DNA of 64,000 nucleotides, from positions 62,001 to 126,000 of IMG/VR virus record IMGVR_UViG_3300020463_000008; one strand, given 5' to 3'. Shown here one piece after another: positions 1 to 64,000 of this stretch (position 1 is its first letter; each line of letters starts with the position of its first letter). Under the pieces are notes generated by a model. It was not told the origin of the DNA and searched no databases. It saw nothing but the letters and a program-made list of their open reading frames with translations. Position numbers and translations under genes: made by a program. This stretch comes from a virus.

Positions 1-86
1 GTTATCTTAGTTGTCGAACACGCACTCACAAATAAAGCGAGCATTCCAACTAAGATTATTGTTTTAAAATTTTGAAACGATGACAT
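1..86 (-). CDS. Small lipoprotein, N-terminal part (runs off the window)
   Basis: Only the first 28 codons lie in the window. The start ATG (84-86) follows a perfect AAGGAGG ribosome site that lies inside the end of the preceding 39-aa gene. The visible peptide has a short polar start, a hydrophobic stretch (about residues 9-20) and a lipobox VSAC with Cys23. It therefore looks like a lipoprotein exported and lipidated at the envelope. Phage lipoproteins of this sort are often outer spanins or exclusion proteins, but the rest is outside the window and I cannot choose between these. Confidence 0.6.
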   Translation of the reverse strand, partial: MSSFQNFKTIILVGMLALFVSACSTTKI

Positions 87-183
87 GGTAAACCTCCTTC
101 ACGATTTCAATTATGTTATTAGCAATATCAGGATAAAAATAAGTGAGAGCAATCCCGATACTGATTCCAATAATATATTTCAT
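64..183 (-). CDS. 39-aa single-pass membrane or exported peptide
   Basis: This short ORF starts at ATG 181-183, with AGGAG about 11 nt upstream. It encodes a hydrophobic N-terminus (residues 3-16, rich in I, G, L and Y) and a mixed C-terminal half with charged residues. Its 3' end overlaps the start of the lipoprotein gene by 23 bp in another frame, which suggests translational coupling. It lies 14 bp after the 97-aa exported protein. A set of three tiny envelope proteins could be a lysis or superinfection-exclusion cassette, but no family is recognised. Confidence 0.5.
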   Translation of the reverse strand: MKYIIGISIGIALTYFYPDIANNIIEIVKEVYHVIVSKF

Positions 184-197
184 TATATAATTATCTC

Positions 198-491
198 CTA
201 GTTCATTTCAGTAATTACTTTAACAAAAACAGAATACATCATCAGTTGTGCAGCTTCATATAGTAAGGCATCAGTTGCGTTAGCATCTGGGTCAAACTTT
301 TGATGTCCCATTTTAGTCTCTTCCTTACAAGTAGTCGTCTGTATCTCAGATACGATAATACCATTCTGTACGATTTGAGTTGTCTCAGTTGTACAGTTTG
401 GACCATATACCTTTGTCAGAGGAGCAGTGTAAGCTGGAGGAGAACACATAGTTATCCCCAGAAAGACCATTAATGTAATTACTTTATTCAT
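198..491 (-). CDS. 97-aa exported protein of unknown function
   Basis: The protein begins with a signal peptide: MNK, then a hydrophobic run to about residue 15, then a likely cleavage after AYTA (about residue 23). The mature part is about 75 residues and has two cysteines (about 33 and 55). These could form a disulfide in the periplasm. The C-terminal 25 residues look helical and hydrophobic. The start codon lies only 8 nt below the -10 box of an early-type promoter, so the message may be leaderless. I recognise no family. Confidence 0.6.
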   Translation of the reverse strand: MNKVITLMVFLGITMCSPPAYTAPLTKVYGPNCTTETTQIVQNGIIVSEIQTTTCKEETKMGHQKFDPDANATDALLYEAAQLMMYSVFVKVITEMN

Positions 492-499
492 TATCAGTA

Positions 500-528
500 A
501 TATTACTTGAAAAAAACTTAAAAGTAAA
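500..528 (-). promoter_or_regulatory. Early-type promoter for the 97-aa gene
   Basis: On the minus strand, -35 TTTACT (523-528), a 17-nt spacer and -10 TAATAT (500-505). The -35 sits in the recurring block CTTTACTTTTAA-like followed by a T run, as at eight other sites in this window. The predicted start of transcription falls at or next to the ATG of the 97-aa gene. Confidence 0.6.
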
Positions 529-548
529 CCAGTGGTAAGTCATTGAAA

Positions 549-3032
549 TTAAAAGAAATCCTCCAAACTCGCTGTTTCTTTGACCTTCCAGCGAAGCGAT
601 TGTACCAATATCTCTAGTGGATCGAGGAATACTTTCTCGAACATAAGGTCATAATCAGCATATTTATGTATATCAAACTCCTTAGGAATAACATCTAGAA
701 AGGATATAACATTCTCCCTCATGGTATTTGGTTTCTTAAGATATACAAACTTAATCTTTTCACCCTCTTTTATCGTGTTATATCTGAGAGTAATATTCTT
801 TTCTTTTAGATAATGATTATATAATAAAGCACCTCTAACATGAATAGGAGTTGCCTTGCGATATATCATTGAAGAATCTTTATATTGTTTCAAACCATTT
901 ACAGATCTAGGAAAAGCAATATCTTCAACAGGAAGTCCATTGAAATGCGTTCTAGCTTTTTCAATAAAGGCATATAAATCAGATTGAGTTCCACGAAGAA
1001 CAGTTGGTAATACCTCTTTCAATAATTCACGAACAGCATGTGGTGTAGAAGATTTAATCATCTCTAGACCCATAATCTTCATCTTAGGTTTTTTATAAGA
1101 TACACCCTCAGAATTATATACTGAAAGAACATATCTTTTCTTGGCAGTCCATAAACCTTTATCAGCTAGAACTTCCCTTTCCATTACCATCTTGTTGGCA
1201 AAGGCATTCTGTCTTGTAGCAAGTTCAGCATATTGTTCATTTATATATGGCATAAATTTTTCATTACATATTGTGTCTAGGAACTTAATAGTTTTATTTA
1301 TGTCAGATTGTTTTTCTCCCATAACTTTATCTACAAGTTTTTCGAATGTCACATATATAGAATCTGTATCAACAGCTATAATATAATCTTCATCTTTCGT
1401 ACCTATTATCTTATTAAGATAATCATTCATTCTATCGTGAATCCAACGAATAGATAATTGACCAGAAGTAGTAATAGCTTCAGCCATCTTTAAATCAAAA
1501 TATCTAAAGTACTGGTTGCCGAGTGCACCATAAGCAGAGTTAAGAGCAATCTTCATTCCCATCTGATAATTGTTTTTACTTGAGATAACTTTTAATTGTC
1601 TAGGATCGTTTTCATCTTCATATAATTGTCGTGCTTGAAGCATTTCTTTTTTAGCAATCTTTCTTTGATTATAGAAGTCTTCCATAATAGATGGGAATAC
1701 ACCTCTAAAGTCTTTTCTATATTGAGAACCATTTGCAGCAACAGCATAATCAGATTCTTGAGCAGGATGTTTAAGATAATGGTCAACACCTTTCTCAACT
1801 GATTCTTGTTGTAGTGTTTCAGGGGAGATATTATATTGCATAATTAAATGCGGATATAGTGAGTTCAAGTCAAAGGAAGCGACCCATTTATGTAAACCAA
1901 CTATCGGATCTTTTACGAATGCTCCTTCAAATTTGGCAGATTTATCTTGGTTTGACTTTGGTGGTATTACGACATTTACTTTCATCAGATAATTGTGAAC
2001 AATCATATCCCACATACGAACCTGAGAAAATACATCATCATAATTAATCTTAGCATTATATGCCATAGTTAGTTGAAGTTCAATCAGCTTCATCTTATCT
2101 TCTAGTCTGTCAACCAATCTGGTATCAACGACATTATAATCAACAAATTTATTCCAATCGTTTTTATAAAACTCTGAGAATGTTGCGTACTCACTATGGT
2201 CAAGTTTCTTTTCACCAAGTTCAACGAATGCTATGTTATCTAAACGATAAGATTCCTGAGCAGTATATGTATATTTCTTATAGAGGTCAAGATAGTCAAG
2301 TTGAGCAATACCTGCGATTGCTATGGCGAACTCTTTATTACCTTTTACAAATATCTCTCGTTCATGTACAATCTTCCAAGGGGATAATCTACGAGCATGG
2401 TCTTCACCAATTACATGACACATTCTTCGCCATAAATATGCGAGGTCAAAAAACTGAGAGTTCCATCCAGTAATAACATCTGGATAATTTAATATCCAAT
2501 AGTCTAGGAATTTATTAAAGAGAATCTTTTCATCTCTACAATATACATATCGCCAATTATTATGTTGCTGTGCATCACCTGTATATTCTTTAGTTCCGAA
2601 AGTGACAGTTTCTTTGGTATGGTTATCTTGTAAAGTAATTAAAAGAAGTTTCTCGTTGGCTCTTTCAATATTAGGGAATCCTTCTTCAGCTTCAGTTTCA
2701 ATATCAATAGACCAAATCTTAATAAGATCTTTATCCCATTCAATATCATTTTTAAACTCGTCATGCATATATTGATAATGCCATTGAGTCTGACCATGAA
2801 CATCCATGACTTCTTGGTATTGTTGAACAAAAGATTTTGCATCTCTTATATTAGCTTGTTGGATTTTATAGGCAGGTTGCCCTTTGAGAGTTTTGTATGG
2901 TGTTTCGCCTTTACCTCTCGTCACCCATACACTGGGTTTGAAAGGTATTTTTTCTGCTCGTCTTTTACCACCAGAAACATATCTGACTAGTAATTGATTG
3001 CCATGTGGGTGAACATTTGTATAAAACTTCAT
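549..3032 (-). CDS. 43: DNA polymerase, family B (T4 gp43-like)
   Basis: This is the replicative polymerase with 3'-5' exonuclease. The 827 aa compare with 898 in T4. Exo I is at 108-113 (D110, E112), Exo II at 191-196 (NSQFFD), Exo III at 299-303 (YNVVD), motif A DLNSLYP at 388-394, motif B around KIALNSAYG (494-502) and motif C DTDS at 555-558. All catalytic residues are present and there is no intein. The first 40 residues align by eye with the T4 gp43 N-terminus, which supports the start. There is no clear Shine-Dalgarno, and the early promoter -10 ends 8 nt before the ATG, so expression may be leaderless. Its partners (clamp, loader, RegA) lie just upstream. Confidence 0.97.
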   Translation of the reverse strand: MKFYTNVHPHGNQLLVRYVSGGKRRAEKIPFKPSVWVTRGKGETPYKTLKGQPAYKIQQANIRDAKSFVQQYQEVMDVHGQTQWHYQYMHDEFKNDIEWDKDLIKIWSIDIETEAEEGFPNIERANEKLLLITLQDNHTKETVTFGTKEYTGDAQQHNNWRYVYCRDEKILFNKFLDYWILNYPDVITGWNSQFFDLAYLWRRMCHVIGEDHARRLSPWKIVHEREIFVKGNKEFAIAIAGIAQLDYLDLYKKYTYTAQESYRLDNIAFVELGEKKLDHSEYATFSEFYKNDWNKFVDYNVVDTRLVDRLEDKMKLIELQLTMAYNAKINYDDVFSQVRMWDMIVHNYLMKVNVVIPPKSNQDKSAKFEGAFVKDPIVGLHKWVASFDLNSLYPHLIMQYNISPETLQQESVEKGVDHYLKHPAQESDYAVAANGSQYRKDFRGVFPSIMEDFYNQRKIAKKEMLQARQLYEDENDPRQLKVISSKNNYQMGMKIALNSAYGALGNQYFRYFDLKMAEAITTSGQLSIRWIHDRMNDYLNKIIGTKDEDYIIAVDTDSIYVTFEKLVDKVMGEKQSDINKTIKFLDTICNEKFMPYINEQYAELATRQNAFANKMVMEREVLADKGLWTAKKRYVLSVYNSEGVSYKKPKMKIMGLEMIKSSTPHAVRELLKEVLPTVLRGTQSDLYAFIEKARTHFNGLPVEDIAFPRSVNGLKQYKDSSMIYRKATPIHVRGALLYNHYLKEKNITLRYNTIKEGEKIKFVYLKKPNTMRENVISFLDVIPKEFDIHKYADYDLMFEKVFLDPLEILVQSLRWKVKETASLEDFF

Positions 3033-3039
3033 TAATACA

Positions 3040-3068
3040 ACTCTACTCTTTTATTTGTTAAAAGTAAA
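3040..3068 (-). promoter_or_regulatory. Early-type promoter for DNA polymerase
   Basis: On the minus strand, -35 TTTACT (3063-3068), a 17-nt spacer and -10 TAGAGT (3040-3045). It sits between the end of the 105-aa gene and the polymerase ATG at 3032. The expected transcription start is at about 3033, directly at the start codon. Confidence 0.6.
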
Positions 3069-3069
3069 G

Positions 3070-3387
3070 TTATACAATTAATTTCTTCTCTGGCATCACC
3101 AATCCTGAAGGATTGCCCCAGATTCGTTCATACTCATCTTTTAATTGTTCGGTTGGTGTCACAACAGATTGTACTGCTGTCTTATAAAACATAATTGAAT
3201 ATTCTGGATTTCCATAAGGACAATATGGTGCAAGACCAACTTGTTGTTTTGTAGGATCCGATCCTGGATCAGTCACCAGCATACTCGGCATTTTAGTTTC
3301 ATAAGTCTCGGTGTCAGTAGCCACTATTTCAGCAACTATAATTTCACCAGAGGTCATCATTAATAATTTAATTTGTTTATCACTCAT
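3070..3387 (-). CDS. Sm-like (LSm-fold) phage protein, 105 aa
   Basis: The start of the protein (IKLLMMTSGEIIVAEIV) has the beta-hairpin pattern of Sm-like folds, where a GE/GD turn separates two strands. A PYCPYG segment and an amphipathic C-terminal helix follow. It resembles the 159-aa protein at 19425-19904 in layout: strand, GE, strand, P(F/Y)C.(F/Y)G, then a (D/E)EYE helix. Such proteins occur in marine T4-like phages without a known role. RNA binding or a ring-shaped scaffold is possible but inferred only from the fold. It lies between Hsp20 and DNA polymerase. Confidence 0.6.
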   Translation of the reverse strand: MSDKQIKLLMMTSGEIIVAEIVATDTETYETKMPSMLVTDPGSDPTKQQVGLAPYCPYGNPEYSIMFYKTAVQSVVTPTEQLKDEYERIWGNPSGLVMPEKKLIV

Positions 3388-3410
3388 AATATCTCCATGT
3401 TAAAGTGGTG

Positions 3411-3432
3411 CTCCCCACCATCGGGTGGGGAG
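3411..3432 (-). terminator. Hairpin after hsp20
   Basis: On the minus strand a perfect 9-bp stem CTCCCCACC / GGTGGGGAG with loop CGAT lies 11 bp after the hsp20 stop. The T run behind it is weak (ACTTTAAC), so it may act as a partial terminator or as a 3'-end stabiliser before the 105-aa gene. Confidence 0.6.
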
Positions 3433-3442
3433 TCTTGTTAAT

Positions 3443-3865
3443 TTACTTAATGTCTATGACTTTAAGTTTTTTTTCTTCAGGAATAATCCTTTCAAGTTCG
3501 ACAGAAAGCATTCCGTCTTTCATCTTAGCACCTTTGACTATTACATCATCAGCAACTGTAAATGTACGAGTGAAGTTTCTCTTAGAGATTCCTCTATGTA
3601 CATACTCATCGTCAGCATCATCATCATTAGGAACTGACTTAACTGTCAGAACATTTTCCTGATGTTCAACTGCAATATCTTTTTTAGAAAATCCAGCCAC
3701 AGCCATTTCAATAACGAATTCCTCTTCCGAGACTTTCCTTATATTGTATGGTGGGTAGCTTTCTTGTTTGTGGATGGCATTGACATTATCTATTTGATTA
3801 AATAGGTTATCAAAACCGACTGAAAATGGTCTTAGTTGAGACCACATGTTTATATGTGCGTTCAT
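3443..3865 (-). CDS. hsp20: Small heat shock protein, Hsp20/alpha-crystallin family
   Basis: This 140-aa ATP-independent holdase chaperone has an N-terminal arm starting near RPFSVGFDNLFNQ. The alpha-crystallin domain runs from about residue 38 to 130 (PPYNIRKVSEEEFVIEMAVAGF, then the late strand GMLSVELER). The C-terminal IxI-type tail is present only loosely (KLKVIDIK). Hsp20 genes are common in marine T4-like phages, where they may help fold or protect virion or host proteins. A strong AAGGAGG site precedes the ATG, and a separate promoter and hairpin suggest it is its own unit. Confidence 0.92.
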   Translation of the reverse strand: MNAHINMWSQLRPFSVGFDNLFNQIDNVNAIHKQESYPPYNIRKVSEEEFVIEMAVAGFSKKDIAVEHQENVLTVKSVPNDDDADDEYVHRGISKRNFTRTFTVADDVIVKGAKMKDGMLSVELERIIPEEKKLKVIDIK

Positions 3866-3927
3866 TTAGTTTCCTCCTTTATGAAGCGAGTTGTTTAAAC
3901 GAGAACCCATTATGGCATTCTCTATAT

Positions 3928-3957
3928 AATATATAGGTATCATTTTCAAAATTTCAA
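3928..3957 (-). promoter_or_regulatory. Sigma70-like promoter for hsp20
   Basis: On the minus strand, TTGAAA (3952-3957), an 18-nt spacer and TATATT (3928-3933), followed by a leader of about 60 nt with a strong ribosome site. The -35 differs from the TTTACT family seen elsewhere, so it may have a different timing. Confidence 0.45.
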
Positions 3958-3976
3958 GTCTTTTTGTGAAAATATC

Positions 3977-5230
3977 TTAAGAAACTCTCACGAATAGTGC
4001 TGGTACTTTAAACCAGTCGGCACTTGCTGGATCATATGAAACAGCTTGTTGTGGACCCATGTTTTTCCAAGTAGAAGAACCTGTCGAATCTACTTGTGAC
4101 CAATCATTCAAACCACCTGAGTCTCCAGGATTTAAACCTGAAGCTGATGCTGGTGGAGCAAAGTTTCCTTGATATCCTGGACCCAAGTTAGTAGTAGATA
4201 ATGTTCCAGAGTGATACCAAAGTTTGTCTCCTGATACAGTACCACCAACAGCAATAGCATAAATGTTAGTTCCTGCTGTGCTGTCAAATACATACCACAT
4301 TCCATAAGTTTGGTTTGCTCCGAGTGTTGTGCTTGGTAAATTAGTTGCATTAGTAGCAGTTGTGGCAGTGGTTGCTGTAAGAGCATTCCCTGTTGTATCC
4401 GCATCTATAGAAGATGGTAATCTAGCTTTATTTAAAGTTCCCGATGCAATATTAGTTGCATTAGTTGTATCAGTAGTTGCCGATGCTGCCAGTGAAGAAG
4501 TATCTGCTTTCGCATTTATTTGCGTTTGAGCATTAGATGATAGTGTATTAATATGTTGGAACTCTGTGTCAGTCACAGTTCCATCAGCTATCTTAGTAGC
4601 ATCAATTGCAGCAGATGCTTTTATGTTAGCATCTTCAAGATTTGTAATAGAGTTGCCAGTACCATCAGCATCAATAGTTTTATTTGTTAGAGTAGTAGTA
4701 GATGCAGCAGTTAGATACCCAGCATTATTAGTAAACATATCAACATTACCAGCTTTATTGGTAAGTGTGTCAGATGAAGATGCAGTAATATATCCACTAT
4801 TATTAGTGAACATTGAAATATTACCAGTCTTATTAGTAAGAGCATCAGAAGATGATGCTGTTATGAAAGTTGATAGGTCGGCAGGAGTGTTAGTAAATAC
4901 ACCTGTGACATTATTAAATGCTAGAGATCCTCCACCTGATGCTGAAGCATTAATCGCTGATAAGTCAGTATATAAGATACCAGCTGTATCGGATCCAGGT
5001 TGCCATTCACTAGCAGAAGCATTGTATTTTAATACTTGCCCATTAGAAACACCAGTCGTATCAACATCACCTAGTGATGCCAATGTCACATTTGCACCTT
5101 GCAGTGCAGATACTAAGTTTCCATATGTAATATGTTTTGTAGTAGATTCAGAAGTGTCAACAACCAGTAATTTGTCTATAGACTCTGGAGTCGCTAATAC
5201 TGGTAATTCACTAATTTTTGCGTCAGCCAT
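3977..5230 (-). CDS. Fibre-like virion protein, 417 aa, inside the replication block
   Basis: The N-terminus (MADAKISELPVLATPESID) has the pattern common at the start of phage fibre or adhesin subunits, followed by a GQVLKYNASASEWQP segment. The middle carries 25-residue repeats (SSSDxLTNKxGN.xMFTNNxGY), then a helical stretch and a glycine/tryptophan-rich C-terminal head. It is probably a distal fibre or adhesin that contacts the host, assembled late. Its place between regA and hsp20 is odd, because the other fibre genes lie 32 kb away. I see no late-promoter box directly upstream. Confidence is high for a fibre-like protein and low for the exact role. Confidence 0.7.
   Translation of the reverse strand: MADAKISELPVLATPESIDKLLVVDTSESTTKHITYGNLVSALQGANVTLASLGDVDTTGVSNGQVLKYNASASEWQPGSDTAGILYTDLSAINASASGGGSLAFNNVTGVFTNTPADLSTFITASSSDALTNKTGNISMFTNNSGYITASSSDTLTNKAGNVDMFTNNAGYLTAASTTTLTNKTIDADGTGNSITNLEDANIKASAAIDATKIADGTVTDTEFQHINTLSSNAQTQINAKADTSSLAASATTDTTNATNIASGTLNKARLPSSIDADTTGNALTATTATTATNATNLPSTTLGANQTYGMWYVFDSTAGTNIYAIAVGGTVSGDKLWYHSGTLSTTNLGPGYQGNFAPPASASGLNPGDSGGLNDWSQVDSTGSSTWKNMGPQQAVSYDPASADWFKVPALFVRVS
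4698..4862 (-). repeat. Tandem 75-bp coding repeats in the 417-aa fibre gene
   Basis: Two full copies and a decayed third copy of a 25-codon unit encode SSSDxLTNKxGN.xMFTNNxGY. The units differ at scattered bases, so the repeat is old and under protein-level selection. It probably builds a beta-rich shaft. Confidence 0.7.
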
Positions 5231-5239
5231 TTAAACTCC

Positions 5240-5656
5240 TTATTTTTTCTTGCCAATATTATATTTAGGCACTAATTCCCAAGAAGATTTATCTTTATGG
5301 GATAAAACTTTTATCTGAGACAAGGATGCTTTTGGCTCTGCTTGCTCAGATTTAACAATTTTTAAGAGCTCCCAATCCTGTAGTAATACAGCTATCGTGT
5401 TTCTTCGCTCTATATCGTTATTAGCAATATTAGATTCTTTACCATCTAATGCGAATAGTTCTTTGAAGTGTACTATGAAATACTTGCCTTGTTTATGAAG
5501 TATATGGCAAGACTGGAATAATTTATTTTCTGTTCGGGAAGATATCCCGATTCTTGTAAGGGTTTCTCTCACTTTCAGAAAGTTATCTGGTTCTGGCAGA
5601 GTCACTTCTAACATAGACTCTGGAGACCAATCGTAATGTATCATCTCAACTGACAT
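5240..5656 (-). CDS. regA: RegA translational repressor
   Basis: RegA binds early-mRNA ribosome sites and represses their translation. This protein has 138 aa against 122 in T4. From residue 15 (MLEVTLPEPDNFLKV) it aligns by eye with T4 RegA, including ETLTRIGI, QSCHILHKQGKYFIVHFKE and the ending WELVPKYNIGKKK. The 14-residue N-terminal extension is real if the ATG at 5656 is used, and that ATG has an AAAGGTGG site in the end of gene 62. The order 45-44-62-regA-(fibre)-43 matches T4 apart from the inserted genes. Confidence 0.95.
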   Translation of the reverse strand: MSVEMIHYDWSPESMLEVTLPEPDNFLKVRETLTRIGISSRTENKLFQSCHILHKQGKYFIVHFKELFALDGKESNIANNDIERRNTIAVLLQDWELLKIVKSEQAEPKASLSQIKVLSHKDKSSWELVPKYNIGKKK

Positions 5657-5658
5657 TT

Positions 5659-6042
5659 TTATTTACCACCTTTATTTAATTTTTGTTCAATAATGCTCAT
5701 CTGGTCAGTTGTTAATATATCCATCACCTGACGAGCCTTTTCTGGAGAATATCCATAATATTCCATAACCAGTTTTAAGGACTCGGTCTGTTTATCTTGC
5801 TTATGCCACTTCGAAAACCTTTTGCCTTTTTCAATAGTATTTAGTAAAAAATAGTATTGCCAAGACCTTGGGATATCATGATAGCGATTCATCATGTTTG
5901 CCTGCATGATTGTATCAGGATAATATCCTAGTCCACGATTGACAATAAAGGGTGCATAATCCTTTTCGGCAAGTGGATTATCCTTAAATAAATCCTTCTT
6001 GTCGTTGGTGATATTGTTTATGTAGAGAAATGGATTTGCCAT
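5659..6042 (-). CDS. 62: Clamp loader small subunit (gp62-like)
   Basis: This is the small subunit of the sliding-clamp loader, expected to form a complex with four gp44 subunits. It has 127 aa, shorter than the 187 of T4 but as expected for marine relatives. Conserved features are the start ANPFLYINNIT, the core YHDIPRSWQYYFLLNTI and the C-terminal helix. Its ATG overlaps the gene 44 stop (TAATG), which gives translational coupling and so stoichiometry control. Assignment rests on position plus these motifs. Confidence 0.9.
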   Translation of the reverse strand: MANPFLYINNITNDKKDLFKDNPLAEKDYAPFIVNRGLGYYPDTIMQANMMNRYHDIPRSWQYYFLLNTIEKGKRFSKWHKQDKQTESLKLVMEYYGYSPEKARQVMDILTTDQMSIIEQKLNKGGK

Positions 6043-6980
6043 TATTTAAACTTACAGGATGCCATTATCTCTGTAAGTGCTGCCATTTTATTAAGTTCAT
6101 GGTCAGCGACAAATGCTGCTTTGTATTGATAGTCAGCCAATATCAATACCAGCTGTGGTACTGAGTCTGGCTTTAATTTTGCATTAGCATTATTAAATAA
6201 ATCAGAAAATAATTGGGTTGTTTCAATATCACTATTTTTAGTGACCCACTTACGAACATCTTTGAAGTTTTTGTCTTTAAGTAATAGGAATAGATTATTC
6301 CAAGACTCGTCACTTACATTAGTCATGACACCAGAATCTATAATACCAGATACTGAATATCTTTGTAGTTCGTTTAATACTCTACGAAAGTCAGGAAAAT
6401 GTTTTTGTATAAGTTCAATAACAGCTTTCTGCTCAAACTTAATATCCTCTCCCTTTAGAATGCCCTCTACCCTGTTATAAAAGGAAGTAGCAACTGCTGG
6501 TTTATCCTTAGCAGTAGTTCTAAACTCTATAACAGCACATCTAGAATGAAGTGGCTCAATAATCCTGTTCTTAAAATTACATGTGAATATAAATCGACAG
6601 TTCCCTGAGAACTCCTCGATAAATGCTCTAAGTGCTGGCTGAGTACTGTTTGGATTCAGATAATCTGCTTCATCAAGAATAACAATTTTCTTTGAGTCTG
6701 TTAGGGAAACAGACGAAGCAAAGTTTTTGATTTTTGTTCGTATCACATCAATGCCAGATTCCTCTGAACCATTAATAAACAGATACTCAGCACCGACTTC
6801 ATTGCAGAGTGCTTTCGCCACTGTAGTCTTACCTACACCAGCAGTACCACAGAACAGAAAGTTCGGCAGTTGCCCACTTGCAATAAACTCTTTAAATGTA
6901 TCCTTTAATGATTCGGTAAGGACGCATTCATCAATAGTTTGTGGTCGATATTTTTCAACCCACAGAAATTGGTTTTCCAT
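6042..6980 (-). CDS. 44: Clamp loader ATPase subunit (gp44-like)
   Basis: This AAA+ ATPase opens the gp45 clamp and loads it on primed DNA. The 312 aa compare with 319 in T4. Walker A GTAGVGKT is at 45-52, Walker B ILDEAD at 101-106 and the SRC arginine-finger motif at 146-148. The N-terminus WVEKYRPQTIDE is the usual clamp-loader opening. The ribosome site is weak. It is co-transcribed with genes 45 and 62. Confidence 0.96.
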   Translation of the reverse strand: MENQFLWVEKYRPQTIDECVLTESLKDTFKEFIASGQLPNFLFCGTAGVGKTTVAKALCNEVGAEYLFINGSEESGIDVIRTKIKNFASSVSLTDSKKIVILDEADYLNPNSTQPALRAFIEEFSGNCRFIFTCNFKNRIIEPLHSRCAVIEFRTTAKDKPAVATSFYNRVEGILKGEDIKFEQKAVIELIQKHFPDFRRVLNELQRYSVSGIIDSGVMTNVSDESWNNLFLLLKDKNFKDVRKWVTKNSDIETTQLFSDLFNNANAKLKPDSVPQLVLILADYQYKAAFVADHELNKMAALTEIMASCKFK

Positions 6981-7000
6981 AATATAAATTCCATTAATAA

Positions 7001-7666
7001 TTAAAAGTCAAAAGTAGAATCAGCTTCAACTGCGATGAAATAAGTCAAGTCATTCATCTTAGAAGCAAACTTCGAGATTCTCTTTTTAGATATAGTGACT
7101 TCATAATCACCATCTAACATCTTAAAATTATCGATCCTGAAATTAACTTTAAAGTCTTTATCAGTATCACCTAGAATAGCATCCCAGGAATTAGATGTAG
7201 CATTCTTCTTATCAGCTACGACAACAGATAGTTTACCATCTGAACCAATGATACTAATATCATTAGATCTTAAAACAGATGATGTCTTCATAATCATATC
7301 GTACATGCTACGAGGAAGATCGAATTTAATATCTTCATCTACAGGCAAAGCATCTTTGGTAGGCGATGCCAACACAGATGGATCTGCAGCATAATATTTT
7401 ACTTTAGATTTACCATTTGCCACAGTGACAAACTTCTCATCAAAGTTAAGTTCGGGATCTGCGTCAAACAGACTGTACACACCCAAGAACTCATTTAAGT
7501 CATAGATTCCAAACTCTCTATCAAAACTTTCTTTGACAGAAGTGGAAGCCATAACATTTTTTTGTGCAGAGATAGTTGATAAACGATCTCCAGCTTTTAT
7601 TAGAATATTGCCATTTATGGTAGCAAAGTTCTTAAGGACACTCAATGTTTCTTTCGAAATTTTCAT
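7001..7666 (-). CDS. 45: Sliding clamp (gp45-like)
   Basis: This is the trimeric ring that tethers the polymerase and, in T4, also activates late transcription with gp33 and gp55. The 221 aa compare with 228 in T4. The N-terminus (KETLSVLKNFATINGNILIKAG), the middle (IYDLNEFLGVYSLF, then YYAADPSVL.SP) and the C-terminus (YFIAVEADSTFDF) match T4 gp45 closely by eye. It starts only 5 nt after the DUF3310-like gene and is probably transcribed from the promoter at 7970-7998. Confidence 0.96.
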   Translation of the reverse strand: MKISKETLSVLKNFATINGNILIKAGDRLSTISAQKNVMASTSVKESFDREFGIYDLNEFLGVYSLFDADPELNFDEKFVTVANGKSKVKYYAADPSVLASPTKDALPVDEDIKFDLPRSMYDMIMKTSSVLRSNDISIIGSDGKLSVVVADKKNATSNSWDAILGDTDKDFKVNFRIDNFKMLDGDYEVTISKKRISKFASKMNDLTYFIAVEADSTFDF

Positions 7667-7671
7667 AATAA

Positions 7672-7962
7672 TTATTTCTCCTTGTTAGTTTTATCATGTT
7701 GATGTAATGCCATCAATGCATAGTGAAGTATTTTAAATATGTCAGATCGATTAAATCCATCTTTCTTACCATACCTTTGGGCATACTTCAGTACATTGCC
7801 CATAAAGAATCCCATACCATGACCACAATCAATTATAAACTCACTTGCTTGAAAAGAGTTTTTTGAATAGTGACCACCATAGGTCTTATCAATATATTTT
7901 TTAAATTCATTTATTAGTTCGTCTTCAGAAAATTTATAGGGGATCTCATCTTTTTTATTCAT
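7672..7962 (-). CDS. DUF3310-like small protein
   Basis: The protein of 96 aa has the DUF3310 signature: a C/A-x-G-H/F...GNVLKYAQRYGKKDG core (about residues 50-75) followed by a helix DIFKILHYALMAL. In phages this family is sometimes annotated as nucleotide kinase or SaV-like, but its activity is not well established. It heads the 45-44-62-regA unit. Its ATG lies 7 nt below the -10 box of an early promoter and no ribosome site is visible, so translation is probably leaderless. Confidence 0.7.
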   Translation of the reverse strand: MNKKDEIPYKFSEDELINEFKKYIDKTYGGHYSKNSFQASEFIIDCGHGMGFFMGNVLKYAQRYGKKDGFNRSDIFKILHYALMALHQHDKTNKEK

Positions 7963-7969
7963 ATTATCA

Positions 7970-7998
7970 ATCTTATATTAAAAAAACTTAAAAGTAAA
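7970..7998 (-). promoter_or_regulatory. Early-type promoter for the clamp/clamp-loader unit
   Basis: On the minus strand, -35 TTTACT (7993-7998), a 17-nt spacer and -10 TAAGAT (7970-7975). The -35 abuts the 3' end of the tRNA gene. The predicted start of transcription is at the DUF3310-like ATG. Confidence 0.6.
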
Positions 7999-7999
7999 G

Positions 8000-8075
8000 T
8001 GGCGAACTCAACAGGACTCGAACCTGTAATACAAGTTTAGAAGACTAGTGTGATATCCAGTTTCACCATGAGTCC
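8000..8075 (-). tRNA. tRNA-Arg (anticodon UCU)
   Basis: The 76-nt cloverleaf reads on the minus strand. The acceptor GGACTCA pairs with TGAGTTC (one G-T wobble), the D stem is GTGA/TCAC, the anticodon loop CTTCTAA gives UCU, and the T stem ACAGG/CCTGT encloses TTCGAGT. CCA is encoded. The anticodon stem CTAGT/ACTTG has one T-T mismatch. It reads AGA (and AGG), a frequent Arg codon in these AT-rich genes, so it probably supplements the host pool. Confidence 0.9.
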
Positions 8076-8091
8076 TACCACTCTAATAGCA

Positions 8092-8121
8092 AAAGGGAAG
8101 GAGATGGCAGTCCTTCCCTTT
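8092..8121 (-). terminator. Hairpin after the 146-aa gene, before the tRNA
   Basis: On the minus strand an 11-bp stem AAAGGGAAGGA / TCCTTCCCTTT with an 8-nt loop is followed by TGCTATTAG. It lies 16 bp below the stop of the 146-aa gene and 16 bp above the tRNA. It may terminate the CobS unit partially, or mark the tRNA 5' processing region. Confidence 0.6.
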
Positions 8122-8137
8122 CTATCATCAGCTATCG

Positions 8138-8578
8138 TCAGTCAATAACAGATGAATTCCTCAAGTCAGGAACTGAAGTGCCATCTTCTTTAGTAGTTTC
8201 GATATTAATACCGAAGTCCTTCAGTTCCTGGACAAAGTCCACATCTTCCTCGTCTTTTATGACAAACTTTGGTGCTGGTAAACGAGAAACTCTAATATCA
8301 TCTGCTTCACGAATCGCCATTTCAGGATCCGCATTTGGAGCAGGAAAGAAATAGATGCCTTTGTCGATCTTGTTAATCTTATAATTCCAGTTAGGTGTGC
8401 CAATTTTAGGAAAGGATTTATCAGCTTCATGTTTTGCTTTCAGCTTAACAATTCCTTCAGTACATTGTTCCAATGTTATTGCACCACCAGATGAGAGGTC
8501 TGGGTAGATCTCTATCATGTTATCTACCCACCTCTTTTGGAACTTTGTTAGTGAATAATATTCAACTAAGTCTGACAT
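8138..8578 (-). CDS. 146-aa protein sharing an N-terminal domain with the CobS-like ATPase
   Basis: No named family is recognised. Residues 10-75 follow the same pattern as the N-terminus of the neighbouring CobS-like protein: a helix ending in (I/L)(Y/F)P(D/E), an (M/I)T.(E/A)Q helix, a Lys-rich segment, GTP.W, then GxYxxP. The C-terminal half is acidic. Its ATG overlaps the CobS stop (TAATG-type, shared base 8578), so the two are coupled. It is probably an accessory partner of the ATPase, perhaps competing for or sharing the same binding site. This is inferred from context only. Confidence 0.55.
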   Translation of the reverse strand: MSDLVEYYSLTKFQKRWVDNMIEIYPDLSSGGAITLEQCTEGIVKLKAKHEADKSFPKIGTPNWNYKINKIDKGIYFFPAPNADPEMAIREADDIRVSRLPAPKFVIKDEEDVDFVQELKDFGINIETTKEDGTSVPDLRNSSVID

Positions 8579-9768
8579 TATATACCCTCCGATTCAGATG
8601 TATATGGATTTCTATCTTCTTCAACCTCTGCTGCTTCAGGAAGTAAATCTTCCCCAGCAGAGATCTTAGAGTAAAGATCTAAGAAAGCCATTTTAGTGAC
8701 TTCATCAAATCTATTCAAGCACAGCTCAATCGCTTTAGCTTCTTTTTTGAAGATAGAGAATGCTCTCACAATGTGAGTCAATCTTCTAGTCGTAATGTTT
8801 TCATCACAACCACCATCATCAAAAGTCTTACGAACAACCTCTGCCCACTTAACTAAGTTAGAAGCAAAGTCACCAGAGTCTTTACACTCATAATGGTTAA
8901 GAAGATTTTCAACAATCTTCAACTCTGTTTTTTGGTTAGGATAAGGTTGGTTGAAAGTGACAGCAAATCTTTCTAAGAATGCTTCATTAAGAACATTAGT
9001 CCCGATGTATCTACCATCATCAGATCCTTTACCTTTAGTGTTTGCAGTAGCAAAGATGTTAAATCCTTTAGCAGGAGTTATCATTTCATTTTTTAGTTTG
9101 AAATAAAATGGTTTTCCTTCAAGGATAGGTTGTAAACAAAGTAGAGTATTTGCTCCACCAGCATCAATCTCATCAAGAAGAAGTGGAATACCAAATCTCA
9201 TTGCGATAACAACTGGACCTTCAACAATCTCAACATTACCATCAACCAAAGTTTTAGAACCAATCAATTGGTCTTCATCAGTCATAGTATTAAGATTGAC
9301 ACGAATAAGAGGTTTTTTCTGCTTAGCACAGATTTGCTCAATAGTCGTAGATTTACCATTACCAGTTGGACCAGCAATGTAAGAAGGATAGAACATACCA
9401 GATCTAACAATATGATTTAGATCGGTGTAGTTTCCGAAAGCAACATAGTTAGGATCCACAGCTGGGATTAAACTATCTCTATCCACAGTAGAAGATAAAG
9501 CAGAAGATTTCAAAGGAACCACTTTTGGTGGCACTTCAGTTTCAGCTACAGTATTTGCTACTGGTTTTGTTATAGAACCTCCAGGAATTACATAGAGTGC
9601 TGGGGAAGCACCTGCAACTTTGTTTTCCCAGACTATGCCTGGAACTGGAGTACCTGACTTTCTAACAGCCAGAACCTGTGCTTGAGTCATTTCTTGACTC
9701 ACTGCAACTTCAGGAAAGAGCTCGTATGCTTTTTCAATAAATGCAGTTTGTTTTGATAAGTTTGTCAT
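8578..9768 (-). CDS. cobS: CobS-like / MoxR-type AAA+ ATPase
   Basis: This 396-aa AAA+ ATPase has Walker A GPTGNGKS at 133-140, Walker B LLLDEID at 196-202, sensor-1 N243 and an arginine-finger region ERF at 266-268. Cobaltochelatase CobS and MoxR proteins work with a VWA-domain partner. Here the likely partner is the 785-aa VWA metallopeptidase, whose upstream region is a near copy of this gene's. The first 70 residues are a small domain shared with the next gene. The name cobS is used for such genes in marine T4-like phages, but a real role in cobalamin synthesis is unproven. A weak GAGG site precedes the ATG. Confidence 0.85.
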   Translation of the reverse strand: MTNLSKQTAFIEKAYELFPEVAVSQEMTQAQVLAVRKSGTPVPGIVWENKVAGASPALYVIPGGSITKPVANTVAETEVPPKVVPLKSSALSSTVDRDSLIPAVDPNYVAFGNYTDLNHIVRSGMFYPSYIAGPTGNGKSTTIEQICAKQKKPLIRVNLNTMTDEDQLIGSKTLVDGNVEIVEGPVVIAMRFGIPLLLDEIDAGGANTLLCLQPILEGKPFYFKLKNEMITPAKGFNIFATANTKGKGSDDGRYIGTNVLNEAFLERFAVTFNQPYPNQKTELKIVENLLNHYECKDSGDFASNLVKWAEVVRKTFDDGGCDENITTRRLTHIVRAFSIFKKEAKAIELCLNRFDEVTKMAFLDLYSKISAGEDLLPEAAEVEEDRNPYTSESEGI

Positions 9769-9792
9769 AATATAATTTTACCTCGCTTTTTT

Positions 9793-9892
9793 AATTATCA
9801 ATACAAGTATTCTACTAAATTTTGACCCAAAAGTAAAGCATTATTTCACTTTTTTTTAGTTTATTTTGTTATTAAAAAACAATGACTTATAA
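9793..9892 (-). repeat. Duplicated control region, copy 1 (before cobS)
   Basis: About 100 bp is nearly identical to 14794-14893. It includes the promoter, about 25 bp below it and about 55 bp above it, differing by scattered substitutions and single-base indels. The conservation goes beyond the -35 and -10 boxes, so a shared regulator site or a recent duplication is likely. Confidence 0.8.
9809..9837 (-). promoter_or_regulatory. Early-type promoter for cobS
   Basis: On the minus strand, TGCTTTACT-type -35 (hexamer TTTACT 9832-9837), a 17-nt spacer and TAGAAT (9809-9814). The leader is about 35 nt with a weak ribosome site. AATGCTTTA just at the -35 also resembles a T4 MotA box, but the distance fits the -35 role better. 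Confidence 0.65.
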
Positions 9893-9895
9893 CCT

Positions 9896-10153
9896 TTATT
9901 TGCTTTCAGCCAAAAAATTATTGAAAGATATCTGTCCAGATGGCTCTTTCCAGGTCCCATCAGTGTTATAATGGACAGGCATTTCTTTAGTTTTATCATA
10001 TTCTAAAATAGTCTTTTTAATATGATATCCTTCTTCATTCTTCATACTCATAAATTTATGAAGCACTTTATTATTTGGATCTACTCTCCAAAGTTCGATG
10101 GCAAGATAATCTATAACCTTTTCATCCATACTAGTTTTCAAATGTTTTCCCAT
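9896..10153 (-). CDS. 85-aa protein of unknown function
   Basis: This small soluble, mostly polar protein has several Lys and aromatic residues (LAIELWRVDPNNKVLHKF in the first half, TDGTWKEPSG near the end). There is no signal peptide and no membrane segment. An AGGAG site lies before ATG 10151-10153. It is the last gene of the small unit that starts near 14776 and ends just above the cobS control region. No family is recognised. Confidence 0.65.
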   Translation of the reverse strand: MGKHLKTSMDEKVIDYLAIELWRVDPNNKVLHKFMSMKNEEGYHIKKTILEYDKTKEMPVHYNTDGTWKEPSGQISFNNFLAESK

Positions 10154-10170
10154 AATATATTTCTCCTTTG

Positions 10171-10248
10171 TTAATGGTAGTGTTTTATTACACCTGCTAT
10201 AATAAAGAAGCAGGTAATAATCTCTAAATAAAATTTAAACTTTTTCAT
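10171..10248 (-). CDS. 25-aa putative membrane peptide
   Basis: A 26-codon ORF between the 85-aa gene and the sulfotransferase encodes MKKFKF followed by a hydrophobic stretch and a short basic tail. The ribosome site is poor (GAGAC). The size is marginal, and only the membrane-like composition and the tight fit in the gap support it. Confidence 0.35.
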   Translation of the reverse strand: MKKFKFYLEIITCFFIIAGVIKHYH

Positions 10249-10257
10249 TGTCTCAAC

Positions 10258-10914
10258 TTAGTAGTTAAATAAATCAAAGTCTTCTTTATAAAGATCTTCA
10301 ATTAAAGTTTTGCCAGCATCAATATATTCACTATCACTATGCTCTGGCATTCTAGTGGTAGTATTGAGATGAACATCATAGTTTTCATCTTCAATCTTTT
10401 TTGCGACTACATTAGATTTAATCCATAAGTTTTGTTGTAGCCATGGGCGATATACAAAATATTCATCCATCTCTTTATTTGCTTTTCCTATAATCTCTAA
10501 CCAACGACAATAGTTTTCTGTATTAGGATCTTTAGTAAGAATGTTTAATTTATTAAAAAGCATTTTATCAAACTTACTTGGATTCTTCATAAAGAGTTCT
10601 GTAGCATTTAATCCTATCGTTTGTTTATGTTCACTAATTTGAAATTCAATTCTATCAGGCGATATATATTTCTGTGGCATATATTGAAGTTCATAATAAA
10701 ACAAATACATAGATAACATTCTATTATGTGGATTTCTTACATGCGTATAGATACAATCATAATCTTTATACATTTCATCATAAGGACTATGTTTTCCTGT
10801 TGGTACTTCTTGAAACTCATCGCCATACTTTTCAATCAAACTATATTTCTCAGTTGTCCCACCTGTCTTAGGAATGTGAATGTAATAAACTTTTTTTGGA
10901 ACTATGTATGTCAT
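10258..10914 (-). CDS. Sulfotransferase, PAPS-dependent family-2 type
   Basis: The 218-aa protein has the 5'-phosphosulfate loop HIPKTGGTT at residues 13-21 and the 3'-phosphate motif VRNPHNRMLSMY at 59-70 (R60, S68). These are the two hallmarks of membrane-type sulfotransferases acting on glycans. No transmembrane segment is present, so it would act in the cytoplasm. I chose the ATG at 10914 because it overlaps the upstream stop (ATGA). A longer TTG start at 10923 lacks support. It pairs with the glycosyltransferase upstream, so the two may decorate a surface or virion glycan. Confidence 0.8.
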   Translation of the reverse strand: MTYIVPKKVYYIHIPKTGGTTEKYSLIEKYGDEFQEVPTGKHSPYDEMYKDYDCIYTHVRNPHNRMLSMYLFYYELQYMPQKYISPDRIEFQISEHKQTIGLNATELFMKNPSKFDKMLFNKLNILTKDPNTENYCRWLEIIGKANKEMDEYFVYRPWLQQNLWIKSNVVAKKIEDENYDVHLNTTTRMPEHSDSEYIDAGKTLIEDLYKEDFDLFNY

Positions 10915-11747
10915 TCTACCCAATCAACTTTAATTTTTTTTCTCGGTGCTTTTGGTGGAAGATAACTTTTAAAAGTTTCAATCCATTTTTCTTTTGGTCT
11001 TGTGAAAGAATACATATACAGTCCTCGTTCATTTGGCATATATCTATATAATTCATCATCATGAATATATTGTAGTTTTAATTCTTTTCGTTTATTCATC
11101 ATATAGGCATCCATCATAAAGATAATATCTTCACCAACTTTAAGATCTTCTTTAAATTTTAATTTATGATACGATCCTTTATGAAAGCCAATCAATCTAT
11201 TTAATGTACCTTTCTCATTCTTAGGATGCTGATAAAATTTATTTACCATTTCTTCCATCTCAAGCATTGTAGCAATCCATGTATCAGGTCTTTTAAATTC
11301 TTCTTCTAGTTCTCCCATTATCTTTTGTGCTAGTACTGTACCATCTGCTTTTAAAGTTTCTCCTTGCCATTCCATTTTACCACCAGAAGTAAATAAGAAG
11401 TCACCTGTAAATTGTTTTTTAAATAGTTTGGGCATAGTATCACCCCAAACATCATCGCCATCTATCATAAAACAATAGTCAAAAAATCTTAAATTAGTAT
11501 CCATACCAAAGTGTTGCATCATTCTATTTTTACCAAGTCCTGGCATACCATTAGATACACTAGAGGAAAAATAATGGCATTTATCTTTTACTGCATTCTT
11601 CATCAGGTCAATATGAAAGTTATCATTAGAATTATCATGTACCCATATAGGATATCCTTGACATGACTCCATACATCGTAATACATCAAATTTTGTTTGA
11701 TGCGTACTTGTTAAAATTCCAATGACTGCTCTATGACCTGAATACAT
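10911..11747 (-). CDS. Glycosyltransferase-like protein, GT-A type
   Basis: The 278-aa protein begins with a nucleotide-sugar-type strand (HRAVIGILTSTH) and carries a D-G-D-D motif at 96-99, in the position of the metal-binding DxD of GT-A enzymes. The C-terminus is Lys/Pro rich (PPKAPRKKIK). The start at ATG 11745-11747 has CAGGAA 8 nt upstream and overlaps the stop of the 75-aa gene (TAATG). A longer ORF to 11798 would need a start inside the neighbour. The sugar and acceptor are unknown. Confidence 0.65.
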   Translation of the reverse strand: MYSGHRAVIGILTSTHQTKFDVLRCMESCQGYPIWVHDNSNDNFHIDLMKNAVKDKCHYFSSSVSNGMPGLGKNRMMQHFGMDTNLRFFDYCFMIDGDDVWGDTMPKLFKKQFTGDFLFTSGGKMEWQGETLKADGTVLAQKIMGELEEEFKRPDTWIATMLEMEEMVNKFYQHPKNEKGTLNRLIGFHKGSYHKLKFKEDLKVGEDIIFMMDAYMMNKRKELKLQYIHDDELYRYMPNERGLYMYSFTRPKEKWIETFKSYLPPKAPRKKIKVDWVE

Positions 11748-11974
11748 TAAGTTTTTCCTGAGCAAAGAAATAAAGGAATACCACCATTGTGTTGCCACTG
11801 TTGAGTACTGCCTTGAGTTTTCGCAATTGCATATGCTTCTTTTTTAGTATCGCAATATACAATAATTTTATTTTGTATGTCACCACCATTTTCAATTACT
11901 TGAAATTTTTTACCAAGTCTTTTTACATGGTATCTTAATTTTTTAGATGGTGGTGGGGTTTTCTCTTTTCTCAT
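11747..11974 (-). CDS. 75-aa DUF2188-like protein
   Basis: The protein has a basic N-terminus (RKEKTPPPSKKLRYHVKR), two short strands, and then DTKKEAYAIAKTQG followed by a QHNGGIP strand. This is the pattern of DUF2188-type small beta-alpha-beta proteins. Their role is unknown. It overlaps the 115-aa gene by 4 bp (ATGA) and the glycosyltransferase by 1 bp (TAATG), so all three are translated as one coupled unit. Confidence 0.55.
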   Translation of the reverse strand: MRKEKTPPPSKKLRYHVKRLGKKFQVIENGGDIQNKIIVYCDTKKEAYAIAKTQGSTQQWQHNGGIPLFLCSGKT

Positions 11975-12318
11975 AATGTTGTGCCATGTCCTTCCTTTTT
12001 AGCATTTATTAAGAGGTTTGCTCGGCTTTGAACCCACTCGTCTTTGAGAGGTAAATGATGACCAGTGGATCCATCCCACCGAGCAAATGCTTCGTCATAG
12101 AAATCTATGGTACAAAGCAGGGGATTATCGTTTTGCAACGATGTAAGTTCGTCAGCCCATTTCTGCCAAGTATGGTCATCGACTATACTTTCATCCATCT
12201 CATAATATATGCAGGAATGAACTAACATCTGACTTCTTCTTTGTTTAATCTTTTCTTTTAACTTTTGCGATTCTTCGTTAGTAGTGTCTATCGGTAAAGC
12301 CATTGCATCATCTCCCAT
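11971..12318 (-). CDS. 115-aa protein resembling the Ia domain of NAD-dependent ligases
   Basis: The middle (HSCIYYEMDESIVDDHTWQKWADEL) follows the Y-x-Y-Y...D-x-x-(I/V)-x-D-x-x-(Y/W) pattern of the N-terminal Ia domain of bacterial DNA ligase, which contacts the NMN part of NAD. The nucleotidyltransferase domain is missing, so it is not a ligase. Similar stand-alone proteins occur in phages. It might bind NAD or a nucleotide, but this is only an analogy. It overlaps the 43-aa gene by 31 bp. Confidence 0.5.
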   Translation of the reverse strand: MGDDAMALPIDTTNEESQKLKEKIKQRRSQMLVHSCIYYEMDESIVDDHTWQKWADELTSLQNDNPLLCTIDFYDEAFARWDGSTGHHLPLKDEWVQSRANLLINAKKEGHGTTL

Positions 12319-12419
12319 GGTTCATGTTGACTGCCATATGGACTTAACCATATAATCATACCCACCGCAAACATTGCGATCGCTAATCCTAAGATTAAAG
12401 GTTTTAAATCATTCATCAT
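12288..12419 (-). CDS. 43-aa single-pass membrane peptide
   Basis: The ORF starts at ATG 12417-12419, overlapping the stop of the VWA gene (TAATG), with AAGGG 7 nt upstream. A hydrophobic segment at about residues 7-25 (LILGLAIAMFAVGMIIW) is followed by a polar, Trp-containing tail. It is probably an inner-membrane peptide. Overlap with both neighbours fits a real gene in a tightly packed unit. No family is recognised. Confidence 0.55.
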   Translation of the reverse strand: MMNDLKPLILGLAIAMFAVGMIIWLSPYGSQHEPWEMMQWLYR

Positions 12420-14776
12420 TATGCTACCCTTTCTACGAATGTACTCATTAATACTTTCGATTGTCTATTTTGTTTTAGACCTTTAGAGAACTGCCTAGCA
12501 ATCTGGGCAGCAGACTTTTGACCATCGATAGAAATCTCAGCATTTGCTGGATTAAGTTTTTTAATATCAAGAAAGAACATCTCGTCACGACCAGTTCCTT
12601 CAGAGAAAGATGCCCAGCCATTATTTCTACGAATAAGAACTCTAGAAGCATCTCTATCAAATCTATCAGAGTCTTTGATATTATATCTAGCGAACTCACC
12701 AATTCCTTGTTGAGTATTTCTACCAAGGAAATAACCAATAGTAGAAGCACCATATCTTGTTTTAATCATATCAAGATATGCATAGTCATAAGGAGAGCCA
12801 CCCATTTCATGTTTGTCAGAGACTTTATAATGTTTCTTAGTCACAGGATCTACAAGAGTATCAACTCGTTTCACACTCCATTTGGTTTCAACACCCATGT
12901 TTCTTAGTTTCTCATGGTTGCATTGCATACCTCTAGACCATCCTGCTCCATCAGTCAAAGTTATAAAGTTCATTTTATCAATATTATGTTTTTTGACAAA
13001 TCTACCAGTATAACCAACAGCAACTTCAAGTGCTTCACTCAAAGGAGTACCAGATAATGCTAACTCACGAGAGTAATGCCATACATGAGAGTGTAGCATA
13101 TAACACATACAATCAAAATCTTTTTGGTTCATATCATTAGTAAGAAGCTGGTAATACCACATTTCTTGTCTTTGCATGTAAGCAGTATTTTCTTCTCTTA
13201 GTTTTTCAGCAAACTTTCTCATGATATCTTTTTTACCTTCAGTCAAAGGATCTTTTTCATTATAAGAATTATCATGATTAGAGAAAGCAAGAACTTCAAA
13301 AGGAATATTTACTTTACGACAGAAAGTAGATAATACAATTACTTGCCTGATAGTATCTCTCATAATAGAGTGCATAGAACCAGACCAGTCAACCACCATA
13401 ATGAAACCATGATTTTTATCATCAGAACATACTTGTATTCTTTTAAATAAATCTTCAGACAGTTTATAGTTATATAATTTGTTAGCATTTAACTGACCAG
13501 ACTTAGCAGTTTCAGTACGAGCATATCTTTGAGCAGATTTTTTCATCTCAAACTCTTTTACCATATAATCAATATCAGACTTAATATTGTTCATGAAGTT
13601 ATCATAATCTTCTTTATAGTAAGCACCAGATGTAGCACCAAGATAAGGTCGGCACTCATCATATCTGTCAAACATATAGATATAATCGTAATGACCTTTA
13701 TCATTTATAACATGGTCATCACCATTGATTCTATCAAGAACAGATTGTTTAGTGACACACTCAGGATCGTTAGCATCAACTGGGTCACCCCACTTATCAG
13801 TAGGCTGTCCTTCAGGAATCTTAGTAAGCATATCTAAGATTTGCTTGTAAGTAATAATAGGATCTGTACCATAAGGATATTCAGGAACATCAAGAGTTCT
13901 AAAAATTTTATTATCAAGTTGAGCATGGTCTTCCATACTTTTATCAAGAGCATCCTGAGTAGCTGATTCTAATTCTCTCTCATCAAAAGTTGGAGGAGTT
14001 TCTTCAGCTTGATGCTCACCAGCTCCAGATCTAGACTTAGTATCTTCTTCATCTTTAGCAACAGTCTCTTCTTCATCATCATTTTCTGGAGCATCGCCTT
14101 CTTCATATTCATCATCATCAAAATCATCAGACTCTTGCTCTTCCATTTCTTCTTCATTATCTAAATCATCAAGATCGTTTTGTGCTTCTTGATATTGTTC
14201 AGCTTTTTTCTCTTCTTCTTTTTTCTTTTTATCACGAGCATACTCGGCTAACTCTTTAGCAAGTGCCACAACCTCATCAAAGTTTTTACAAGAATCAACT
14301 CTAGAAGCAATTGCAAATTCTTCTTTAGAAAATTTGATACCAGACTTAAGACCGATTTTAAAATAAAGATTAATTTTATCAATTAAGTTGAGAGAGTTTA
14401 CATCTTTATCACCAATCTGAAAGAAGTCATTATCAGCAAGAAGTTTGTACCCAGCAATAAAGTCAGTACGCAATCCAGGATATTGTTTTTGAATTAGTTT
14501 TTCAATACGAACATCTTCAATAACATTAGCATAATTTTTTACTAGTTTATCATCAAATGCTTTATCATTCATAATTTTTTTAGCAGGAGTATGTAGAGCA
14601 TGACCGACCTCATGACCAATCATAAGATTTTCTACATTTTCATCTAAGTTTACGAATGTTGGTAGAGTCAATGTTCTACCCACTACATCGAATGATGCAG
14701 TTGGAACTTTAGCACGAACGACATGGACATCCTCGGTGCTAAGTAATTTTGCTAATACATCTTTTGAATTATTCAC
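12419..14776 (-). CDS. VWA-domain protein with N-terminal zinc metallopeptidase motif (CobT-like layout)
   Basis: This 785-aa protein has three parts. Residues 1-180 hold a zincin motif HEVGH at 55-59 and a downstream NVIEDVRIE (84-92) that could give the third zinc ligand. Residues 185-260 are a very acidic linker. Residues 455-760 form a VWA domain with a MIDAS-type DWSGS at 463-467. Known proteins of this layout (CobT and similar VWA/metallopeptidase proteins) act with a MoxR/CobS ATPase, here the product of 8578-9768. It starts with GTG after GAGAGG. Whether it cuts a host, virion or regulatory protein is unknown. Confidence 0.85.
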   Translation of the reverse strand: MNNSKDVLAKLLSTEDVHVVRAKVPTASFDVVGRTLTLPTFVNLDENVENLMIGHEVGHALHTPAKKIMNDKAFDDKLVKNYANVIEDVRIEKLIQKQYPGLRTDFIAGYKLLADNDFFQIGDKDVNSLNLIDKINLYFKIGLKSGIKFSKEEFAIASRVDSCKNFDEVVALAKELAEYARDKKKKEEEKKAEQYQEAQNDLDDLDNEEEMEEQESDDFDDDEYEEGDAPENDDEEETVAKDEEDTKSRSGAGEHQAEETPPTFDERELESATQDALDKSMEDHAQLDNKIFRTLDVPEYPYGTDPIITYKQILDMLTKIPEGQPTDKWGDPVDANDPECVTKQSVLDRINGDDHVINDKGHYDYIYMFDRYDECRPYLGATSGAYYKEDYDNFMNNIKSDIDYMVKEFEMKKSAQRYARTETAKSGQLNANKLYNYKLSEDLFKRIQVCSDDKNHGFIMVVDWSGSMHSIMRDTIRQVIVLSTFCRKVNIPFEVLAFSNHDNSYNEKDPLTEGKKDIMRKFAEKLREENTAYMQRQEMWYYQLLTNDMNQKDFDCMCYMLHSHVWHYSRELALSGTPLSEALEVAVGYTGRFVKKHNIDKMNFITLTDGAGWSRGMQCNHEKLRNMGVETKWSVKRVDTLVDPVTKKHYKVSDKHEMGGSPYDYAYLDMIKTRYGASTIGYFLGRNTQQGIGEFARYNIKDSDRFDRDASRVLIRRNNGWASFSEGTGRDEMFFLDIKKLNPANAEISIDGQKSAAQIARQFSKGLKQNRQSKVLMSTFVERVA

Positions 14777-14793
14777 GATTTACCTCTCAATTA

Positions 14794-14893
14794 ATTATTC
14801 AATACAAGTATTCTACTAAATTTTGATGCAAAAGTAAAGCATTATTTCACCTTTTTTTATACTTTTTTGTTATATAAAAACAAGGACTTATAA
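14794..14893 (-). repeat. Duplicated control region, copy 2 (before the VWA gene)
   Basis: Partner of 9793-9892. The two share the promoter, the block CAATACAAGTATTCTAC below it, and a distinctive upstream end with GACTTATAAC. Conservation is clearly higher than among the other early promoters. Confidence 0.8.
14810..14838 (-). promoter_or_regulatory. Early-type promoter for the VWA gene
   Basis: On the minus strand, TTTACT (14833-14838), a 17-nt spacer and TAGAAT (14810-14815), with a leader of about 30 nt and a GAGAGG ribosome site before the GTG start. Confidence 0.65.
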
Positions 14894-15460
14894 CTAGGGA
14901 TTGAAATTTCCTCTAATTACTTGAGTTGTTCTTCCTCTTTTTGCGTCTTTTTTTAGTTTTTTAATTGCTCTTTTTAATTTCTCTCTCGAGACTCGTTGAG
15001 TAAAGTCTATCCCAATCATGTGGTCATACTCATGTTGGAATACTCGTGAAACATACCCAGAAAGGGTCGTCTTGATTTCTTCACCTTTGAATGTAAAATA
15101 CTTGACTTTAATAACTCTTGGTCGTGAAACCATTAGCCATAAATTTGGTCGGGATAAGCATCCCTCTGTCATAGATGTTTTATCTTCTGATGATTCTAAT
15201 ATTTCAGGATTAAAAATTGCCATGGCTGGCAAGTCCATTTGTTCTTCAGCAGTTAGTGCGAAAACTTTATATGGTAATCCTATTTGATTTGCTGATAGTC
15301 CAGCACCATTTAACTTTCTTGAAGTCTCGATTAATAAGAGTCCAAGTTTTGCTGCTTCTTCCATTGGGTACTCCTCAAACTTCCAGTCATCTTGTTCACT
15401 GGTAAGTAGAGGATCGTCCCATGGTATTAATTCACCTTTTACATTATCTAATATATTCAT
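14894..15460 (-). CDS. def: Peptide deformylase
   Basis: This metalloenzyme removes the N-formyl group from new proteins. All three family motifs are intact: GAGLSANQ at 52-59, EGCLS at 99-103 (metal ligand C101) and QHEYDH at 142-147 (H143, E144, H147). It has 188 aa with a Lys/Arg-rich C-terminal helix that could bind the ribosome. Phage deformylases are known from marine T4-like phages and have been linked to keeping host photosystem or phage proteins in production. It is the last gene of the 46/47 unit, just above the VWA control region. Confidence 0.93.
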   Translation of the reverse strand: MNILDNVKGELIPWDDPLLTSEQDDWKFEEYPMEEAAKLGLLLIETSRKLNGAGLSANQIGLPYKVFALTAEEQMDLPAMAIFNPEILESSEDKTSMTEGCLSRPNLWLMVSRPRVIKVKYFTFKGEEIKTTLSGYVSRVFQHEYDHMIGIDFTQRVSREKLKRAIKKLKKDAKRGRTTQVIRGNFNP

Positions 15461-15461
15461 T

Positions 15462-15641
15462 TTAGCTTATACCTAATTTCTCCGATACTAATGTCAATTT
15501 ATCTTTGACTGCTAGTTTCTTTAGTTTTAATTCTTTTAGTTGGGTTGTATCAAATTTATATTTCTCAACTTCTTTGTGTAGTTCCGAGTGTTCATAATTA
15601 AGTTTATTATATTGTTCCATTAGGTGTGCTTGTGCGTTCAT
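15462..15641 (-). CDS. 59-aa DUF465-like helical protein
   Basis: This is a short two-helix protein. LMEQYNKLNYEHSELHKEVEKYK forms the first helix, and LKELKLKKLAVKDKLTLV the second, matching the DUF465/YdcH pattern (H..L...(I/V)......LK..KL..KD.I). The function of that family is unknown. The ATG has GGAGG 7 nt upstream, formed by the last codons of gene 46. It ends 1 nt before the deformylase start. Confidence 0.65.
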   Translation of the reverse strand: MNAQAHLMEQYNKLNYEHSELHKEVEKYKFDTTQLKELKLKKLAVKDKLTLVSEKLGIS

Positions 15642-15644
15642 GAA

Positions 15645-17366
15645 TTATCCTCCGATTTGTATTGATGAAAAATCATTCTTCTTAACAAATTTAATAACCG
15701 ATCTAAACTTGTCAAAAAGCTGATCCCCTTTGTGAGATATAACGAAAACATTTGTTCCTTCACCAACTTCATTTAATACTTGTAGGAACAAGTCAGTACC
15801 ACTGTTATCCATACTGCTATCAAATATTTCATCTAATAAGAGCAGATTGGTATTTACTGAATTCTTCATCTTGGCTATTTGTCTCCAAGTAAATAGTATT
15901 GCAAGATCTATCCTCAACTTTTCTCCTTCTGAGAAGCTGTCATAAGTAAACTCATCTCTGTATCGTGAACGAATTGTTTCATTGAAATCTTCATCAAGTT
16001 CAAAGTGAACGAAGAAATCCATAGCTTGTAGATACTTATTAATGAGTTTGTTAATGATGGGCAAATACTGGCGAATAATTTCTGTCTTAATTCCAGTATC
16101 TGCAAGAAGAGTTTTTGATACATCTTCGATTTGTTTTTGTTCTTCAATGTTAGTTTTTTCCTCTACAGCTTCAACTGCCGAAGTTGCTAACTCCTTCAGT
16201 TTGGCTTTTTGATTTACAACATTATCATCATCTATATTTAGATTCGATTGTTCTTCTACCATTTCCTTATTGTTTTTACTTATAAGGCTGAGTGATTGGT
16301 TGAGAGCACTTACTTCTGAGTTCTTGCCCATTATAGTCTTGTTGATAGACGCAATCTCCTCGTATCTTTTATTTAGCTTTTCTAGAGCCTGAGAAAGTGA
16401 TAATAAGTTTCCACTGGCTTTGCCTAGCTTAACATTCAATTGAGTAAGAATATTATTCTTATGGTCATGCTCTATACCTTGTTGGCATTGTGGGCACTCA
16501 TCATTATTCTCAAAGAATGCAATATCATTAGTAATACCTGATTGTTTATTATCATATTGTGCCAATAGTTTTTTAGCTTCTTCTAAATCAGTATTGACCT
16601 GTTCAGTATCATTAATAGATATACTTAGTTTTTCCACTTCTTCTAAAATTACTTCAATGGCTTCGCTTATACCTTTAGACTCTTCTTCGTTAGCAAGTAT
16701 CTTTTTATTTATCTTTTCAATAGCTTCTTCTTTAACATTACTTAATGCATCAAGTAATTCTTTTTGAGCATCTACACTTGCTCTACATACTTCTATTCTA
16801 TTATGAGCAGTAGTCAATTGCTCTTTAGTTATTTTAATTCGTTCAGTAAGTAATTCATTCATCGTACTAAAAATACGAATATCTAATATGTCTTCAATAA
16901 CTTGTCGTCTATTCCAGCCACCTATCTGCATAAATGGTTGATAACTAGCTGAACCCAGAATAACCATCTTGCTGAAAGTTCTCCAGGCAAATCCTATAAT
17001 TTGTGTTTGTAAATAAGTTTGAGTGTCAGCATTACTTGCAAAAGAATCTAACTTTAATCCATCAGCAAATATTTCTAGCTTATTGGGTTTTGCACCTCTT
17101 AATACTTTATAATGTTTTCCACCTACATTAAATTCTATTTCAACTTCTAAGTTTTTTCCATTAATACTATTAACAAGTTGGTCTTTCTTTACTTTACGAA
17201 AAGGTCTTCCATATAATGAAAACATTAATGCATCAAGAATAGTTGATTTACCCTCGCCATTCTTTCCTACAATTAATGTGGTAGTAGAACGATTAAGATC
17301 TACTTCCGTCCAAGCATTTCCTGTACTAAGTAGATTCCTCCACTTAATCTTCTCAAATGTAATCAT
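15645..17366 (-). CDS. 46: Recombination nuclease ATPase subunit (gp46, SbcC/Rad50-like)
   Basis: This is the SMC-type ATPase that with gp47 resects DNA ends for recombination-dependent replication. The 573 aa compare with 560 in T4. Walker A GKNGEGKS is at 34-41, a long coiled coil runs from about 170 to 420 with a zinc-hook CPQC at 291-294, and the C-terminal signature FSEGEKLRIDLAI and Walker B LLLLDEIFDS follow. It overlaps gene 47 by 4 bp (ATGA). Confidence 0.96.
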   Translation of the reverse strand: MITFEKIKWRNLLSTGNAWTEVDLNRSTTTLIVGKNGEGKSTILDALMFSLYGRPFRKVKKDQLVNSINGKNLEVEIEFNVGGKHYKVLRGAKPNKLEIFADGLKLDSFASNADTQTYLQTQIIGFAWRTFSKMVILGSASYQPFMQIGGWNRRQVIEDILDIRIFSTMNELLTERIKITKEQLTTAHNRIEVCRASVDAQKELLDALSNVKEEAIEKINKKILANEEESKGISEAIEVILEEVEKLSISINDTEQVNTDLEEAKKLLAQYDNKQSGITNDIAFFENNDECPQCQQGIEHDHKNNILTQLNVKLGKASGNLLSLSQALEKLNKRYEEIASINKTIMGKNSEVSALNQSLSLISKNNKEMVEEQSNLNIDDDNVVNQKAKLKELATSAVEAVEEKTNIEEQKQIEDVSKTLLADTGIKTEIIRQYLPIINKLINKYLQAMDFFVHFELDEDFNETIRSRYRDEFTYDSFSEGEKLRIDLAILFTWRQIAKMKNSVNTNLLLLDEIFDSSMDNSGTDLFLQVLNEVGEGTNVFVISHKGDQLFDKFRSVIKFVKKNDFSSIQIGG

Positions 17367-18430
17367 TCAGCAGTTTCGCTCTCAAGGGTTTGTGCTTCAG
17401 CATACAGTCCTCTAAGGAATCCTTTTACCTTTTCTTTATCAACTGTCGTTTCAACACTTTCAACATAACTATTCAAAATATTCATAGTATCTTCTAGATT
17501 TAATTCTTCATCTATTTCGCCATCTTTAAACTCATTAAAATCTTCTATAATCCTTACATCGTGTGGACCTGCCTTATATATCTTCTTCATAAAAGAATCA
17601 AACTTATTAAAGTCTGTTTTATTAGCAACAATCACTTTAACATACTTGTCAGCCATAATAGTAGCATCATAATCATCATAGGAGTTATTTGCATCATCAT
17701 ATTCAACCCTTTCAAACATGGTGTAGGGGTTAGGTATGAATTCTAGATTCATGGTCTCAGTGTCCCATATATGGAATCCTCGAGGGTCTTTATAGTCTGA
17801 CCAAGTCAATTCATAAGGATTGCCGAGATAATATACATGACCATCGTTATTGCGATGATGATAATGCCCAGAATAAACTAGAGCGAATTTATTAAATCTT
17901 TCTCTATTTAAACCACCATGTGACTTAACACCTCTATGCATAACGAAACCAGATATCTCTAAATGCCCCATACATATTTCAGCAGTAGAGTCCTGCATTC
18001 TTTTCATACTCTCTTCATAGTTATCAGTACATATCCATGGTAGCATAAAAATTTCACGACCATCAACTGTTATATCCATCGCTTCAGGTATGGTAGTAAT
18101 ATTTTGATAATCATTTAATAGTAAGTCGATAGAATTAGTATCGTTGGTGTTCTTATAATAGGTATCGTGATTACCAGCTAACATCCACATGTTCATACCA
18201 GCATCTTTAATAGGGTCGAAAAAGAACTGTCTAGATCTTTTTAACGAATGATAATTAATGTATTTTCGGCGATCGAATGTATCGCCAAGATTTAATATTG
18301 TCTTGATACCTCTTTCTTTCAATGTAGGAAAGAATGTATTTGTATAAAACTTATCCATGTAATCTACAAATGTAGTGGCATCACCTCTAGCACCAAAGTG
18401 TAGATCTGTAATAATCGCAACTTTACTCAT
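17363..18430 (-). CDS. 47: Recombination nuclease subunit (gp47, SbcD/Mre11-like)
   Basis: This metallophosphoesterase is the nuclease partner of gp46. The five motifs are visible: DLHFG at 9-13, GDTFDRR at 49-55, AGNHDTY from about 85, GHLEISGF and SGHYHHR. The 355 aa compare with 339 in T4. It overlaps gene 55 by 8 bp, so late sigma factor and recombination nuclease share one transcript. In T4 these two processes are also linked, because late transcription depends on replication. Confidence 0.96.
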   Translation of the reverse strand: MSKVAIITDLHFGARGDATTFVDYMDKFYTNTFFPTLKERGIKTILNLGDTFDRRKYINYHSLKRSRQFFFDPIKDAGMNMWMLAGNHDTYYKNTNDTNSIDLLLNDYQNITTIPEAMDITVDGREIFMLPWICTDNYEESMKRMQDSTAEICMGHLEISGFVMHRGVKSHGGLNRERFNKFALVYSGHYHHRNNDGHVYYLGNPYELTWSDYKDPRGFHIWDTETMNLEFIPNPYTMFERVEYDDANNSYDDYDATIMADKYVKVIVANKTDFNKFDSFMKKIYKAGPHDVRIIEDFNEFKDGEIDEELNLEDTMNILNSYVESVETTVDKEKVKGFLRGLYAEAQTLESETAE

Positions 18431-18974
18431 TCACATCATCCAACGCATCAGAGATGGGTGTGGACTTTTTTTCTTTCTTCTTTTTTTCTTTTGCTTCAAA
18501 ATATGGGTCTAGAGTTTGGTTCTTCTTCATATATTCAATATAAGCATTCGTTCCTTCAGCATCTTCCCCTGCTTCCATAAATGCGTCAACATCCATTTCA
18601 GCAATTAGTTTTTGTTTTACATAGGTTTGTTTTTTCTCTTTCTTTATTCTTCGTAAGAAAGCATAAAATATAATCTGCGTAAAATATGAGAAAGGGTTTG
18701 CTGATTTATCAGGATCGAAGTTATGTATATATTGAATACAATTTTCAACACCATCTAAAATCATATCTTCCCGATAAGTATAGTTTATGAAGTTTGGTTT
18801 ATATGAAAGGTGTGTACCAATCTTTAATAAACATTCTCCAATATACTCTGGGATTCTTGGTTTATCTTCTTTTGCTTTTTTTGCCTTTAAACAGTCTTGC
18901 TTGTAATCTTTCAATGCTTGCAAGAACTTTTTATTATCAACATAATGTTGTGGCTTCTTCTTAGAAACTGCCAT
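18423..18974 (-). CDS. 55: Late-gene sigma factor (gp55-like)
   Basis: The protein redirects host RNA polymerase to late promoters. Recognisable parts are a sigma region-2-like block (YTYREDMILDGVENCIQYIHNFDPDK...NPFSYFTQIIFYAFLRRI) and a Lys-rich C-terminus. I chose the ATG at 18974 (183 aa) because GGAG lies 7 nt upstream. The ATG at 18986 would have almost no leader. CTAAATA boxes before structural genes in this window are the likely targets. Confidence 0.92.
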   Translation of the reverse strand: MAVSKKKPQHYVDNKKFLQALKDYKQDCLKAKKAKEDKPRIPEYIGECLLKIGTHLSYKPNFINYTYREDMILDGVENCIQYIHNFDPDKSANPFSYFTQIIFYAFLRRIKKEKKQTYVKQKLIAEMDVDAFMEAGEDAEGTNAYIEYMKKNQTLDPYFEAKEKKKKEKKSTPISDALDDVNE

Positions 18975-18998
18975 GTATTTCTCCATTCATAATAAGTT

Positions 18999-19027
18999 AT
19001 TCTATATAAAGTTTTCTTAAAAGTAAA
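18999..19027 (-). promoter_or_regulatory. Early-type promoter for gp55-47-46
   Basis: On the minus strand, TTTACT (19022-19027), a 17-nt spacer and TAGAAT (18999-19004). The predicted leader is about 18 nt and contains the GGAG site of the 18974 start. Confidence 0.65.
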
Positions 19028-19065
19028 CTATTAAAAAAATTATTTAAAATTGCTTTACTTTTAAG
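19016..19065. repeat. Inverted repeat formed by two facing -35 blocks
   Basis: Perfect 12-bp arms CTTAAAAGTAAA (19016-19027) and TTTACTTTTAAG (19054-19065) are separated by 26 AT-rich bases. Each arm is the -35 block of a promoter pointing outward. On the plus strand it also looks like a hairpin with a T run, so a terminator role is an alternative. Confidence 0.75.
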
Positions 19066-19082
19066 TTTTTTAAAGTTAGAGT
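19054..19082 (+). promoter_or_regulatory. Divergent early-type promoter on the plus strand
   Basis: On the plus strand, TTTACT (19054-19059), a 17-nt spacer and TAGAGT (19077-19082), the same family as the minus-strand promoters. It points into hesB, the Sm-like gene and uvsW, which are all on the minus strand, so it would make antisense RNA. No convincing plus-strand gene follows. Confidence 0.5.
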
Positions 19083-19122
19083 ATGGGGTGTAGGGGGTTA
19101 AGTAATAGAGTAGAGTATTATA

Positions 19123-19428
19123 TTAGAAACCGACACTTTCACCACAACCACAACTTCCAGTAGCATTCGGATTTATAATCTCGATATGCGATCCTGCGAA
19201 ATCTTCCTTATAATCAATCTCAGATCCTAGTACATATAATTCAGCAGTCTTATCAACTATAATTATATCCTCGATTAGTGTACCATCCTCGACTGTATTT
19301 GTTTCTTCCCACTTATAAGTAAACCCAGCACAACCTCCACCATCGAGGGCGAGTCGTGCATACTTCATGCCAGACTTCTCAAGTCTTGCTTGCATATATT
19401 GTTTTGCTGGAATTGTTATACTTATCAA
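19123..19428 (-). CDS. hesB: HesB/IscA-type iron-sulfur cluster protein
   Basis: This A-type carrier binds and delivers Fe-S clusters. All three ligand cysteines are present: C33 in GGGCAGF and C93/C95 in SCGCGE near the C-terminus. The 101-aa length is typical. The start is a TTG overlapping the stop of the Sm-like gene, with AAGGA 5 nt upstream, and the family alignment supports starting here. It ends about 100 bp before the divergent promoter pair. In marine T4-like phages such genes are thought to support host Fe-S supply during infection. Confidence 0.9.
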   Translation of the reverse strand: MISITIPAKQYMQARLEKSGMKYARLALDGGGCAGFTYKWEETNTVEDGTLIEDIIIVDKTAELYVLGSEIDYKEDFAGSHIEIINPNATGSCGCGESVGF

Positions 19429-19904
19429 TGTATCGTATCCTTTTTAATACCTAATAATGCGTCTATTATTTCACTAGTATCTTCGTATCTGTCCTCTCCT
19501 AATATATCTTTGTTTCTTTCAATCATGTCGGAAGCAGTCTTCCTTAACATCTCTTGAGTTTCAAAGAGACTCTTCTTAGGTACTGGAACATCTATTAGTT
19601 TTTCATATTCTTCAACTAGTTCGATATAAAATGGTATAGAATAGGTGTGTAGTTGTTTAGTAAACATAATATCTGATTTCTTAAAGGTAAACTTTCTATC
19701 TTCTGCGAAACCACAGAATGGTGCAGCAGCAGTGACATCAACTATCTGGTCTTTTCTTTTATCTTGATGTATTCTTAATTCAAAGGGATACTCAACCGAA
19801 AGTGTTTCTTCGGTGTGTTGTCTTAGAGTAGCGACAAGCATTTCGCCTGATGCTAACTTAACCAAAACAAACTGATCGTCTTCTTTAATTAAGTTCTTGT
19901 TCAT
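19425..19904 (-). CDS. Sm-like (LSm-fold) phage protein, 159 aa
   Basis: The N-terminal half has FVLVKLASGEMLVATL and EETLSVEYPFELR, a strand-turn-strand pattern of Sm-like proteins, followed by AAPFCGFAEDRKFTF. The C-terminal half is helical (FYIELVEEYEKL, then a charged helix). It is similar in layout to the 105-aa protein at 3070-3387 and may be its paralogue. It overlaps uvsW by 4 bp and hesB by 4 bp. The role is unknown; RNA or ssDNA binding is possible. Confidence 0.6.
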   Translation of the reverse strand: MNKNLIKEDDQFVLVKLASGEMLVATLRQHTEETLSVEYPFELRIHQDKRKDQIVDVTAAAPFCGFAEDRKFTFKKSDIMFTKQLHTYSIPFYIELVEEYEKLIDVPVPKKSLFETQEMLRKTASDMIERNKDILGEDRYEDTSEIIDALLGIKKDTIH

Positions 19905-21409
19905 ATATTTACCTCTACAATCTTGTAGTTAAATTTTTCTTCGGAGTATATAGATAGTCGTTCAGAAAAGTGTCTTAATGTATGATTCTTCCAACTTTTC
20001 CAAGATAGGTCATCCGCAACATCATATAAGTTGCAACTATCCTTCCCCTCTTTCAATCTTAAACCTCGACCAATAGATTGTAAGTTTCTTATCTTACTTT
20101 TACTTGGTGAAGCGAAAATAATGTTTTCGATAGATGGTATATTAATGCCAGTCGAGAATGTACCAAATGAAGCAACTATTATATTGTTGTCTGTATCGCC
20201 TGCTATTTCTCTGACCTTTTCCCTATCCTTTACGACAGTGTCGCCTGAAACAAACCAGATGTCCTTTGAACCATCTACCTTTTTATTTAGGTTTTCATAT
20301 AGTGGAATTCCATGCTTCTGTACAAATTGGTACAGTACTAATGTATTTCCTTTTAAATCACTAGCCAAGTTGACTATGAATTTATTTCTAGCATCATTAG
20401 TGACTAGATAATCCATTTCATCAGCATACTTGTTATTCTTTCTACCCATTCTATCTGTTTCATCGTATTTTAATAATAAACAAGTAATATCTAATTCAGC
20501 AACCTTTTTATCTTCCATCAATTGCTTAGTAGTAGTGACAGCAAACACTGGTCCAAATACACCTTCTAAAACTAATTTATGAACTTTCTTTCCATCAATC
20601 GTACCAGTCGTGCCTATTCTATAATCGCAATTAATTAATTTATCCATACAGGTCGTAAGGGATCTTGCTTTAAATTGATGTGCTTCATCTCCGAAACATA
20701 CATCAAACTGAGAGAACCATTGTCTTGGTTGTTTATAAACTGACTGCCATGTTGTAATTAATACATCACTCGTAATATCTTTTGTAAATCCTGAATATAG
20801 TTTTTGTACATGATGATTTACATCCCACCCATTGATGGATGAGTAGTCTTGGAAGTCTTTATAGAGTTGTTCTACTAATGAAGTCGTTGGTACTATGATT
20901 ATTGCTTTTTTACCCATATTGAGTAAGTATCGCAGAGTTGAATAGATAATTAATGATTTTCCACTCGCTGTAGGACTCACTAGGAGTGTTCTTTGGTCAT
21001 TAATGGCTTTATGTATAGCTTCAGTCTGATACTCCCTCACGGAGAGTTTTGACCCCTTAGATGCTAAATCTAGTGAATCTACCCAGTTTTCTACCTCTTC
21101 AAAGGGTATTTTTCGGTCTATAACGATTAAATCCTTACATTCTATCTCATAACCTCGTTCAACTGCAAATCTTTCTACATATTTGTATAATCCAAGATAT
21201 AATGTGTGTCGTATTCTGTCATATTGTCGTATTTTTCCATCCCAGAGACGAGATCTGAACTGTGGAGTGAATTGTGCTCCTGGAACTGAATATGTGAAGT
21301 AGTCAGACAGCTCCTGTTCAGTGCCTGGATCGGAAAAGCAACGAATATGTATGTTGCTTGCTTTTTCTATTGTTATTTTAGGCACCAGATATAAATTTTT
21401 TCCACTCAA
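19901..21409 (-). CDS. uvsW: UvsW-like SF2 DNA/RNA helicase
   Basis: UvsW unwinds branched DNA and R-loops and helps switch from origin-dependent to recombination-dependent replication. The protein has up to 502 aa (T4: 587). Motif I PTASGKS is at 146-152, motif II DEAH at 241-244 and motif VI SIGRGLR near 430. The N-terminal DNA-binding part (FTPQFRSRLWDGKIRQY) matches T4. The start is uncertain: the long form uses a TTG inside uvsY, and a GTG at 21385 overlapping the uvsY stop is an alternative. Confidence 0.94.
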   Translation of the reverse strand: MSGKNLYLVPKITIEKASNIHIRCFSDPGTEQELSDYFTYSVPGAQFTPQFRSRLWDGKIRQYDRIRHTLYLGLYKYVERFAVERGYEIECKDLIVIDRKIPFEEVENWVDSLDLASKGSKLSVREYQTEAIHKAINDQRTLLVSPTASGKSLIIYSTLRYLLNMGKKAIIIVPTTSLVEQLYKDFQDYSSINGWDVNHHVQKLYSGFTKDITSDVLITTWQSVYKQPRQWFSQFDVCFGDEAHQFKARSLTTCMDKLINCDYRIGTTGTIDGKKVHKLVLEGVFGPVFAVTTTKQLMEDKKVAELDITCLLLKYDETDRMGRKNNKYADEMDYLVTNDARNKFIVNLASDLKGNTLVLYQFVQKHGIPLYENLNKKVDGSKDIWFVSGDTVVKDREKVREIAGDTDNNIIVASFGTFSTGINIPSIENIIFASPSKSKIRNLQSIGRGLRLKEGKDSCNLYDVADDLSWKSWKNHTLRHFSERLSIYSEEKFNYKIVEVNI

Positions 21410-21815
21410 TGGAGTTTTTAATGTCCCAACCTCTACCTGAGATTGATTTCATGATACTTTCGCACGCATAAACCATGTCTTCTAGATAACTTATGCGTAC
21501 AGTCATCTTAATTAGGTCGTCATCGCCATGTAATAGGTCGTCTTGTACTGATTTTATAGGTTTTATGCCTTGGTATTGGTCCCAGTCGTGTTCCTGCAAC
21601 TCTTCCCTAGACAGTTCGCCATTATAATATCTTATTTTTAATCTTCGTAAGGCATGAAACTCTGCTCTATGCTTTGTAAGTTTTAATTTATACTCCATCA
21701 AAAATTTTAAATACTTCTGATGTAAGTTAGGAATGCGAACAGCTTCTTTATCTAGATGATCGTCATCTATAATAGAGTCAGCTTTCCATTCGTCTTGTAG
21801 TTCTGTCAAATTCAT
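21378..21815 (-). CDS. uvsY: Recombination mediator UvsY
   Basis: UvsY loads the UvsX recombinase on ssDNA. It has 145 aa against 137 in T4. The ending ESIMKSISGRGWDIKNSIEWKKF matches the conserved C-terminal block, and the central helices are basic. The ATG has AAGGAG upstream and an early promoter 26 bp above. uvsX itself is not in the window. Confidence 0.92.
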   Translation of the reverse strand: MNLTELQDEWKADSIIDDDHLDKEAVRIPNLHQKYLKFLMEYKLKLTKHRAEFHALRRLKIRYYNGELSREELQEHDWDQYQGIKPIKSVQDDLLHGDDDLIKMTVRISYLEDMVYACESIMKSISGRGWDIKNSIEWKKFISGA

Positions 21816-21840
21816 TGTAAATACTCCTTATACAAGGTCT

Positions 21841-21869
21841 ATTCTATTCTAAAATTAGTTAAAAGTAAA
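21841..21869 (-). promoter_or_regulatory. Early-type promoter for uvsY-uvsW-hesB
   Basis: On the minus strand, TTTACT (21864-21869), a 17-nt spacer and TAGAAT (21841-21846), then a leader of about 20 nt with AAGGAG. It sits immediately below the stop of the 176-aa tube-fold gene. Confidence 0.65.
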
Positions 21870-21872
21870 GGA

Positions 21873-22403
21873 TTAAGAGATGTTATAATATGTAAATTTA
21901 AAGGTTGCACGAGCTGAAACCATCATAACATCCTGCATTTTAGACTCGAACTGTATAGGGTCTAGAGCAGTAGGGAAACAGTCTACAAATGTAAAGGTTT
22001 TCACTGGTGTGTTTTGTCCAGATAGGACTTGAAGTGTTGCATCTGAATAGTTTTGAGATATTTCTGATATCTTAGCTTTCTCATCAGATGTTAAGTAAGA
22101 AAGATATTGTTCGTGCTTTTCGGGATATCCGAGTCCAATCATCCAGTCATGTATAGCTTTCCAATTTATCATTTGAGCATCAACTTGAAACTCTACTGAA
22201 AGATCTTGGTAAGTAATTATTTCTCCAGGGATAGGACTAGCAACAAGAGGAGTAGCCTGCATAAATTCACCTAGATTTATTCCAGGCAAGTTTACAGATT
22301 GTACAAAGAAAGTTGTATCAGGTAATCTAGACACTTTGAATGTAAAGCCATTAGGATTTAATGGTGATAAGTCTGCTGGGAATGCATTTGAATAAGCTGT
22401 CAT
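21873..22403 (-). CDS. Tail-tube-fold protein, probably tail completion (gp3 position)
   Basis: This 176-aa protein has the tube-fold pattern NGFTFKVSRLPDTTFFVQSVNLPGI, then YQDLSVEFQVDAQMINWKAIHDWMIGLG, and a late strand RATFKFTYY. This relates it to gp19- and gp54-type proteins. In marine T4-like phages the gene between 23 and uvsY is usually called gene 3 (tail terminator), which I take from position only. Its ATG overlaps the stop of the 46-aa gene (TAATG). Confidence 0.7.
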   Translation of the reverse strand: MTAYSNAFPADLSPLNPNGFTFKVSRLPDTTFFVQSVNLPGINLGEFMQATPLVASPIPGEIITYQDLSVEFQVDAQMINWKAIHDWMIGLGYPEKHEQYLSYLTSDEKAKISEISQNYSDATLQVLSGQNTPVKTFTFVDCFPTALDPIQFESKMQDVMMVSARATFKFTYYNIS

Positions 22404-22543
22404 TAATTAACTCTCTTTTTTTGTAATTGTCTTAAATGGAATAAATGGGAAGACCACATTTGTTTGAACCCATGGTCTTGAGCAGCTTTTATAACTTTCT
22501 CAAGTTTTGCGATTCTACGAGCTAGTAGTTCCTCTGGTGCCAT
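22403..22543 (-). CDS. 46-aa helical basic protein
   Basis: This ORF is too short for usual callers. It encodes MAPEELLARRIAKLEKVIKA, then a second helix with HLFHLRQLQKKR. It is amphipathic with a strong positive charge and no membrane segment. The 5' end overlaps the 51-aa gene by 29 bp and the 3' end overlaps the tube-fold gene by 1 bp. The ribosome site is AGAGAGA. It is likely a small structural or assembly factor, with no family recognised. Confidence 0.5.
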   Translation of the reverse strand: MAPEELLARRIAKLEKVIKAAQDHGFKQMWSSHLFHLRQLQKKRVN

Positions 22544-22670
22544 TTTCTCTCTGTTCGATTTTTTTCTTTAAATCTTTTTTGTTTTTCCACATTTCTTTAA
22601 TGCGTGGGTCAGAAGTTTTCTCTACCATCTTGTCAAAATTTTCCACATCTCTTAACAAACTTTTTGTCAT
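22515..22670 (-). CDS. 51-aa charged coiled-coil-like protein
   Basis: The ATG at 22668-22670 overlaps the stop of the 46-aa membrane gene (ATGA), with AAGGA 9 nt upstream. The protein is Lys/Glu-rich and helical (RDVENFDKMVEKTSD, then KEMWKNKKDLKKKIEQRE). It has no membrane segment. Like the following 46-aa protein it has a Lys-x-Met-Trp motif (IKEMW / FKQMW), so the two may be related. Confidence 0.5.
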   Translation of the reverse strand: MTKSLLRDVENFDKMVEKTSDPRIKEMWKNKKDLKKKIEQRENGTRGTTSS

Positions 22671-22807
22671 AACCATATTCCTTGTATAAACAAACCAAGA
22701 GCCATCCCAAATAGGAAAGCCATTAATATTAATTTATAATAGTCTATTTCGAATGTGACTTGAAACCAGTCAATCATTCGTTCGTAATATTCAATCAATC
22801 TAGACAT
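22667..22807 (-). CDS. 46-aa membrane protein
   Basis: The first part is an amphipathic helix (SRLIEYYERMIDWFQVT), followed by a membrane segment at about residues 24-45 (KLILMAFLFGMALGLFIQG). I chose the ATG at 22807 because TGAGGATATT precedes it. A longer reading to 22894 would need a TTG without a ribosome site. A CTAAATA box lies 15 bp upstream, so it may be made late. It is the first of three overlapping small genes leading into the tube-fold gene. Confidence 0.6.
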   Translation of the reverse strand: MSRLIEYYERMIDWFQVTFEIDYYKLILMAFLFGMALGLFIQGIWL

Positions 22808-22821
22808 AATATCCTCACTAC

Positions 22822-22828
22822 TATTTAG
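22822..22828 (-). promoter_or_regulatory. Late-promoter-like box before the 46-aa membrane gene
   Basis: CTAAATA on the minus strand, within 20 bp of the ATG. T4 late promoters have only a TATAAATA-type -10 element; CTAAATA-like forms recur in this window before virion genes. Confidence 0.45.
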
Positions 22829-22845
22829 GTCTTTTGAAACCTCAA

Positions 22846-22953
22846 TTAGTGATAATATTGTAGATACCAGATGACTGAAACAGCTAGAGTACAAGGAACG
22901 ATGGCGAGACAGGATGGTAAGAACACCATATAAAATAGTGGTCTCTTCAACAT
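22846..22953 (-). CDS. 35-aa membrane peptide
   Basis: MLKRPLFYMVF starts a hydrophobic stretch that runs to residue 30, with two cysteines. A GAGGA site lies 13 nt before this ATG, which is far. The frame is open upstream to a TTG at 22998, which would add a 15-residue acidic N-terminus (50 aa in all). Either form would insert in the membrane. No family is recognised. Confidence 0.4.
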   Translation of the reverse strand: MLKRPLFYMVFLPSCLAIVPCTLAVSVIWYLQYYH

Positions 22954-22987
22954 GAAGTCGACATCGTCCTCGTGAGTTTTGGTTGGT

Positions 22988-23128
22988 TTAGAATCCAAGA
23001 TAACTCAGTCGCATCGTCACGACTGTGGCAACTGGGAATCCTAAAGGAAGAGCAATGAATGCTAGAAATTTGGCGAGTGCTTTGGTTTTTCGCACCATGC
23101 TCTTCGTTAATTTAATAACTGTGGACAT
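22988..23128 (-). CDS. 46-aa basic membrane peptide
   Basis: The ORF has AGGA 7 nt before ATG 23126-23128. The N-terminus is basic (KLTKSMVRKTKALAK), followed by a hydrophobic segment with Gly/Pro (FLAFIALPLGFPVATVV). This layout fits a membrane-active peptide. A late-type box lies 64 bp upstream, directly after the terminator of the YRG gene, so it is likely the first gene of a new transcript. Confidence 0.55.
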   Translation of the reverse strand: MSTVIKLTKSMVRKTKALAKFLAFIALPLGFPVATVVTMRLSYLGF

Positions 23129-23191
23129 GGTTTTTCCTGTTAAGGGTTAATAATTGGTTATAAAAAAATAATTTTTTATTACCACCAAAAA

Positions 23192-23198
23192 TATTTAG
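23192..23198 (-). promoter_or_regulatory. Late-promoter-like box after the YRG unit
   Basis: CTAAATA on the minus strand, 7 bp below the T run of the YRG-gene terminator. This arrangement (terminator, then late box, then gene) supports a separate late unit starting with the 46-aa membrane peptide. Confidence 0.45.
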
Positions 23199-23204
23199 TA
23201 CAAA

Positions 23205-23252
23205 TAAAAAAGCTGGGAGGTTATAAGTTTATAAGTCTTACACCACCCAGCT
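23205..23252 (-). terminator. Intrinsic terminator of the YRG unit
   Basis: On the minus strand AGCTGGGTGGT pairs with ACCTCCCAGCT (11 bp, one mismatch), followed directly by TTTTTTATTTG. It lies 13 bp below the YRG stop. The loop of about 20 nt is long. The descending arm shares ACCTCCCAGC with the riboswitch leader. Confidence 0.75.
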
Positions 23253-23264
23253 CCTCTAATAAGA

Positions 23265-23426
23265 TTAGTGCTTTATGCCACGATACGATAAATCGCTTTT
23301 GACAGTTGCACTTTCCTTTTCGATAGTACCATGCTTGACACCTCTGTAAATACCAGCATTAGACTTCTTAGTCTCTTTGCTAACATTCTCGTCAGTGACT
23401 TTGATACCTCTGTAGAAAGTAGTCAT
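23265..23426 (-). CDS. 53-aa YRG-repeat protein (DUF4278-like)
   Basis: The ORF has a strong GGAGGA site before ATG 23424-23426. It contains three copies of a short motif: FYRGIKV at 4-10, IYRGVKH at 26-32 and SYRGIKH at 47-53. YRG small proteins are known in cyanobacteria and their phages, and short peptides of this kind are found behind glutamine-sensing leaders. The leader upstream carries the conserved blocks of that riboswitch. The role of the peptide is unknown; a link to nitrogen status of the infected cell is the natural inference. Confidence 0.8.
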   Translation of the reverse strand: MTTFYRGIKVTDENVSKETKKSNAGIYRGVKHGTIEKESATVKSDLSYRGIKH

Positions 23427-23479
23427 CGTTTCCTCCAGTTTTCATTGGTTAATATTAAGTCATATTAAAATGACAGCCA

Positions 23480-23617
23480 ATGCGTTCCTTCAGTTGGATT
23501 GTCGGTCTCGTTCCCTTTCGATCGTGTCTAATTGGTACTAGCTTGCCCCATTGCTGGGAGGTTTTCCTTTTCCTACTTACTTCCGTCCACTGCTACATTT
23601 AGAGTGAATGAACGATG
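23480..23617 (-). promoter_or_regulatory. Glutamine riboswitch-like leader (Downstream-peptide/glnA type)
   Basis: On the minus strand the leader has ATCGTTCA at its 5' side (from 23616), GGACGGAAGTA in the middle and TGAAGGAACGC at the 3' side (to about 23482). CGTTC pairs with GAACG (P1), CACT with AGTG (P2), and AGTaGG with CCaACT (P3). These are the invariant blocks of the glutamine riboswitch as I remember it. P3 carries an insertion of about 70 nt. The next bases CATTGG pair with CCAATG just above the ribosome site, a possible expression platform. Confidence 0.8.
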
Positions 23618-23636
23618 TTAGTAAAACTAACACTAT

Positions 23637-23666
23637 TATTTAGCCTGAAAAAAACTTAAAAGTAAA
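23637..23666 (-). promoter_or_regulatory. Early-type promoter of the riboswitch unit, overlapping a late box
   Basis: On the minus strand, -35 TTTACT (23661-23666), a 17-nt spacer and CTAAAT (23638-23643). The same bases give CTAAATA (23637-23643), the late-type box, so the riboswitch transcript may be made both early and late. Confidence 0.55.
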
Positions 23667-23671
23667 GCACA

Positions 23672-23700
23672 AAAAAAAGGGGAGCCGAAGCTCCCCTTTT
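23672..23700 (-). terminator. Strong intrinsic terminator after gene 23
   Basis: On the minus strand AAAAGGGGAGC, loop TTCG, GCTCCCCTTTT, then more T residues. The 11-bp stem is closed by a stable C(UUCG)G tetraloop. It lies 26 bp below the gene 23 stop and ends the structural unit. Confidence 0.95.
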
Positions 23701-23726
23701 AAGGATTGTACCTTAGAGTTCTAAGA

Positions 23727-24992
23727 TTACATTAAGTTAGTGACTTTAACTCTTCTGTAGTAGTAGTTCTCGTCAGCAACTAGATCGCCTGAGCCATCCA
23801 ACTGTATGAAAGGATTTGAAGTGAAACCATATCTGGTTTTAAATCCAATTTTTGGTTGGAAAGTTGAAGGATCTACTGCTCTAACTAATTGTAAAGGCAC
23901 ATATGGGCAGTAAAATAATCCTGCGTCAAATGCTGAAGCACCTTTATAACCAACGATAAAGTACTGACTAGCAGCACCATTCGCAGTATAAGGGTCTACA
24001 TACACTTTGTAGCGTCCATTAAGAACACCAGCAAAAGTAGTAGAAGCTTCGTCTACATTTAGGTTAGTTGAAAGGGCAGGTGCGTAATCAAGAACACCAG
24101 CCATTGCTAGAGCACTTGCAACATCTGAAGAACAGATGATGAAGTTTGCTTTTCCTCTACGAGTTTGTTGAGCAACAGCATTAGCTTCTCTTTCGATTTG
24201 AAAAAGTAAACCTTTGAATTTCTCAACAGACCATCTACCAGATGCATCAACATCTAGATCGAAAGTTCCCGCAGTAGCAGTACCTGTTTGGGCACCAGCT
24301 TTAGCAGTTTTGTACACAGTTCTAATAACTTCTCTGTTAATCTCAGATAAGATTTCAGTAGAAAGAATATTAGATAGTTCTCCCTCAGCATCTAAACCAT
24401 GAACTGATTTAAGATCTTGAGCAAGTTCTATTGTGTATTCAGCTTTCAGAGCACGAGACTTAGCAGTCACTGAAGTTTTTTCGATTGAGAAAGCCATTTC
24501 GTTGAAAGTGCTTCCGTCACCTAGTACCTCAGCATCAGCAGTCGATTTTCCAGTACCAGTTGTATAAGTACCATCAACTGGATTAGATCCAGCATGAGTA
24601 CCTGAACCAGAAAAGTCTGTGTCAGCTTCGTTAAATAATGCTTCAGTTCCACCTTGCGTCGAATATCTTGCTTTCATAGCAAAAATTAGACCAGTAGGCT
24701 GAGTCATTGGTTGTACACCACAAATATCGTAAGCGATCATTTGCGGAGCAGATCTTCGTACTAAAGAAATTAGTACTGGATCAAATTTGGCAACACCACC
24801 TGTATCAGGAAGAGCAGCAGCATCGTTGACATGAACAGCTTCAAACATCGCTTGCTTTTCTTCTTTGATAGCAGTTTCCTGGTTCTCAAGAAGTACAGCA
24901 GTGACTTCTTTTCTGTAATTGTCAGCAATTGGAGCTACACCTTCGTGTTCCAGAATAGGTGACCATTTTTCCATTAATGATTTTCTATCCAT
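23727..24992 (-). CDS. 23: Major capsid protein (gp23-like)
   Basis: This subunit forms the HK97-fold head shell. It has 421 aa, shorter than T4's 521 but similar to marine relatives. Motifs include PVLISLVRRSAPQMIAYDICGVQPMTQPTGLIFAMKARY near 70-110 (conserved in T4-like capsids) and the C-terminal half with YYRRVKV. A propeptide should be removed by gp21; candidate LxE-type sites lie within the first 55 residues (for example LLE near 35), but I cannot fix the site. No gene 24 vertex protein is seen nearby. Confidence 0.95.
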   Translation of the reverse strand: MDRKSLMEKWSPILEHEGVAPIADNYRKEVTAVLLENQETAIKEEKQAMFEAVHVNDAAALPDTGGVAKFDPVLISLVRRSAPQMIAYDICGVQPMTQPTGLIFAMKARYSTQGGTEALFNEADTDFSGSGTHAGSNPVDGTYTTGTGKSTADAEVLGDGSTFNEMAFSIEKTSVTAKSRALKAEYTIELAQDLKSVHGLDAEGELSNILSTEILSEINREVIRTVYKTAKAGAQTGTATAGTFDLDVDASGRWSVEKFKGLLFQIEREANAVAQQTRRGKANFIICSSDVASALAMAGVLDYAPALSTNLNVDEASTTFAGVLNGRYKVYVDPYTANGAASQYFIVGYKGASAFDAGLFYCPYVPLQLVRAVDPSTFQPKIGFKTRYGFTSNPFIQLDGSGDLVADENYYYRRVKVTNLM

Positions 24993-25022
24993 TTTATTTC
25001 TCCTTAAAGTTGATAGATTAAT

Positions 25023-26195
25023 TTATTTACTCTTGCTTCTGTCAAGCATGTCAGCATAAGCAGAGATTTTAGGATCGTTAGATACCTTTTTATTCTCTTC
25101 TTCTAACTGTACTGGCTCATCAGTCACAACAGTTTCTACATTTTTTTTGCTTGGCTTAGAAGCAAAGTAAGATTCTCTGATAGTAGAGACTTTCTTTTCA
25201 AAAGATTCTTTTCCTTCAAAACTGAGATCCTCAGTTAATCCAGCAAATTTTTCTTTATCAGTTTCAGTCATCTTATCGGATGCCTTAGAAAGAACTTCCG
25301 CTCTTTCCATTTCTTTAACACTCTTAGAAAGTTCGACATTAGCTTCAAGTTGCTCATTGAGCTTCTTCTCTAATTCTTCTACTTTTTCTTGAGCATCACC
25401 AAGTAAGTCAAATCTTTCCTCAGGAACATCAACATAATGTTCTGTGAATAGATCTTTCATACCTTTAATGAAGCCATCTAAGATCTCCGACTTCATACCA
25501 GATTCGAGAGCGATTTCATTTTCACTTATCCACTGCTCAACTACATAGCTGAGATATCCATCAACTTTTTCAATTAAACTCTCTTTAGCTTCGTCTATTG
25601 CAACAGCATTAGACTCCTCTAATTCTTTTTTAAATTTAGCGACTTCAGATTTTACTCTTGAAACAACAACTGTTTCAAAGATAGTAGTAGCTTTTTCTTT
25701 AAACTCTTCAGATAGTTCTTCACCATTTAGTAATGCTTCAACATCTTCTGAAACATCAACAGTGAACTCTTCTTCAGACTCTTCTGCTACAACTTCTTCT
25801 TCAGACTCAGACTCTTCTTTTTTCATCATCTTTTTCTTATCTTTAGATGATTTCATATAAGTTTCGTCTTTAGACTTTTCGTCTTTTTTGTCGTCATCTT
25901 TGTCATCGTCGTCATCGTCATCGTCATCGTCATCATCGTCGCCATCTTTTTTCTTTTTCTTTTCGATAGCTTTTTTCAAAGCTGGTGGTAATTCACCTTC
26001 TTCGATTTTTTCTTCGGACTTCTCTTCCTCAGCAGGTGCTTCTTCTTCAGCTACTACTTCTTCAGCAGGTGCTTCAGCTTTAGCTTCCTCTTCTGATTTC
26101 TTCCATCCTTCAGATTCTTCTAGTGTTTCGATTTGCTCTTTGGCTTTATTCGATTCAGCTAGGAGATCCGCAATCTTTTGTTCTATACTTGACAT
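25023..26195 (-). CDS. 22: Prohead scaffold protein (gp22-like)
   Basis: This is the main internal scaffold of the prohead, later digested by gp21. The 390 aa compare with 269 in T4. The extra length is an N-terminal Ala/Glu- and Lys-rich part with a run of about 13 Asp near residue 90, followed by long helices (about 150-330) that match scaffold coiled coils. Composition and position between 21 and 23 support the call; sequence identity in this family is low. Confidence 0.85.
   Translation of the reverse strand: MSSIEQKIADLLAESNKAKEQIETLEESEGWKKSEEEAKAEAPAEEVVAEEEAPAEEEKSEEKIEEGELPPALKKAIEKKKKKDGDDDDDDDDDDDDDKDDDKKDEKSKDETYMKSSKDKKKMMKKEESESEEEVVAEESEEEFTVDVSEDVEALLNGEELSEEFKEKATTIFETVVVSRVKSEVAKFKKELEESNAVAIDEAKESLIEKVDGYLSYVVEQWISENEIALESGMKSEILDGFIKGMKDLFTEHYVDVPEERFDLLGDAQEKVEELEKKLNEQLEANVELSKSVKEMERAEVLSKASDKMTETDKEKFAGLTEDLSFEGKESFEKKVSTIRESYFASKPSKKNVETVVTDEPVQLEEENKKVSNDPKISAYADMLDRSKSK
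25905..25945 (-). repeat. Trinucleotide repeat coding for poly-Asp in gene 22
   Basis: Near-perfect GAT/GAC codon repeats (TCATCG units on the plus strand) cover about 40 bp and encode an uninterrupted Asp run. Such tracts slip in replication, so length may vary between related phages. Confidence 0.8.
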
Positions 26196-26216
26196 AATTG
26201 TCTCCTTAGTAATGGG

Positions 26217-26873
26217 TTATTTAATTTTGTTTAAAAACTTCGCAAATGCGAAAAGTTTTGCTTCTTCGAGTTGAGATCTTGTTGCTCCAGTTATTGAACT
26301 TTTAATAGCTTCAATATCTTGCTCGACAAACTTCCCATCAACGAACATCCATTCCTTGCCTTCCATAACACCTCGCACAAATGCGTCTGGTGCCGACGGA
26401 TCTGCAACTATATCAGCAGCAGTGGCAAGCATAAAATCCTTTTGGACTTCCGATGTTCCGTCTTTGGTAGTTTTCAATGAACCCATCCCTCTAGAAGATA
26501 CACCCAGACTTGCTCCTTCGTCAATTAACGATTTTACAATCTTACCATAAGGTGTATCCATTATCTTAGCTTTTCCGACAAAGTCATTGCCTTCGAGCTT
26601 CAAATCTTTTATCATGTGCGATACTCTATCTAAATTGATAGTTGGAGAATCAGGATGTCCTAACTCGCCATACGCACGATTCTTCTTGACATTTTCTTTC
26701 ATGTATCTTTTTACTTCTTTGTCAAGAATTTCTTTGGGGTAGCTTCTTCCATTTCTGTTTTTAATTTCAGCTTGGAGGAATACTCCCTCAATGTTGTAAT
26801 TCTTCTTACCAGTTTCTTTATCTTCTTCGATAAGGTAGTTTACAACTTCTGTATGTTCTTTAATTAATTTCAT
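26217..26873 (-). CDS. 21: Prohead core protease (gp21-like)
   Basis: This herpesvirus-type serine protease digests the scaffold and trims the capsid protein. It has 218 aa (T4: 212). The catalytic His is in AYGELGHP (H73) and the catalytic Ser in GVSSRG (S126 or S127), with the family strand NGRSYPKEIL at 41-50. It starts directly after the 135-aa gene. Confidence 0.95.
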   Translation of the reverse strand: MKLIKEHTEVVNYLIEEDKETGKKNYNIEGVFLQAEIKNRNGRSYPKEILDKEVKRYMKENVKKNRAYGELGHPDSPTINLDRVSHMIKDLKLEGNDFVGKAKIMDTPYGKIVKSLIDEGASLGVSSRGMGSLKTTKDGTSEVQKDFMLATAADIVADPSAPDAFVRGVMEGKEWMFVDGKFVEQDIEAIKSSITGATRSQLEEAKLFAFAKFLNKIK

Positions 26874-26874
26874 A

Positions 26875-27282
26875 TTAGCTTCCTACTGCGGTCTCATTAT
26901 CGTAAGCACCGAATTGTGGAGTTTCTACTGGGTCATTAAAGCCACCCATTTTGCTTAGATGAAGTATAACCATTCCTTTGCCACTAAATGTGACAACAAT
27001 ATCTTGGTTGCCTTGATCTTGTAAAGAAGTTTCTACCTTTGTAGCTCCAGGTGCAACATGTGCAACTAAAACTGAATTTCGTACCACAGTAATATCCTGT
27101 GCAGCTTGACAGCTGTGTTCTATTTTTGAAATGGCAACTTTCAATGCACTAGTAGTAATCGTTTCATTAGTTAATTTTAAGTCAGCATCAATATCGATAG
27201 TACCATTACCAGCCGATGTTGCTGTGACTCTGACGATAGCTTTTCGATTATCTTTGGCTAGTACTGTTTTTACAATTGCCAT
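26875..27282 (-). CDS. 135-aa beta-rich protein, probably structural
   Basis: The protein is made of short strands (VKTVLAKDNRKAIVRVTATSAGNGTID at the start, then LVAHVAPGATKVETSL and GKGMVILHLSKMGGF). It has no signal or membrane segment. It lies between the gp67/68-like genes and gene 21, so it is expressed with head genes. A head-associated or decoration protein is likely from context. I do not recognise the family. Confidence 0.6.
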   Translation of the reverse strand: MAIVKTVLAKDNRKAIVRVTATSAGNGTIDIDADLKLTNETITTSALKVAISKIEHSCQAAQDITVVRNSVLVAHVAPGATKVETSLQDQGNQDIVVTFSGKGMVILHLSKMGGFNDPVETPQFGAYDNETAVGS

Positions 27283-27705
27283 TTAGTACACTCCTTTTAA
27301 AACTTCTATAAAGTTATTTTTATTCTCAGACATATATGATACTATATCACTGTTGTCTTTCAATAAACTATTTAGTAAAATTTGGTTTTTCTCACTGATA
27401 GCAACCTTTGAGCCATCTTTTAATACATAATCTATCTTATCTCGTAAATTCCTAATGCTTCTAATCTTAATCTCAGTTAGTATTGGATCAACATTAAAGT
27501 CAGTATTTGCAGCTTTATTCATATATTCTTCAACTAGTTTATCTGTTATTTCAACATCACTATGTTTAGCAATATACTCAGCCACTCTTTCTTCAGGTAA
27601 AGCAACATTAATATTATCTACTAATCGTTGCTCTCTTTCTTCAGCCAAAGTGTCGCTATCCTTTTTAAAAGGAGCGACAATATCTTTAAACTTTTTCTGT
27701 GGCAT
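27283..27705 (-). CDS. 140-aa prohead core protein (gp68 position)
   Basis: This helical, charged protein (KDIVAPFKKDSDTLAEEREQRLVDNIN at the start, later KIRSIRNLRDKIDYVLKDG). I place the start at ATG 27703-27705, where TGAGGA lies 7 nt upstream. A longer reading to 27777 needs a GTG and overlaps the preceding gene by 92 bp. In T4 the genes between 20 and 21 are 67 and 68, both prohead core proteins, and this one lies where 68 is expected. No direct similarity to T4 gp68 is visible to me. Confidence 0.6.
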   Translation of the reverse strand: MPQKKFKDIVAPFKKDSDTLAEEREQRLVDNINVALPEERVAEYIAKHSDVEITDKLVEEYMNKAANTDFNVDPILTEIKIRSIRNLRDKIDYVLKDGSKVAISEKNQILLNSLLKDNSDIVSYMSENKNNFIEVLKGVY

Positions 27706-27949
27706 CAGCTGGTTCCTCAACCTCTGGTTGTTCAGCTGGTACTTCGTTTTCTGCCTTTGCTTCGACTTCTGGCTCACCAGCTATCTCTTCTTGTTCTTCA
27801 GGAGACTTAAATACATTAGACGCAAGGTCTTTCTTCATCGCATCTAATTTATCTCCAACCTTTGTAGACATTACACCTTGGAAAGTGTTTTCTATTGCTT
27901 CAGCATTTCCATCAGCAATAGCATCTATTAATTCTTTAGTTCCACTCAT
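27686..27949 (-). CDS. 67: Prohead core protein (gp67-like)
   Basis: This 87-aa protein has an N-terminal helix GTKELIDAIADGNAEAIENTF, KLDAMKKDLASNVF, and an acidic Pro/Glu-rich tail. T4 gp67 has the same plan: a short helical N-terminus and a long acidic tail. The ATG overlaps the gene 20 stop (ATGA). It is a scaffold component expected to be cleaved by gp21. Confidence 0.75.
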   Translation of the reverse strand: MSGTKELIDAIADGNAEAIENTFQGVMSTKVGDKLDAMKKDLASNVFKSPEEQEEIAGEPEVEAKAENEVPAEQPEVEEPADATEKV

Positions 27950-29499
27950 TCTTCTTCTCCTTCATTATCTTGTGTATCGTTATCAGGCTCATCTGTAGAT
28001 TGCATACTGTCCATGTCAGGAACTTCTCCCTCACCACTATCAGCTTCAGCTTCAGCCTTTTCTGCATCCATCTGATCGTCGATTTCTTTAATCTCTTCTT
28101 CAGATTGCATTAGTATATTTTTCCTTGCCCATTCAAGTGAATAGAATTTACCAAGATATGGTTCTACCTGTCCTAGCATTCCTACTCGTTGTTGTAGCAA
28201 TTCATTATTCTTTAATTCAGTAAAGTGATTATCTTCTAAGAAGTCAACTCGGATATCAACTTTCATTTCATTGAAGTCTTCGTCCGACATTATACCTTTA
28301 CTAATTAATTGAACCCTAAGAATGTCAACCATAAATGAGCTGAACTTTCTTTGGACTCTTTGTATAAACTTGTTAAACTTTAATTCGTCTCTAGTAATTT
28401 CAGAAGCACGACCCAAAGTAAATCCAGTCTCGCCTTGTAATCTTGACATCGGCACATTTAGAGATTGGTAAAGTTTTCTTTGGAAGTATTGTATGTCAGC
28501 AATATCTCCTAAGTTCTGCCCTCCAGGAAGTGTAGTAATTTCAGTACCACGACCACCCTCTCTTCTAGGCATCCAAAAGTCTTCCATCATGCTAAGGTGT
28601 TTTCTATCATCTCTGACTTCACCTGTGGTAGCATCGTAAACAACTTTGTTTCGATACTTGTTCATGATGTCGTTGACATATTGTTCTGCTTTTATCTTAG
28701 GCAGGTTTCCTACATCAACATAAAAAATTCTTCGTTCAGGTGCTCTACTTAATCTGTAGATAACAACTGCGTCTTCAATCATCTTTAACTGGTTGACAGG
28801 CTTAACAGCTTTCTGTAAGTGTCCTAAGACTATCCCAGTATTTTGGTCTACATTGCCCGAAGGACAAAAGACCACAGAATCTCGACTTAACTTAATTCCT
28901 TTTGTATTAGAGTCAGTAATACCTTTGTCATTGTATATAAAGTATTCTTCTTGACTCTCTACAACTTCAATGCCTTGAGCATTCTTTTTCTTCTTAACAT
29001 TTTTAATCTTACGAATCTTTTGTGGGTCTACATATCTTAGTTCTTGTATTCCCTCTGTAGGATTCTTAGGATCCAATATTAAATGATAGTACAATCTTCC
29101 ATCGACATACCAAGTTTTAAAAATGTCATGTCCTTTATAATCAAACTCCAACATATCATAGATAGAAGAAAACTCTTCATGAATTTTCTCTTTAATACTA
29201 TCTGATACAGGTAAGTCGTCAAGAACTAATCTGACACTGGGTGCGTCGTCTTGAATTGTGACTGCTTCATTAGTTATATCTTCTATCGCACCATCACAAT
29301 CAGGATATTGAGCAACTTCACGATATCTTTTAATTAAAGCATTTTCACTTTTTATTGAATTATCTAGGTCAAGAGTGACACCATAGTATGCACTTACATC
29401 TGTAAGAACTGTAGACCCATCATCTCGTGATGGGGCGACAGGTGTTAGTGGTTCTCTATTCCTCTTTCGTGTAATTTCGAAACCGAAAAATTCAGCCAT
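27946..29499 (-). CDS. 20: Portal protein (gp20-like)
   Basis: This is the dodecameric ring at the head vertex through which DNA passes. It has 517 aa (T4: 524). Typical segments are REVAQYPDCDGAIEDITNEA near 40-60, LRYVDPQKIRKIKNVKK near 170, YRLSRAPERRIFYVDVGNLPK near 245-265 and RREGGRGTEITTLPGGQNL near 310. The C-terminus is very acidic. It is followed with overlap by the gp67-like gene. Confidence 0.96.
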   Translation of the reverse strand: MAEFFGFEITRKRNREPLTPVAPSRDDGSTVLTDVSAYYGVTLDLDNSIKSENALIKRYREVAQYPDCDGAIEDITNEAVTIQDDAPSVRLVLDDLPVSDSIKEKIHEEFSSIYDMLEFDYKGHDIFKTWYVDGRLYYHLILDPKNPTEGIQELRYVDPQKIRKIKNVKKKKNAQGIEVVESQEEYFIYNDKGITDSNTKGIKLSRDSVVFCPSGNVDQNTGIVLGHLQKAVKPVNQLKMIEDAVVIYRLSRAPERRIFYVDVGNLPKIKAEQYVNDIMNKYRNKVVYDATTGEVRDDRKHLSMMEDFWMPRREGGRGTEITTLPGGQNLGDIADIQYFQRKLYQSLNVPMSRLQGETGFTLGRASEITRDELKFNKFIQRVQRKFSSFMVDILRVQLISKGIMSDEDFNEMKVDIRVDFLEDNHFTELKNNELLQQRVGMLGQVEPYLGKFYSLEWARKNILMQSEEEIKEIDDQMDAEKAEAEADSGEGEVPDMDSMQSTDEPDNDTQDNEGEEE

Positions 29500-29522
29500 A
29501 ATTTATTCACCTTTATTAATAA

Positions 29523-30116
29523 TTAAATGTTGATAGGGAATGAGCCAATCGGAGTATCGATTGAAATGTTCACTCCTAATCCACCACTTTCGCTGGTATT
29601 ACTTGTAAAGAAGTTGTATTGGAATTCAACATCAAATGTCTCAATAGCATTTGTTGTATCGTAGTCCAACTGAACTATACCAATAGATAATGGGAAAGAG
29701 TCAACAAATTTATATTGTTTTACTCCAGCACCATTTCTATCTAGTTGTGTTACAAGTAGGTCAGCTTGGTAATCATTCGGATTAGTACGACCTGATGTAG
29801 TCGCATATTCCTGAATACCATTTTGCCATCTTTCGATTGCGTTTCTAATACCGAAGTCTGTGTCGTTATAAACAGTGACTGTCCATGGAGCAAATGTTCT
29901 CTCCGCAGCAAAGTTTACAGCACGACCTCTATATTGGATCGGCAAATTTTCTAGTGTACTAGCAGGTAATTGTGCAGCCTTACATAAGAACTGTCCTTGT
30001 ACAGCAGCAACTCTTCCACCAGTGACATAAGAAGGGAAAGCCAAATCGACACGAAACTGATTAGGACGAGCTCCGCCACCAGTCATATTCGCTTTAAAAT
30101 CAGCAATATTAGCCAT
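29523..30116 (-). CDS. 19: Tail tube protein (gp19-like)
   Basis: This subunit stacks as hexamers to form the inner tail tube. It has 197 aa (T4: 163). The pattern ARPNQFRVDLAFP...FLCKAAQLPASTLE and the strand PWTVTVYNDTDFGIRNAIERWQNGI fit gp19. It lies between sheath and portal genes as in T4. A late-type box overlaps the stop of gene 18, 20 bp upstream of the start. Confidence 0.92.
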   Translation of the reverse strand: MANIADFKANMTGGGARPNQFRVDLAFPSYVTGGRVAAVQGQFLCKAAQLPASTLENLPIQYRGRAVNFAAERTFAPWTVTVYNDTDFGIRNAIERWQNGIQEYATTSGRTNPNDYQADLLVTQLDRNGAGVKQYKFVDSFPLSIGIVQLDYDTTNAIETFDVEFQYNFFTSNTSESGGLGVNISIDTPIGSFPINI

Positions 30117-30138
30117 TAGTTATTCTCCTTGTTAGTTA

Positions 30139-30145
30139 TATTTAG
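30139..30145 (-). promoter_or_regulatory. Late-promoter-like box for gene 19, inside the gene 18 stop
   Basis: CTAAATA on the minus strand, where TAA is also the stop codon of gene 18 (30142-30144). The tube is needed in about the same amount as the sheath, and an extra promoter would boost it. Confidence 0.4.
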
Positions 30146-31827
30146 CCACCTATTTCACTGAAGTCTACACTTGATTTACTTGCTACAAATGTAAGAGTAA
30201 TGAAATTAATCGCTCTGTTTGGTTTAATGAAGATATCTGCACGGAATTCGTTTCTATCAATCACATCTCCTGTGTTGTTAGTAGTATCACATACAACAGT
30301 AAAGTCTGTGATTCCTCGTCTTCCTTGTACATCTCTTAAGAAAGGATTTACTGCATTCTTAAAGTCATTTCTAGTGAACTCATCGTTGAATTCAAATAGT
30401 TGTGCTTTTGCAGAAATCGCAATTGCTTTTTCTAGTACGATAAATAATCTTCGAACATTTATTCTATTAAATGCAGATTCGCTAGATAGTAGAGTTTTAT
30501 CTCCAAATAATTGTGTACCTGCTCCTGGGAAGGTCACAACAGGGTTTATGCCAGATTGGTATAAAGTATCCCTTTGAGTTTTATTAGGAGAGAATGCTAA
30601 TTTAACAACATTCTTAATTTGTCCTCTAGAAGCACCAGCAGGTGAGAACCAAGCATCTTGGTCATAGTCAGTTCTTGCAGCAAGACCAGCTATGTCACCA
30701 TTTAAAGGTACATATCTATATTTATCGTTGTATCTGTCGTAGCAGTATTTGGATCCAGTATCAAGTACACCATAAGATGAACTTGGTAGTGAGTTTCTAT
30801 AAGTTGTAAGGTCACCAACTGGGTCAGCATCAGTTGCTAGGATAGTATTTCCTGAAGCATCTTCAGCAGAACAGAATACCATACAATCTTTTCTTACTTC
30901 AGCAATATTATTAATTGCAGCAGTAGAAGTTGCAGCATCAGCTTTACCCATCATTATGAGTGAAACATCATACAACTCGTCATTAGCAAATATTGCTAGA
31001 GCAGTTTGTAGGTTTCCTGCAGTTGGAGCAGTATCAACACCACCTGTTAGTGATGGAGCATAAGCACTTGCAAGATCTTTATATGCAGCTCCTGCAGTTG
31101 AGGGAGTACCCCATTCAGCAGTTGAGCCAGTAGTGGTAGGATGATCCATCCACCATACATATCTAGATTGTGAGTTTATAACATCTTTATAGAAGTTATT
31201 AGATCCGTCGAATTTTTTTGCGTCGGAAGCAACTGATAGATGTGAGAAAGATTCTAGTACTGTGCCAGCTTGACCAGTAAACAATCCATCCTCGTCTATT
31301 ACTAGTACATGGATTTCGTCATCTGATGCACCATTAGCTGCAGCAGAAGCAGAAGTTCCAGGAATTCTATCGAAGTTCCCTTTATTACTCCAAGCAGCAA
31401 AAGTTGCTGAGTCAGCAATTTCTACTTTGAGTGAGTTTCCGATACTTCCTGCCCACTTAGCAGCAACTGTACCGACATTGTTTGAACCACCCACAAAAGT
31501 TGATGTGTAGTTGTCCAAGTTTTTAATCTTGACAGCTGTACCAGTAGCGACTGCATTTTTAGCAGCAGTTGTATCGGCACGAACCACAAGAAGATTATTT
31601 GAATATGACAGGAAGTTAGCTGCAGTGAAAAAACTTGCGAAAGTACCATCATTCGGTTTACCGAATCGGGACACCAAGTCATTTTCAGAAACAATTTGTA
31701 CAGGGTCTTCTATTGGACCCCACTGAAAGTTCCCAGCAAAAGCACCAGATGATGTTGCCACATTAGGTACGATTGAGGTAAAATCTTGTTCTTTGACAAC
31801 TACTCCAGGACTGAGTTGAAAAGCCAT
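30142..31827 (-). CDS. 18: Tail sheath protein (gp18-like)
   Basis: This contractile sheath subunit has 561 aa (T4: 659). The N-terminal extended arm starts FQLSPGVVVKEQDFTSIVP, and the conserved C-terminal domain holds LFGDKTLLSSESAFNRINVRRLFIVLEKAI and an ending with NFITLTFVASKSSVDFSE. The middle domain is variable, as in the family. AAGGAG precedes the ATG. Confidence 0.96.
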   Translation of the reverse strand: MAFQLSPGVVVKEQDFTSIVPNVATSSGAFAGNFQWGPIEDPVQIVSENDLVSRFGKPNDGTFASFFTAANFLSYSNNLLVVRADTTAAKNAVATGTAVKIKNLDNYTSTFVGGSNNVGTVAAKWAGSIGNSLKVEIADSATFAAWSNKGNFDRIPGTSASAAANGASDDEIHVLVIDEDGLFTGQAGTVLESFSHLSVASDAKKFDGSNNFYKDVINSQSRYVWWMDHPTTTGSTAEWGTPSTAGAAYKDLASAYAPSLTGGVDTAPTAGNLQTALAIFANDELYDVSLIMMGKADAATSTAAINNIAEVRKDCMVFCSAEDASGNTILATDADPVGDLTTYRNSLPSSSYGVLDTGSKYCYDRYNDKYRYVPLNGDIAGLAARTDYDQDAWFSPAGASRGQIKNVVKLAFSPNKTQRDTLYQSGINPVVTFPGAGTQLFGDKTLLSSESAFNRINVRRLFIVLEKAIAISAKAQLFEFNDEFTRNDFKNAVNPFLRDVQGRRGITDFTVVCDTTNNTGDVIDRNEFRADIFIKPNRAINFITLTFVASKSSVDFSEIGG

Positions 31828-31899
31828 TTGTTTCTCCTTATTACATGAATTCGTTAATTCTAATTAGGAAGTAATCTTTCAATTCTTTCCCAATGTATT

Positions 31900-31906
31900 T
31901 ATTTAG
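31900..31906 (-). promoter_or_regulatory. Late-promoter-like box for gene 18
   Basis: CTAAATAAATA on the minus strand (core 31900-31906), about 73 bp above the gene 18 ATG in the 92-bp gap after gene 17. It is one of the best late-box matches here and is correctly placed for a major virion protein. Confidence 0.55.
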
Positions 31907-31919
31907 TTAATATACGATT

Positions 31920-33509
31920 TTAGAAGTTTATTAGTTCTTCTTCATCGTCATATTTTTGCCCATCTTGAATAAACCCAAAAGGAGTAAGTTCCTCTTCGAT
32001 CTGCTTCATTTGGTTTTGATACATCTCTTCCCTTAAATTTACATCGTTCGATTCAGTAAAATATCGGTCTGAGGTAAGCCAACCAAACAATACAAGGCAC
32101 ATAACCAAGTCATCGTGATATCCGTCATCAGCTGCATAAGATCCTTTATGTTCAATAAAGGTACTAATTTCACCAATAATATCTCCATCATATACTTGTA
32201 ATTTGTTTTCTTCGATAAGAGTCTTAAAATTCATACATCCCTGTCTTTTAATTTTCTTATCAGTTTGAACACCGAACTGGCTTTTACCAGATCCAAAGCC
32301 ACCAGTAATCTTTTGACCTTGTTGTGTTCTAGATACCATAATCATATTTTCGTATTCTAATTCATTATATAATATGTATGGTACTTGCTCACTCGCATTT
32401 ATTTCTACTAATACTTGAGCATTATAATATTCTTTTCCAATCTTATCAATTACATTTGGATATAGTAAAGGACTTATTTGATTGTTTCTATACTTTGCTA
32501 CAACCTTATATGGTGTTTGAGTTGTATCAATTACTACAAAGGCACTAAAATCTCCACCCACACCTTTAGAAGTATCTGCTATTAAAGTATATGAATGTCC
32601 AGGAATTGGTTCTTCCTGAATATCTAAACCATCTCTTTGTAGTATAAATGGCTTTGGCTTCATATCTCCTATGGCAGTAGCACTTATTAATGTTGCACTA
32701 GATCCAAGGAACTCACATAATACTTCTTGATTAAATTTTAATTCGCCAAGTAATGCTCTTTGTTTGTCTGCCCAAGTTTTAGTTCTTCCTGGGATATCGC
32801 TGTATGGTATAAACAATGGAGCAAAATCATTTCGTCCTTCTTTTGCAGCTTCCCAATATCTCCAGAAATGATTATATCCTAGAGGTGTCGAGGACAGTAA
32901 TACTTTGGTATCTTTACCAGCAGAGATCGTAGGATAAACTGAAGTAAAAAATTCTTCTGCGACAGTATTAGGTATAATTGCAGCTTCATCAATGTATAGC
33001 CAGTTTACAGATTTACCACGAATCGCTGAACTAGAAGTTGCAGCAGTAAATATCTTTGAACCATTTTCTAATTCTATATCACCTTTGTTCCAAACAGCAA
33101 CTCCTTGTTGCATCCAGTTTGGTAGATACTCATACATTAATTGATATCTAGATAAAACTTCTCTTGCAGCAGTAGCTTTGTTTGCCATTATTGCAGCAGT
33201 TTTATTATCGTTAAATATAGTGAAGTGTAATATACATGCAGCACTTACGACTGTCTTACCTTGCTGTCTTCCTTCCATGAGAATCGTTTGCCGATTCTTC
33301 ATTATATGTTTTACTTTTTTTCTTTGACAAGGATATAATTTAAAATCTACTACACCATCATCTAAAGAAACAATCTTACAGTAGTTTTCAATAAAGTATA
33401 TTGGATTCTTCTTACACTTTATGTACTCCTGTATTTGCTCCTCAGTAAATTCTACTGGGACTCCAACAGCTTTTAAATTTTGATTTGCATTATAATAAGT
33501 CGTTGCCAT
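31920..33509 (-). CDS. 17: Terminase large subunit (gp17-like)
   Basis: This is the packaging motor ATPase and headful nuclease. It has 529 aa (T4: 610). Walker A GRQQGKTV is at 80-87, Walker B LYIDEA at 171-176 and coupling motif SST at 206-208. Nuclease acidic residues are at D312 (ADTSKG), E369 (VEINAS) and D466/D467 (YHDDL). All key residues are intact. Its ribosome site lies in a small hairpin with a GCAA loop. The small terminase gp16 is not at its usual place upstream. Confidence 0.97.
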   Translation of the reverse strand: MATTYYNANQNLKAVGVPVEFTEEQIQEYIKCKKNPIYFIENYCKIVSLDDGVVDFKLYPCQRKKVKHIMKNRQTILMEGRQQGKTVVSAACILHFTIFNDNKTAAIMANKATAAREVLSRYQLMYEYLPNWMQQGVAVWNKGDIELENGSKIFTAATSSSAIRGKSVNWLYIDEAAIIPNTVAEEFFTSVYPTISAGKDTKVLLSSTPLGYNHFWRYWEAAKEGRNDFAPLFIPYSDIPGRTKTWADKQRALLGELKFNQEVLCEFLGSSATLISATAIGDMKPKPFILQRDGLDIQEEPIPGHSYTLIADTSKGVGGDFSAFVVIDTTQTPYKVVAKYRNNQISPLLYPNVIDKIGKEYYNAQVLVEINASEQVPYILYNELEYENMIMVSRTQQGQKITGGFGSGKSQFGVQTDKKIKRQGCMNFKTLIEENKLQVYDGDIIGEISTFIEHKGSYAADDGYHDDLVMCLVLFGWLTSDRYFTESNDVNLREEMYQNQMKQIEEELTPFGFIQDGQKYDDEEELINF

Positions 33510-33512
33510 GTA

Positions 33513-33527
33513 TCCTCCTTGCGGAGA
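33513..33527 (-). promoter_or_regulatory. Hairpin covering the gene 17 ribosome site
   Basis: On the minus strand TCTCC, loop GCAA, GGAGGA: a 4-5 bp stem with a GNRA-type tetraloop that includes the AAGGAGG site of gene 17. It begins 5 nt after the stop of the 297-aa gene, so ribosomes finishing that gene could open it. Confidence 0.5.
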
Positions 33528-33531
33528 TTAA

Positions 33532-34425
33532 TTATACAACAGTAATAGTACCAAGCATATTAGATGGGTGTGCTGTACATCTGTATTGGTATGTATTTCC
33601 TGTAGACGCATTCATTGGTATAGTGAATGTAATAATGTCATTTGTTGTAGCAAGATTTCTAGTAGCATTAGTAGAACTGATGTAATCTGCAGCAGGTGCA
33701 GTACTAGTTCCGAAAGCCACTATCTCAAATGGGTGACCATTCGCAGCAATGGTATTCCTGAAACGATAAGTATGTCCTCTGTAGACATATAGTTGTGGGT
33801 CATTTTCACCAGCAGATAATAAACCTGAACCAGTGATTGTATAATTACTTCCATCTCCAGCAGTAATAGTGAATAGATTTAATGATACAGCAGTAATAGT
33901 TAATTGAGCAGCACTTGAATTAGAGAGCTCAATACCATTTCCCTGTGTTATAGTAATGTCATCATTTACTGAATTTGATCCAGCTAGTCGTAGTTCTTTT
34001 GAACCAGCTGTGACAGATTCGATTGAAGTAGAATAAGTTGTATTTGTGACTGTGTTATTAATAGTGATGTTATCAGCATCAGTTCTATCAACATTAATAC
34101 CTGTTCCTGAAACTATATTTACATTATCAGTAGAAGCATCAGAACCAGTCAATCTAATTGCTGCATCAGTACCAGAAGTTTCTGCTGATACAGTATAAGT
34201 AGTGTTATCGTTCGCATCAGAAGATGGTTCGAATACACTTGTTCCTGAATTGTATTTTAATATTTGTCCTGAAGTTGGAGAACCAATTGCTATCTTAACT
34301 GTATTTCCACCAAGAGCAGTATATAACTCATTAAAGTTATCTTGGATTTTATCGCCACCATCTCTTAGAGTATCACCTGTGCCATCATTAGCGATGGATC
34401 CAATATTTAAAGTTTGTTTAGCCAT
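33532..34425 (-). CDS. Fibre-like virion protein with C-terminal cupredoxin-like domain, 297 aa
   Basis: The N-terminus (LNIGSIANDGTGDTLRDGGDKI, NFNELYTALG) is the usual attachment motif of marine phage fibre proteins. A beta-repeat middle follows. The last 110 residues look like a cupredoxin: YVYRGHTYRFRN, GHPFEIV with H231, then YRCTAHPSNMLG with C283, H286 and M290. This gives the type-1 copper ligand set His, Cys-x2-His-x3-Met. Metal binding is not proven, as the fold can serve as a plain beta sandwich. It occupies the place where gene 16 is expected. Confidence 0.75.
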   Translation of the reverse strand: MAKQTLNIGSIANDGTGDTLRDGGDKIQDNFNELYTALGGNTVKIAIGSPTSGQILKYNSGTSVFEPSSDANDNTTYTVSAETSGTDAAIRLTGSDASTDNVNIVSGTGINVDRTDADNITINNTVTNTTYSTSIESVTAGSKELRLAGSNSVNDDITITQGNGIELSNSSAAQLTITAVSLNLFTITAGDGSNYTITGSGLLSAGENDPQLYVYRGHTYRFRNTIAANGHPFEIVAFGTSTAPAADYISSTNATRNLATTNDIITFTIPMNASTGNTYQYRCTAHPSNMLGTITVV

Positions 34426-34438
34426 TTATTGTATTCTC

Positions 34439-35191
34439 CTATAAATCTGTTTTCTGGGTTTCGTTCCACCCTAAATCAGTTATCTGTAAAGTATTTAGGT
34501 CACCTGTTGATCTATGTTGTTCATCAGGGTTTCCAAGGTCGACAAAGGTACTTGTAATCACCGACCCAGTTTGATCCACTCCACCAAATAATAGTATTTT
34601 TAATGTGAAGTTTAAAGTCCATGTGACGAATCTTCTTATCTCAAAAGTTCCGTCGTAATCATCTATGAAGCTGGTACTATTTAGTATTATTGGAACATCT
34701 GTTTCAGTTTCTAATGTTGGATCAGTGTTCTTTATTTTCATAGTAAACTCTGGTGTGAAGAATGGTAGTATTTGCTCTATAATTTGTAAACCATCCTCAG
34801 TCGTCTTTGTAAGGCAGTTTAAAGTCATGTCTAAGTTAAAAGGTACAGGTGCAAATATCTTATCCCTTTTACCACTTCCACCACTTAGTGATGTTCTATT
34901 TACTTTAACAGTTCCCATTCTATTTGTTTTTCTTAATGGGTCGTAAGACATTGCAGCCATTTCAAACGACATACGAGGAAGAGTAGTATATACTTGATTC
35001 TCTAATTCAGGATCTTGTTCTAGTCTCTGCATCCATTTTTCTTTTGGACCATATGCGATTGGTACTAATATTTTTTGTTGAACTGTGCCAGCATTATCAA
35101 ATCTTTCGAACTCTATATCTGAAAACATTTTCCCAAAACCGATAATACAGTTTCTAGTAGTCTGATGATAGAAAGGACTTTTGCCCAGCAT
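34439..35191 (-). CDS. 15: Tail sheath stabiliser / tail completion protein (gp15-like)
   Basis: This protein caps the tail and joins it to the neck. It has 250 aa (T4: 272). Matches to T4 gp15 by eye are FGKMFSDIEFERFD, ILVPIAYGPKEKWMQRL, LPRMSFEMAAMSYD, KTNR and IIEQILPFFTPEFT. The ATG overlaps the gene 14 stop (TAATG). Confidence 0.94.
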   Translation of the reverse strand: MLGKSPFYHQTTRNCIIGFGKMFSDIEFERFDNAGTVQQKILVPIAYGPKEKWMQRLEQDPELENQVYTTLPRMSFEMAAMSYDPLRKTNRMGTVKVNRTSLSGGSGKRDKIFAPVPFNLDMTLNCLTKTTEDGLQIIEQILPFFTPEFTMKIKNTDPTLETETDVPIILNSTSFIDDYDGTFEIRRFVTWTLNFTLKILLFGGVDQTGSVITSTFVDLGNPDEQHRSTGDLNTLQITDLGWNETQKTDL

Positions 35192-36120
35192 TAGAATTCT
35201 CCAAATGGATTGTTTTCAGACCAAGCAACTTTTTCATTCGTACTTGGTTGTCTTTCAGTTTCTAGCTCTAAGTTGTCAGCATAGCCACCTTGTCTATCTA
35301 CATTTAATTTAATGGTAGCAACTGCGACAGCTTGAGTTCCACCTGCTGGTGGAGCAGATACAGCAATTGTAGGAACAGCATTATAACCATTTCCTACATT
35401 AGTAATAGTGACACCATTTACTTTACCTGTAGATGCATCAACAGTACAAGTAGCAGTAGCAGTAGTGCTAGGTGTTCCACCACTGAATGTTAATGTAGGA
35501 GCAGAAGTATAACCAGCTCCAACATTGCTGAATGTTATAGAATCTACAAACATACCCTCTGTCCTTGCAGGGTCTTCCGAGAAAGTTTTAAGATCTTCAA
35601 ATACATCAATATCAGCAACACCAGTGTCAATTCTTTCAGAAGCATATTGAAACAATTCTACTTCCATTTTGTAAGTATATAATTTTCCTAATTGATAAAA
35701 AGGATCTTGATGTTGAACAAATTTAATTTCAAACAATCCTTTAGTCAATGGAAAATAAATTAAGTCTCCTTCGTTTGGTCTATTAGGAACAAATGTATTT
35801 CCATGCTGACCAACTAATTCTGTCCATCTAGATCTTGCTACAACTAGAGTAGCACTTAACTCATTAAACAAACCAAACTTCTGTATGAATGGACCTTGTC
35901 CTCCTAAGTTATCTACATTCTCAAAATACATTTCAATAGGAAATGCGTGTTCAAATTTTGAGAGGGGATCTTCGCCTAAGATTTCATCTTTAGCAACTTG
36001 AGTTCTTGGAATATAAAAAACATTTTGACCATAAATTGCTAGAGACTCAATAATTAAAGACTCTATTAAATTCTGTTCAGATGCTACTCCTTGAGATATG
36101 TAAGTATTTCTTCCAGCCAT
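35191..36120 (-). CDS. 14: Neck protein (gp14-like) with an inserted beta-repeat
   Basis: This head-completion protein of the neck has 309 aa (T4: 256). The gp14 core is recognisable: ESLIIESLAIYGQNVFYIPR, GPFIQKFGLFNE, GDLIYFPLTKGLFEIKFVQH and FYQLGKLYTYKMEVELFQY. Between about residue 200 and 275 it carries an extra module (GAGYTSAPTLTFSGG ... GNGYNAVPTIAV) that also occurs in other virion proteins here. That module accounts for the extra length. Confidence 0.94.
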   Translation of the reverse strand: MAGRNTYISQGVASEQNLIESLIIESLAIYGQNVFYIPRTQVAKDEILGEDPLSKFEHAFPIEMYFENVDNLGGQGPFIQKFGLFNELSATLVVARSRWTELVGQHGNTFVPNRPNEGDLIYFPLTKGLFEIKFVQHQDPFYQLGKLYTYKMEVELFQYASERIDTGVADIDVFEDLKTFSEDPARTEGMFVDSITFSNVGAGYTSAPTLTFSGGTPSTTATATCTVDASTGKVNGVTITNVGNGYNAVPTIAVSAPPAGGTQAVAVATIKLNVDRQGGYADNLELETERQPSTNEKVAWSENNPFGEF

Positions 36121-36124
36121 TTAT

Positions 36125-37096
36125 TTACCCTGTGAAGAACTCTAGTGGTGCACCTTTTCCGATGAGTTCGTCTTCTAGTTGTTGTAGTTCGTTCATGGCT
36201 TCGTTATATATACCATCGCCATCCATTGAAACTCCTCCAGGCAAAACTAGTCCCGAAAACTTTTTAAGATTAAGTCCCCACTGTTTCTTGAACAGAGCAG
36301 TAGTATATTTTTTTAACCATGGCTCTCCAAATACTTTTGTGTATGTGGTAGGATCTAATGCTTTATAAACATCAGCCATTATGAAATCGCCAATCTGTAC
36401 ATCTCCTCGCCAATCTAGGTCAAGGAATAATTTATTGTGCATTCTATTAAAACGATAAAGAGTTTTACCATTTAACATTAAATCAAGTAAAGATAGATGT
36501 CCCATAACAGTAGTATAATAAACTATACTTGTAGAGGTTAAATCATATAAGTCATTTAATCTTAATTGATATTGTAAGTCGAATATATTTCTAGAATCAG
36601 TAGTATTAGAAAAAACTGTAAAAACTTTATTTACTCCAAATATTTCATCACCAACAGGAACATATCCATTTTCTGTATCACCTTTTACAACAGTATTAAT
36701 TATACCAGTAGCACCAGAAGATTCTCCAGTAATAGTTTCTCCATTTGTAAATCCAGTTCTACTTGAAGTTAAGTTATTAATCTTTTGATATATAATACTT
36801 GAACCAGCAGAAGAAGTATGTACTGACGCACGACAACCTGATGTACCACCCTCGATAACTTCTCCAGCAGTAAAGTTTCCTGCAACTGCAGCAGTTAAAT
36901 TAATTGATGTCCCTGTGACTACATGTTGAAAGTAAGCTCGTTCTGTACCATTCCAGTGATTAATATTAAAGTATTCAATCGCTTCATCTAAGCGATCTTC
37001 TAGCTGTTCGTCAGCTACATTTATTTCTATCACTGGCGATCCAAGCGATCGTAATGCGTAATCTTTAAGTTGTTCTCTTGTTGATGGATTTGCCAT
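36125..37096 (-). CDS. 13: Neck protein (gp13-like) with an inserted beta module
   Basis: This protein connects head and tail with gp14. It has 323 aa (T4: 309). The N-terminus ANPSTREQLKDYALRSLGSPVIEINVADEQLEDRLDEA and the C-terminal KYTTALFKKQWGLNLKKF.G..LPGGV are typical. Residues about 65-140 hold an extra module (FTAGEVIEGGTSG ... FTNGETITGESSGATG) found in similar form in gp8 and the 2447-aa protein. A late-type box lies 5 bp above the ATG. Confidence 0.93.
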   Translation of the reverse strand: MANPSTREQLKDYALRSLGSPVIEINVADEQLEDRLDEAIEYFNINHWNGTERAYFQHVVTGTSINLTAAVAGNFTAGEVIEGGTSGCRASVHTSSAGSSIIYQKINNLTSSRTGFTNGETITGESSGATGIINTVVKGDTENGYVPVGDEIFGVNKVFTVFSNTTDSRNIFDLQYQLRLNDLYDLTSTSIVYYTTVMGHLSLLDLMLNGKTLYRFNRMHNKLFLDLDWRGDVQIGDFIMADVYKALDPTTYTKVFGEPWLKKYTTALFKKQWGLNLKKFSGLVLPGGVSMDGDGIYNEAMNELQQLEDELIGKGAPLEFFTG

Positions 37097-37101
37097 ACTA
37101 C

Positions 37102-37108
37102 TATTTAG
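37102..37108 (-). promoter_or_regulatory. Late-promoter-like box before gene 13
   Basis: CTAAATA on the minus strand, but only 5 bp from the ATG, so its transcript would be leaderless. It may therefore be fortuitous. Confidence 0.3.
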
Positions 37109-37115
37109 TTCCTTT

Positions 37116-39131
37116 TTATGCTCCTAATGCGATACTCATTGCTATTGAAAATGGTTCCATAGCGAATTTTTTATCCATTGCAGCATTATATTGTGCTAGA
37201 ACTGGGGTAATTATTCCTGTTGTCCCACTTGCTAGTTTCGTTAAACTTGATGTTCCTCCCATACCTGAGTGTGTTTCACAGTATGGATATAATGTTGTTG
37301 GTGTATTTGCGTCTGTCACTAATACCATTTTGGCACCACTAGTTCCTTGAGTACCAGTGTATGTGACACCTGTTGTATATTTTGTTCCCCCACCATGCGT
37401 ACCATCTTGAGTACCACTCAATGCAAATAAATGCCCAGAGTGTGTAGTAGAAGATAAATCAAAGGTATATGTTTGACCTTGTATAATATCTATTTCTTGA
37501 TTTATGCCACCTGATAATGTATAGTAATTATTTCCTGTACTGTAATCATTATATACAAGTATATTAAGTGTGACATCTTTTGCTGGACTTTCTACTGTCA
37601 CTGTTGGCACAGTAGTATAACCTGAACCAGCTGCAGTTATAACTGCTTCTGTAATCTTACCAGTTGTGACATTAATAACAGTATAACCTGATGCAACTGA
37701 ACCACCATTTACAGAAGGATTAACAGTTGTTGTTGCGGTAGCTTGAATTGCACCTGCTCCAGCATTAGGAGTTGCAGCAATCGTGACATTTGGTGCAGTC
37801 GGATAACCTGATCCACCAGTATCTACAGTGATACTTGCTACTGCGAATGTATTATTTCCAGAGCCATCATCAACCATAGTAGCAGTTGCTGTTGCTTGTA
37901 CAGCAGGATTAGCAGTTGGTGCATCAATCGTGACTACTGGTGCAGCAGTATATCCTCCACCTGCGTTTGTAATAACAAGAGTGTCAACACCAGTATTATC
38001 TGGATTAGGGAAAGTAATTGATGGTTGTTCTAAGTATCCTGCTCCATCATTTGTTATAGTAAGTGAAGCAAGTGAATTTGATACTCCTGGATTCATCATT
38101 AATCCAGTTGATTTTTTCATAATCTTAGCATCATCTAAAAATATTGTATCTCCACCAACATATAAGTTTCTCCATTTTTTGCTAGCAGAACCTAAATCAT
38201 AAAGGTCATCAGTTGCTGGTAATACATGTTCACCTATCGCAGAAAATGATGCAGTAGCTGGAGCGAATGATAAGTTTCCTGCTCCATCAGATTGTAATGC
38301 ACCTGCAGCATCTGTGACATTTATTTCATTTACACCAACAACATTGTTAGCGATATTAGTAGCAAGGGCAACTGCACCTGAACCATCAAATGAAACTGCT
38401 GAAGCAGTGACATCTCCAGTAAGACTAAAATTTTGAGCACTAGCCAAACTTGTAGCAGTACCTGCACTTGCAGCAACTACACTTAAATTATCAACAAAAG
38501 TTTTTGTGACTCGTGCATCTATTGCACTATTTGCTAATGTATTGCTAAAATATTTGTTGGTAGATCCTTCTGATAAATTATCAGTATCAAAAGAGGATAA
38601 AGAAACTGCTGGAGTAAATGAGTTTGCGTTGTCGTCATATGTCCAAGTAAGACCTGTACCATTTTGAACTAGAGCTGATATTCTATCATCAACTTTTTCA
38701 TTAGTGTAGTAAAGGTTTGAACTTCCTTCACTAATATTATCTGTATCTAATGTTAAACTACCACCTAGAACTAATGATTGTGAATTTATTGTGACACTAT
38801 TATTAGCAAGCATGTCATTTGTGACACCTGATGCTTTTACTTGTAATGTGTTGGAAGAAATTTGTATCGAAGAATCGTCGACATCGATTGCTAAGTTTGC
38901 TGAACCAGCAGTAGTACCACCTGTTAGACCTGAACCAGTCGGAGTTAATACTTCTGTAATATCTCCTGTAGCAGCACCGATGTTATTAGCAACCTCAACT
39001 ATACCACCAGAAGAACGAACATAAATCTTTTTGTCTGCAGTGTTTACTGCTATTTCGCCAACTGCTAAATCACTCGTGCTTGGAACACTACTTGAGGTTT
39101 CTGATTTCTTTAGTTTTATTACAGTTGGCAT
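37116..39131 (-). CDS. Fibre protein with cupredoxin-like segment and C-terminal tag, 671 aa
   Basis: The N-terminus (VIKLKKSETSSSVPSTSDLAVGEIAVNTADKKIYVR) is a fibre attachment motif. TDNLSEGSTNKYFSN-type shaft repeats follow in the first half. Residues about 350-530 carry GSGYxxxPxVTI beta repeats. Residues about 540-630 resemble a cupredoxin, with H564/H567, then YPYCETHSGMGG (C618, H621, M624). The last residues, SIAMSIALGA, recur at the ends of two other small proteins here. It is likely a distal fibre or adhesin subunit. Confidence 0.72.
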   Translation of the reverse strand: MPTVIKLKKSETSSSVPSTSDLAVGEIAVNTADKKIYVRSSGGIVEVANNIGAATGDITEVLTPTGSGLTGGTTAGSANLAIDVDDSSIQISSNTLQVKASGVTNDMLANNSVTINSQSLVLGGSLTLDTDNISEGSSNLYYTNEKVDDRISALVQNGTGLTWTYDDNANSFTPAVSLSSFDTDNLSEGSTNKYFSNTLANSAIDARVTKTFVDNLSVVAASAGTATSLASAQNFSLTGDVTASAVSFDGSGAVALATNIANNVVGVNEINVTDAAGALQSDGAGNLSFAPATASFSAIGEHVLPATDDLYDLGSASKKWRNLYVGGDTIFLDDAKIMKKSTGLMMNPGVSNSLASLTITNDGAGYLEQPSITFPNPDNTGVDTLVITNAGGGYTAAPVVTIDAPTANPAVQATATATMVDDGSGNNTFAVASITVDTGGSGYPTAPNVTIAATPNAGAGAIQATATTTVNPSVNGGSVASGYTVINVTTGKITEAVITAAGSGYTTVPTVTVESPAKDVTLNILVYNDYSTGNNYYTLSGGINQEIDIIQGQTYTFDLSSTTHSGHLFALSGTQDGTHGGGTKYTTGVTYTGTQGTSGAKMVLVTDANTPTTLYPYCETHSGMGGTSSLTKLASGTTGIITPVLAQYNAAMDKKFAMEPFSIAMSIALGA

Positions 39132-39156
39132 GAACCATTCCTAAAATTTAAAATTA

Positions 39157-39182
39157 AAATACTAAGAATTAATCCTTAGTAT
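39157..39182 (-). terminator. Weak hairpin after the 610-aa fibre gene
   Basis: On the minus strand ACTAAG, 8-nt loop, CTTAGT, then ATTTTAATTTT. The 6-bp AT-rich stem overlaps the stop codon region. It could cause partial termination between two fibre genes. Confidence 0.3.
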
Positions 39183-41008
39183 GTTCCGCCATCTACACCA
39201 GTTATTGCTACTGCTCCACTTGTGACTGTAAAGTTTGCTGAAGCGAAAGATGCTACACCTTTTACAGATGCTGTTGCGTCTAAACCAGCGAACACACCAG
39301 TACTATTATTATAAGATAAACCAGTACTAGAAGTGACACTTAATGCAGTTCTAGCTCTAGTATTAGTGAAGTATTCATTAGTAGATCCTTCGCCAATATT
39401 ATCTGTATCTAAAGTAAGAGTACCACCTAAAGATAGCGATTGTGAATTTAATGTGACACCTGAGTTTGCTAATTTTGCATTGGTAATACTTCCTGCTAAC
39501 ATAGCATTTGTAACACCAAGTGCTTTTACTCTAGCAGTATCTGCATTTATTTCTATAGACGAGTCGTCTACATTTAAAGATAATGCGTTTCCTACTTTTC
39601 CTAAACCATCCCCAGCACTAATCTGACCAGCTCCTGAGAATTGTTCAAAGTTAATAGCAGTCGTACCAAGTGTGACAGCTCCATCTGTTGCTAATACATA
39701 ACCATTATCTGCGTTAGCTGTACCACTTTCCACGAAAGCGAAAGCACCAGCAACTAATTCTGATGCAGCATCTGCATCAGGTGTTCTTGTTAATACGAAA
39801 GCAGCAGATCCTGAACCAGTAGCTGTGACTTTATAGAAACCATTTTGAGCAGCAGTAGTTTGGTCTTTAACTAATATTCTGTCATTTACTGACATTGTTA
39901 CACCATCAACTGATAGTGCAAAGTTAGATCCTGCTGTTATAGTTCCTGCACCATTATTATAAGTTCCAGCAAGGTTTCCAGTAGTAGCAACTTTTACAGG
40001 TGCTTTAACTGATAAACCTGAAGTGACAGAATCTACATATGATTTATTTACTAATGATTGACTTGAAAATCCTGCTCTAGCTTCGTATGAAGCTGGAACA
40101 ACAACAGTACCAGTACCATTTGGTGATAGTTCTAAGTTTCCATTTGTGTCTGTTGTAGTAATAGCATTAGCATCTAATGTCATATTATCTACATCTAAAC
40201 TTGTTAATCCATTTATATCTGTTCTTGAACCACCTAATGCTACTGCGTCAGATCCTATTGTGACTGAATTATTGGCTAGTGATACAGCACCAGAAGAAAC
40301 TGAAAAGTCTGCACCGAAAGATGCGACACCTTTATTAGAAGAGGTGGCATCTTCTGCTGAAATAGTTAGAGTATCAGTTGAACCAACTACTGCATCAATA
40401 CCTTCTCCTGCTGTGACAGTTAGAGTATTACCACCTGCAATAGTTTCTGAGTTAGATCCATCAGTTAGTGTAAATGAAGTTGATATTGAGCCTACACTGG
40501 CAGCAGTGACACGACCTTTAGCATCAACAGTAAGAATTGGGATTTCAGTTGTACTACCATAAGATCCTGCGGAGACACCTGTAGAATCCATAGTAGTAGA
40601 AATTGTGACATCACCTGAACCATCAATAGAGCCAGAACCATCTACATCGCCATCGATAGTTAATGTTCTAGCAGTAGTCCAAGCTGCAGCAGTAGTTGCT
40701 GTTGAAGCATTACCACTTAGTGCAGCAGTAATAGTACCTGCTGAGAAGTTTCCACTTCCATTTCGTTTTACAATCGTACTTGCTGTGTTAGCAGTTGTTG
40801 CTGCGTCTATTGTATCTGTAAAAAATTTTCCTCCAATTACGAAGTGATTTGCTGCATTCCCTGCAGTTTCTGTTCCGAAACCAACATACAATCTATCACC
40901 ACCATTGGAGCCATTATCAGTAAGACCTGAATATGCGAGTTCTCCTGCACCTAGTGTAGCTGGATTTCCCGAAGTCGCAGATCTTTTTATTCTAACAATT
41001 GCTGCCAT
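39176..41008 (-). CDS. Tail fibre protein, 610 aa
   Basis: The N-terminus (AAIVRIKRSATSGNPATLGAGELAYSG) is the attachment motif of marine T4-like fibres. The middle holds low-complexity shaft sequence, with motifs such as LVNKSYVDSVTSGLSVKAPVKVATTGNL and ILVKDQTTAAQNG, known from many phage fibres. The end has TLDTDNIGEGSTNEYFTNTRARTALSVT repeats shared with the 671-aa protein. It has no cupredoxin part and no SIALG tail. It probably forms part of a side or long fibre. Confidence 0.75.
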   Translation of the reverse strand: MAAIVRIKRSATSGNPATLGAGELAYSGLTDNGSNGGDRLYVGFGTETAGNAANHFVIGGKFFTDTIDAATTANTASTIVKRNGSGNFSAGTITAALSGNASTATTAAAWTTARTLTIDGDVDGSGSIDGSGDVTISTTMDSTGVSAGSYGSTTEIPILTVDAKGRVTAASVGSISTSFTLTDGSNSETIAGGNTLTVTAGEGIDAVVGSTDTLTISAEDATSSNKGVASFGADFSVSSGAVSLANNSVTIGSDAVALGGSRTDINGLTSLDVDNMTLDANAITTTDTNGNLELSPNGTGTVVVPASYEARAGFSSQSLVNKSYVDSVTSGLSVKAPVKVATTGNLAGTYNNGAGTITAGSNFALSVDGVTMSVNDRILVKDQTTAAQNGFYKVTATGSGSAAFVLTRTPDADAASELVAGAFAFVESGTANADNGYVLATDGAVTLGTTAINFEQFSGAGQISAGDGLGKVGNALSLNVDDSSIEINADTARVKALGVTNAMLAGSITNAKLANSGVTLNSQSLSLGGTLTLDTDNIGEGSTNEYFTNTRARTALSVTSSTGLSYNNSTGVFAGLDATASVKGVASFASANFTVTSGAVAITGVDGGTY

Positions 41009-41020
41009 CTTTGTCTCCTA

Positions 41021-41320
41021 TTAAAATTCTCCTGAATCGAGTTGTTGTCCCTCGTTCATTAATTTGGTTGTCTGCCACTTATTCGTAGCAGTTTTGTAAA
41101 TGAGGATTGAACCATTAGCCAAGCCATCAGTCGTAGTATCTACATTCTGTGCTTGTTCTAAATTAACAGCAGTACCACTTTCTCCAGCAACACCTACAGT
41201 AGATACAGTTGCTTGATTTACAGTACCAGTTGTTACACTGCTACTTGTCTGAGTTCCAGTAGTTGGAACTGTAGGATTAGTTCCTTCTTGTGTTGCTATG
41301 GTACTTTTTACATCAGGCAT
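41021..41320 (-). CDS. 99-aa Thr/Val-rich fibre-associated protein
   Basis: The first 50 residues are almost only T, S, V, G and Q, as in a shaft or linker. The C-terminal half has LANGSILIYKTATNKWQTTKL, a pattern typical of fibre proteins at the junction with a preceding domain. It ends 2 bp before the next gene. It is probably a short adaptor or capping piece of the fibre apparatus. Confidence 0.55.
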   Translation of the reverse strand: MPDVKSTIATQEGTNPTVPTTGTQTSSSVTTGTVNQATVSTVGVAGESGTAVNLEQAQNVDTTTDGLANGSILIYKTATNKWQTTKLMNEGQQLDSGEF

Positions 41321-41321
41321 T

Positions 41322-41657
41322 TTATCTCGTGACCTCTGGTCTAATTGTCATTAATCCTTCTACTGCTCTTGTTGTAGTATTAGTTGAATCTAATACATTT
41401 ACATCATAAACATATCTTCCAGCTTTTATTCCAGCAGTAGTTGCAGCTGACAAAGTTATAGTACATACACCACCAACTGCATTAGTTATAGCAGTAGTAA
41501 ATGTAGCAGTAGCACTCGAACTAGTATGATCTTTTCTAGCTTGAGCAGTAATAGTTGCACCAGTTAAATTTTTTGCTGTTCCAGCAGTATCTACAACACT
41601 TAGTTGTAGAGTAAAATCTGTTCCTTGGTCAACAAATATATCTGTAATGGCAGCCAT
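41322..41657 (-). CDS. 111-aa Ig-like fibre/baseplate-associated protein
   Basis: The protein starts DIFVDQGTDFTLQLSVVDTAGTAKNLTGATITAQARKD and ends AGRYVYDVNVLDSTNTTTRAVEGLMTIRPEVTR. This is the pattern of small beta-sandwich modules in receptor-binding assemblies (BppU-type N-terminal domains): an induced strand order with a terminal (I/V)RPEVT. It is probably an adaptor between baseplate and fibre. A CTAAATA box lies 19 bp above the ATG. Confidence 0.6.
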   Translation of the reverse strand: MAAITDIFVDQGTDFTLQLSVVDTAGTAKNLTGATITAQARKDHTSSSATATFTTAITNAVGGVCTITLSAATTAGIKAGRYVYDVNVLDSTNTTTRAVEGLMTIRPEVTR

Positions 41658-41675
41658 TAAGTTCTCCTCACCGAC

Positions 41676-41682
41676 TATTTAG
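41676..41682 (-). promoter_or_regulatory. Late-promoter-like box before the 111-aa gene
   Basis: CTAAATA on the minus strand with a GAGGAG ribosome site between it and the ATG. Spacing fits a short late leader. Confidence 0.5.
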
Positions 41683-41686
41683 TTAA

Positions 41687-42298
41687 TTAGACAGTTCGCC
41701 AACCAGCTGTACCACCGATAAAAATGTATTCTTTTGAATCGTATTCAGATGATAAGGTTTGATTGGCAGTATTACTATTAATTTTTCCACCATTGGGATT
41801 TACAATACAGTTGTTTGTATCCCAAGTACCATATGCATCAGATAGATAGATTGTATCCCCAAGACTTGGAGATGCAGGAAATGTGACAGTCACACTGCCA
41901 AGAGTAGTATCTACAAAATAATGCTGAGTTGCTGCAAGAGTTTGTGCAGTAGTAATTACACTCGTGTTTGTTTTAACTGATTGTCGAATTGGAGTGGTAA
42001 GTTTTGCGTGAGTAATACTATTATCAGTGACATTTTGTATTGTCAATTCTTTTCCTAGATATACACAATACAAATCTACAGTGTTTGCTAATGCACCACC
42101 TGCTATATTAATAGTAGTGCCACCATTAGATAAGGTATAACCAGTTCCAGGTTTTAGGACAACACCATCTTTAACAACTAATAATGCTTCTTCTCTTGGT
42201 GCTGGAAAGTTTAATCCGAAATTAACATCTGCTCCATTTGTAGCAAAGGTTTGTTTTTCGAAACTTCCAAATTGAATTTCTCTACCGAGATATGCCAT
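41687..42298 (-). CDS. Fibre/tail adaptor protein, 203 aa
   Basis: Residues 1-90 have the pattern of phage fibre N-terminal beta domains (LNFPAPREEALLVVKDGVVLKPGTGYTLSNGGTTINIAGGALANTVDLYCVYLG). Then comes a TDNSITHAKLT linker and a C-terminal domain with TAQTLAATQHYFVDTTLGSVTVTFPASP and EYIFIGGTAGWRTV, as found at the tips of many marine fibres. It is probably a complete small adhesin subunit. Confidence 0.65.
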   Translation of the reverse strand: MAYLGREIQFGSFEKQTFATNGADVNFGLNFPAPREEALLVVKDGVVLKPGTGYTLSNGGTTINIAGGALANTVDLYCVYLGKELTIQNVTDNSITHAKLTTPIRQSVKTNTSVITTAQTLAATQHYFVDTTLGSVTVTFPASPSLGDTIYLSDAYGTWDTNNCIVNPNGGKINSNTANQTLSSEYDSKEYIFIGGTAGWRTV

Positions 42299-42310
42299 AT
42301 TCGAGTCCTC

Positions 42311-45300
42311 TTATGTTTGTGACTCTTTCCATGATAATTTACCAGACACGATGAATGGCGATGCCGAACTAATATCCGATGTATCTTTCGCCTGTATCGC
42401 AAGAGTCATTAAGTCAGGTCCAGCTGGGAATACTGAGTCTCCACCCAGAATACTATTACCCATATCAATCAAGGCAGTTAAGTCAATGTTCAATGAACCA
42501 GCAGAAACTGATTGCGAGAACACCACAGTACCTTGTTGAACAATATCACCTGTATCATGTGAAATTAATTGTGAAAGGGCAGGAGTCTGAACATTCGTGT
42601 AATCTAATTTAGATGGTAAACCATTCAAGATAAAGAATGCTGTTAAGTCTTTATTTGTTGTCACACCTGCGTTGTTAAGTGATAATATCATTCTGTTGAT
42701 AATTTCTTTCTGACCAATAGAACCTGTTAAACCTGAGTCAACTGATGGTGCTAATCTAATAGAGATTAGTGGATGCGGTCGAGTCATATCAACTGCTCCT
42801 GCTCCATAAGCATTCTCACCAACTGTCATTGTAACACCAGATGTTATGTTTGGATAAGTAGCAGTTTCAGGTGCGTTAGAAGTAGCAGGATAAGAAGTAA
42901 ATACTTTTGAGTTTGCTCCATCTACAACCACCTGTGTTATATAAGATAGTGCACTAGTTGGTAATCTTCCTTCAGCATCTTTAATCAACTGACCCACTGT
43001 CACTGATTGTGCTTCAGCTTGTGAACAAGGTACAGCATAAACATACACCCTCTTATTATCTAGAGTCACTAGATCGAAAGTTGATACTGCATCAGAAGTA
43101 AAGGTAGTTGATGCACCAGCTTTAAATACCATTGGTTTACTATTAGCTGAGAACAAGTATGCCTTATCATCATCAAAGGTACCATCCATTATGATAGAAG
43201 TACCGAAGTGGAACAAGGTAGGAGCTGAAGATGGTGCGTCACCATTCTCAATCTCATATCGTCCAGGCAAGTTTCCTGATCTAAAGTATGATTCGTTTAA
43301 TCTGTTGTTATGGATAAATTCATGGTTATAATGAACATGACCATCTCTATCTTTGAAACCAAATCTAATTTTACCAGCACCATACCAAGAGTAATCCGCA
43401 TAACCCATTTGGATTTTGTGAACATTCAAGTTAAAACCAGTATCGCCTAATCCATCACATGGATCAACATTCCAGTCTTCTTGTGCTACTTTAACATCGA
43501 TAGTTTTTGTAATTTTAACATTGGTAGCAGAAACACCTTTATAAGCAGGTTGTACAATCATCCTTTGGTCGGAGTCAACAGCAACAACCTGATAAGATTG
43601 TCCCCTGATTGATACTTTATTTCCTGCAGCCAACTGAGTAGTGAACGAAGTAGTCGTACCTGTCACAACTTGAGAGTTAGCAGTAGTGTTAATTTTACCA
43701 GAAATCTGTAGAGTAGAAGATCGTCTTACACAATATAGTTTCTGACCATCGTACTCATAGAAGAATCCATTTTGGTCATCAAACATACCAGCTCTAACAA
43801 ACGAGTCATTCCAAGATTCTCTATAATATTCTGGGAATCCTGCAGCTTTAGTTTGCGTAATAGTACCAGCAGCAACATAAGTATAAGTTGTTGCGTTAGG
43901 AACACTTGCTACTTGGAATGTACCAAGATATAAGTTTTCTCCTAGTGTCACTTCAGCACCCTCGATTGTAATTCTATCTCCTACAACTAAGTTATGTGGC
44001 TCTTGTGTAATAGCTGTGACAGTATTACCAGTTGAAGCATAAGTTAGTGAAGATAAAACTTTAGCAGGTGAGAAGTTAATAGCGAATGAGTTTTGAATAC
44101 CTTTACCAGACTGATATCTAAAGTATTTACGAGACTGTCTAACAATCTTACTGTTAGGTGAAGTTCCCGCAGTAATATCTACACCACCATCAAACGATTT
44201 GTGTAGTGCGAATCCATCAGGTCGTAGTGATAGCTGAGTAATTTTAAAGTATTCAACATCTGTACCAGCTCCTGGGAATGTTTCTTGAATTCTCATTTTC
44301 TCATCAGTCATAACTGCGTCAACAGTAAATGCTCTGATTAAATCATTTACAACAATATAGATATTATCAAATCTCTTATAATCTTTTAAGAATGTTGTTG
44401 TTACACCTGTGACCATATTGCCACCATTGTCTATTGATACAGTACCATCTGCTTTTGTCATTTTAACTAATGAAGCAGTTGTAAATGTATGAGTACCACT
44501 CGTAGCAGTTAAGTTAAGTGCAGTTCCTGCAATCGCTGATGCGTAAGAGGAAGCCAACTGAATATCTTGTGAATTGTTTGCTATAACATAAAGTTGAGAT
44601 ACATCAGTAAATACTCCAATGTCAGCATTACCACCATTGTTATATGTTATTTGCTCTCCAGGATATAAGTTATGTGGAACATATGGAGTTGAAGTACCCA
44701 GTGTCACTTTATCTGTGGAACTATTTACTTTCGTACTTCCATTAAATGTTATTGTTCTACTTGGAATCTGGAACTCTGAACTTAGTGTAAAGGTCGTAGC
44801 AGTTGGAACTGAAGCAATACCATACACACCATCGTATGCACCTTCGTTTGCAGCCAATTCAAATAATTGTTCACCAGCACCAGCAGAAGATAATATTACA
44901 TCACCAGATGCAGCAGTCACTGAGAATCTTATTTCCCACCAGTTAGACATACCTTGTACAGAGAAGTTTACCTGAGAGGATGGACTTACTGTCACTGATA
45001 TTGATTTTGGAGAACCAGTTAATAGGTTTGAAATATTTTTAGAACCAAACGAATCATCAATTAAGAATTGGTTTGTATCCTGACCACCAGTAGCACCAAT
45101 TCTATATACATCTCCATCAGAGAATGTTAAGTCAACATACTCGTTGGTGTTTCTGAAGTCACCTCTATACTGTACCTGAGTAATAGTAGCAGTTGAAGGA
45201 GTAATTCCTAGAGGTGTTTGGATGTCCACAGTAAACGACTGGGACGCATTATTCGAAGTAGACCCAAAGGCACTAGTTGTAGCAGAACCACTTCCAGAGG

Positions 45301-47806
45301 ACAAGTTTGGATCTTTAATGATGAGTCTAGAATCGTTTAAGTATTGTAGAGTATAGTTAGAACCACCTGTTAAGCCACCGATAACTGTACCTGAAGTAGA
45401 GTAAGTGGATAAATTACCACCTGTTAATTTGTGGTTTGAAATATAAATCGAGTTATAAGTTGTATTTGGTGTTGCTGTAGCAACTGTAAATGTCTCAGGG
45501 AATGCTGATATATCATCAGTATTCGGTGATTGAGAAATCTGTAATCTGAAATAGTCAGCTGATATAACTGTTATGTTTGCATTAAACTGCGAAGAAGTAA
45601 TAGGAACATTGTTTCCTGAAGAATCAACAAACTCAAATCTGTTAGTAGAAGAATAAGAGTTTACAGTAATAACAGCAGAATTACCATCAATAAAGTTATG
45701 CGATTGAGCATAGATAGTATTTCTATATGAAGTTAATTCGTTTGCAAAACCATAATAAACATGGGTACTATTAGAAGAATAGTTTTCTGCATTAGAATCA
45801 TTTTGGTTTACAGTAAGAATACCAGAAACAGCAGATGCAGTAGCTGCACCAGTTTGTCTTAGAATACCTGTACCGAATCTAGCTGGGTCATTACTATTTG
45901 CATAGTTATCAGCAGAAGTACCTGAAGATCCTCCAGAAGTTCTACCAGTAAAGGCAAATAATTTAGAACCTTGTGAACCACCAAGACCGAAGTTATTATT
46001 ACCAGCAGCAAAGTCAGCACCAGAGTGTGCAGTATTCATTGAAGTTGGTAGTTCGTCAGTAGTTGCGTAAAAAGTTAATTGATAATCTGTAGTCACAGTA
46101 CCAGCTTTATCAGTTTCAATAACTGAAGAAGTTGGAGTATATGAAGTTGTTAAATAGAAGTTAGATCCTTGTTGGTAAATACAACGAGTCACATCAGCAT
46201 TTGGATAAATGTTTCCTGAAGAAGCACCCACACCACCAACAGTTATAGAATATGCATTAGCACCTAGTCCTAGATAGTTTCTAGCTTGAATTGATACAGC
46301 AACTGTTTCATCAGAATCATTTAAATTACCATTATAATAGATTCTTGTTAATGTTGCTTTAATAGGTGTATAACCTGAAGTTGTAATACTGAAGTTAAAT
46401 GATTGTGTATTAGTAGTATTCTGAGTTGGCTGTGCGTTTTGGAAAGCTCTATCAGTGACTAAGTTTCTTTTGTAGAAAGCAGTATATCTGGCATTACCAT
46501 TGTTTCCTTCAATTTTATATACTAGTGTTAATCTTGGATGACCTCTAGTAAAATCAAAAGAAGTTAAATTCATTCTTGAACCAAGAGTACCATAGTCAGA
46601 ATATAATTCGATTGTATTTGCATCAACAACATTTACATAGTAAACTGTACCATCTACTAAGCCACCATTTGTTTGACCTCTAATTTGAGTTTGGAAAACC
46701 AAAGCAGCATTATCAGTAAAGCCATGACTTGTCCAAGTAATTCTATCAGAACCTGTATTAATCATTGAGGAAGCAAGATACTTATTATAAGTTCCTTCCC
46801 AGTCCCAAGTGACCACAGGGAATTCCTGAGCACCACCACCACCGATAGAGGTAGTAGCATCAACAGTTGTAGTAGTTGTAATTGTAGCACGAGTATCAAC
46901 CCATGGGTTTCCATCAGGTGCGTTTCCACCATTAGCAGTAGGATCTGCAATTCTTAAGTTTTTCGGACCAACTGTTTGTCTTAAATAAACTCTCGTACCA
47001 GCTTTAAGTCCATGAGTTTGAGCAGTAGTCACTGTCATTGTAGATGGATTAGCACCATTCGTTTCAATAGCAGTACTTGTTAAATCTACATTTAAGTTAG
47101 ATCCCTCGAAAAATTTAGCAGGGATAACTGAAGTATATGAACCTGAAATAGTTGCACTAGATTCTGCAGCATTATCCATTTCATAAAAGAATTCTAAACT
47201 GTTTGTTAAACCAGATACTAAGAAGAATCCATCTGCAGCATTCAGAGTCGTACCCTGTACTAGAATTGGATCTCCTAATGTTAGACCATGGTTAGCAGTA
47301 GTTGTCACTTTAACTTGCTTAGAGTTAAGTGTTGTCACAACAGCTGATAATTGTTCAATAGGAACATCACCTGATTGTGAATAAATTGTTGGAATATTTA
47401 AAACTGTTTGAAGTGTTTCCCACTTTGAAGATTGTAATCCATACTCAAAGTCAGTATCAATTAAGTTTTCAGGATTTGAAACTCTTAATTTATTAACAGG
47501 GTCGAGCATCGCTTCTTCGAACCCTTGTCTAGCAAAATCTGTTTCGTAAAATATTTGTAATCCGTGTGCGTTCGTCACACCAGCTGAGGATAAATCTAAA
47601 GTCGTAGTGAATGTAGTAGTATCTGCTGTGTAATTGAAAGAATAATTTGACAGTCCTGTAGCAGGATCTGCAAAGTTATATAAAATTGTGTTATTATTAA
47701 TATCAGTAATTAATAGCAACCTTACTGGTTGAATAATTCCTGGCACAGTAATCTGATTCTGAGCAGCATTAATTGAATAACCAGTTGCGATGAGTTTTTT
47801 TGCCAT
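42311..47806 (-). CDS. Giant tail/baseplate protein, 1831 aa
   Basis: This protein has no recognised enzymatic domain. It carries repeated modules with an H-(G/N)-(L/F)...G.x(I/V) core, for example ANHGLTLGDPILVQG, THGLKAGTRVYL, SHGFTDNAALVF, PHNLYPGEQITY and PHNLVVGDRITIEG. The C-terminal 450 residues look different and more compact (YADYSWYGAGKIRFGFKDRDGHVHYNHEF). It is probably a long peripheral baseplate or fibre component, exposed outside. It is one of the two largest genes in the window. Confidence 0.65.
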   Translation of the reverse strand: MAKKLIATGYSINAAQNQITVPGIIQPVRLLLITDINNNTILYNFADPATGLSNYSFNYTADTTTFTTTLDLSSAGVTNAHGLQIFYETDFARQGFEEAMLDPVNKLRVSNPENLIDTDFEYGLQSSKWETLQTVLNIPTIYSQSGDVPIEQLSAVVTTLNSKQVKVTTTANHGLTLGDPILVQGTTLNAADGFFLVSGLTNSLEFFYEMDNAAESSATISGSYTSVIPAKFFEGSNLNVDLTSTAIETNGANPSTMTVTTAQTHGLKAGTRVYLRQTVGPKNLRIADPTANGGNAPDGNPWVDTRATITTTTTVDATTSIGGGGAQEFPVVTWDWEGTYNKYLASSMINTGSDRITWTSHGFTDNAALVFQTQIRGQTNGGLVDGTVYYVNVVDANTIELYSDYGTLGSRMNLTSFDFTRGHPRLTLVYKIEGNNGNARYTAFYKRNLVTDRAFQNAQPTQNTTNTQSFNFSITTSGYTPIKATLTRIYYNGNLNDSDETVAVSIQARNYLGLGANAYSITVGGVGASSGNIYPNADVTRCIYQQGSNFYLTTSYTPTSSVIETDKAGTVTTDYQLTFYATTDELPTSMNTAHSGADFAAGNNNFGLGGSQGSKLFAFTGRTSGGSSGTSADNYANSNDPARFGTGILRQTGAATASAVSGILTVNQNDSNAENYSSNSTHVYYGFANELTSYRNTIYAQSHNFIDGNSAVITVNSYSSTNRFEFVDSSGNNVPITSSQFNANITVISADYFRLQISQSPNTDDISAFPETFTVATATPNTTYNSIYISNHKLTGGNLSTYSTSGTVIGGLTGGSNYTLQYLNDSRLIIKDPNLSSGSGSATTSAFGSTSNNASQSFTVDIQTPLGITPSTATITQVQYRGDFRNTNEYVDLTFSDGDVYRIGATGGQDTNQFLIDDSFGSKNISNLLTGSPKSISVTVSPSSQVNFSVQGMSNWWEIRFSVTAASGDVILSSAGAGEQLFELAANEGAYDGVYGIASVPTATTFTLSSEFQIPSRTITFNGSTKVNSSTDKVTLGTSTPYVPHNLYPGEQITYNNGGNADIGVFTDVSQLYVIANNSQDIQLASSYASAIAGTALNLTATSGTHTFTTASLVKMTKADGTVSIDNGGNMVTGVTTTFLKDYKRFDNIYIVVNDLIRAFTVDAVMTDEKMRIQETFPGAGTDVEYFKITQLSLRPDGFALHKSFDGGVDITAGTSPNSKIVRQSRKYFRYQSGKGIQNSFAINFSPAKVLSSLTYASTGNTVTAITQEPHNLVVGDRITIEGAEVTLGENLYLGTFQVASVPNATTYTYVAAGTITQTKAAGFPEYYRESWNDSFVRAGMFDDQNGFFYEYDGQKLYCVRRSSTLQISGKINTTANSQVVTGTTTSFTTQLAAGNKVSIRGQSYQVVAVDSDQRMIVQPAYKGVSATNVKITKTIDVKVAQEDWNVDPCDGLGDTGFNLNVHKIQMGYADYSWYGAGKIRFGFKDRDGHVHYNHEFIHNNRLNESYFRSGNLPGRYEIENGDAPSSAPTLFHFGTSIIMDGTFDDDKAYLFSANSKPMVFKAGASTTFTSDAVSTFDLVTLDNKRVYVYAVPCSQAEAQSVTVGQLIKDAEGRLPTSALSYITQVVVDGANSKVFTSYPATSNAPETATYPNITSGVTMTVGENAYGAGAVDMTRPHPLISIRLAPSVDSGLTGSIGQKEIINRMILSLNNAGVTTNKDLTAFFILNGLPSKLDYTNVQTPALSQLISHDTGDIVQQGTVVFSQSVSAGSLNIDLTALIDMGNSILGGDSVFPAGPDLMTLAIQAKDTSDISSASPFIVSGKLSWKESQT

Positions 47807-47822
47807 TTATTTTTCCTATAAA

Positions 47823-48527
47823 TTAAATTTGGTATCTTCTATTACCACTTGTTTCTTTATACATTCCCTCTTGAGTGAAGATGGAGAAGGCATCGCCCTC
47901 ATCACCTCTTATTCTCAATGGTTCGTCATATACATAAGAGTTTATCTTGTTATATTTAGGTACTTTTTTTCCATTAATCTCAAGATTGTCACTGTAGCCG
48001 AAAAAGAATTTTCCCATTTCTGGCTCAACAACAAGCTCGGAACCAAGATCTAAATCGTAATCAGTATCAAATCCTGAAAAGTTCCCAAAAGCATAATTGT
48101 CACCTTCCCAAATAAACATGTCCTTTGGATCAGAACAACAATAAAATAAGCTCTCTTCACTAGCAGTTCGCAAAAGAACATGAGTATAACTAGCAACTCT
48201 TTCACAAACTTCTAAAGGAGGAATTGGTTTTCCTAAGTAATCAACTCTTCCTAACTCTGGCTTCATTGCCGAAATACCTTGTTGAAGTATTCCATAATGA
48301 AACTTTGCTCCTGGTCCCATAGTGCCTAAGACATTTTTTTCTTCGTCTAGGATTTCTATGAACCCAGTGTGTACGCAAGTTAGTGTACACTTTTCAATAT
48401 TTGGTATTCCTATAACACCAGTCTGACCTTTTTTGCCAGTAGCTTTTGTCACCATGAAATTTTGTTTTGCTCTAGTAGCAATAATTTCCCAGTTCCACTG
48501 GTCGTCTTCCTGCACTCTTATGTGCAC
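47823..48527 (-). CDS. 234-aa protein of unknown function in the fibre cluster
   Basis: The protein starts MHIRVQEDDQWNWEIIATRAKQNFMVTKATGKKG and has no beta-repeat low complexity. It has a Cys-rich middle (CTLTCVHTG, FYCCSDP) and an acidic C-terminal part. The start is GTG, with GGAGG about 10 nt upstream. Its location between fibre genes suggests a tail-associated or assembly (chaperone) role. The compact, charged sequence differs from its neighbours, which favours an assembly factor or a globular tip. Confidence 0.5.
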   Translation of the reverse strand: MHIRVQEDDQWNWEIIATRAKQNFMVTKATGKKGQTGVIGIPNIEKCTLTCVHTGFIEILDEEKNVLGTMGPGAKFHYGILQQGISAMKPELGRVDYLGKPIPPLEVCERVASYTHVLLRTASEESLFYCCSDPKDMFIWEGDNYAFGNFSGFDTDYDLDLGSELVVEPEMGKFFFGYSDNLEINGKKVPKYNKINSYVYDEPLRIRGDEGDAFSIFTQEGMYKETSGNRRYQI

Positions 48528-48531
48528 GATG

Positions 48532-48762
48532 TTATCCTCCCAAGCCGATACTCAGTGCGACAGATATTGCTTGCGAATTATATACATCCCAACTAGTACC
48601 ATTATAAATTTCAGTTTTGTCAACATCAGCATTATATCTTAGATCTCCTTTTTTAGCAGGAGATGGTCTATTTGCTTGAGTACCGATAGGAAATCTAAAA
48701 GACTCCCCTTGTAGTGAAATATTCTTTTCTAAACTTTGACCTTTTACTCTTGATATTGGCAT
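48532..48762 (-). CDS. 76-aa small fibre-associated protein with SIGLG tail
   Basis: The protein has SFRFPIGTQANRPSPAKKGDLRYNADVDKTEIYNGTSWDVYN, the pattern at the end of many phage fibres (GxxAxRPxxxxxGxxxYNxxxxxxExYxGxxW). The tail AISVALSIGLGG is shared with the 671-aa and 69-aa proteins. It may be a stand-alone fibre tip or a capping peptide. A late-type box lies 20 bp upstream. Confidence 0.6.
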   Translation of the reverse strand: MPISRVKGQSLEKNISLQGESFRFPIGTQANRPSPAKKGDLRYNADVDKTEIYNGTSWDVYNSQAISVALSIGLGG

Positions 48763-48781
48763 TTTAATTCCTCTTATACCC

Positions 48782-48788
48782 TATTTAG
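48782..48788 (-). promoter_or_regulatory. Late-promoter-like box before the 76-aa gene
   Basis: CTAAATA on the minus strand, followed by a leader of about 14 nt with GAGGAA before the ATG at 48762. It lies in the short gap after the 748-aa gene. Confidence 0.5.
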
Positions 48789-48792
48789 TTTA

Positions 48793-51039
48793 TTAAGCAC
48801 TTCTATAAGTACCTGATCCAATCAGGTGTGAAGCATCAGTAAAATCAGCATGGGTTGCTGTAGTGTATTCACCATCAGTATCTCTTTTAAATAATTTTAA
48901 AGACTGGGAACCACCTTCTATTCTACCCATCATACTTGTTACACCAGAAGCCATTCCTTCAAACCAGATAGGAATGATAGCATCTCCTGAAGCATTAGCC
49001 ACGATTGGTAATACTATTGCTGCATCTCCTGTAGAAGATCCTTTAGCAGTAATAGTCATTTCCATATTCAGCATAACTATATTTCCAACTTTAGTAAAGT
49101 ATGTTGTATTTACAGCTGTCGCTCCAGCATTCATACCAACTTGAGCACCACCAAATCCCATGGAAGTTGCTAATGTACTTTCTCTGTAGTCATCTAGAGT
49201 TTGTGCGTTAGCTGAAGCATTTTGTGATGGTGGAAATTTAATATTTCCTGAAGTAGCAGCAGACATATCTAACTCTGCACCTAATACTAATTGAGCATTA
49301 ATACTTTGAGAAGTACCTGCGTTAGATGCGACTGGAGTATATCCTAAAGAACTCGCCACAGCATCAGATGCCAGCTTCGTACCTGTAATTGTGTTATTGG
49401 CAATCTTAGTGCCTGTCATTGTTAAATCTCTAAATGCGGAGTCAGTTAATGTACCATCTACAAATGCGTTTCTAGATACAGTGCTGAATCCTAAATGCAA
49501 TACTGTCACAGTCACACCAGCTGATAATGGTGTCACTAGTGTTAGTGTCGTACCACTTAAACTATAATGAACTGTATCTGTTTGCACCGAACCATTAATG
49601 ATAACTAATATCGAAGAAACACTTGCTGGTGTTTTCGATAATGTAAATACTGATTGTGAAGCTGTAGATGTAAATTTATCTACAGTAAATGTTTTTAAAT
49701 TTGTTGCTAGTGTATCTTCAGTGACAGATCCAGCAGCAGGAATATTTTGGAAACTTGAACCACCTAAGTGATTGATGTATAAATTTTCTCCAGGTCTTGG
49801 AACACCATTAAAGAATAATCCTTGATTTGGTAAAGTTGTGACAGCATCTACAGTAAATGTTGCTTCATCTCCTACAAAGGTAAGATCTAATTCTGCTTTT
49901 ACTCCAAAAGTATATGCAGAACTATTAATAGCAGTAGTACCATTAGCAACTTTTAAAGTCAAAGATGTATCAGATTCTATACTTAAAACAATACCAATAG
50001 GATTGGTTCCAATAAATAAACTATTCCCTGTTGCCAGTTGACTTGTGAATGTAGTATTAGTACCAGTCACAGTAGCAGAATTTGCTGCAACAGCAACAGT
50101 ACCTGCACCAGCTGTAGGTGCAACACCACCAGTAGTAATAAAGATTGATGGTTTTGATGTATAGCCAGAACCAGCTTCTGTTAATGTCACACCTGTGACA
50201 GCACCACTTCCATCTACACTTGATATACTTGCTGCAGCTTGTAGACCACCTGAGGTGGCATTTTCAATTGCTATGCTAGTAGTCGTAGAGTCATAGTTAG
50301 CTCCACCAGAATCTACTGCGATAGAAGCCACACCTCCATCAGAATTTAATGTGGCAGTAGCAGTTGCGTTAGCACCACTTGCTGAAGAAGTAATTGTGAC
50401 AGCAGGTGCAACTGTATAACCCTTACCAGCTTTGGTGACAGTAATTTCTTGAACAGCACCAGCTGATGAAATAGAAACAGTAGCAGTTGCTCTTTCGTTT
50501 CCTGCAATATTTGGAGCACCAATAAAAATTGTATCAGTGGTAGCATAACCTGAGCCACCACTTTGTAAAATAGAAATACCAGTAATTGTACCAGTAGTAT
50601 ATGTTATTACATCGTCATTATGTTTTTCTTGTGTATCAATACCAGCACTTGGGTTTGGAATATTTAATGTAAATCCAGAAGCAGCAGTTGGTGCAGCTCC
50701 ACCACTAGTAGCAGCAACAACATCTAATATTCCAGTTGATGCGTCTGTGACTAAGAATGTATTTGCACCTTGTGTGACTAAATCTCCACGAGCAGGTTGT
50801 GAAGCACCTGTCGCTAGTGCCAAACTTGAATAAGTTAATCTATAAACATCTTGTATAGTGTATGCATTTACTGGTTCTTGTATTACATTTCCAAGAACAA
50901 CTTGAACATTAGATTCAAATGCTCCAGGAACAAGTTGACTTAATTTATATGCTCTAGTATTACCATCACACTCAAACTCATCTCTAGGACGAGTAAGTGT
51001 AGTGGTTGCATTAATTGTTTGTGAACCAATATATGACAT
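48793..51039 (-). CDS. Tail fibre/adhesin protein, 748 aa, with beta repeats
   Basis: The N-terminus has TTTLTRPRDEFECDGNTRAYKLSQLVPGAFESNVQVVLGNVIQEP, typical of attachment domains of marine phage fibres. Residues about 150-310 hold four GSGYxxxPxV-type repeats (GGSGYATTDTIFIG, GKGYTVAPAVTI, GSGYTSKPSIFI). The later half contains a TLTDSAFRDLTMTGTKIANNTITGTKL helical/beta shaft and a globular head ending LIGSGTYRSA. It is probably a distal adhesin. Confidence 0.72.
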   Translation of the reverse strand: MSYIGSQTINATTTLTRPRDEFECDGNTRAYKLSQLVPGAFESNVQVVLGNVIQEPVNAYTIQDVYRLTYSSLALATGASQPARGDLVTQGANTFLVTDASTGILDVVAATSGGAAPTAASGFTLNIPNPSAGIDTQEKHNDDVITYTTGTITGISILQSGGSGYATTDTIFIGAPNIAGNERATATVSISSAGAVQEITVTKAGKGYTVAPAVTITSSASGANATATATLNSDGGVASIAVDSGGANYDSTTTSIAIENATSGGLQAAASISSVDGSGAVTGVTLTEAGSGYTSKPSIFITTGGVAPTAGAGTVAVAANSATVTGTNTTFTSQLATGNSLFIGTNPIGIVLSIESDTSLTLKVANGTTAINSSAYTFGVKAELDLTFVGDEATFTVDAVTTLPNQGLFFNGVPRPGENLYINHLGGSSFQNIPAAGSVTEDTLATNLKTFTVDKFTSTASQSVFTLSKTPASVSSILVIINGSVQTDTVHYSLSGTTLTLVTPLSAGVTVTVLHLGFSTVSRNAFVDGTLTDSAFRDLTMTGTKIANNTITGTKLASDAVASSLGYTPVASNAGTSQSINAQLVLGAELDMSAATSGNIKFPPSQNASANAQTLDDYRESTLATSMGFGGAQVGMNAGATAVNTTYFTKVGNIVMLNMEMTITAKGSSTGDAAIVLPIVANASGDAIIPIWFEGMASGVTSMMGRIEGGSQSLKLFKRDTDGEYTTATHADFTDASHLIGSGTYRSA

Positions 51040-51052
51040 AGTTTATTTCCTA

Positions 51053-51376
51053 TTATACATCTTCAAGTACTGAAGCAATTACATCTATTGATGCTGCTGC
51101 ATTACTCTTAGCTTTTAAAACTTCGTTTGCTTCTAAAATTATTTTCTGGTTAGAAATTACCTGTAGAGTACCACCAGTTGGGACAGGTGCGTTCTTTACA
51201 ATGTAATATTCTTGTCCGCCAGAATCTATAAAGACATCAGTAGTTATTGTAGCAGATGTAGTGTTGCACACATCGCATTCTATTACGATGCTTTGCTTTA
51301 AGCTGGGAGTCGTATATATAGTGACAGCAGAAGTCCCAACATCTTTTGCTAATCCATTTTTAAAATCATTTGCCAT
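51053..51376 (-). CDS. 107-aa beta-sandwich virion protein
   Basis: The protein starts ANDFKNGLAKDVGTSAVTIYTTPSLKQSIVIECDVCNTTS and continues with short strands (YYIVKNAPVPTGGTLQVISNQKIILEANEVLKAKS). This is a pattern of small phage decoration or fibre-associated proteins in marine T4-like phages. There is one CxxC. The exact place in the virion is unknown. Confidence 0.55.
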   Translation of the reverse strand: MANDFKNGLAKDVGTSAVTIYTTPSLKQSIVIECDVCNTTSATITTDVFIDSGGQEYYIVKNAPVPTGGTLQVISNQKIILEANEVLKAKSNAAASIDVIASVLEDV

Positions 51377-51398
51377 GAGTTTTCCCTTTTCTTAAAGA

Positions 51399-51608
51399 CT
51401 AACCAAGTGCAATACTAATTGCTATTGAATAATCTCTTGCGTTATTTACTGAAGAAACTAAATCAGCTTCCCCATTTTGTAATAGTGCTAAGTCACCAAT
51501 CTTATTTTCTTGATTGTTGCCCTTAGTAATATTCAAATTTGTTTTGACTCGCCACTGGTCGAAAGTTTCGCTTTGACTTACTACCACGACTGCAGCTTCT
51601 AATGCCAT
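51399..51608 (-). CDS. 69-aa fibre-associated protein with SIALG tail
   Basis: It has FDQWRVKTNLNI, a motif near the start of several marine phage fibre proteins, and LLQNGEADLVSSVN. The tail YSIAISIALG matches the ends of the 671-aa and 76-aa proteins. It could be a stand-alone fibre cap or a docking peptide. Its ATG overlaps the preceding stop at 51608. Confidence 0.55.
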   Translation of the reverse strand: MALEAAVVVVSQSETFDQWRVKTNLNITKGNNQENKIGDLALLQNGEADLVSSVNNARDYSIAISIALG

Positions 51609-51841
51609 TATTTATCTCCTGTTAGTTTAATTAACATTTTTTTAATATCTGATATATCATCTTTTAAAGTATTTATTTCATTTTTCATAGCTTCTTTTTC
51701 AGCAAGTTCTGCTATTTTACTTTTTTGATGTTCTTTATATCTATTGTAAGCAGTAGTATTCGTATTAATTATTGCTTTACTATGCTCATCCTTTTTTAAA
51801 TCTGGTTCGCCTTCAATTTTTGTTCCTACAAACATACTCAC
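51608..51841 (-). CDS. 77-aa coiled-coil protein
   Basis: The first 30 residues are polar, and residues 35-75 form a predicted helix (KSKIAELAEKEAMKNEIN, then LKDDISDIKKMLIKL) with heptad-like leucine/isoleucine spacing. It may be a trimeric coiled-coil accessory of the fibre. It is coupled to the next gene by overlap and lies 2 bp below the 2447-aa gene. Confidence 0.5.
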   Translation of the reverse strand: MSMFVGTKIEGEPDLKKDEHSKAIINTNTTAYNRYKEHQKSKIAELAEKEAMKNEINTLKDDISDIKKMLIKLTGDK

Positions 51842-51843
51842 CT

Positions 51844-54800
51844 CTAACTATGTGCGATTAATCTAAATGCCTGAACTTTCGGAACATAAGTTGTATCTGT
51901 AGATTTCATTACAATTTTAACAACCACTTTCGTAAAGTCAGGAATATCGTTTACTATAATATTTCTTTCTCTAAAATTCTCACCTGAATCTTTTGATGCT
52001 ACATTAAATCCACTATCTATCCAATTAAGTGTATCTGGATTAGTATCTCCAGAGAATGCTTTATAGTAAACATCTATATCAGTGGACTTAGGAATATAAG
52101 CATCAAAGGTAATATTTAATGCATCAGCTGGATTAGCAAGCTCTAGTGTTCTAGTTATATAGTTTGCTAAATTAGTAGCACCAACTGGAGCAGTATCAGA
52201 AACAAACTCTTCCATAGTAGAGAAGTTCCAAGTAGAAGCAGAAATATCTTTTCTTATTACAATATTTTTTGCAGTAAGTGCAGTTGTTGCATTAGCAGCC
52301 AATGCTATGTTTGTACCATTTACTGATGCGACTGTACCAAGAATAGTTTTATTAAATACTTGTACACCACCAACAGTAGCAAGCGAACCTGGACCATCAG
52401 CATCTTCTACAACTAGTATATCACCAGCTACAAGTTTTCCATCAACAGAACCAGATGCTGTCACATTAATTGAACTTGTTGCTGCTGTCACAGTAAATCC
52501 TGCAACTTGCTCAGTAAAGTTTTGAGCAACATCAAGTTTAATATCATTCGCTTCACTGAAGCTGAAGTTTGAAGTTTTATTAATTGTGACTTTATCTAAT
52601 TCTTCGTTTCCACCGAATGGTAGCGTGTCAGCAGTAGTGCTAACTGATTCTACATCAATAGCACCATTTAATTCTGAGTGAATATTTGTTAAGTATAATT
52701 GACTTCCAGCAATAACATTGTCAAGTAGATTATCAATCGCATCTATATTTGACTCAACACCTTTTGCTCCATGTTTGAATGTAATAACTGGATCAGAAGT
52801 AATTTGGAAAGTAGAAGCAGTAGAAACTTGAGCAGTGTTAGCACAAAGTGTTATGCTCGTATTACTACTGATTGTTTTTACTCTACCTAATGCACCAGCA
52901 CTAGTTGTTAATGTATCGCCAACTGAAACTTGTGTTGTGAATGAAGTACCTGAACCAGTCACAGTAGGACTAGCAGAAGTTGTAGATACAGTTCCTGTTC
53001 CTGAACTTGTAGATAATGCTAATCCAATATCACCAGTATTAATTAATTTTTTCTGGTCAATAGATGGAACATTTATAGCAGTACTTGAACTGTCAACTAA
53101 ATTAGAAATTGCATATCCCCCAAGTTTTTGTAAGTCAAGAATTGGTGAAACATTTTTATTACTTGTACTCATCGTAGCATTAAATGTTAATGTCGGAGTT
53201 TTAATTAGTGGAGTTGATGATACAGTAGTTTGGTTCTCAAAACTTTTAACAACTTTTCTATTTTCAAAATTATAAGTTGCGTTTGGAACAATAGGTTTAT
53301 CTCCACTTGCAGTTCCTGCTAGACTTGTAGAATTTACAGTGTACGCAAGTTTACAATCATCGAAATCTAAATCTTCTGTTTTAAGATATAAAGCATCAGC
53401 AGTAAGTTGTCTAGATGCCATTACAACTGAACCACCATATCTACCAGTAATAAAGTCAGCAGTTGTTCCATCTAGTATATCATTATTTTGTGCGTCAACT
53501 GTTTCTAAGTCAATTACATAAGAATCTTTTTGTAGTCCATTTGTTTGTATAGTGTGAGCACCATTTAATAAATCTTGACTCGCACCTAGAGTAGTAGAGT
53601 TTGCTCCATATAATCCATTGGCAACTCCAGATATCATTACTATATCGTTTGCTGAGAAACCATGGTTTCTTTGATGTACTCTAACTAATTCTGAACCATT
53701 AGTAAATTGGAAAGGATCTTTATTAAGTAGTTTTGTTTCAGCAGGGTTTGCTTTTAATTGAACTACTCCATTTGTATCAGCAGTAAACGATGCTTGGTTT
53801 AAATTAAATTTAAGATCTAGTAAAGGATTTATTTCAAACTCTCTAGAGTTTTGTGATAAGTAAAGCGAACCAGTTAGTGGCTGAATGCCTACAATGTTTT
53901 CAGTAAGTAAATCAGTTCCACCTAATTCAGAAATATATGCTTCGCATCCTGGCTCATCAACTTTACATACTAGAGCATAACTTTCATTTTCTTGTAAATA
54001 AATTGGTGCTTTAAATTTAAAGTTGGTTGCCACAGATCCATTTGTACTAGTAGTTATATCTGCAGGTTGTAATATTACTTGAGAGAATGGAAGTATCTTA
54101 GTAGAAGGCACTTCATTATCAGTAGTTCTAATTTCTACATAGATTGGTCTTTCACCTGCTTGCTTAAAGTATAAGTCAACAGATGTAACAAATGCACCAC
54201 CATCAGATTGAACAACGAAAGTTTGAGCGAGAGGATCATGACCTTGACCACCTCCATTGCCACTACCTCCGCCACCTCCTCCTCCTCCGCCAGCAACACG
54301 GATTCGGTTAGAAGAAATTAATCTGTTTGAAACAGAAGATCTTCTAATAGGTTGAGATTGGAATAGTCTATCTTCAACGAAACTTAAATTTCTTGAAGAG
54401 ACAACAGTTCTTTCTTTTGCTAACTGCATACCATTAGCAGTAAATAATGCTGAACCAAACGAATCAAAGTCTGCATCAGTATTAGAAATATTATCAGAAA
54501 GTTTTATACTTCTTTCACCAGTTCTATATCTACCAGCAGGAATATAAAGAACAGCATTCAATGCTCCCTCTTTATCTGATACTATACTTCCACCAGTAGC
54601 TTTCATTGTAGGAGCAGTAGTGCTTACTGTACTTCCATTAATAGATGTTAGTGTAAGAGTATTCTTAGCACCTAATCCAATGTCAGCAGTACCTGTGACT
54701 TGTTCAGAAACAGCGAAACCATTTTTAACATTTGTGACATGTACATCTCGTACAGTAGCAGAATCTTTTACACCAGCATAAGATATAATTGCTGAAGCAG

Positions 54801-57800
54801 TTAGTCTTTGTAATTTACCACCATCAGTTCCAGTATAAGCAGAAGTTCTTGCATAAGAATCGAATGCTGAAACATTTGTACCATCTAGATTTGCTAGAGT
54901 AATAGTAGTTCCTGACACTGCAGTAATTTTAAAGTATTTTCTATTTAATTGTTTTGAGTGATTGCTTCCAAGAGTAGTAATAGTTGAAGATATATTTTGT
55001 TCTATATCTCTATTGTTAGTTGCGTTAGTTCCTCTTGTAGCATTTAAGTTATATAAGAAAACATGATGTCCTGGATTTAAACCAGTAGCATCTTGAACTG
55101 TTAAGTTAAAACTTGGTGCACCATCAGCAGAAGTAATATGAGTAATCGTATCAATTCTTGCTGCAGTGTGAGTAGCATTTTTAATTACATCACCAAAGTT
55201 AAATGCGTTTACAATTTTACCATCGTAAGCTCTAGCAGGATCGTCTGCTAATAATCCAGTTGATAATTTTTCTGGTTCAAGGATAGGTGTAGTTGTACTA
55301 GCAACCTGTGTGACTTTAAATATGTCAGATGGTTTTACATAATTGGTATCAACTCTTTCACCATCAATGAATACAAAATATTGAGAATTAGGTTTAGAGT
55401 TTCTAGCATCAATATTAATTACCTCATCTTTAATGTAAGGTATGTATGACATGTCAACAACTTTGTCACCATAGTTTTGTGAGTTAGTTGTTGTAGATAT
55501 AGTAGTTCTTGTACCACCTCTTGTTCTGTTTCCTGTTTCAGTAGTAGTCACAGATTGGAAAGTATTGGTAGTTTGGAACTGACCAGATCTAGTGGTACTA
55601 GAGAATGCTCCTCCAGCTTGACTTGAAGAACCAGTCCAGTTATCTGCCCACTCATTCCAGTTAGTACCAGTGACTCCAGTTTGTTCAGCTAAGAATCTAA
55701 TAGCATCTGAGTTATTATCATCTTGCACTGTAAGGTCTGGTCGTCTATCTACATCTTTCCAGATACTTGACTCTGGGAATAAGTTTACTTCAACTTTATA
55801 AGCACCGATCTTATATGGGTTTACATCAAGAGCTCTAGTAGCATTTGGATTGCTTACCATACTTGTCTCAGTATATGGAAGTGTTATTAGATCTCCAGTT
55901 TTAGTATATCCTCTTGTTGCTCTTTGAGTAGTGTTTGAAATATTTTCTATAACTGTTAATACATCTGTAAAGTGAGCTGGTCTTAGTGTTCTGTTTTTCT
56001 TATCTATAGAAACATTATAATCTTCTGACTTAACATTACCTACACCATGACCAGTAAAGTCATCAACTACAAATCCATTTTTAAATCTATCTAATCCAGT
56101 AGCAGCATCTTTTATTGCTGTTGATTTTGTATCTTTTTCTAGTAGTGATAATGAAGTATAATATTCTAGATTTTTAATTCTACTTTCAAGAGCACCAATA
56201 TCTCTCATAGTATATCTTCTATTATCTCTTTGATAAACTTTTACATCTCCAACTTTTTTAGTGTATGGTGGAATTTTCATAGTAGCAAGTACCAATCCTT
56301 GTTTAGGATCTTCTGGTTCTTGCGGAGTTTCAGCAGGTTGTCCTGCTACTATTTGAATAGTGCCTTTACTTGATATTGAAACTTTATCCCATCTACCAAC
56401 ATAGAATGCAACTGGTGTTGTTAAGTCTGTACCAATCTTAGGTATCTCAGGAGAAAATGTATTAGAGCCTGAAATAACTGGACGATAATCTACAGTATCA
56501 TGTAAATCAATAGTTGTAGTATTTCCTGATTCGTCTTGGTATTCGAAACTTGGAATATCTGCATAGTCAATTGCTGAGTAAGAATCAACTGAGAAGAAGT
56601 TTCCTGAACCAGTATAAGCAAAATATCTATAAGTGACTTTTATTGCTCCAGTAGGAACTGGTGCACCAGACTTTAATCTTAGTCTTGCTTTTTGATAGTG
56701 AGTTAATCTTTGTCCTGAATCTAATTCGTAGTTTGCTGTAATATCTACAGCTGTCACATCAGAGTGAGCAGTAAAGTTTCCTGGAACCATAGTCACTGAT
56801 GTAATATCAATACCATCAGCATAAGATAATTCTATTTCAGGTTTTACAACATTTGTTTTTCCAGTAAATACTTCAGCAGATGTAGATCGTACTTTTGTTT
56901 TTTCAGTTGCTGCAGCATTTACTTGAAGAACTGAAGTGTATAATGTACAGGATGTACCATTTGTTCCTGCAGCAATCGTCACTTCTTTTCTATTAGCATC
57001 ATCATCGAAAGTAATATCAGCAGCAGATATATTAATTACTGCTCCAGTATCATTTCTGATTAATGTATAGTTAGATAATTCTGTATCAGATAAGAAAGTT
57101 TCATTAACATTACTTAATGTCATAACGAAATCTCCACTACCTGTGGTTGTATTAGTATTCACTCGTCTTACAGTATGAATAGTTTGTTCTAATGTATCAG
57201 TAGCATTACTTGAGTCAAAACCTTTTAATGATTTTGTAAATTGGAATCCTGTTGGGTATAGTAGTGAATTATATTGTGGCTCTTTTAATTGAGCACGACC
57301 TAGAGATATTGATACTCCAGTTAATCCAGTATTATCTGAGTTAGATGGTCTTTGTACTGTAGCAGATATTTGACTTGCAATAGCTGTCACGAAACCAACA
57401 GTTTGTCCAGAGTGTACTATTGCGTCTCCAACTTTTAATTCGTTTTGAAATAATGTACCAACACCAGTCATAGTAGCAGCAGTTCCACCACTTTGTGCTG
57501 GTAGTGATATAGATCCTGATAAATTAATTGGATCGCTATCTGCACTAGGATCTACTTCTGCGTAGAAATCTGCAGTACCTGTTATTGCTCCATTACTTGA
57601 ACTAGCAATCCAAGTGACATCACGAGCGAACGATTTTCCTTCGTTCATTGAAACATTAAATAAACTTGTTTTAAATGTTGGTGAAGAATATGAACCATTA
57701 TGTAATTGGAAACTTCTAATGAAAGCAGTACCAACTAATCCTGAATAAGATGAGAGTGCACTTGTTGGTGCACTATAAGCTGATACACCTGAACTTAACC

Positions 57801-59187
57801 ATGCAGCTCCACTAGTATCAAATAAAAATACTTTTTCAAAACTATTTACAGCTGGTGCTTTACTAATATTTCTAGCAATAAAGTAATTACCTATTGAAGT
57901 TCCTACAGGCTGACTTGCTTCTCTTATAACTGAATTGTTTTCGCTTGTAGTTCCACCAACAGTAGTTGGTCTAGATTTATCAACAGCATAATAAGTTGTT
58001 TGAGTTGCCTCAACTTCGAATCCTTCAACATATGCTTTTCCAGGATCTACTACAACAGCAAACTTATCTGTATCGCCATAAGTAGCAGTAGCATCATAAG
58101 ATGATGATGTAGTTCCAGGAGATGCTTGATAAACACCTACCCCAGATCCATCATCTAAATGTTCTTTGATTGATAATTTGAATTTGTTTGTTTCGTAAGA
58201 ACCTGACTCATCAAAAGTTCTTCGTGCTAAAGTTTTTTCTAACTCAGCATAACTTGCTCTTTCAACTTTTTGTTGAGTGATACCATCTTTAACTCTAATC
58301 AACTCAACAAATTTAATTGAGTCAGTACCAGTTAGTGGAAGTCTTTTTAATCCTAATGATATTTTATATCTATGAGCTCCAGGTGCAGCAAAGTTATTTG
58401 TGCCTTGGGCATTATCGTTAAGAGTAGTATCTTCCTCTGGAGTCACTACATCTTCTGTGACTTCAAATCCTACTCTATTAGATGGGGTTGTATCAAATCT
58501 TGATATGTATAAATGGATCTCAGCATTTTGTACAAAGAATCCATCTATGTAATAAATTCCTTCTCGTACTTCTACTCTATATGATTTACCAAGTACATCA
58601 GTTGATGCGTTCTCTGTATAAGTTGTACCAACATTACCATTGTCACCAAACGATTTGATTGTGACTTTAATGTCAGTTGCTTGGTTAGCAGTAAGTCTGA
58701 AGTTTGTAGTTGTACTATTATCAACAGCAGTTGCAACGATCTCTTCACCAGCAACAAACTTTTTAGTTGTTCCTGATGTACCTGAGTCCATCATAGTAAA
58801 GTGTAGCGATGGTATCGTACTATCGCCAGCTACCATACAAGAACATTCTGAAGTATCTTCTACTAGAGCTTTCGCTCCAGAAGTTTGACCAGTAATTATT
58901 TTATCTTTAAATTGAGTTAGATAGGTTGTGACAGCATCTCCATCTTGTAAGTCATTCAACTTCATGAAGTTTACTTCACTGTTCACATTTACAGATCCAG
59001 GAATAACCATACTTCCATTTTCGAAAATATGGTTTCCAAATCTTGAGACCTGTCGTTGTAAGATTGTTTGAAGAGTAGTTAGCTCTCTTGCTTGTACTGA
59101 ATATCCAGGACGAAATAGTACACGCAAGAAATCTTTACTAGTATCATAATCATCGTAGTATGGACTTACATTGAAATTTATTGTCAT
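51844..59187 (-). CDS. Giant DUF4815-type baseplate/tail protein, 2447 aa
   Basis: The N-terminus (FNVSPYYDDYDTSKDFLRVLFRPGYSVQARELTTLQTILQRQVSRFGNHIFENG) is the DUF4815 signature of large marine phage tail proteins. A Gly-rich hinge (about nine consecutive Gly near residue 1635) precedes DPLAQTFVV near 1650, which opens a jelly-roll-like region (FVTSVDLYFKQAG..PIYVEIR). The C-terminal 700 residues have beta modules. Position after gp8 matches the gp9-gp12 region of T4, so it may stand in for gp10-type wedge proteins or fibre bases. No enzymatic domain is visible. Confidence 0.8.
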   Translation of the reverse strand: MTINFNVSPYYDDYDTSKDFLRVLFRPGYSVQARELTTLQTILQRQVSRFGNHIFENGSMVIPGSVNVNSEVNFMKLNDLQDGDAVTTYLTQFKDKIITGQTSGAKALVEDTSECSCMVAGDSTIPSLHFTMMDSGTSGTTKKFVAGEEIVATAVDNSTTTNFRLTANQATDIKVTIKSFGDNGNVGTTYTENASTDVLGKSYRVEVREGIYYIDGFFVQNAEIHLYISRFDTTPSNRVGFEVTEDVVTPEEDTTLNDNAQGTNNFAAPGAHRYKISLGLKRLPLTGTDSIKFVELIRVKDGITQQKVERASYAELEKTLARRTFDESGSYETNKFKLSIKEHLDDGSGVGVYQASPGTTSSSYDATATYGDTDKFAVVVDPGKAYVEGFEVEATQTTYYAVDKSRPTTVGGTTSENNSVIREASQPVGTSIGNYFIARNISKAPAVNSFEKVFLFDTSGAAWLSSGVSAYSAPTSALSSYSGLVGTAFIRSFQLHNGSYSSPTFKTSLFNVSMNEGKSFARDVTWIASSSNGAITGTADFYAEVDPSADSDPINLSGSISLPAQSGGTAATMTGVGTLFQNELKVGDAIVHSGQTVGFVTAIASQISATVQRPSNSDNTGLTGVSISLGRAQLKEPQYNSLLYPTGFQFTKSLKGFDSSNATDTLEQTIHTVRRVNTNTTTGSGDFVMTLSNVNETFLSDTELSNYTLIRNDTGAVINISAADITFDDDANRKEVTIAAGTNGTSCTLYTSVLQVNAAATEKTKVRSTSAEVFTGKTNVVKPEIELSYADGIDITSVTMVPGNFTAHSDVTAVDITANYELDSGQRLTHYQKARLRLKSGAPVPTGAIKVTYRYFAYTGSGNFFSVDSYSAIDYADIPSFEYQDESGNTTTIDLHDTVDYRPVISGSNTFSPEIPKIGTDLTTPVAFYVGRWDKVSISSKGTIQIVAGQPAETPQEPEDPKQGLVLATMKIPPYTKKVGDVKVYQRDNRRYTMRDIGALESRIKNLEYYTSLSLLEKDTKSTAIKDAATGLDRFKNGFVVDDFTGHGVGNVKSEDYNVSIDKKNRTLRPAHFTDVLTVIENISNTTQRATRGYTKTGDLITLPYTETSMVSNPNATRALDVNPYKIGAYKVEVNLFPESSIWKDVDRRPDLTVQDDNNSDAIRFLAEQTGVTGTNWNEWADNWTGSSSQAGGAFSSTTRSGQFQTTNTFQSVTTTETGNRTRGGTRTTISTTTNSQNYGDKVVDMSYIPYIKDEVINIDARNSKPNSQYFVFIDGERVDTNYVKPSDIFKVTQVASTTTPILEPEKLSTGLLADDPARAYDGKIVNAFNFGDVIKNATHTAARIDTITHITSADGAPSFNLTVQDATGLNPGHHVFLYNLNATRGTNATNNRDIEQNISSTITTLGSNHSKQLNRKYFKITAVSGTTITLANLDGTNVSAFDSYARTSAYTGTDGGKLQRLTASAIISYAGVKDSATVRDVHVTNVKNGFAVSEQVTGTADIGLGAKNTLTLTSINGSTVSTTAPTMKATGGSIVSDKEGALNAVLYIPAGRYRTGERSIKLSDNISNTDADFDSFGSALFTANGMQLAKERTVVSSRNLSFVEDRLFQSQPIRRSSVSNRLISSNRIRVAGGGGGGGGGSGNGGGQGHDPLAQTFVVQSDGGAFVTSVDLYFKQAGERPIYVEIRTTDNEVPSTKILPFSQVILQPADITTSTNGSVATNFKFKAPIYLQENESYALVCKVDEPGCEAYISELGGTDLLTENIVGIQPLTGSLYLSQNSREFEINPLLDLKFNLNQASFTADTNGVVQLKANPAETKLLNKDPFQFTNGSELVRVHQRNHGFSANDIVMISGVANGLYGANSTTLGASQDLLNGAHTIQTNGLQKDSYVIDLETVDAQNNDILDGTTADFITGRYGGSVVMASRQLTADALYLKTEDLDFDDCKLAYTVNSTSLAGTASGDKPIVPNATYNFENRKVVKSFENQTTVSSTPLIKTPTLTFNATMSTSNKNVSPILDLQKLGGYAISNLVDSSSTAINVPSIDQKKLINTGDIGLALSTSSGTGTVSTTSASPTVTGSGTSFTTQVSVGDTLTTSAGALGRVKTISSNTSITLCANTAQVSTASTFQITSDPVITFKHGAKGVESNIDAIDNLLDNVIAGSQLYLTNIHSELNGAIDVESVSTTADTLPFGGNEELDKVTINKTSNFSFSEANDIKLDVAQNFTEQVAGFTVTAATSSINVTASGSVDGKLVAGDILVVEDADGPGSLATVGGVQVFNKTILGTVASVNGTNIALAANATTALTAKNIVIRKDISASTWNFSTMEEFVSDTAPVGATNLANYITRTLELANPADALNITFDAYIPKSTDIDVYYKAFSGDTNPDTLNWIDSGFNVASKDSGENFRERNIIVNDIPDFTKVVVKIVMKSTDTTYVPKVQAFRLIAHS

Positions 59188-59221
59188 CTATCTTTTCTCT
59201 TTTTAGTTAGTGATTGAAGTT

Positions 59222-59238
59222 GTAGTCATATAGACTAC
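59222..59238 (-). other. Small hairpin in the gap between genes 8 and the 2447-aa gene
   Basis: GTAGTC / GACTAC stem of 6 bp with a 5-nt AT loop on either strand. There is no T run behind it, so it is more likely an RNA-processing or stability element than a terminator. The rest of the gap holds only a ribosome site. Confidence 0.3.
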
Positions 59239-59244
59239 TTATAA

Positions 59245-60648
59245 TTACATCTCAACGATGATTTTTATATCTTCTATCTGGTCGCTTGCTCTGTTAATCG
59301 GTCTACGATTTTCTACATATAACATATCTCCACTATCAGGTTGAACTTCTGGGTTGTTTAAAGTAGCACTTGTGAAAGTAATACCTGTTGCCGAACCAGC
59401 AGCATCATTCATTGTGACAGTTTCTGCAGACTGAAAGTTTACTCCAGTTGGATTATCAGTAGCAGTTTGGATATATCTAATTGTAGATGTACCTGTGTCA
59501 ATAGAAATAATTCTACCAACAGCATTAGAAGTACCACCAGCAAAAGTTCTATCAACAACTAACGATCCACCAGAGAGTGAAGTGAAAGTCATAGATTTAG
59601 TTGAACTCAATGTAGTAGCAGTAGCAGTCACAGTTCCACCAAAGTTGTATGGATCTCTAACTAATGTAATTCTTCTGTAATCGTTATCAACTGGAAAGTC
59701 TCCAGTACCATCTGCATATTCTAAACGAACATTCATCATGGCATAGAAAGCACCTAACTCTTCTTCAGCATTCGCACCATGTCCACCTTTTGGTGATATG
59801 ATTGCAGATGCAGCAGCAGCAGATCCGCCACCACCTGAAAAAGAAACATTAGCAAAAGTATAACCAGAACCACCATTAGTCACAGTAATACCTGTGACAG
59901 TATTTGTACCACTATCATAAACTGCATCAGCAGCAGCACTTGAACCATCACCAGTAATTGCGACAGTTGGTGCACTTGAATAAGATGTACCATTGTTAGT
60001 CACAGTGATATGTTCAATCTTACCATCAACTGCAGCTTGCTCAACTAGATATTGATTGTAGTAAGGATCAGTAGATCCTGGATTGGTTATTACTTTTTTT
60101 GCAGGTACAAAGTCTGTAGATACAAACTTTAATACATCAGCAGGTGATACAGTGTACATATATTTCCATCTGTACGAATCAGCTGTAGATATAATAGTTG
60201 TACCAGTTCCTGTTGGTTTTGTGGTGCTTTGTCCACCATTGTTGTTGTCTATGCACTTATAAACATTATACTCGTCTGTCACAACAAAGAAGTTAGCACT
60301 GAAAAGAGAAGTTGGTGTAGTACCTGCTCCACTGTCAATGTTTACTCCAGCTGTCACACCATTGTAATTATCTTTATAGATGTCATAGTATTTGCCCGAA
60401 GTCCAGTTTCGTCTAGGAATCGCTAGAGTGACATCAGATGATTGAACTCTTTTCAAAGCAATCATGTCATCCCAACGATAGTACTCGCCAGAGACTGTAT
60501 CTTTCGGAGTATCAGGGGAGTTGTCATCAGTCCATGCCTGTGGACGACCTATCCCCAAGTAGATGTTCGTTGCAGCAGATTCGGAAAAACCTTCCTGAAA
60601 CGATTGCGCATTGTGAATGCGAAATTTACTTGTTATAATTGCAGCCAT
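59245..60648 (-). CDS. 8: Baseplate wedge protein (gp8-like) with inserted beta modules
   Basis: gp8 forms part of the wedge arm of the baseplate. The 467 aa compare with 334 in T4. N-terminal TSKFRIHNAQSF, IPRRNWTSGKYYD and YNVYKCIDN, then YRWKYMYTVSPADVLKF, and the C-terminal LYVENRRPINRASDQIEDIKIIVE match T4 gp8 (MENRPPIIMAMDQTEEINIL). The extra length is at residues about 210-290 (NGTSYSSAPTVAITG ... GSGYTFANVSF) and a second module near 350-440. The start follows GGAGAATA. Confidence 0.94.
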   Translation of the reverse strand: MAAIITSKFRIHNAQSFQEGFSESAATNIYLGIGRPQAWTDDNSPDTPKDTVSGEYYRWDDMIALKRVQSSDVTLAIPRRNWTSGKYYDIYKDNYNGVTAGVNIDSGAGTTPTSLFSANFFVVTDEYNVYKCIDNNNGGQSTTKPTGTGTTIISTADSYRWKYMYTVSPADVLKFVSTDFVPAKKVITNPGSTDPYYNQYLVEQAAVDGKIEHITVTNNGTSYSSAPTVAITGDGSSAAADAVYDSGTNTVTGITVTNGGSGYTFANVSFSGGGGSAAAASAIISPKGGHGANAEEELGAFYAMMNVRLEYADGTGDFPVDNDYRRITLVRDPYNFGGTVTATATTLSSTKSMTFTSLSGGSLVVDRTFAGGTSNAVGRIISIDTGTSTIRYIQTATDNPTGVNFQSAETVTMNDAAGSATGITFTSATLNNPEVQPDSGDMLYVENRRPINRASDQIEDIKIIVEM

Positions 60649-60679
60649 AGCTGTATTCTCCTGGATTAGTTAATTAAAA

Positions 60680-63355
60680 TTATGTTAATAAATCCCACTT
60701 CAAGGTCGACGAATCGAAATTGTAAAGGGTTGTATCAAATTCTACACTGTCCGCATCAAAAGTGAATGCGATATCATCAAAGGTAAATGCAGGATCCTGT
60801 GTAGAGAATCTCAAACCTGATGCTGGTTGTTTAAATATACCAATCTCAGATTCGATCGCATAAGAAACTTGTGTATATGGACTATTTATAATACTTGCAA
60901 CTGTGACTTCAGAAAAATCTTTAATTTGTGTATTTCCATACTGTGAATAGTATCCTGAGTTTGGTTCTGGGTAAGTCAAACGAGGATCATCTTCAAGTCC
61001 ATTAGTAGTAAAGGCAGGTGTGCCAGTGCTATTAGAATATTTAGTACCTGCTAAAGAGGGTTTAAAAGTGAACTTGTATCTATCAAGGTCTATTAAATTA
61101 AACCCAGCTCGTCTTACCGAGCCATCAAATGGTGATGAACTTCTAATTGGTAGCTGTACTATCGGAGCTCTAGCAGGTCTTTGCATATCATAAGCAACTC
61201 TATTAGCAATTTCTAATCTCTCATCATGTTCAACAGCTAGAGGAGATAGTTCTAATAGGTTTACTTCTGCTGGTGTTAAGTTAGGGAACTCTATCTCACT
61301 AACAAAGTCAGAAGTTTGTATTCTTAAGTTGAGTACAGTATCAACTAGTGCTTCTAGATTAATTGTAAATATTTGTTTTGCTAAGTCAGGTCTATGTTCA
61401 TTAGAAGTATCAGGTCTGTATGCACCAATGGCTTTTAACTTTCCATCAACAAGCATCTTAATTAGTAAGTCTACAACATACCTTTTCTTTTGTAGGTCAT
61501 TAATATTACCCATGACTGCAGCAAGAATAGTTTGTATCTGTACTTCTCCAAATAATGCTAATCCTATTGGGTGTAATAATTTTTTAACAGCATCTCTGTA
61601 CTGGTCAATCGACTGACCAACCTGAACAACATATGAGAAGTCTTGATAGAATCTAGAGTCTTGAATTTTTTTAGATGACTCTGAAATAAATCCATCGGCA
61701 GTTAAGTATCCACCCAAGCCAGTACCTGAAGCACCAACTGATGTTGTAATGTTAGGATAGTTAATATCAACAATCTCACCACTACCACCTGACGATGAAG
61801 TCACAGTATTATTATCTGCGAAGAAACCTGAAGACTCTTGAACGAAAGTATCTCTAGTTTCAGTTATCATTCTTCCACTTCCATCTTCAAGTGCGTATGG
61901 TAAAAATACATTTGGGTTATCTACTTTTAATACTTGTTTATTCGTATCAAATATATTTACTGTTCCTGTACATATTTGTTGGTTCTCTACTAACATGTCA
62001 TCACCTGTTTCTAATTTAATTCCACCTGAACCATCTTCTATTGAAAGTGATTGCGCACTTAGTGTGACTGTGTCTCCCTGATTAAATGAACCTGTAATAT
62101 TTTGTAGAACAGCAATAGCTGGAACCGAAGCGATTGGTGGAACTTTATAGTCAATACCAAATCTAGATAATTCTATCTTTCTTAATTTACCAATCGTTGT
62201 TGAAGTAGCAACAACTTTACCACCTGCTCTATTTCCAGTTGTAGGTAAACTTAGAGAAGGAAGTCTATCGTAAAAAGCTCCAGGAGTTAAAACTGTAATT
62301 GATTTGATTGCTCCCTCATCAGATGCTTCTTGTAAATCTATATCAAAATTATTTTCTTGTAGTAGTGTTCCTCCACCACCTGCGTTTCCTGACTCTAGTG
62401 ATACTGAGTCTCTATCAATATTAGTAATAGAAGCACGAGCAGATAATTGTGCGTTAGATCCAGGTCCACCTGTTCCTGTATTGTTAAAAATTATTTCGTC
62501 ATTTATTTTATAACCAGATCCTGCAGTTTCAATAGTCACTCCAGTAATACCACCAGAGTCAATCTCAGTTATCTCACCTCTTGCTTCACTTCCTGTTGGT
62601 GATACAATTGTAATTAAATCTCCAATATCATAATACGATCCACCTTGCTGAACATTAAATCCTGTAATAATTGAAACAACAGTTGCAGTAATTACATTTT
62701 GAGTTGATGGTGCAGTTGCTGTTATAGTTCTAACTATAACTTCATCCTCAGATAAAAATGTTCCAGTAAATGATTCGTCATCTATTGTTAAATCTGTGAC
62801 AGTCTTAGAACCTATTTGAGTTGATACTGCATTCTCAACGAAAGCTGTGACAGTTCTAAATGTACCATCACCCACTGGTTGTGTTTGAGATATAGTAGCA
62901 CCAATTAATTCTAATGGCGAACCACCTGTTGCATCAGTGACACGAATAACTGTATCAGCTGACCAAGTTCCTGACGATGGTCTTAGTAGTGCTGTCTTTG
63001 GAAAAAATAATTCTGCGTCTTCATTAAATAGAATACGAAATAAAAATTTGTAAGATTGTTCTGTACCTTTAGATCTATAGATATCTTGAATTCTTTTTGC
63101 TAGTAATCTTTTATCAGTAAGTACACCTTGTGGTATAGGTTGCATAATCTCACTTTTAAAATGGTCAATAAACATATCAACTGTTGTATCAATGTCACGA
63201 ATGTCTTCTAATTGAGATTGTGGCAAGTAAGTACCTTGCATCCATTCATAGTATGCTTCAAGGAATGCTTTAAAGTTTGTGCTGTCGTCCGTGATAAAAT
63301 CAGGTATCTGATTTCCAACTACAGTTGAGACTTTTGCTTTAACAGAACTTGGCAT
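60680..63355 (-). CDS. Baseplate wedge protein at the gp7 position, 891 aa
   Basis: The N-terminus (VVGNQIPDFITDDSTNFKAFLEAYYEWMQ) and KRIQDIYRSKGTEQSYKFLFRILFNEDAELFFPKTALLRPSSGTW are conserved in marine phage baseplate proteins. The middle (about residues 230-320) holds GGSYYDIGDLI and GSGYKINDEI beta repeats. The last 200 residues are more variable. Position between gp6 and gp8 suggests gp7. T4 gp7 has 1032 aa, and I see no clear alignment to it, so the number rests on synteny. Confidence 0.75.
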   Translation of the reverse strand: MPSSVKAKVSTVVGNQIPDFITDDSTNFKAFLEAYYEWMQGTYLPQSQLEDIRDIDTTVDMFIDHFKSEIMQPIPQGVLTDKRLLAKRIQDIYRSKGTEQSYKFLFRILFNEDAELFFPKTALLRPSSGTWSADTVIRVTDATGGSPLELIGATISQTQPVGDGTFRTVTAFVENAVSTQIGSKTVTDLTIDDESFTGTFLSEDEVIVRTITATAPSTQNVITATVVSIITGFNVQQGGSYYDIGDLITIVSPTGSEARGEITEIDSGGITGVTIETAGSGYKINDEIIFNNTGTGGPGSNAQLSARASITNIDRDSVSLESGNAGGGGTLLQENNFDIDLQEASDEGAIKSITVLTPGAFYDRLPSLSLPTTGNRAGGKVVATSTTIGKLRKIELSRFGIDYKVPPIASVPAIAVLQNITGSFNQGDTVTLSAQSLSIEDGSGGIKLETGDDMLVENQQICTGTVNIFDTNKQVLKVDNPNVFLPYALEDGSGRMITETRDTFVQESSGFFADNNTVTSSSGGSGEIVDINYPNITTSVGASGTGLGGYLTADGFISESSKKIQDSRFYQDFSYVVQVGQSIDQYRDAVKKLLHPIGLALFGEVQIQTILAAVMGNINDLQKKRYVVDLLIKMLVDGKLKAIGAYRPDTSNEHRPDLAKQIFTINLEALVDTVLNLRIQTSDFVSEIEFPNLTPAEVNLLELSPLAVEHDERLEIANRVAYDMQRPARAPIVQLPIRSSSPFDGSVRRAGFNLIDLDRYKFTFKPSLAGTKYSNSTGTPAFTTNGLEDDPRLTYPEPNSGYYSQYGNTQIKDFSEVTVASIINSPYTQVSYAIESEIGIFKQPASGLRFSTQDPAFTFDDIAFTFDADSVEFDTTLYNFDSSTLKWDLLT

Positions 63356-63363
63356 TTATTTTT

Positions 63364-64000
63364 TTACCTTACTTTTGTGTGTACATAATCAGCAGAAGAA
63401 GTTGATTCTCCTGATGCTACTTTATCAGCTATTGCTGAGACAACGATATCTTCATTAGCAATACTTGCTAATTGGTTTCGTACAGAAACTACATCATAAG
63501 AAGATGGCTCAATACTAATATTGATTGTTCCATTTGATAATGTAGTTCCACTTATACTTAAATTGTTTAGTGTGATTAATCCAGTTTCATAGTTTACAGT
63601 TCCTACAGTTGAAGCACTATAAACTTTTTCATTTCCACCTGTTAAGTAGTAAGTGTAAATATTTCCAAGAGCATCATCCTCTAAGAAGTAAACTAGATTT
63701 GAACCACTTAGTGTAAACCCAGTTGAAGATATTGCTACATATGCTCTCAATGACTTTGCGTCATTATAGATTGGGTTGTTAATTGGTAGTGTATAAGTTG
63801 TTGCTACATTTAATGTAGGAGTTAAAACTTTTTTAAGATTAATTTGTGTAGAGTTAGAAATTATTGATACATCACTTGCATCAATCTCTTTACTTAATGC
63901 AGAGAATCTAAATACAGAATCAAACTTATTTAAGTTTGCTGTATTAAAGTTTTGTACAACAGCATTAGCTTGTGATGCAATAGTTTCTTTTGCTTTACTT
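63364..64000 (-). CDS. 6: Baseplate wedge protein (gp6-like), C-terminal part
   Basis: The reading frame is open to the window end, so only the last 212 codons are present. An internal TTG at 63750 would give only a 128-aa piece, and the frame continues above it without a stop. The segment NLVYFLEDDALGNIYTYYL, then GTVNYETGLITL and PSSYDVVSVRNQL, fits the C-terminus of gp6. gp6 dimers tie adjacent baseplate wedges into a ring in T4. It is followed 8 bp later by the gp7-position gene. Confidence 0.88.
   Translation of the reverse strand, partial: SKAKETIASQANAVVQNFNTANLNKFDSVFRFSALSKEIDASDVSIISNSTQINLKKVLTPTLNVATTYTLPINNPIYNDAKSLRAYVAISSTGFTLSGSNLVYFLEDDALGNIYTYYLTGGNEKVYSASTVGTVNYETGLITLNNLSISGTTLSNGTINISIEPSSYDVVSVRNQLASIANEDIVVSAIADKVASGESTSSADYVHTKVR

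What the first reader, a model, noticed from the sequence alone, without database searches (positions are those of the whole stretch)
23265..23666. Complete glutamine-riboswitch / small-peptide unit in a T4-like phage
Seen: an early-type promoter, a leader with ATCGTTCA, GGACGGAAGTA and TGAAGGAACGC in the right order with pairing arms, a possible CATTGG/CCAATG switch hairpin, a strong ribosome site, a 53-aa gene and an intrinsic terminator, all in about 460 bp. Known: glutamine riboswitches of the Downstream-peptide/glnA type carry these blocks, sit before short peptides, and occur in marine cyanobacteria and phages. Inferred: the phage senses cell glutamine, a signal for nitrogen status, and sets the peptide level accordingly.
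Basis: partly seen in the sequence, partly recalled or inferred. Interest (0 to 1): 0.85.

Follow-up and report, generated by a model that had tools for sequence, protein, structure and literature searches.

The report
Glutamine riboswitch with nested RNA domain
A marine T4-like phage carries a glutamine-sensing RNA switch that controls a tiny nitrogen-related protein, and the switch holds a second, undescribed folded RNA domain inside one of its arms; the same device sits beside the ammonium-uptake genes of the abundant ocean bacterium SAR86.

Summary
Window 23479-23616 (minus) matches Rfam RF01739 (type-1/glnA glutamine riboswitch, 44.8 bits, cut-off 35), not Downstream-peptide. The 53-aa gene is a DUF4278 protein, the family that glutamine riboswitches control in cyanobacteria.

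The ~80-nt insert in helix P3 is a conserved domain: two hairpins around invariant GAAAACC / AGC-N-AGUA / GAAC-GAGACCGA. I found 126 units (83 distinct) in marine phage contigs and SAR86 chromosomes. Covariation is strong (241 compensatory cells; shuffles 70). The domain was only seen inside glutamine-aptamer P3, always before "YRG" peptides, and matches no Rfam family. Among bacterial hits it occurs only in SAR86, beside amtB/glnK in 15 of 20 loci. No SAR86-order genome searched has GlnE. One SAR86 copy is a SAR86/phage chimera, so SAR86 is the likely host, not a cyanobacterium. The promoter looks T4-late, not early.

Most likely: a glutamine ON-switch, with the nested domain on the ligand-moved P3 arm, driving late synthesis of a nitrogen-assimilation brake. 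RNA identity is near certain; peptide function and nested-domain role are inferred. Strongest open reading: a second aptamer nested in the first.

The parts
23675..23700 (-). intrinsic terminator closing the upstream gp23 (major capsid) transcript
   Evidence: 11-pair stem plus T run; gp23 by PF07068 475.7 bits
23635..23643 (-). CTAAATAAT, T4-late-promoter-like element
   Evidence: TATAAATA in 33/59 phage relatives, 0/19 SAR86 copies
23617..23631 (-). small 5' hairpin GTTAGT-TTT-ACTAAC at the expected transcript start
   Evidence: sequence; inference
23479..23616 (-). type-1 (glnA) glutamine riboswitch aptamer; P1 = 23614-23610 with 23487-23483, P2 = 23608-23586, loop-E strands AGTA 23581-23578 and GAA 23491-23489
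   Evidence: RF01739 44.8 bits, gathering 35
23492..23577 (-). extended P3 that carries the nested domain (outer P3 = 23577-23567 with 23501-23492)
   Evidence: model R1 hit 23483-23585, 68.6 bits, E 5.5e-15; segmentation
23502..23566 (-). nested domain core: GAAAACC 23566-23560; hairpin 1 23559-23546; CAAGC-T-AGTA 23545-23536; hairpin 2 23535-23514; GAAC 23513-23510; GAGACCGA 23509-23502
   Evidence: covariation; 140 of 140 strict cores lie in Gln P3
23443..23482 (-). P4 hairpin CATTGG/CCAATG directly after P1 (expression-platform region), with inner GTCAT/ATGAC
   Evidence: compensatory versions in relatives (CATAGG/CCTATG, CGTT/AACG, CTA/TAG, CTT/AAG)
23432..23436 (-). Shine-Dalgarno GGAGG in the conserved block GAAAACTGGAGG; complementary to CCTCC 23561-23557 of the nested domain
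23265..23426 (-). 53-aa DUF4278 'YRG-repeat' basic peptide gene
   Evidence: PF14105 28.3 bits, cut-off 25.3; phrog_5049/545; codon-position substitution pattern in relatives
23205..23252 (-). probable intrinsic terminator of the peptide transcript
   Evidence: sequence only; not flagged by the scan (long loop)

Best explanation
This is a translational glutamine ON-switch of the type-1 (glnA) class whose P3 arm carries a distinct conserved RNA domain, controlling a DUF4278/YRG-repeat peptide in T4-like phages that most likely infect SAR86. Shown: aptamer family, the nested domain and its covariation, its invariable link to YRG peptides, its sharing with SAR86 chromosomes beside amtB/glnK, and a phage/SAR86 chimera. 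Inferred: a late phage promoter makes the leader. Without glutamine, P1/P3 are not formed and the ribosome site can be masked (in the window by CCUCC of the nested domain). With glutamine, P1, P3 and the nested domain fold, P4 stacks next to P1, and translation starts. The nested domain sits on the arm that moves on ligand binding and tunes or gates the switch. The peptide acts as a brake on nitrogen assimilation (AmtB, P-II or glutamine synthetase) late in infection, as the bacterial copy does when nitrogen is replete.
For: RF01739 above cut-off. DUF4278. Nested domain: 126 units, 83 distinct. CM R1 separates nested loci (68.6-100 bits) from plain Gln-aptamer loci (at most 28.5 bits), with nothing between. 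15 of 17 pairs with two-sided changes, 241 compensatory cells against 70 (sd 12) shuffled, covariation score 0.530 against 0.185 shuffled and 0.05-0.15 slid. Coupled 1-nt insertion on both sides of the second hairpin, 18 with and 65 without, no exception. Core inside Gln P3 in 140/140, outside 0. All 120 readable downstream ORFs encode YRG peptides, against 6 of 51 distinct ORFs after plain phage Gln aptamers. SAR86: 42/199 order genomes, one copy each; amtB within 4 kb in 15/20 loci; GlnE in 0/199 with E. coli control positive; SAR86 assimilates ammonium by AmtB and GS-GOGAT (PMC11582366). L404 chimera. Position right after gp23 in many divergent phages. Published: both Gln riboswitch types activate on glutamine and drive DUF4278 genes (PMC6316151); P3 changes greatly on binding (PMC5393176). 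Window SD unpaired 0.08 free, 0.85 with P1 forced.
Against: No ligand or expression data. The SD-masking model holds for the window but not family-wide (mean SD unpaired 0.37 free, 0.46 with P1 forced), and free-energy folding is not better than shuffled. The YRG peptides correspond only to the DUF4278 part of IF17, which the review says is dispensable for GS inhibition. Cyanobacterial IFs act on GSI, whereas most SAR86 copies of GS here are short, GSII-like. Phage host is inferred; gp23-bearing contigs in SAR86 assemblies lack the unit.
Confidence: 0.6

Rival explanations
1. The nested domain is a second, independent aptamer for another ligand (for example a carbon/nitrogen signal), so the leader is a nested two-input switch in which one aptamer stabilises the P3 arm of the other.
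For: Invariant unpaired core with freely varying hairpins, three-way-junction layout and an AGUA/GAA pair of strands in the same place as in the Gln aptamer; no Rfam family; always the same regulon; P3 is the moving arm.
Against: Never found standing alone, as independent aptamers usually are; sequence conservation of this kind also occurs in purely structural modules; no ligand known.
Confidence: 0.35
2. The nested domain is only a tertiary-structure module: it stiffens P3 and raises glutamine affinity or cooperativity, without ligand of its own.
For: Occurs only inside Gln P3; AGUA/GAA loop-E-like motif is a common structural module; some SAR86-order DUF4278 genes use tandem plain Gln aptamers instead (L460/L462), suggesting an alternative way to sharpen the response.
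Against: Known Gln-I aptamers work with a short P3 (RF01739 consensus), and plain aptamers abound in related phages, so a long invariant core for mere stiffening is costly; association with YRG peptides only is unexplained.
Confidence: 0.35
3. The nested domain binds a protein, for example the basic YRG peptide itself, giving feedback control.
For: Absolute linkage of domain and peptide; peptide net charge about +7 with 2-3 YRG repeats.
Against: DUF4278/YRG peptides also occur behind plain or tandem Gln aptamers without the domain.
Confidence: 0.2
4. An ordinary cyanophage glutamine riboswitch with a random P3 insert.
For: Cyanophages are known to carry Gln riboswitches; nearest gp23 relatives include cyanophages at 62-64%.
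Against: Insert is conserved and covarying; 0/386 cyanobacterial genomes have it; unit absent after gp23 in eight related isolates; SAR86 chimera.
Confidence: 0.03

Closest known systems
Type-1 glutamine riboswitch (glnA RNA motif, Rfam RF01739)
   Same: P1, P2, conserved ACGGAAGUA and GAAGGAACG joining strands; score above curated cut-off; precedes a DUF4278 gene as in cyanobacteria
   Different: P3 carries a conserved two-hairpin nested domain of about 65-80 nt; found in SAR86 and probably non-cyano T4-like phages, whereas the 2018 review calls the class restricted to cyanobacteria
Type-2 glutamine riboswitch (Downstream-peptide, RF01704)
   Same: drives short DUF4278 peptides, in marine microbes
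   Different: no match to the family model even at E<=10
gifB/IF17 glutamine synthetase inactivating factor system of Synechocystis
   Same: type-1 Gln riboswitch plus DUF4278 protein, nitrogen control
   Different: only the DUF4278 part, in 2-3 YRG repeats, no IF7-like inhibitory half; different GS type in most SAR86 genomes
Melnitz phage glutamine riboswitch (OM43 methylophage)
   Same: Gln riboswitch in a related T4-like marine phage
   Different: published as linked to ssrA/tmRNA; no unit and no nested domain after gp23
Tandem glutamine riboswitches (157 doublets reported, PMC9481103)
   Same: two folded modules in one leader
   Different: here the second module lies inside P3 of the first, not in series; the review's text has no occurrence of 'nested'

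Membership tests
RF01739 glutamine riboswitch type 1 | covariance score at or above the curated gathering score | tested here: met
   44.8 against 35 bits; relative L265 45.5
RF01739 glutamine riboswitch type 1 | binds L-glutamine | not testable with these tools
   in-line probing needed
RF01739 glutamine riboswitch type 1 | 5' UTR of a nitrogen-related or DUF4278 gene | tested here: met
   DUF4278 28.3 bits, cut-off 25.3
RF01704 Downstream-peptide | match to the family model | tested here: not met
   no hit at E<=10 in 1401 bases
DUF4278 (PF14105) | score above gathering cut-off | tested here: met
   28.3 bits; of four relatives tested two pass and two fall below the cut-off
GS inactivating factor IF17 | inhibitory IF7-like half besides DUF4278 | tested here: not met
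   peptide is 53 aa and DUF4278 covers residues 1-52
GS inactivating factor IF17 | binds and inhibits glutamine synthetase | not testable with these tools
   needs biochemistry
Tandem riboswitch (two aptamers in one leader) | second module is a known aptamer | tested here: not met
   no Rfam match for the nested domain
Tandem riboswitch (two aptamers in one leader) | second module binds a ligand | not testable with these tools
   unknown ligand
T4-like marine phage (Kyanoviridae-like) | gp20-gp21-gp22-gp23 ... tail tube/gp3-like, UvsY, UvsW order | tested here: met
   UvsY and UvsW by position and size against these relatives and homologues

The most novel reading that the evidence does not exclude
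The P3 insert is a new riboswitch aptamer class that exists only nested inside another aptamer, making a single RNA with two interlocked ligand sensors that SAR86 and its phages use to control nitrogen uptake.
Probability: 0.33. Interest if true: 0.92.

Novelty: new variant of a known kind. Interest (0 to 1): 0.78.

Why it matters
SAR86 is among the most abundant surface-ocean bacteria, and none of the SAR86-order genomes searched has the GlnE regulator of glutamine synthetase. A glutamine riboswitch with a YRG peptide beside amtB/glnK is a concrete candidate for its nitrogen control, and T4-like phages carry the same device behind a late promoter. The riboswitch class was thought to be cyanobacterial. 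The nested domain is a new, strongly covarying RNA element whose ligand or role can be tested directly, and the phage copies give a genomic marker for putative SAR86 phages, for which I know of no isolate.

Tried and rejected
Distant blastn of the window unit against named phages: no match; of a SAR86 unit: only a chance 27-nt hit. Peptide tblastn: weak P-SSM7 hit only. RF01739 search of the whole phage record by the genome search missed the window's own copy, presumably because of the long insert, so absence by that route means little. Single-sequence folding z-scores: uninformative. General SD-sequestration by the nested CCUC: not supported across the family. AlphaFold of the peptide: pTM 0.23, too weak to use. 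PDB sequence search: nothing. gp23 contigs in SAR86 assemblies as host proof: no unit on them, so dropped. An ORF recount with a 20-aa threshold picked spurious upstream ATGs in some SAR86 leaders; the 25-aa count is the one used. A similarity of YRGxxY to the P-II T-loop (YRGASY in SAR86 GlnK) was noticed but not tested.

Full report
Observation. The type-2 family (Downstream-peptide) does not match. The alignment shows 79 unmodelled bases inside P3. The following 53-aa ORF scores 28.3 bits for DUF4278, cut-off 25.3. The surroundings are a T4-like structural block: portal, protease, scaffold, gp23, then the unit, a tail-tube-like protein, a UvsY-size ORF and a helicase. The nearest gp23 proteins in named phages are those of the OM43 phage Melnitz (66%), followed by cyanophages and pelagiphage HTVC008M at about 63%.

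The insert is a conserved domain. Pattern scans for the Gln aptamer with a long P3 returned 20 viral loci whose inserts share GAAAACC, AGC-N-AGUA, GAAC and GAGACCGA in fixed order, with two hairpins of free sequence and length. This first set was not selected for the core. A second scan by the core and a scan of bacterial genomes raised the set to 126 units, 83 distinct RNAs. A covariance model (R1, 92 positions, 17 pairs) gives 68.6-100 bits to nested loci and at most 28.5 bits to plain Gln-aptamer loci, with nothing in between. On 72 distinct rows, 89.4% of pair cells are standard (shuffled 68.8), 15 of 17 pairs have two-sided changes, 241 cells are compensatory (shuffled 70, sd 12), and the covariation score is 0.530 against 0.185 shuffled and 0.05-0.15 for slid structures. 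That alignment was fitted to the model, so it leans to the structure; the separate RNAalifold run on the MAFFT alignment also recovers both hairpins, with 6 of 11 pairs compensatory. An extra A before AGUA occurs exactly when an extra A follows GAAC (18 with, 65 without, no exception). In all fetched sequence the strict core lies inside Gln P3 140 times and elsewhere never. No Rfam family matches it.

What it controls. Every unit with a readable ORF (120) encodes a 35-57 aa basic peptide with two or three YRG motifs (69 of 90 distinct have three; mean net charge +7). Substitutions concentrate at third codon positions (3410, 2436, 5993). Plain single Gln aptamers in phage contigs mostly precede other small ORFs (YRG in 6 of 51 distinct). 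So the nested domain marks one regulon.

Where it occurs. All true hits in bacterial genomes are SAR86 chromosomes (two carry the general title Gammaproteobacteria). The model finds the unit in 42 of 199 SAR86-order genomes, one copy each, in 2 of 369 genomes drawn across the class, both of which (G003 and G023) are also in the SAR86-order list, and in 0 of 386 cyanobacterial genomes. In 15 of 20 SAR86 loci amtB lies within 4 kb, with glnK beside it where the locus extends far enough. GlnE was found in none of 20 and none of 199 genomes searched, while E. coli rang as a control. The GS of most is a short, GSII-like form. The SAR86 isolate paper names AmtB and GS-GOGAT as the nitrogen route (PMC11582366). 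Two SAR86-order genomes carry DUF4278 behind tandem plain Gln aptamers (L460, L462).

Phage side. The unit lies 73-116 nt after gp23 in many phages whose gp23 is as little as about 60% identical to the window's. The gp23 tree spreads nested-unit phages over several branches, one of them with 19 rows and no isolate. Eight named relatives lack the unit there. Phage copies have TATAAATA upstream (33 of 59; shuffled 1.6%); SAR86 copies have none but often TATAAT (9 of 19 against 2 of 59): the phage has put the device under a late-type promoter. SAR86 copy L404 is a chimera: promoter region and P2 are SAR86-like (0.87 and 0.97 against 0.66 and 0.69 for phage), nested domain and CDS phage-like (0.89 and 0.90 against 0.79 and 0.63), on a 317-kb contig with SAR86 suhB, glnK and amtB. 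That is direct evidence of exchange and the best host evidence here.

Mechanism. Known: both Gln riboswitch types raise expression on glutamine, and DUF4278 genes are their main cyanobacterial targets (PMC6316151); P3 of the type-1 aptamer changes strongly on binding (PMC5393176). Inferred: the nested domain rides on this moving arm, so its folding or occupancy must feed into the switch. A P4 stem begins at the base after P1 in most units and covaries, just before the conserved GAAAACUGGAGG. In the window the predicted free ensemble masks the ribosome site by pairing GGAGG with CCUCC of the nested domain (unpaired 0.08), and forcing P1 frees it (0.85); across 86 leaders the effect is small (0.37 to 0.46), so this detail is not general. 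I infer that the peptide restrains nitrogen assimilation, because of its DUF4278 kinship, its glutamine control and its place beside amtB/glnK. It lacks the IF7-like half of IF17, so it is not filed as a GS inactivating factor.

Verdict. A type-1 glutamine riboswitch by test, in a new variant: a nested, covarying domain inside P3, in a new host lineage and its probable phages. Whether the nested domain is a second aptamer or a structural module is open and directly testable.

Noticed in passing
L001, L004-L008, L022, L035, L043, L099 and others: Another phage group has a 60-63 nt P3-region arrangement (GCCGACGCGGAACG..CGTTCAT..ACGCCGAC) that looks like two interleaved or degenerate Gln aptamers before DUF4278 genes (MSKVVYRGVEYDTQKR).
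   Followed up: partly
L460 and L462 around 1720-1800 (-): SAR86-order genomes with DUF4278 behind tandem plain Gln aptamers instead of the nested form.
   Followed up: partly
L002, L236, L239, L264, L318 and most nested units, between P1 and the ribosome site: A further conserved element inside P4, UGAGAAGGGUGUA-hairpin-UAUGUACGAAAUCGA, without an Rfam match above threshold; absent from the window, which has a simple hairpin.
   Followed up: partly
SAR86-order genomes (handles G001-G020 and the 199): No GlnE in any genome searched; glutamine synthetase mostly a short GSII-like form, with a GSI-size copy in G005 and G009.
   Followed up: partly
hairpin 2 of L218, L220, L221, L223, L230, L251, L271, L309: A conserved sub-insert GGGTCAATAAATCCA (or close) in the second nested hairpin; a similar TTGGGTTAATTTATCTTAGG in SAR86 L394.
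   Followed up: no
SAR86 P-II, L401:4156-4509: P-II T-loop reads YRGASY; the peptides' YRG[IV]x[YHV] repeats resemble it, a possible mimicry.
   Followed up: no
viral loci L121-L214: Plain Gln aptamers of marine phages precede several unrelated families of 28-65 aa ORFs (for example MNRFDHLHKTYRE..., MTKYQIARFKRAVKRD..., MTLWSEYCRRRA...).
   Followed up: no
window 23561-23553 and 23220-23212 (-): CCTCCCAGC occurs both in the nested hairpin and in the 3' arm of the downstream terminator; not kept in the nested hairpin of close relative L072, probably chance.
   Followed up: partly
G080 (L469), G090 (L468), G123 (L470): T4-like gp23 contigs inside SAR86 assemblies, about 68% identical to the window's gp23, without the unit; contamination or infected cells.
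   Followed up: partly
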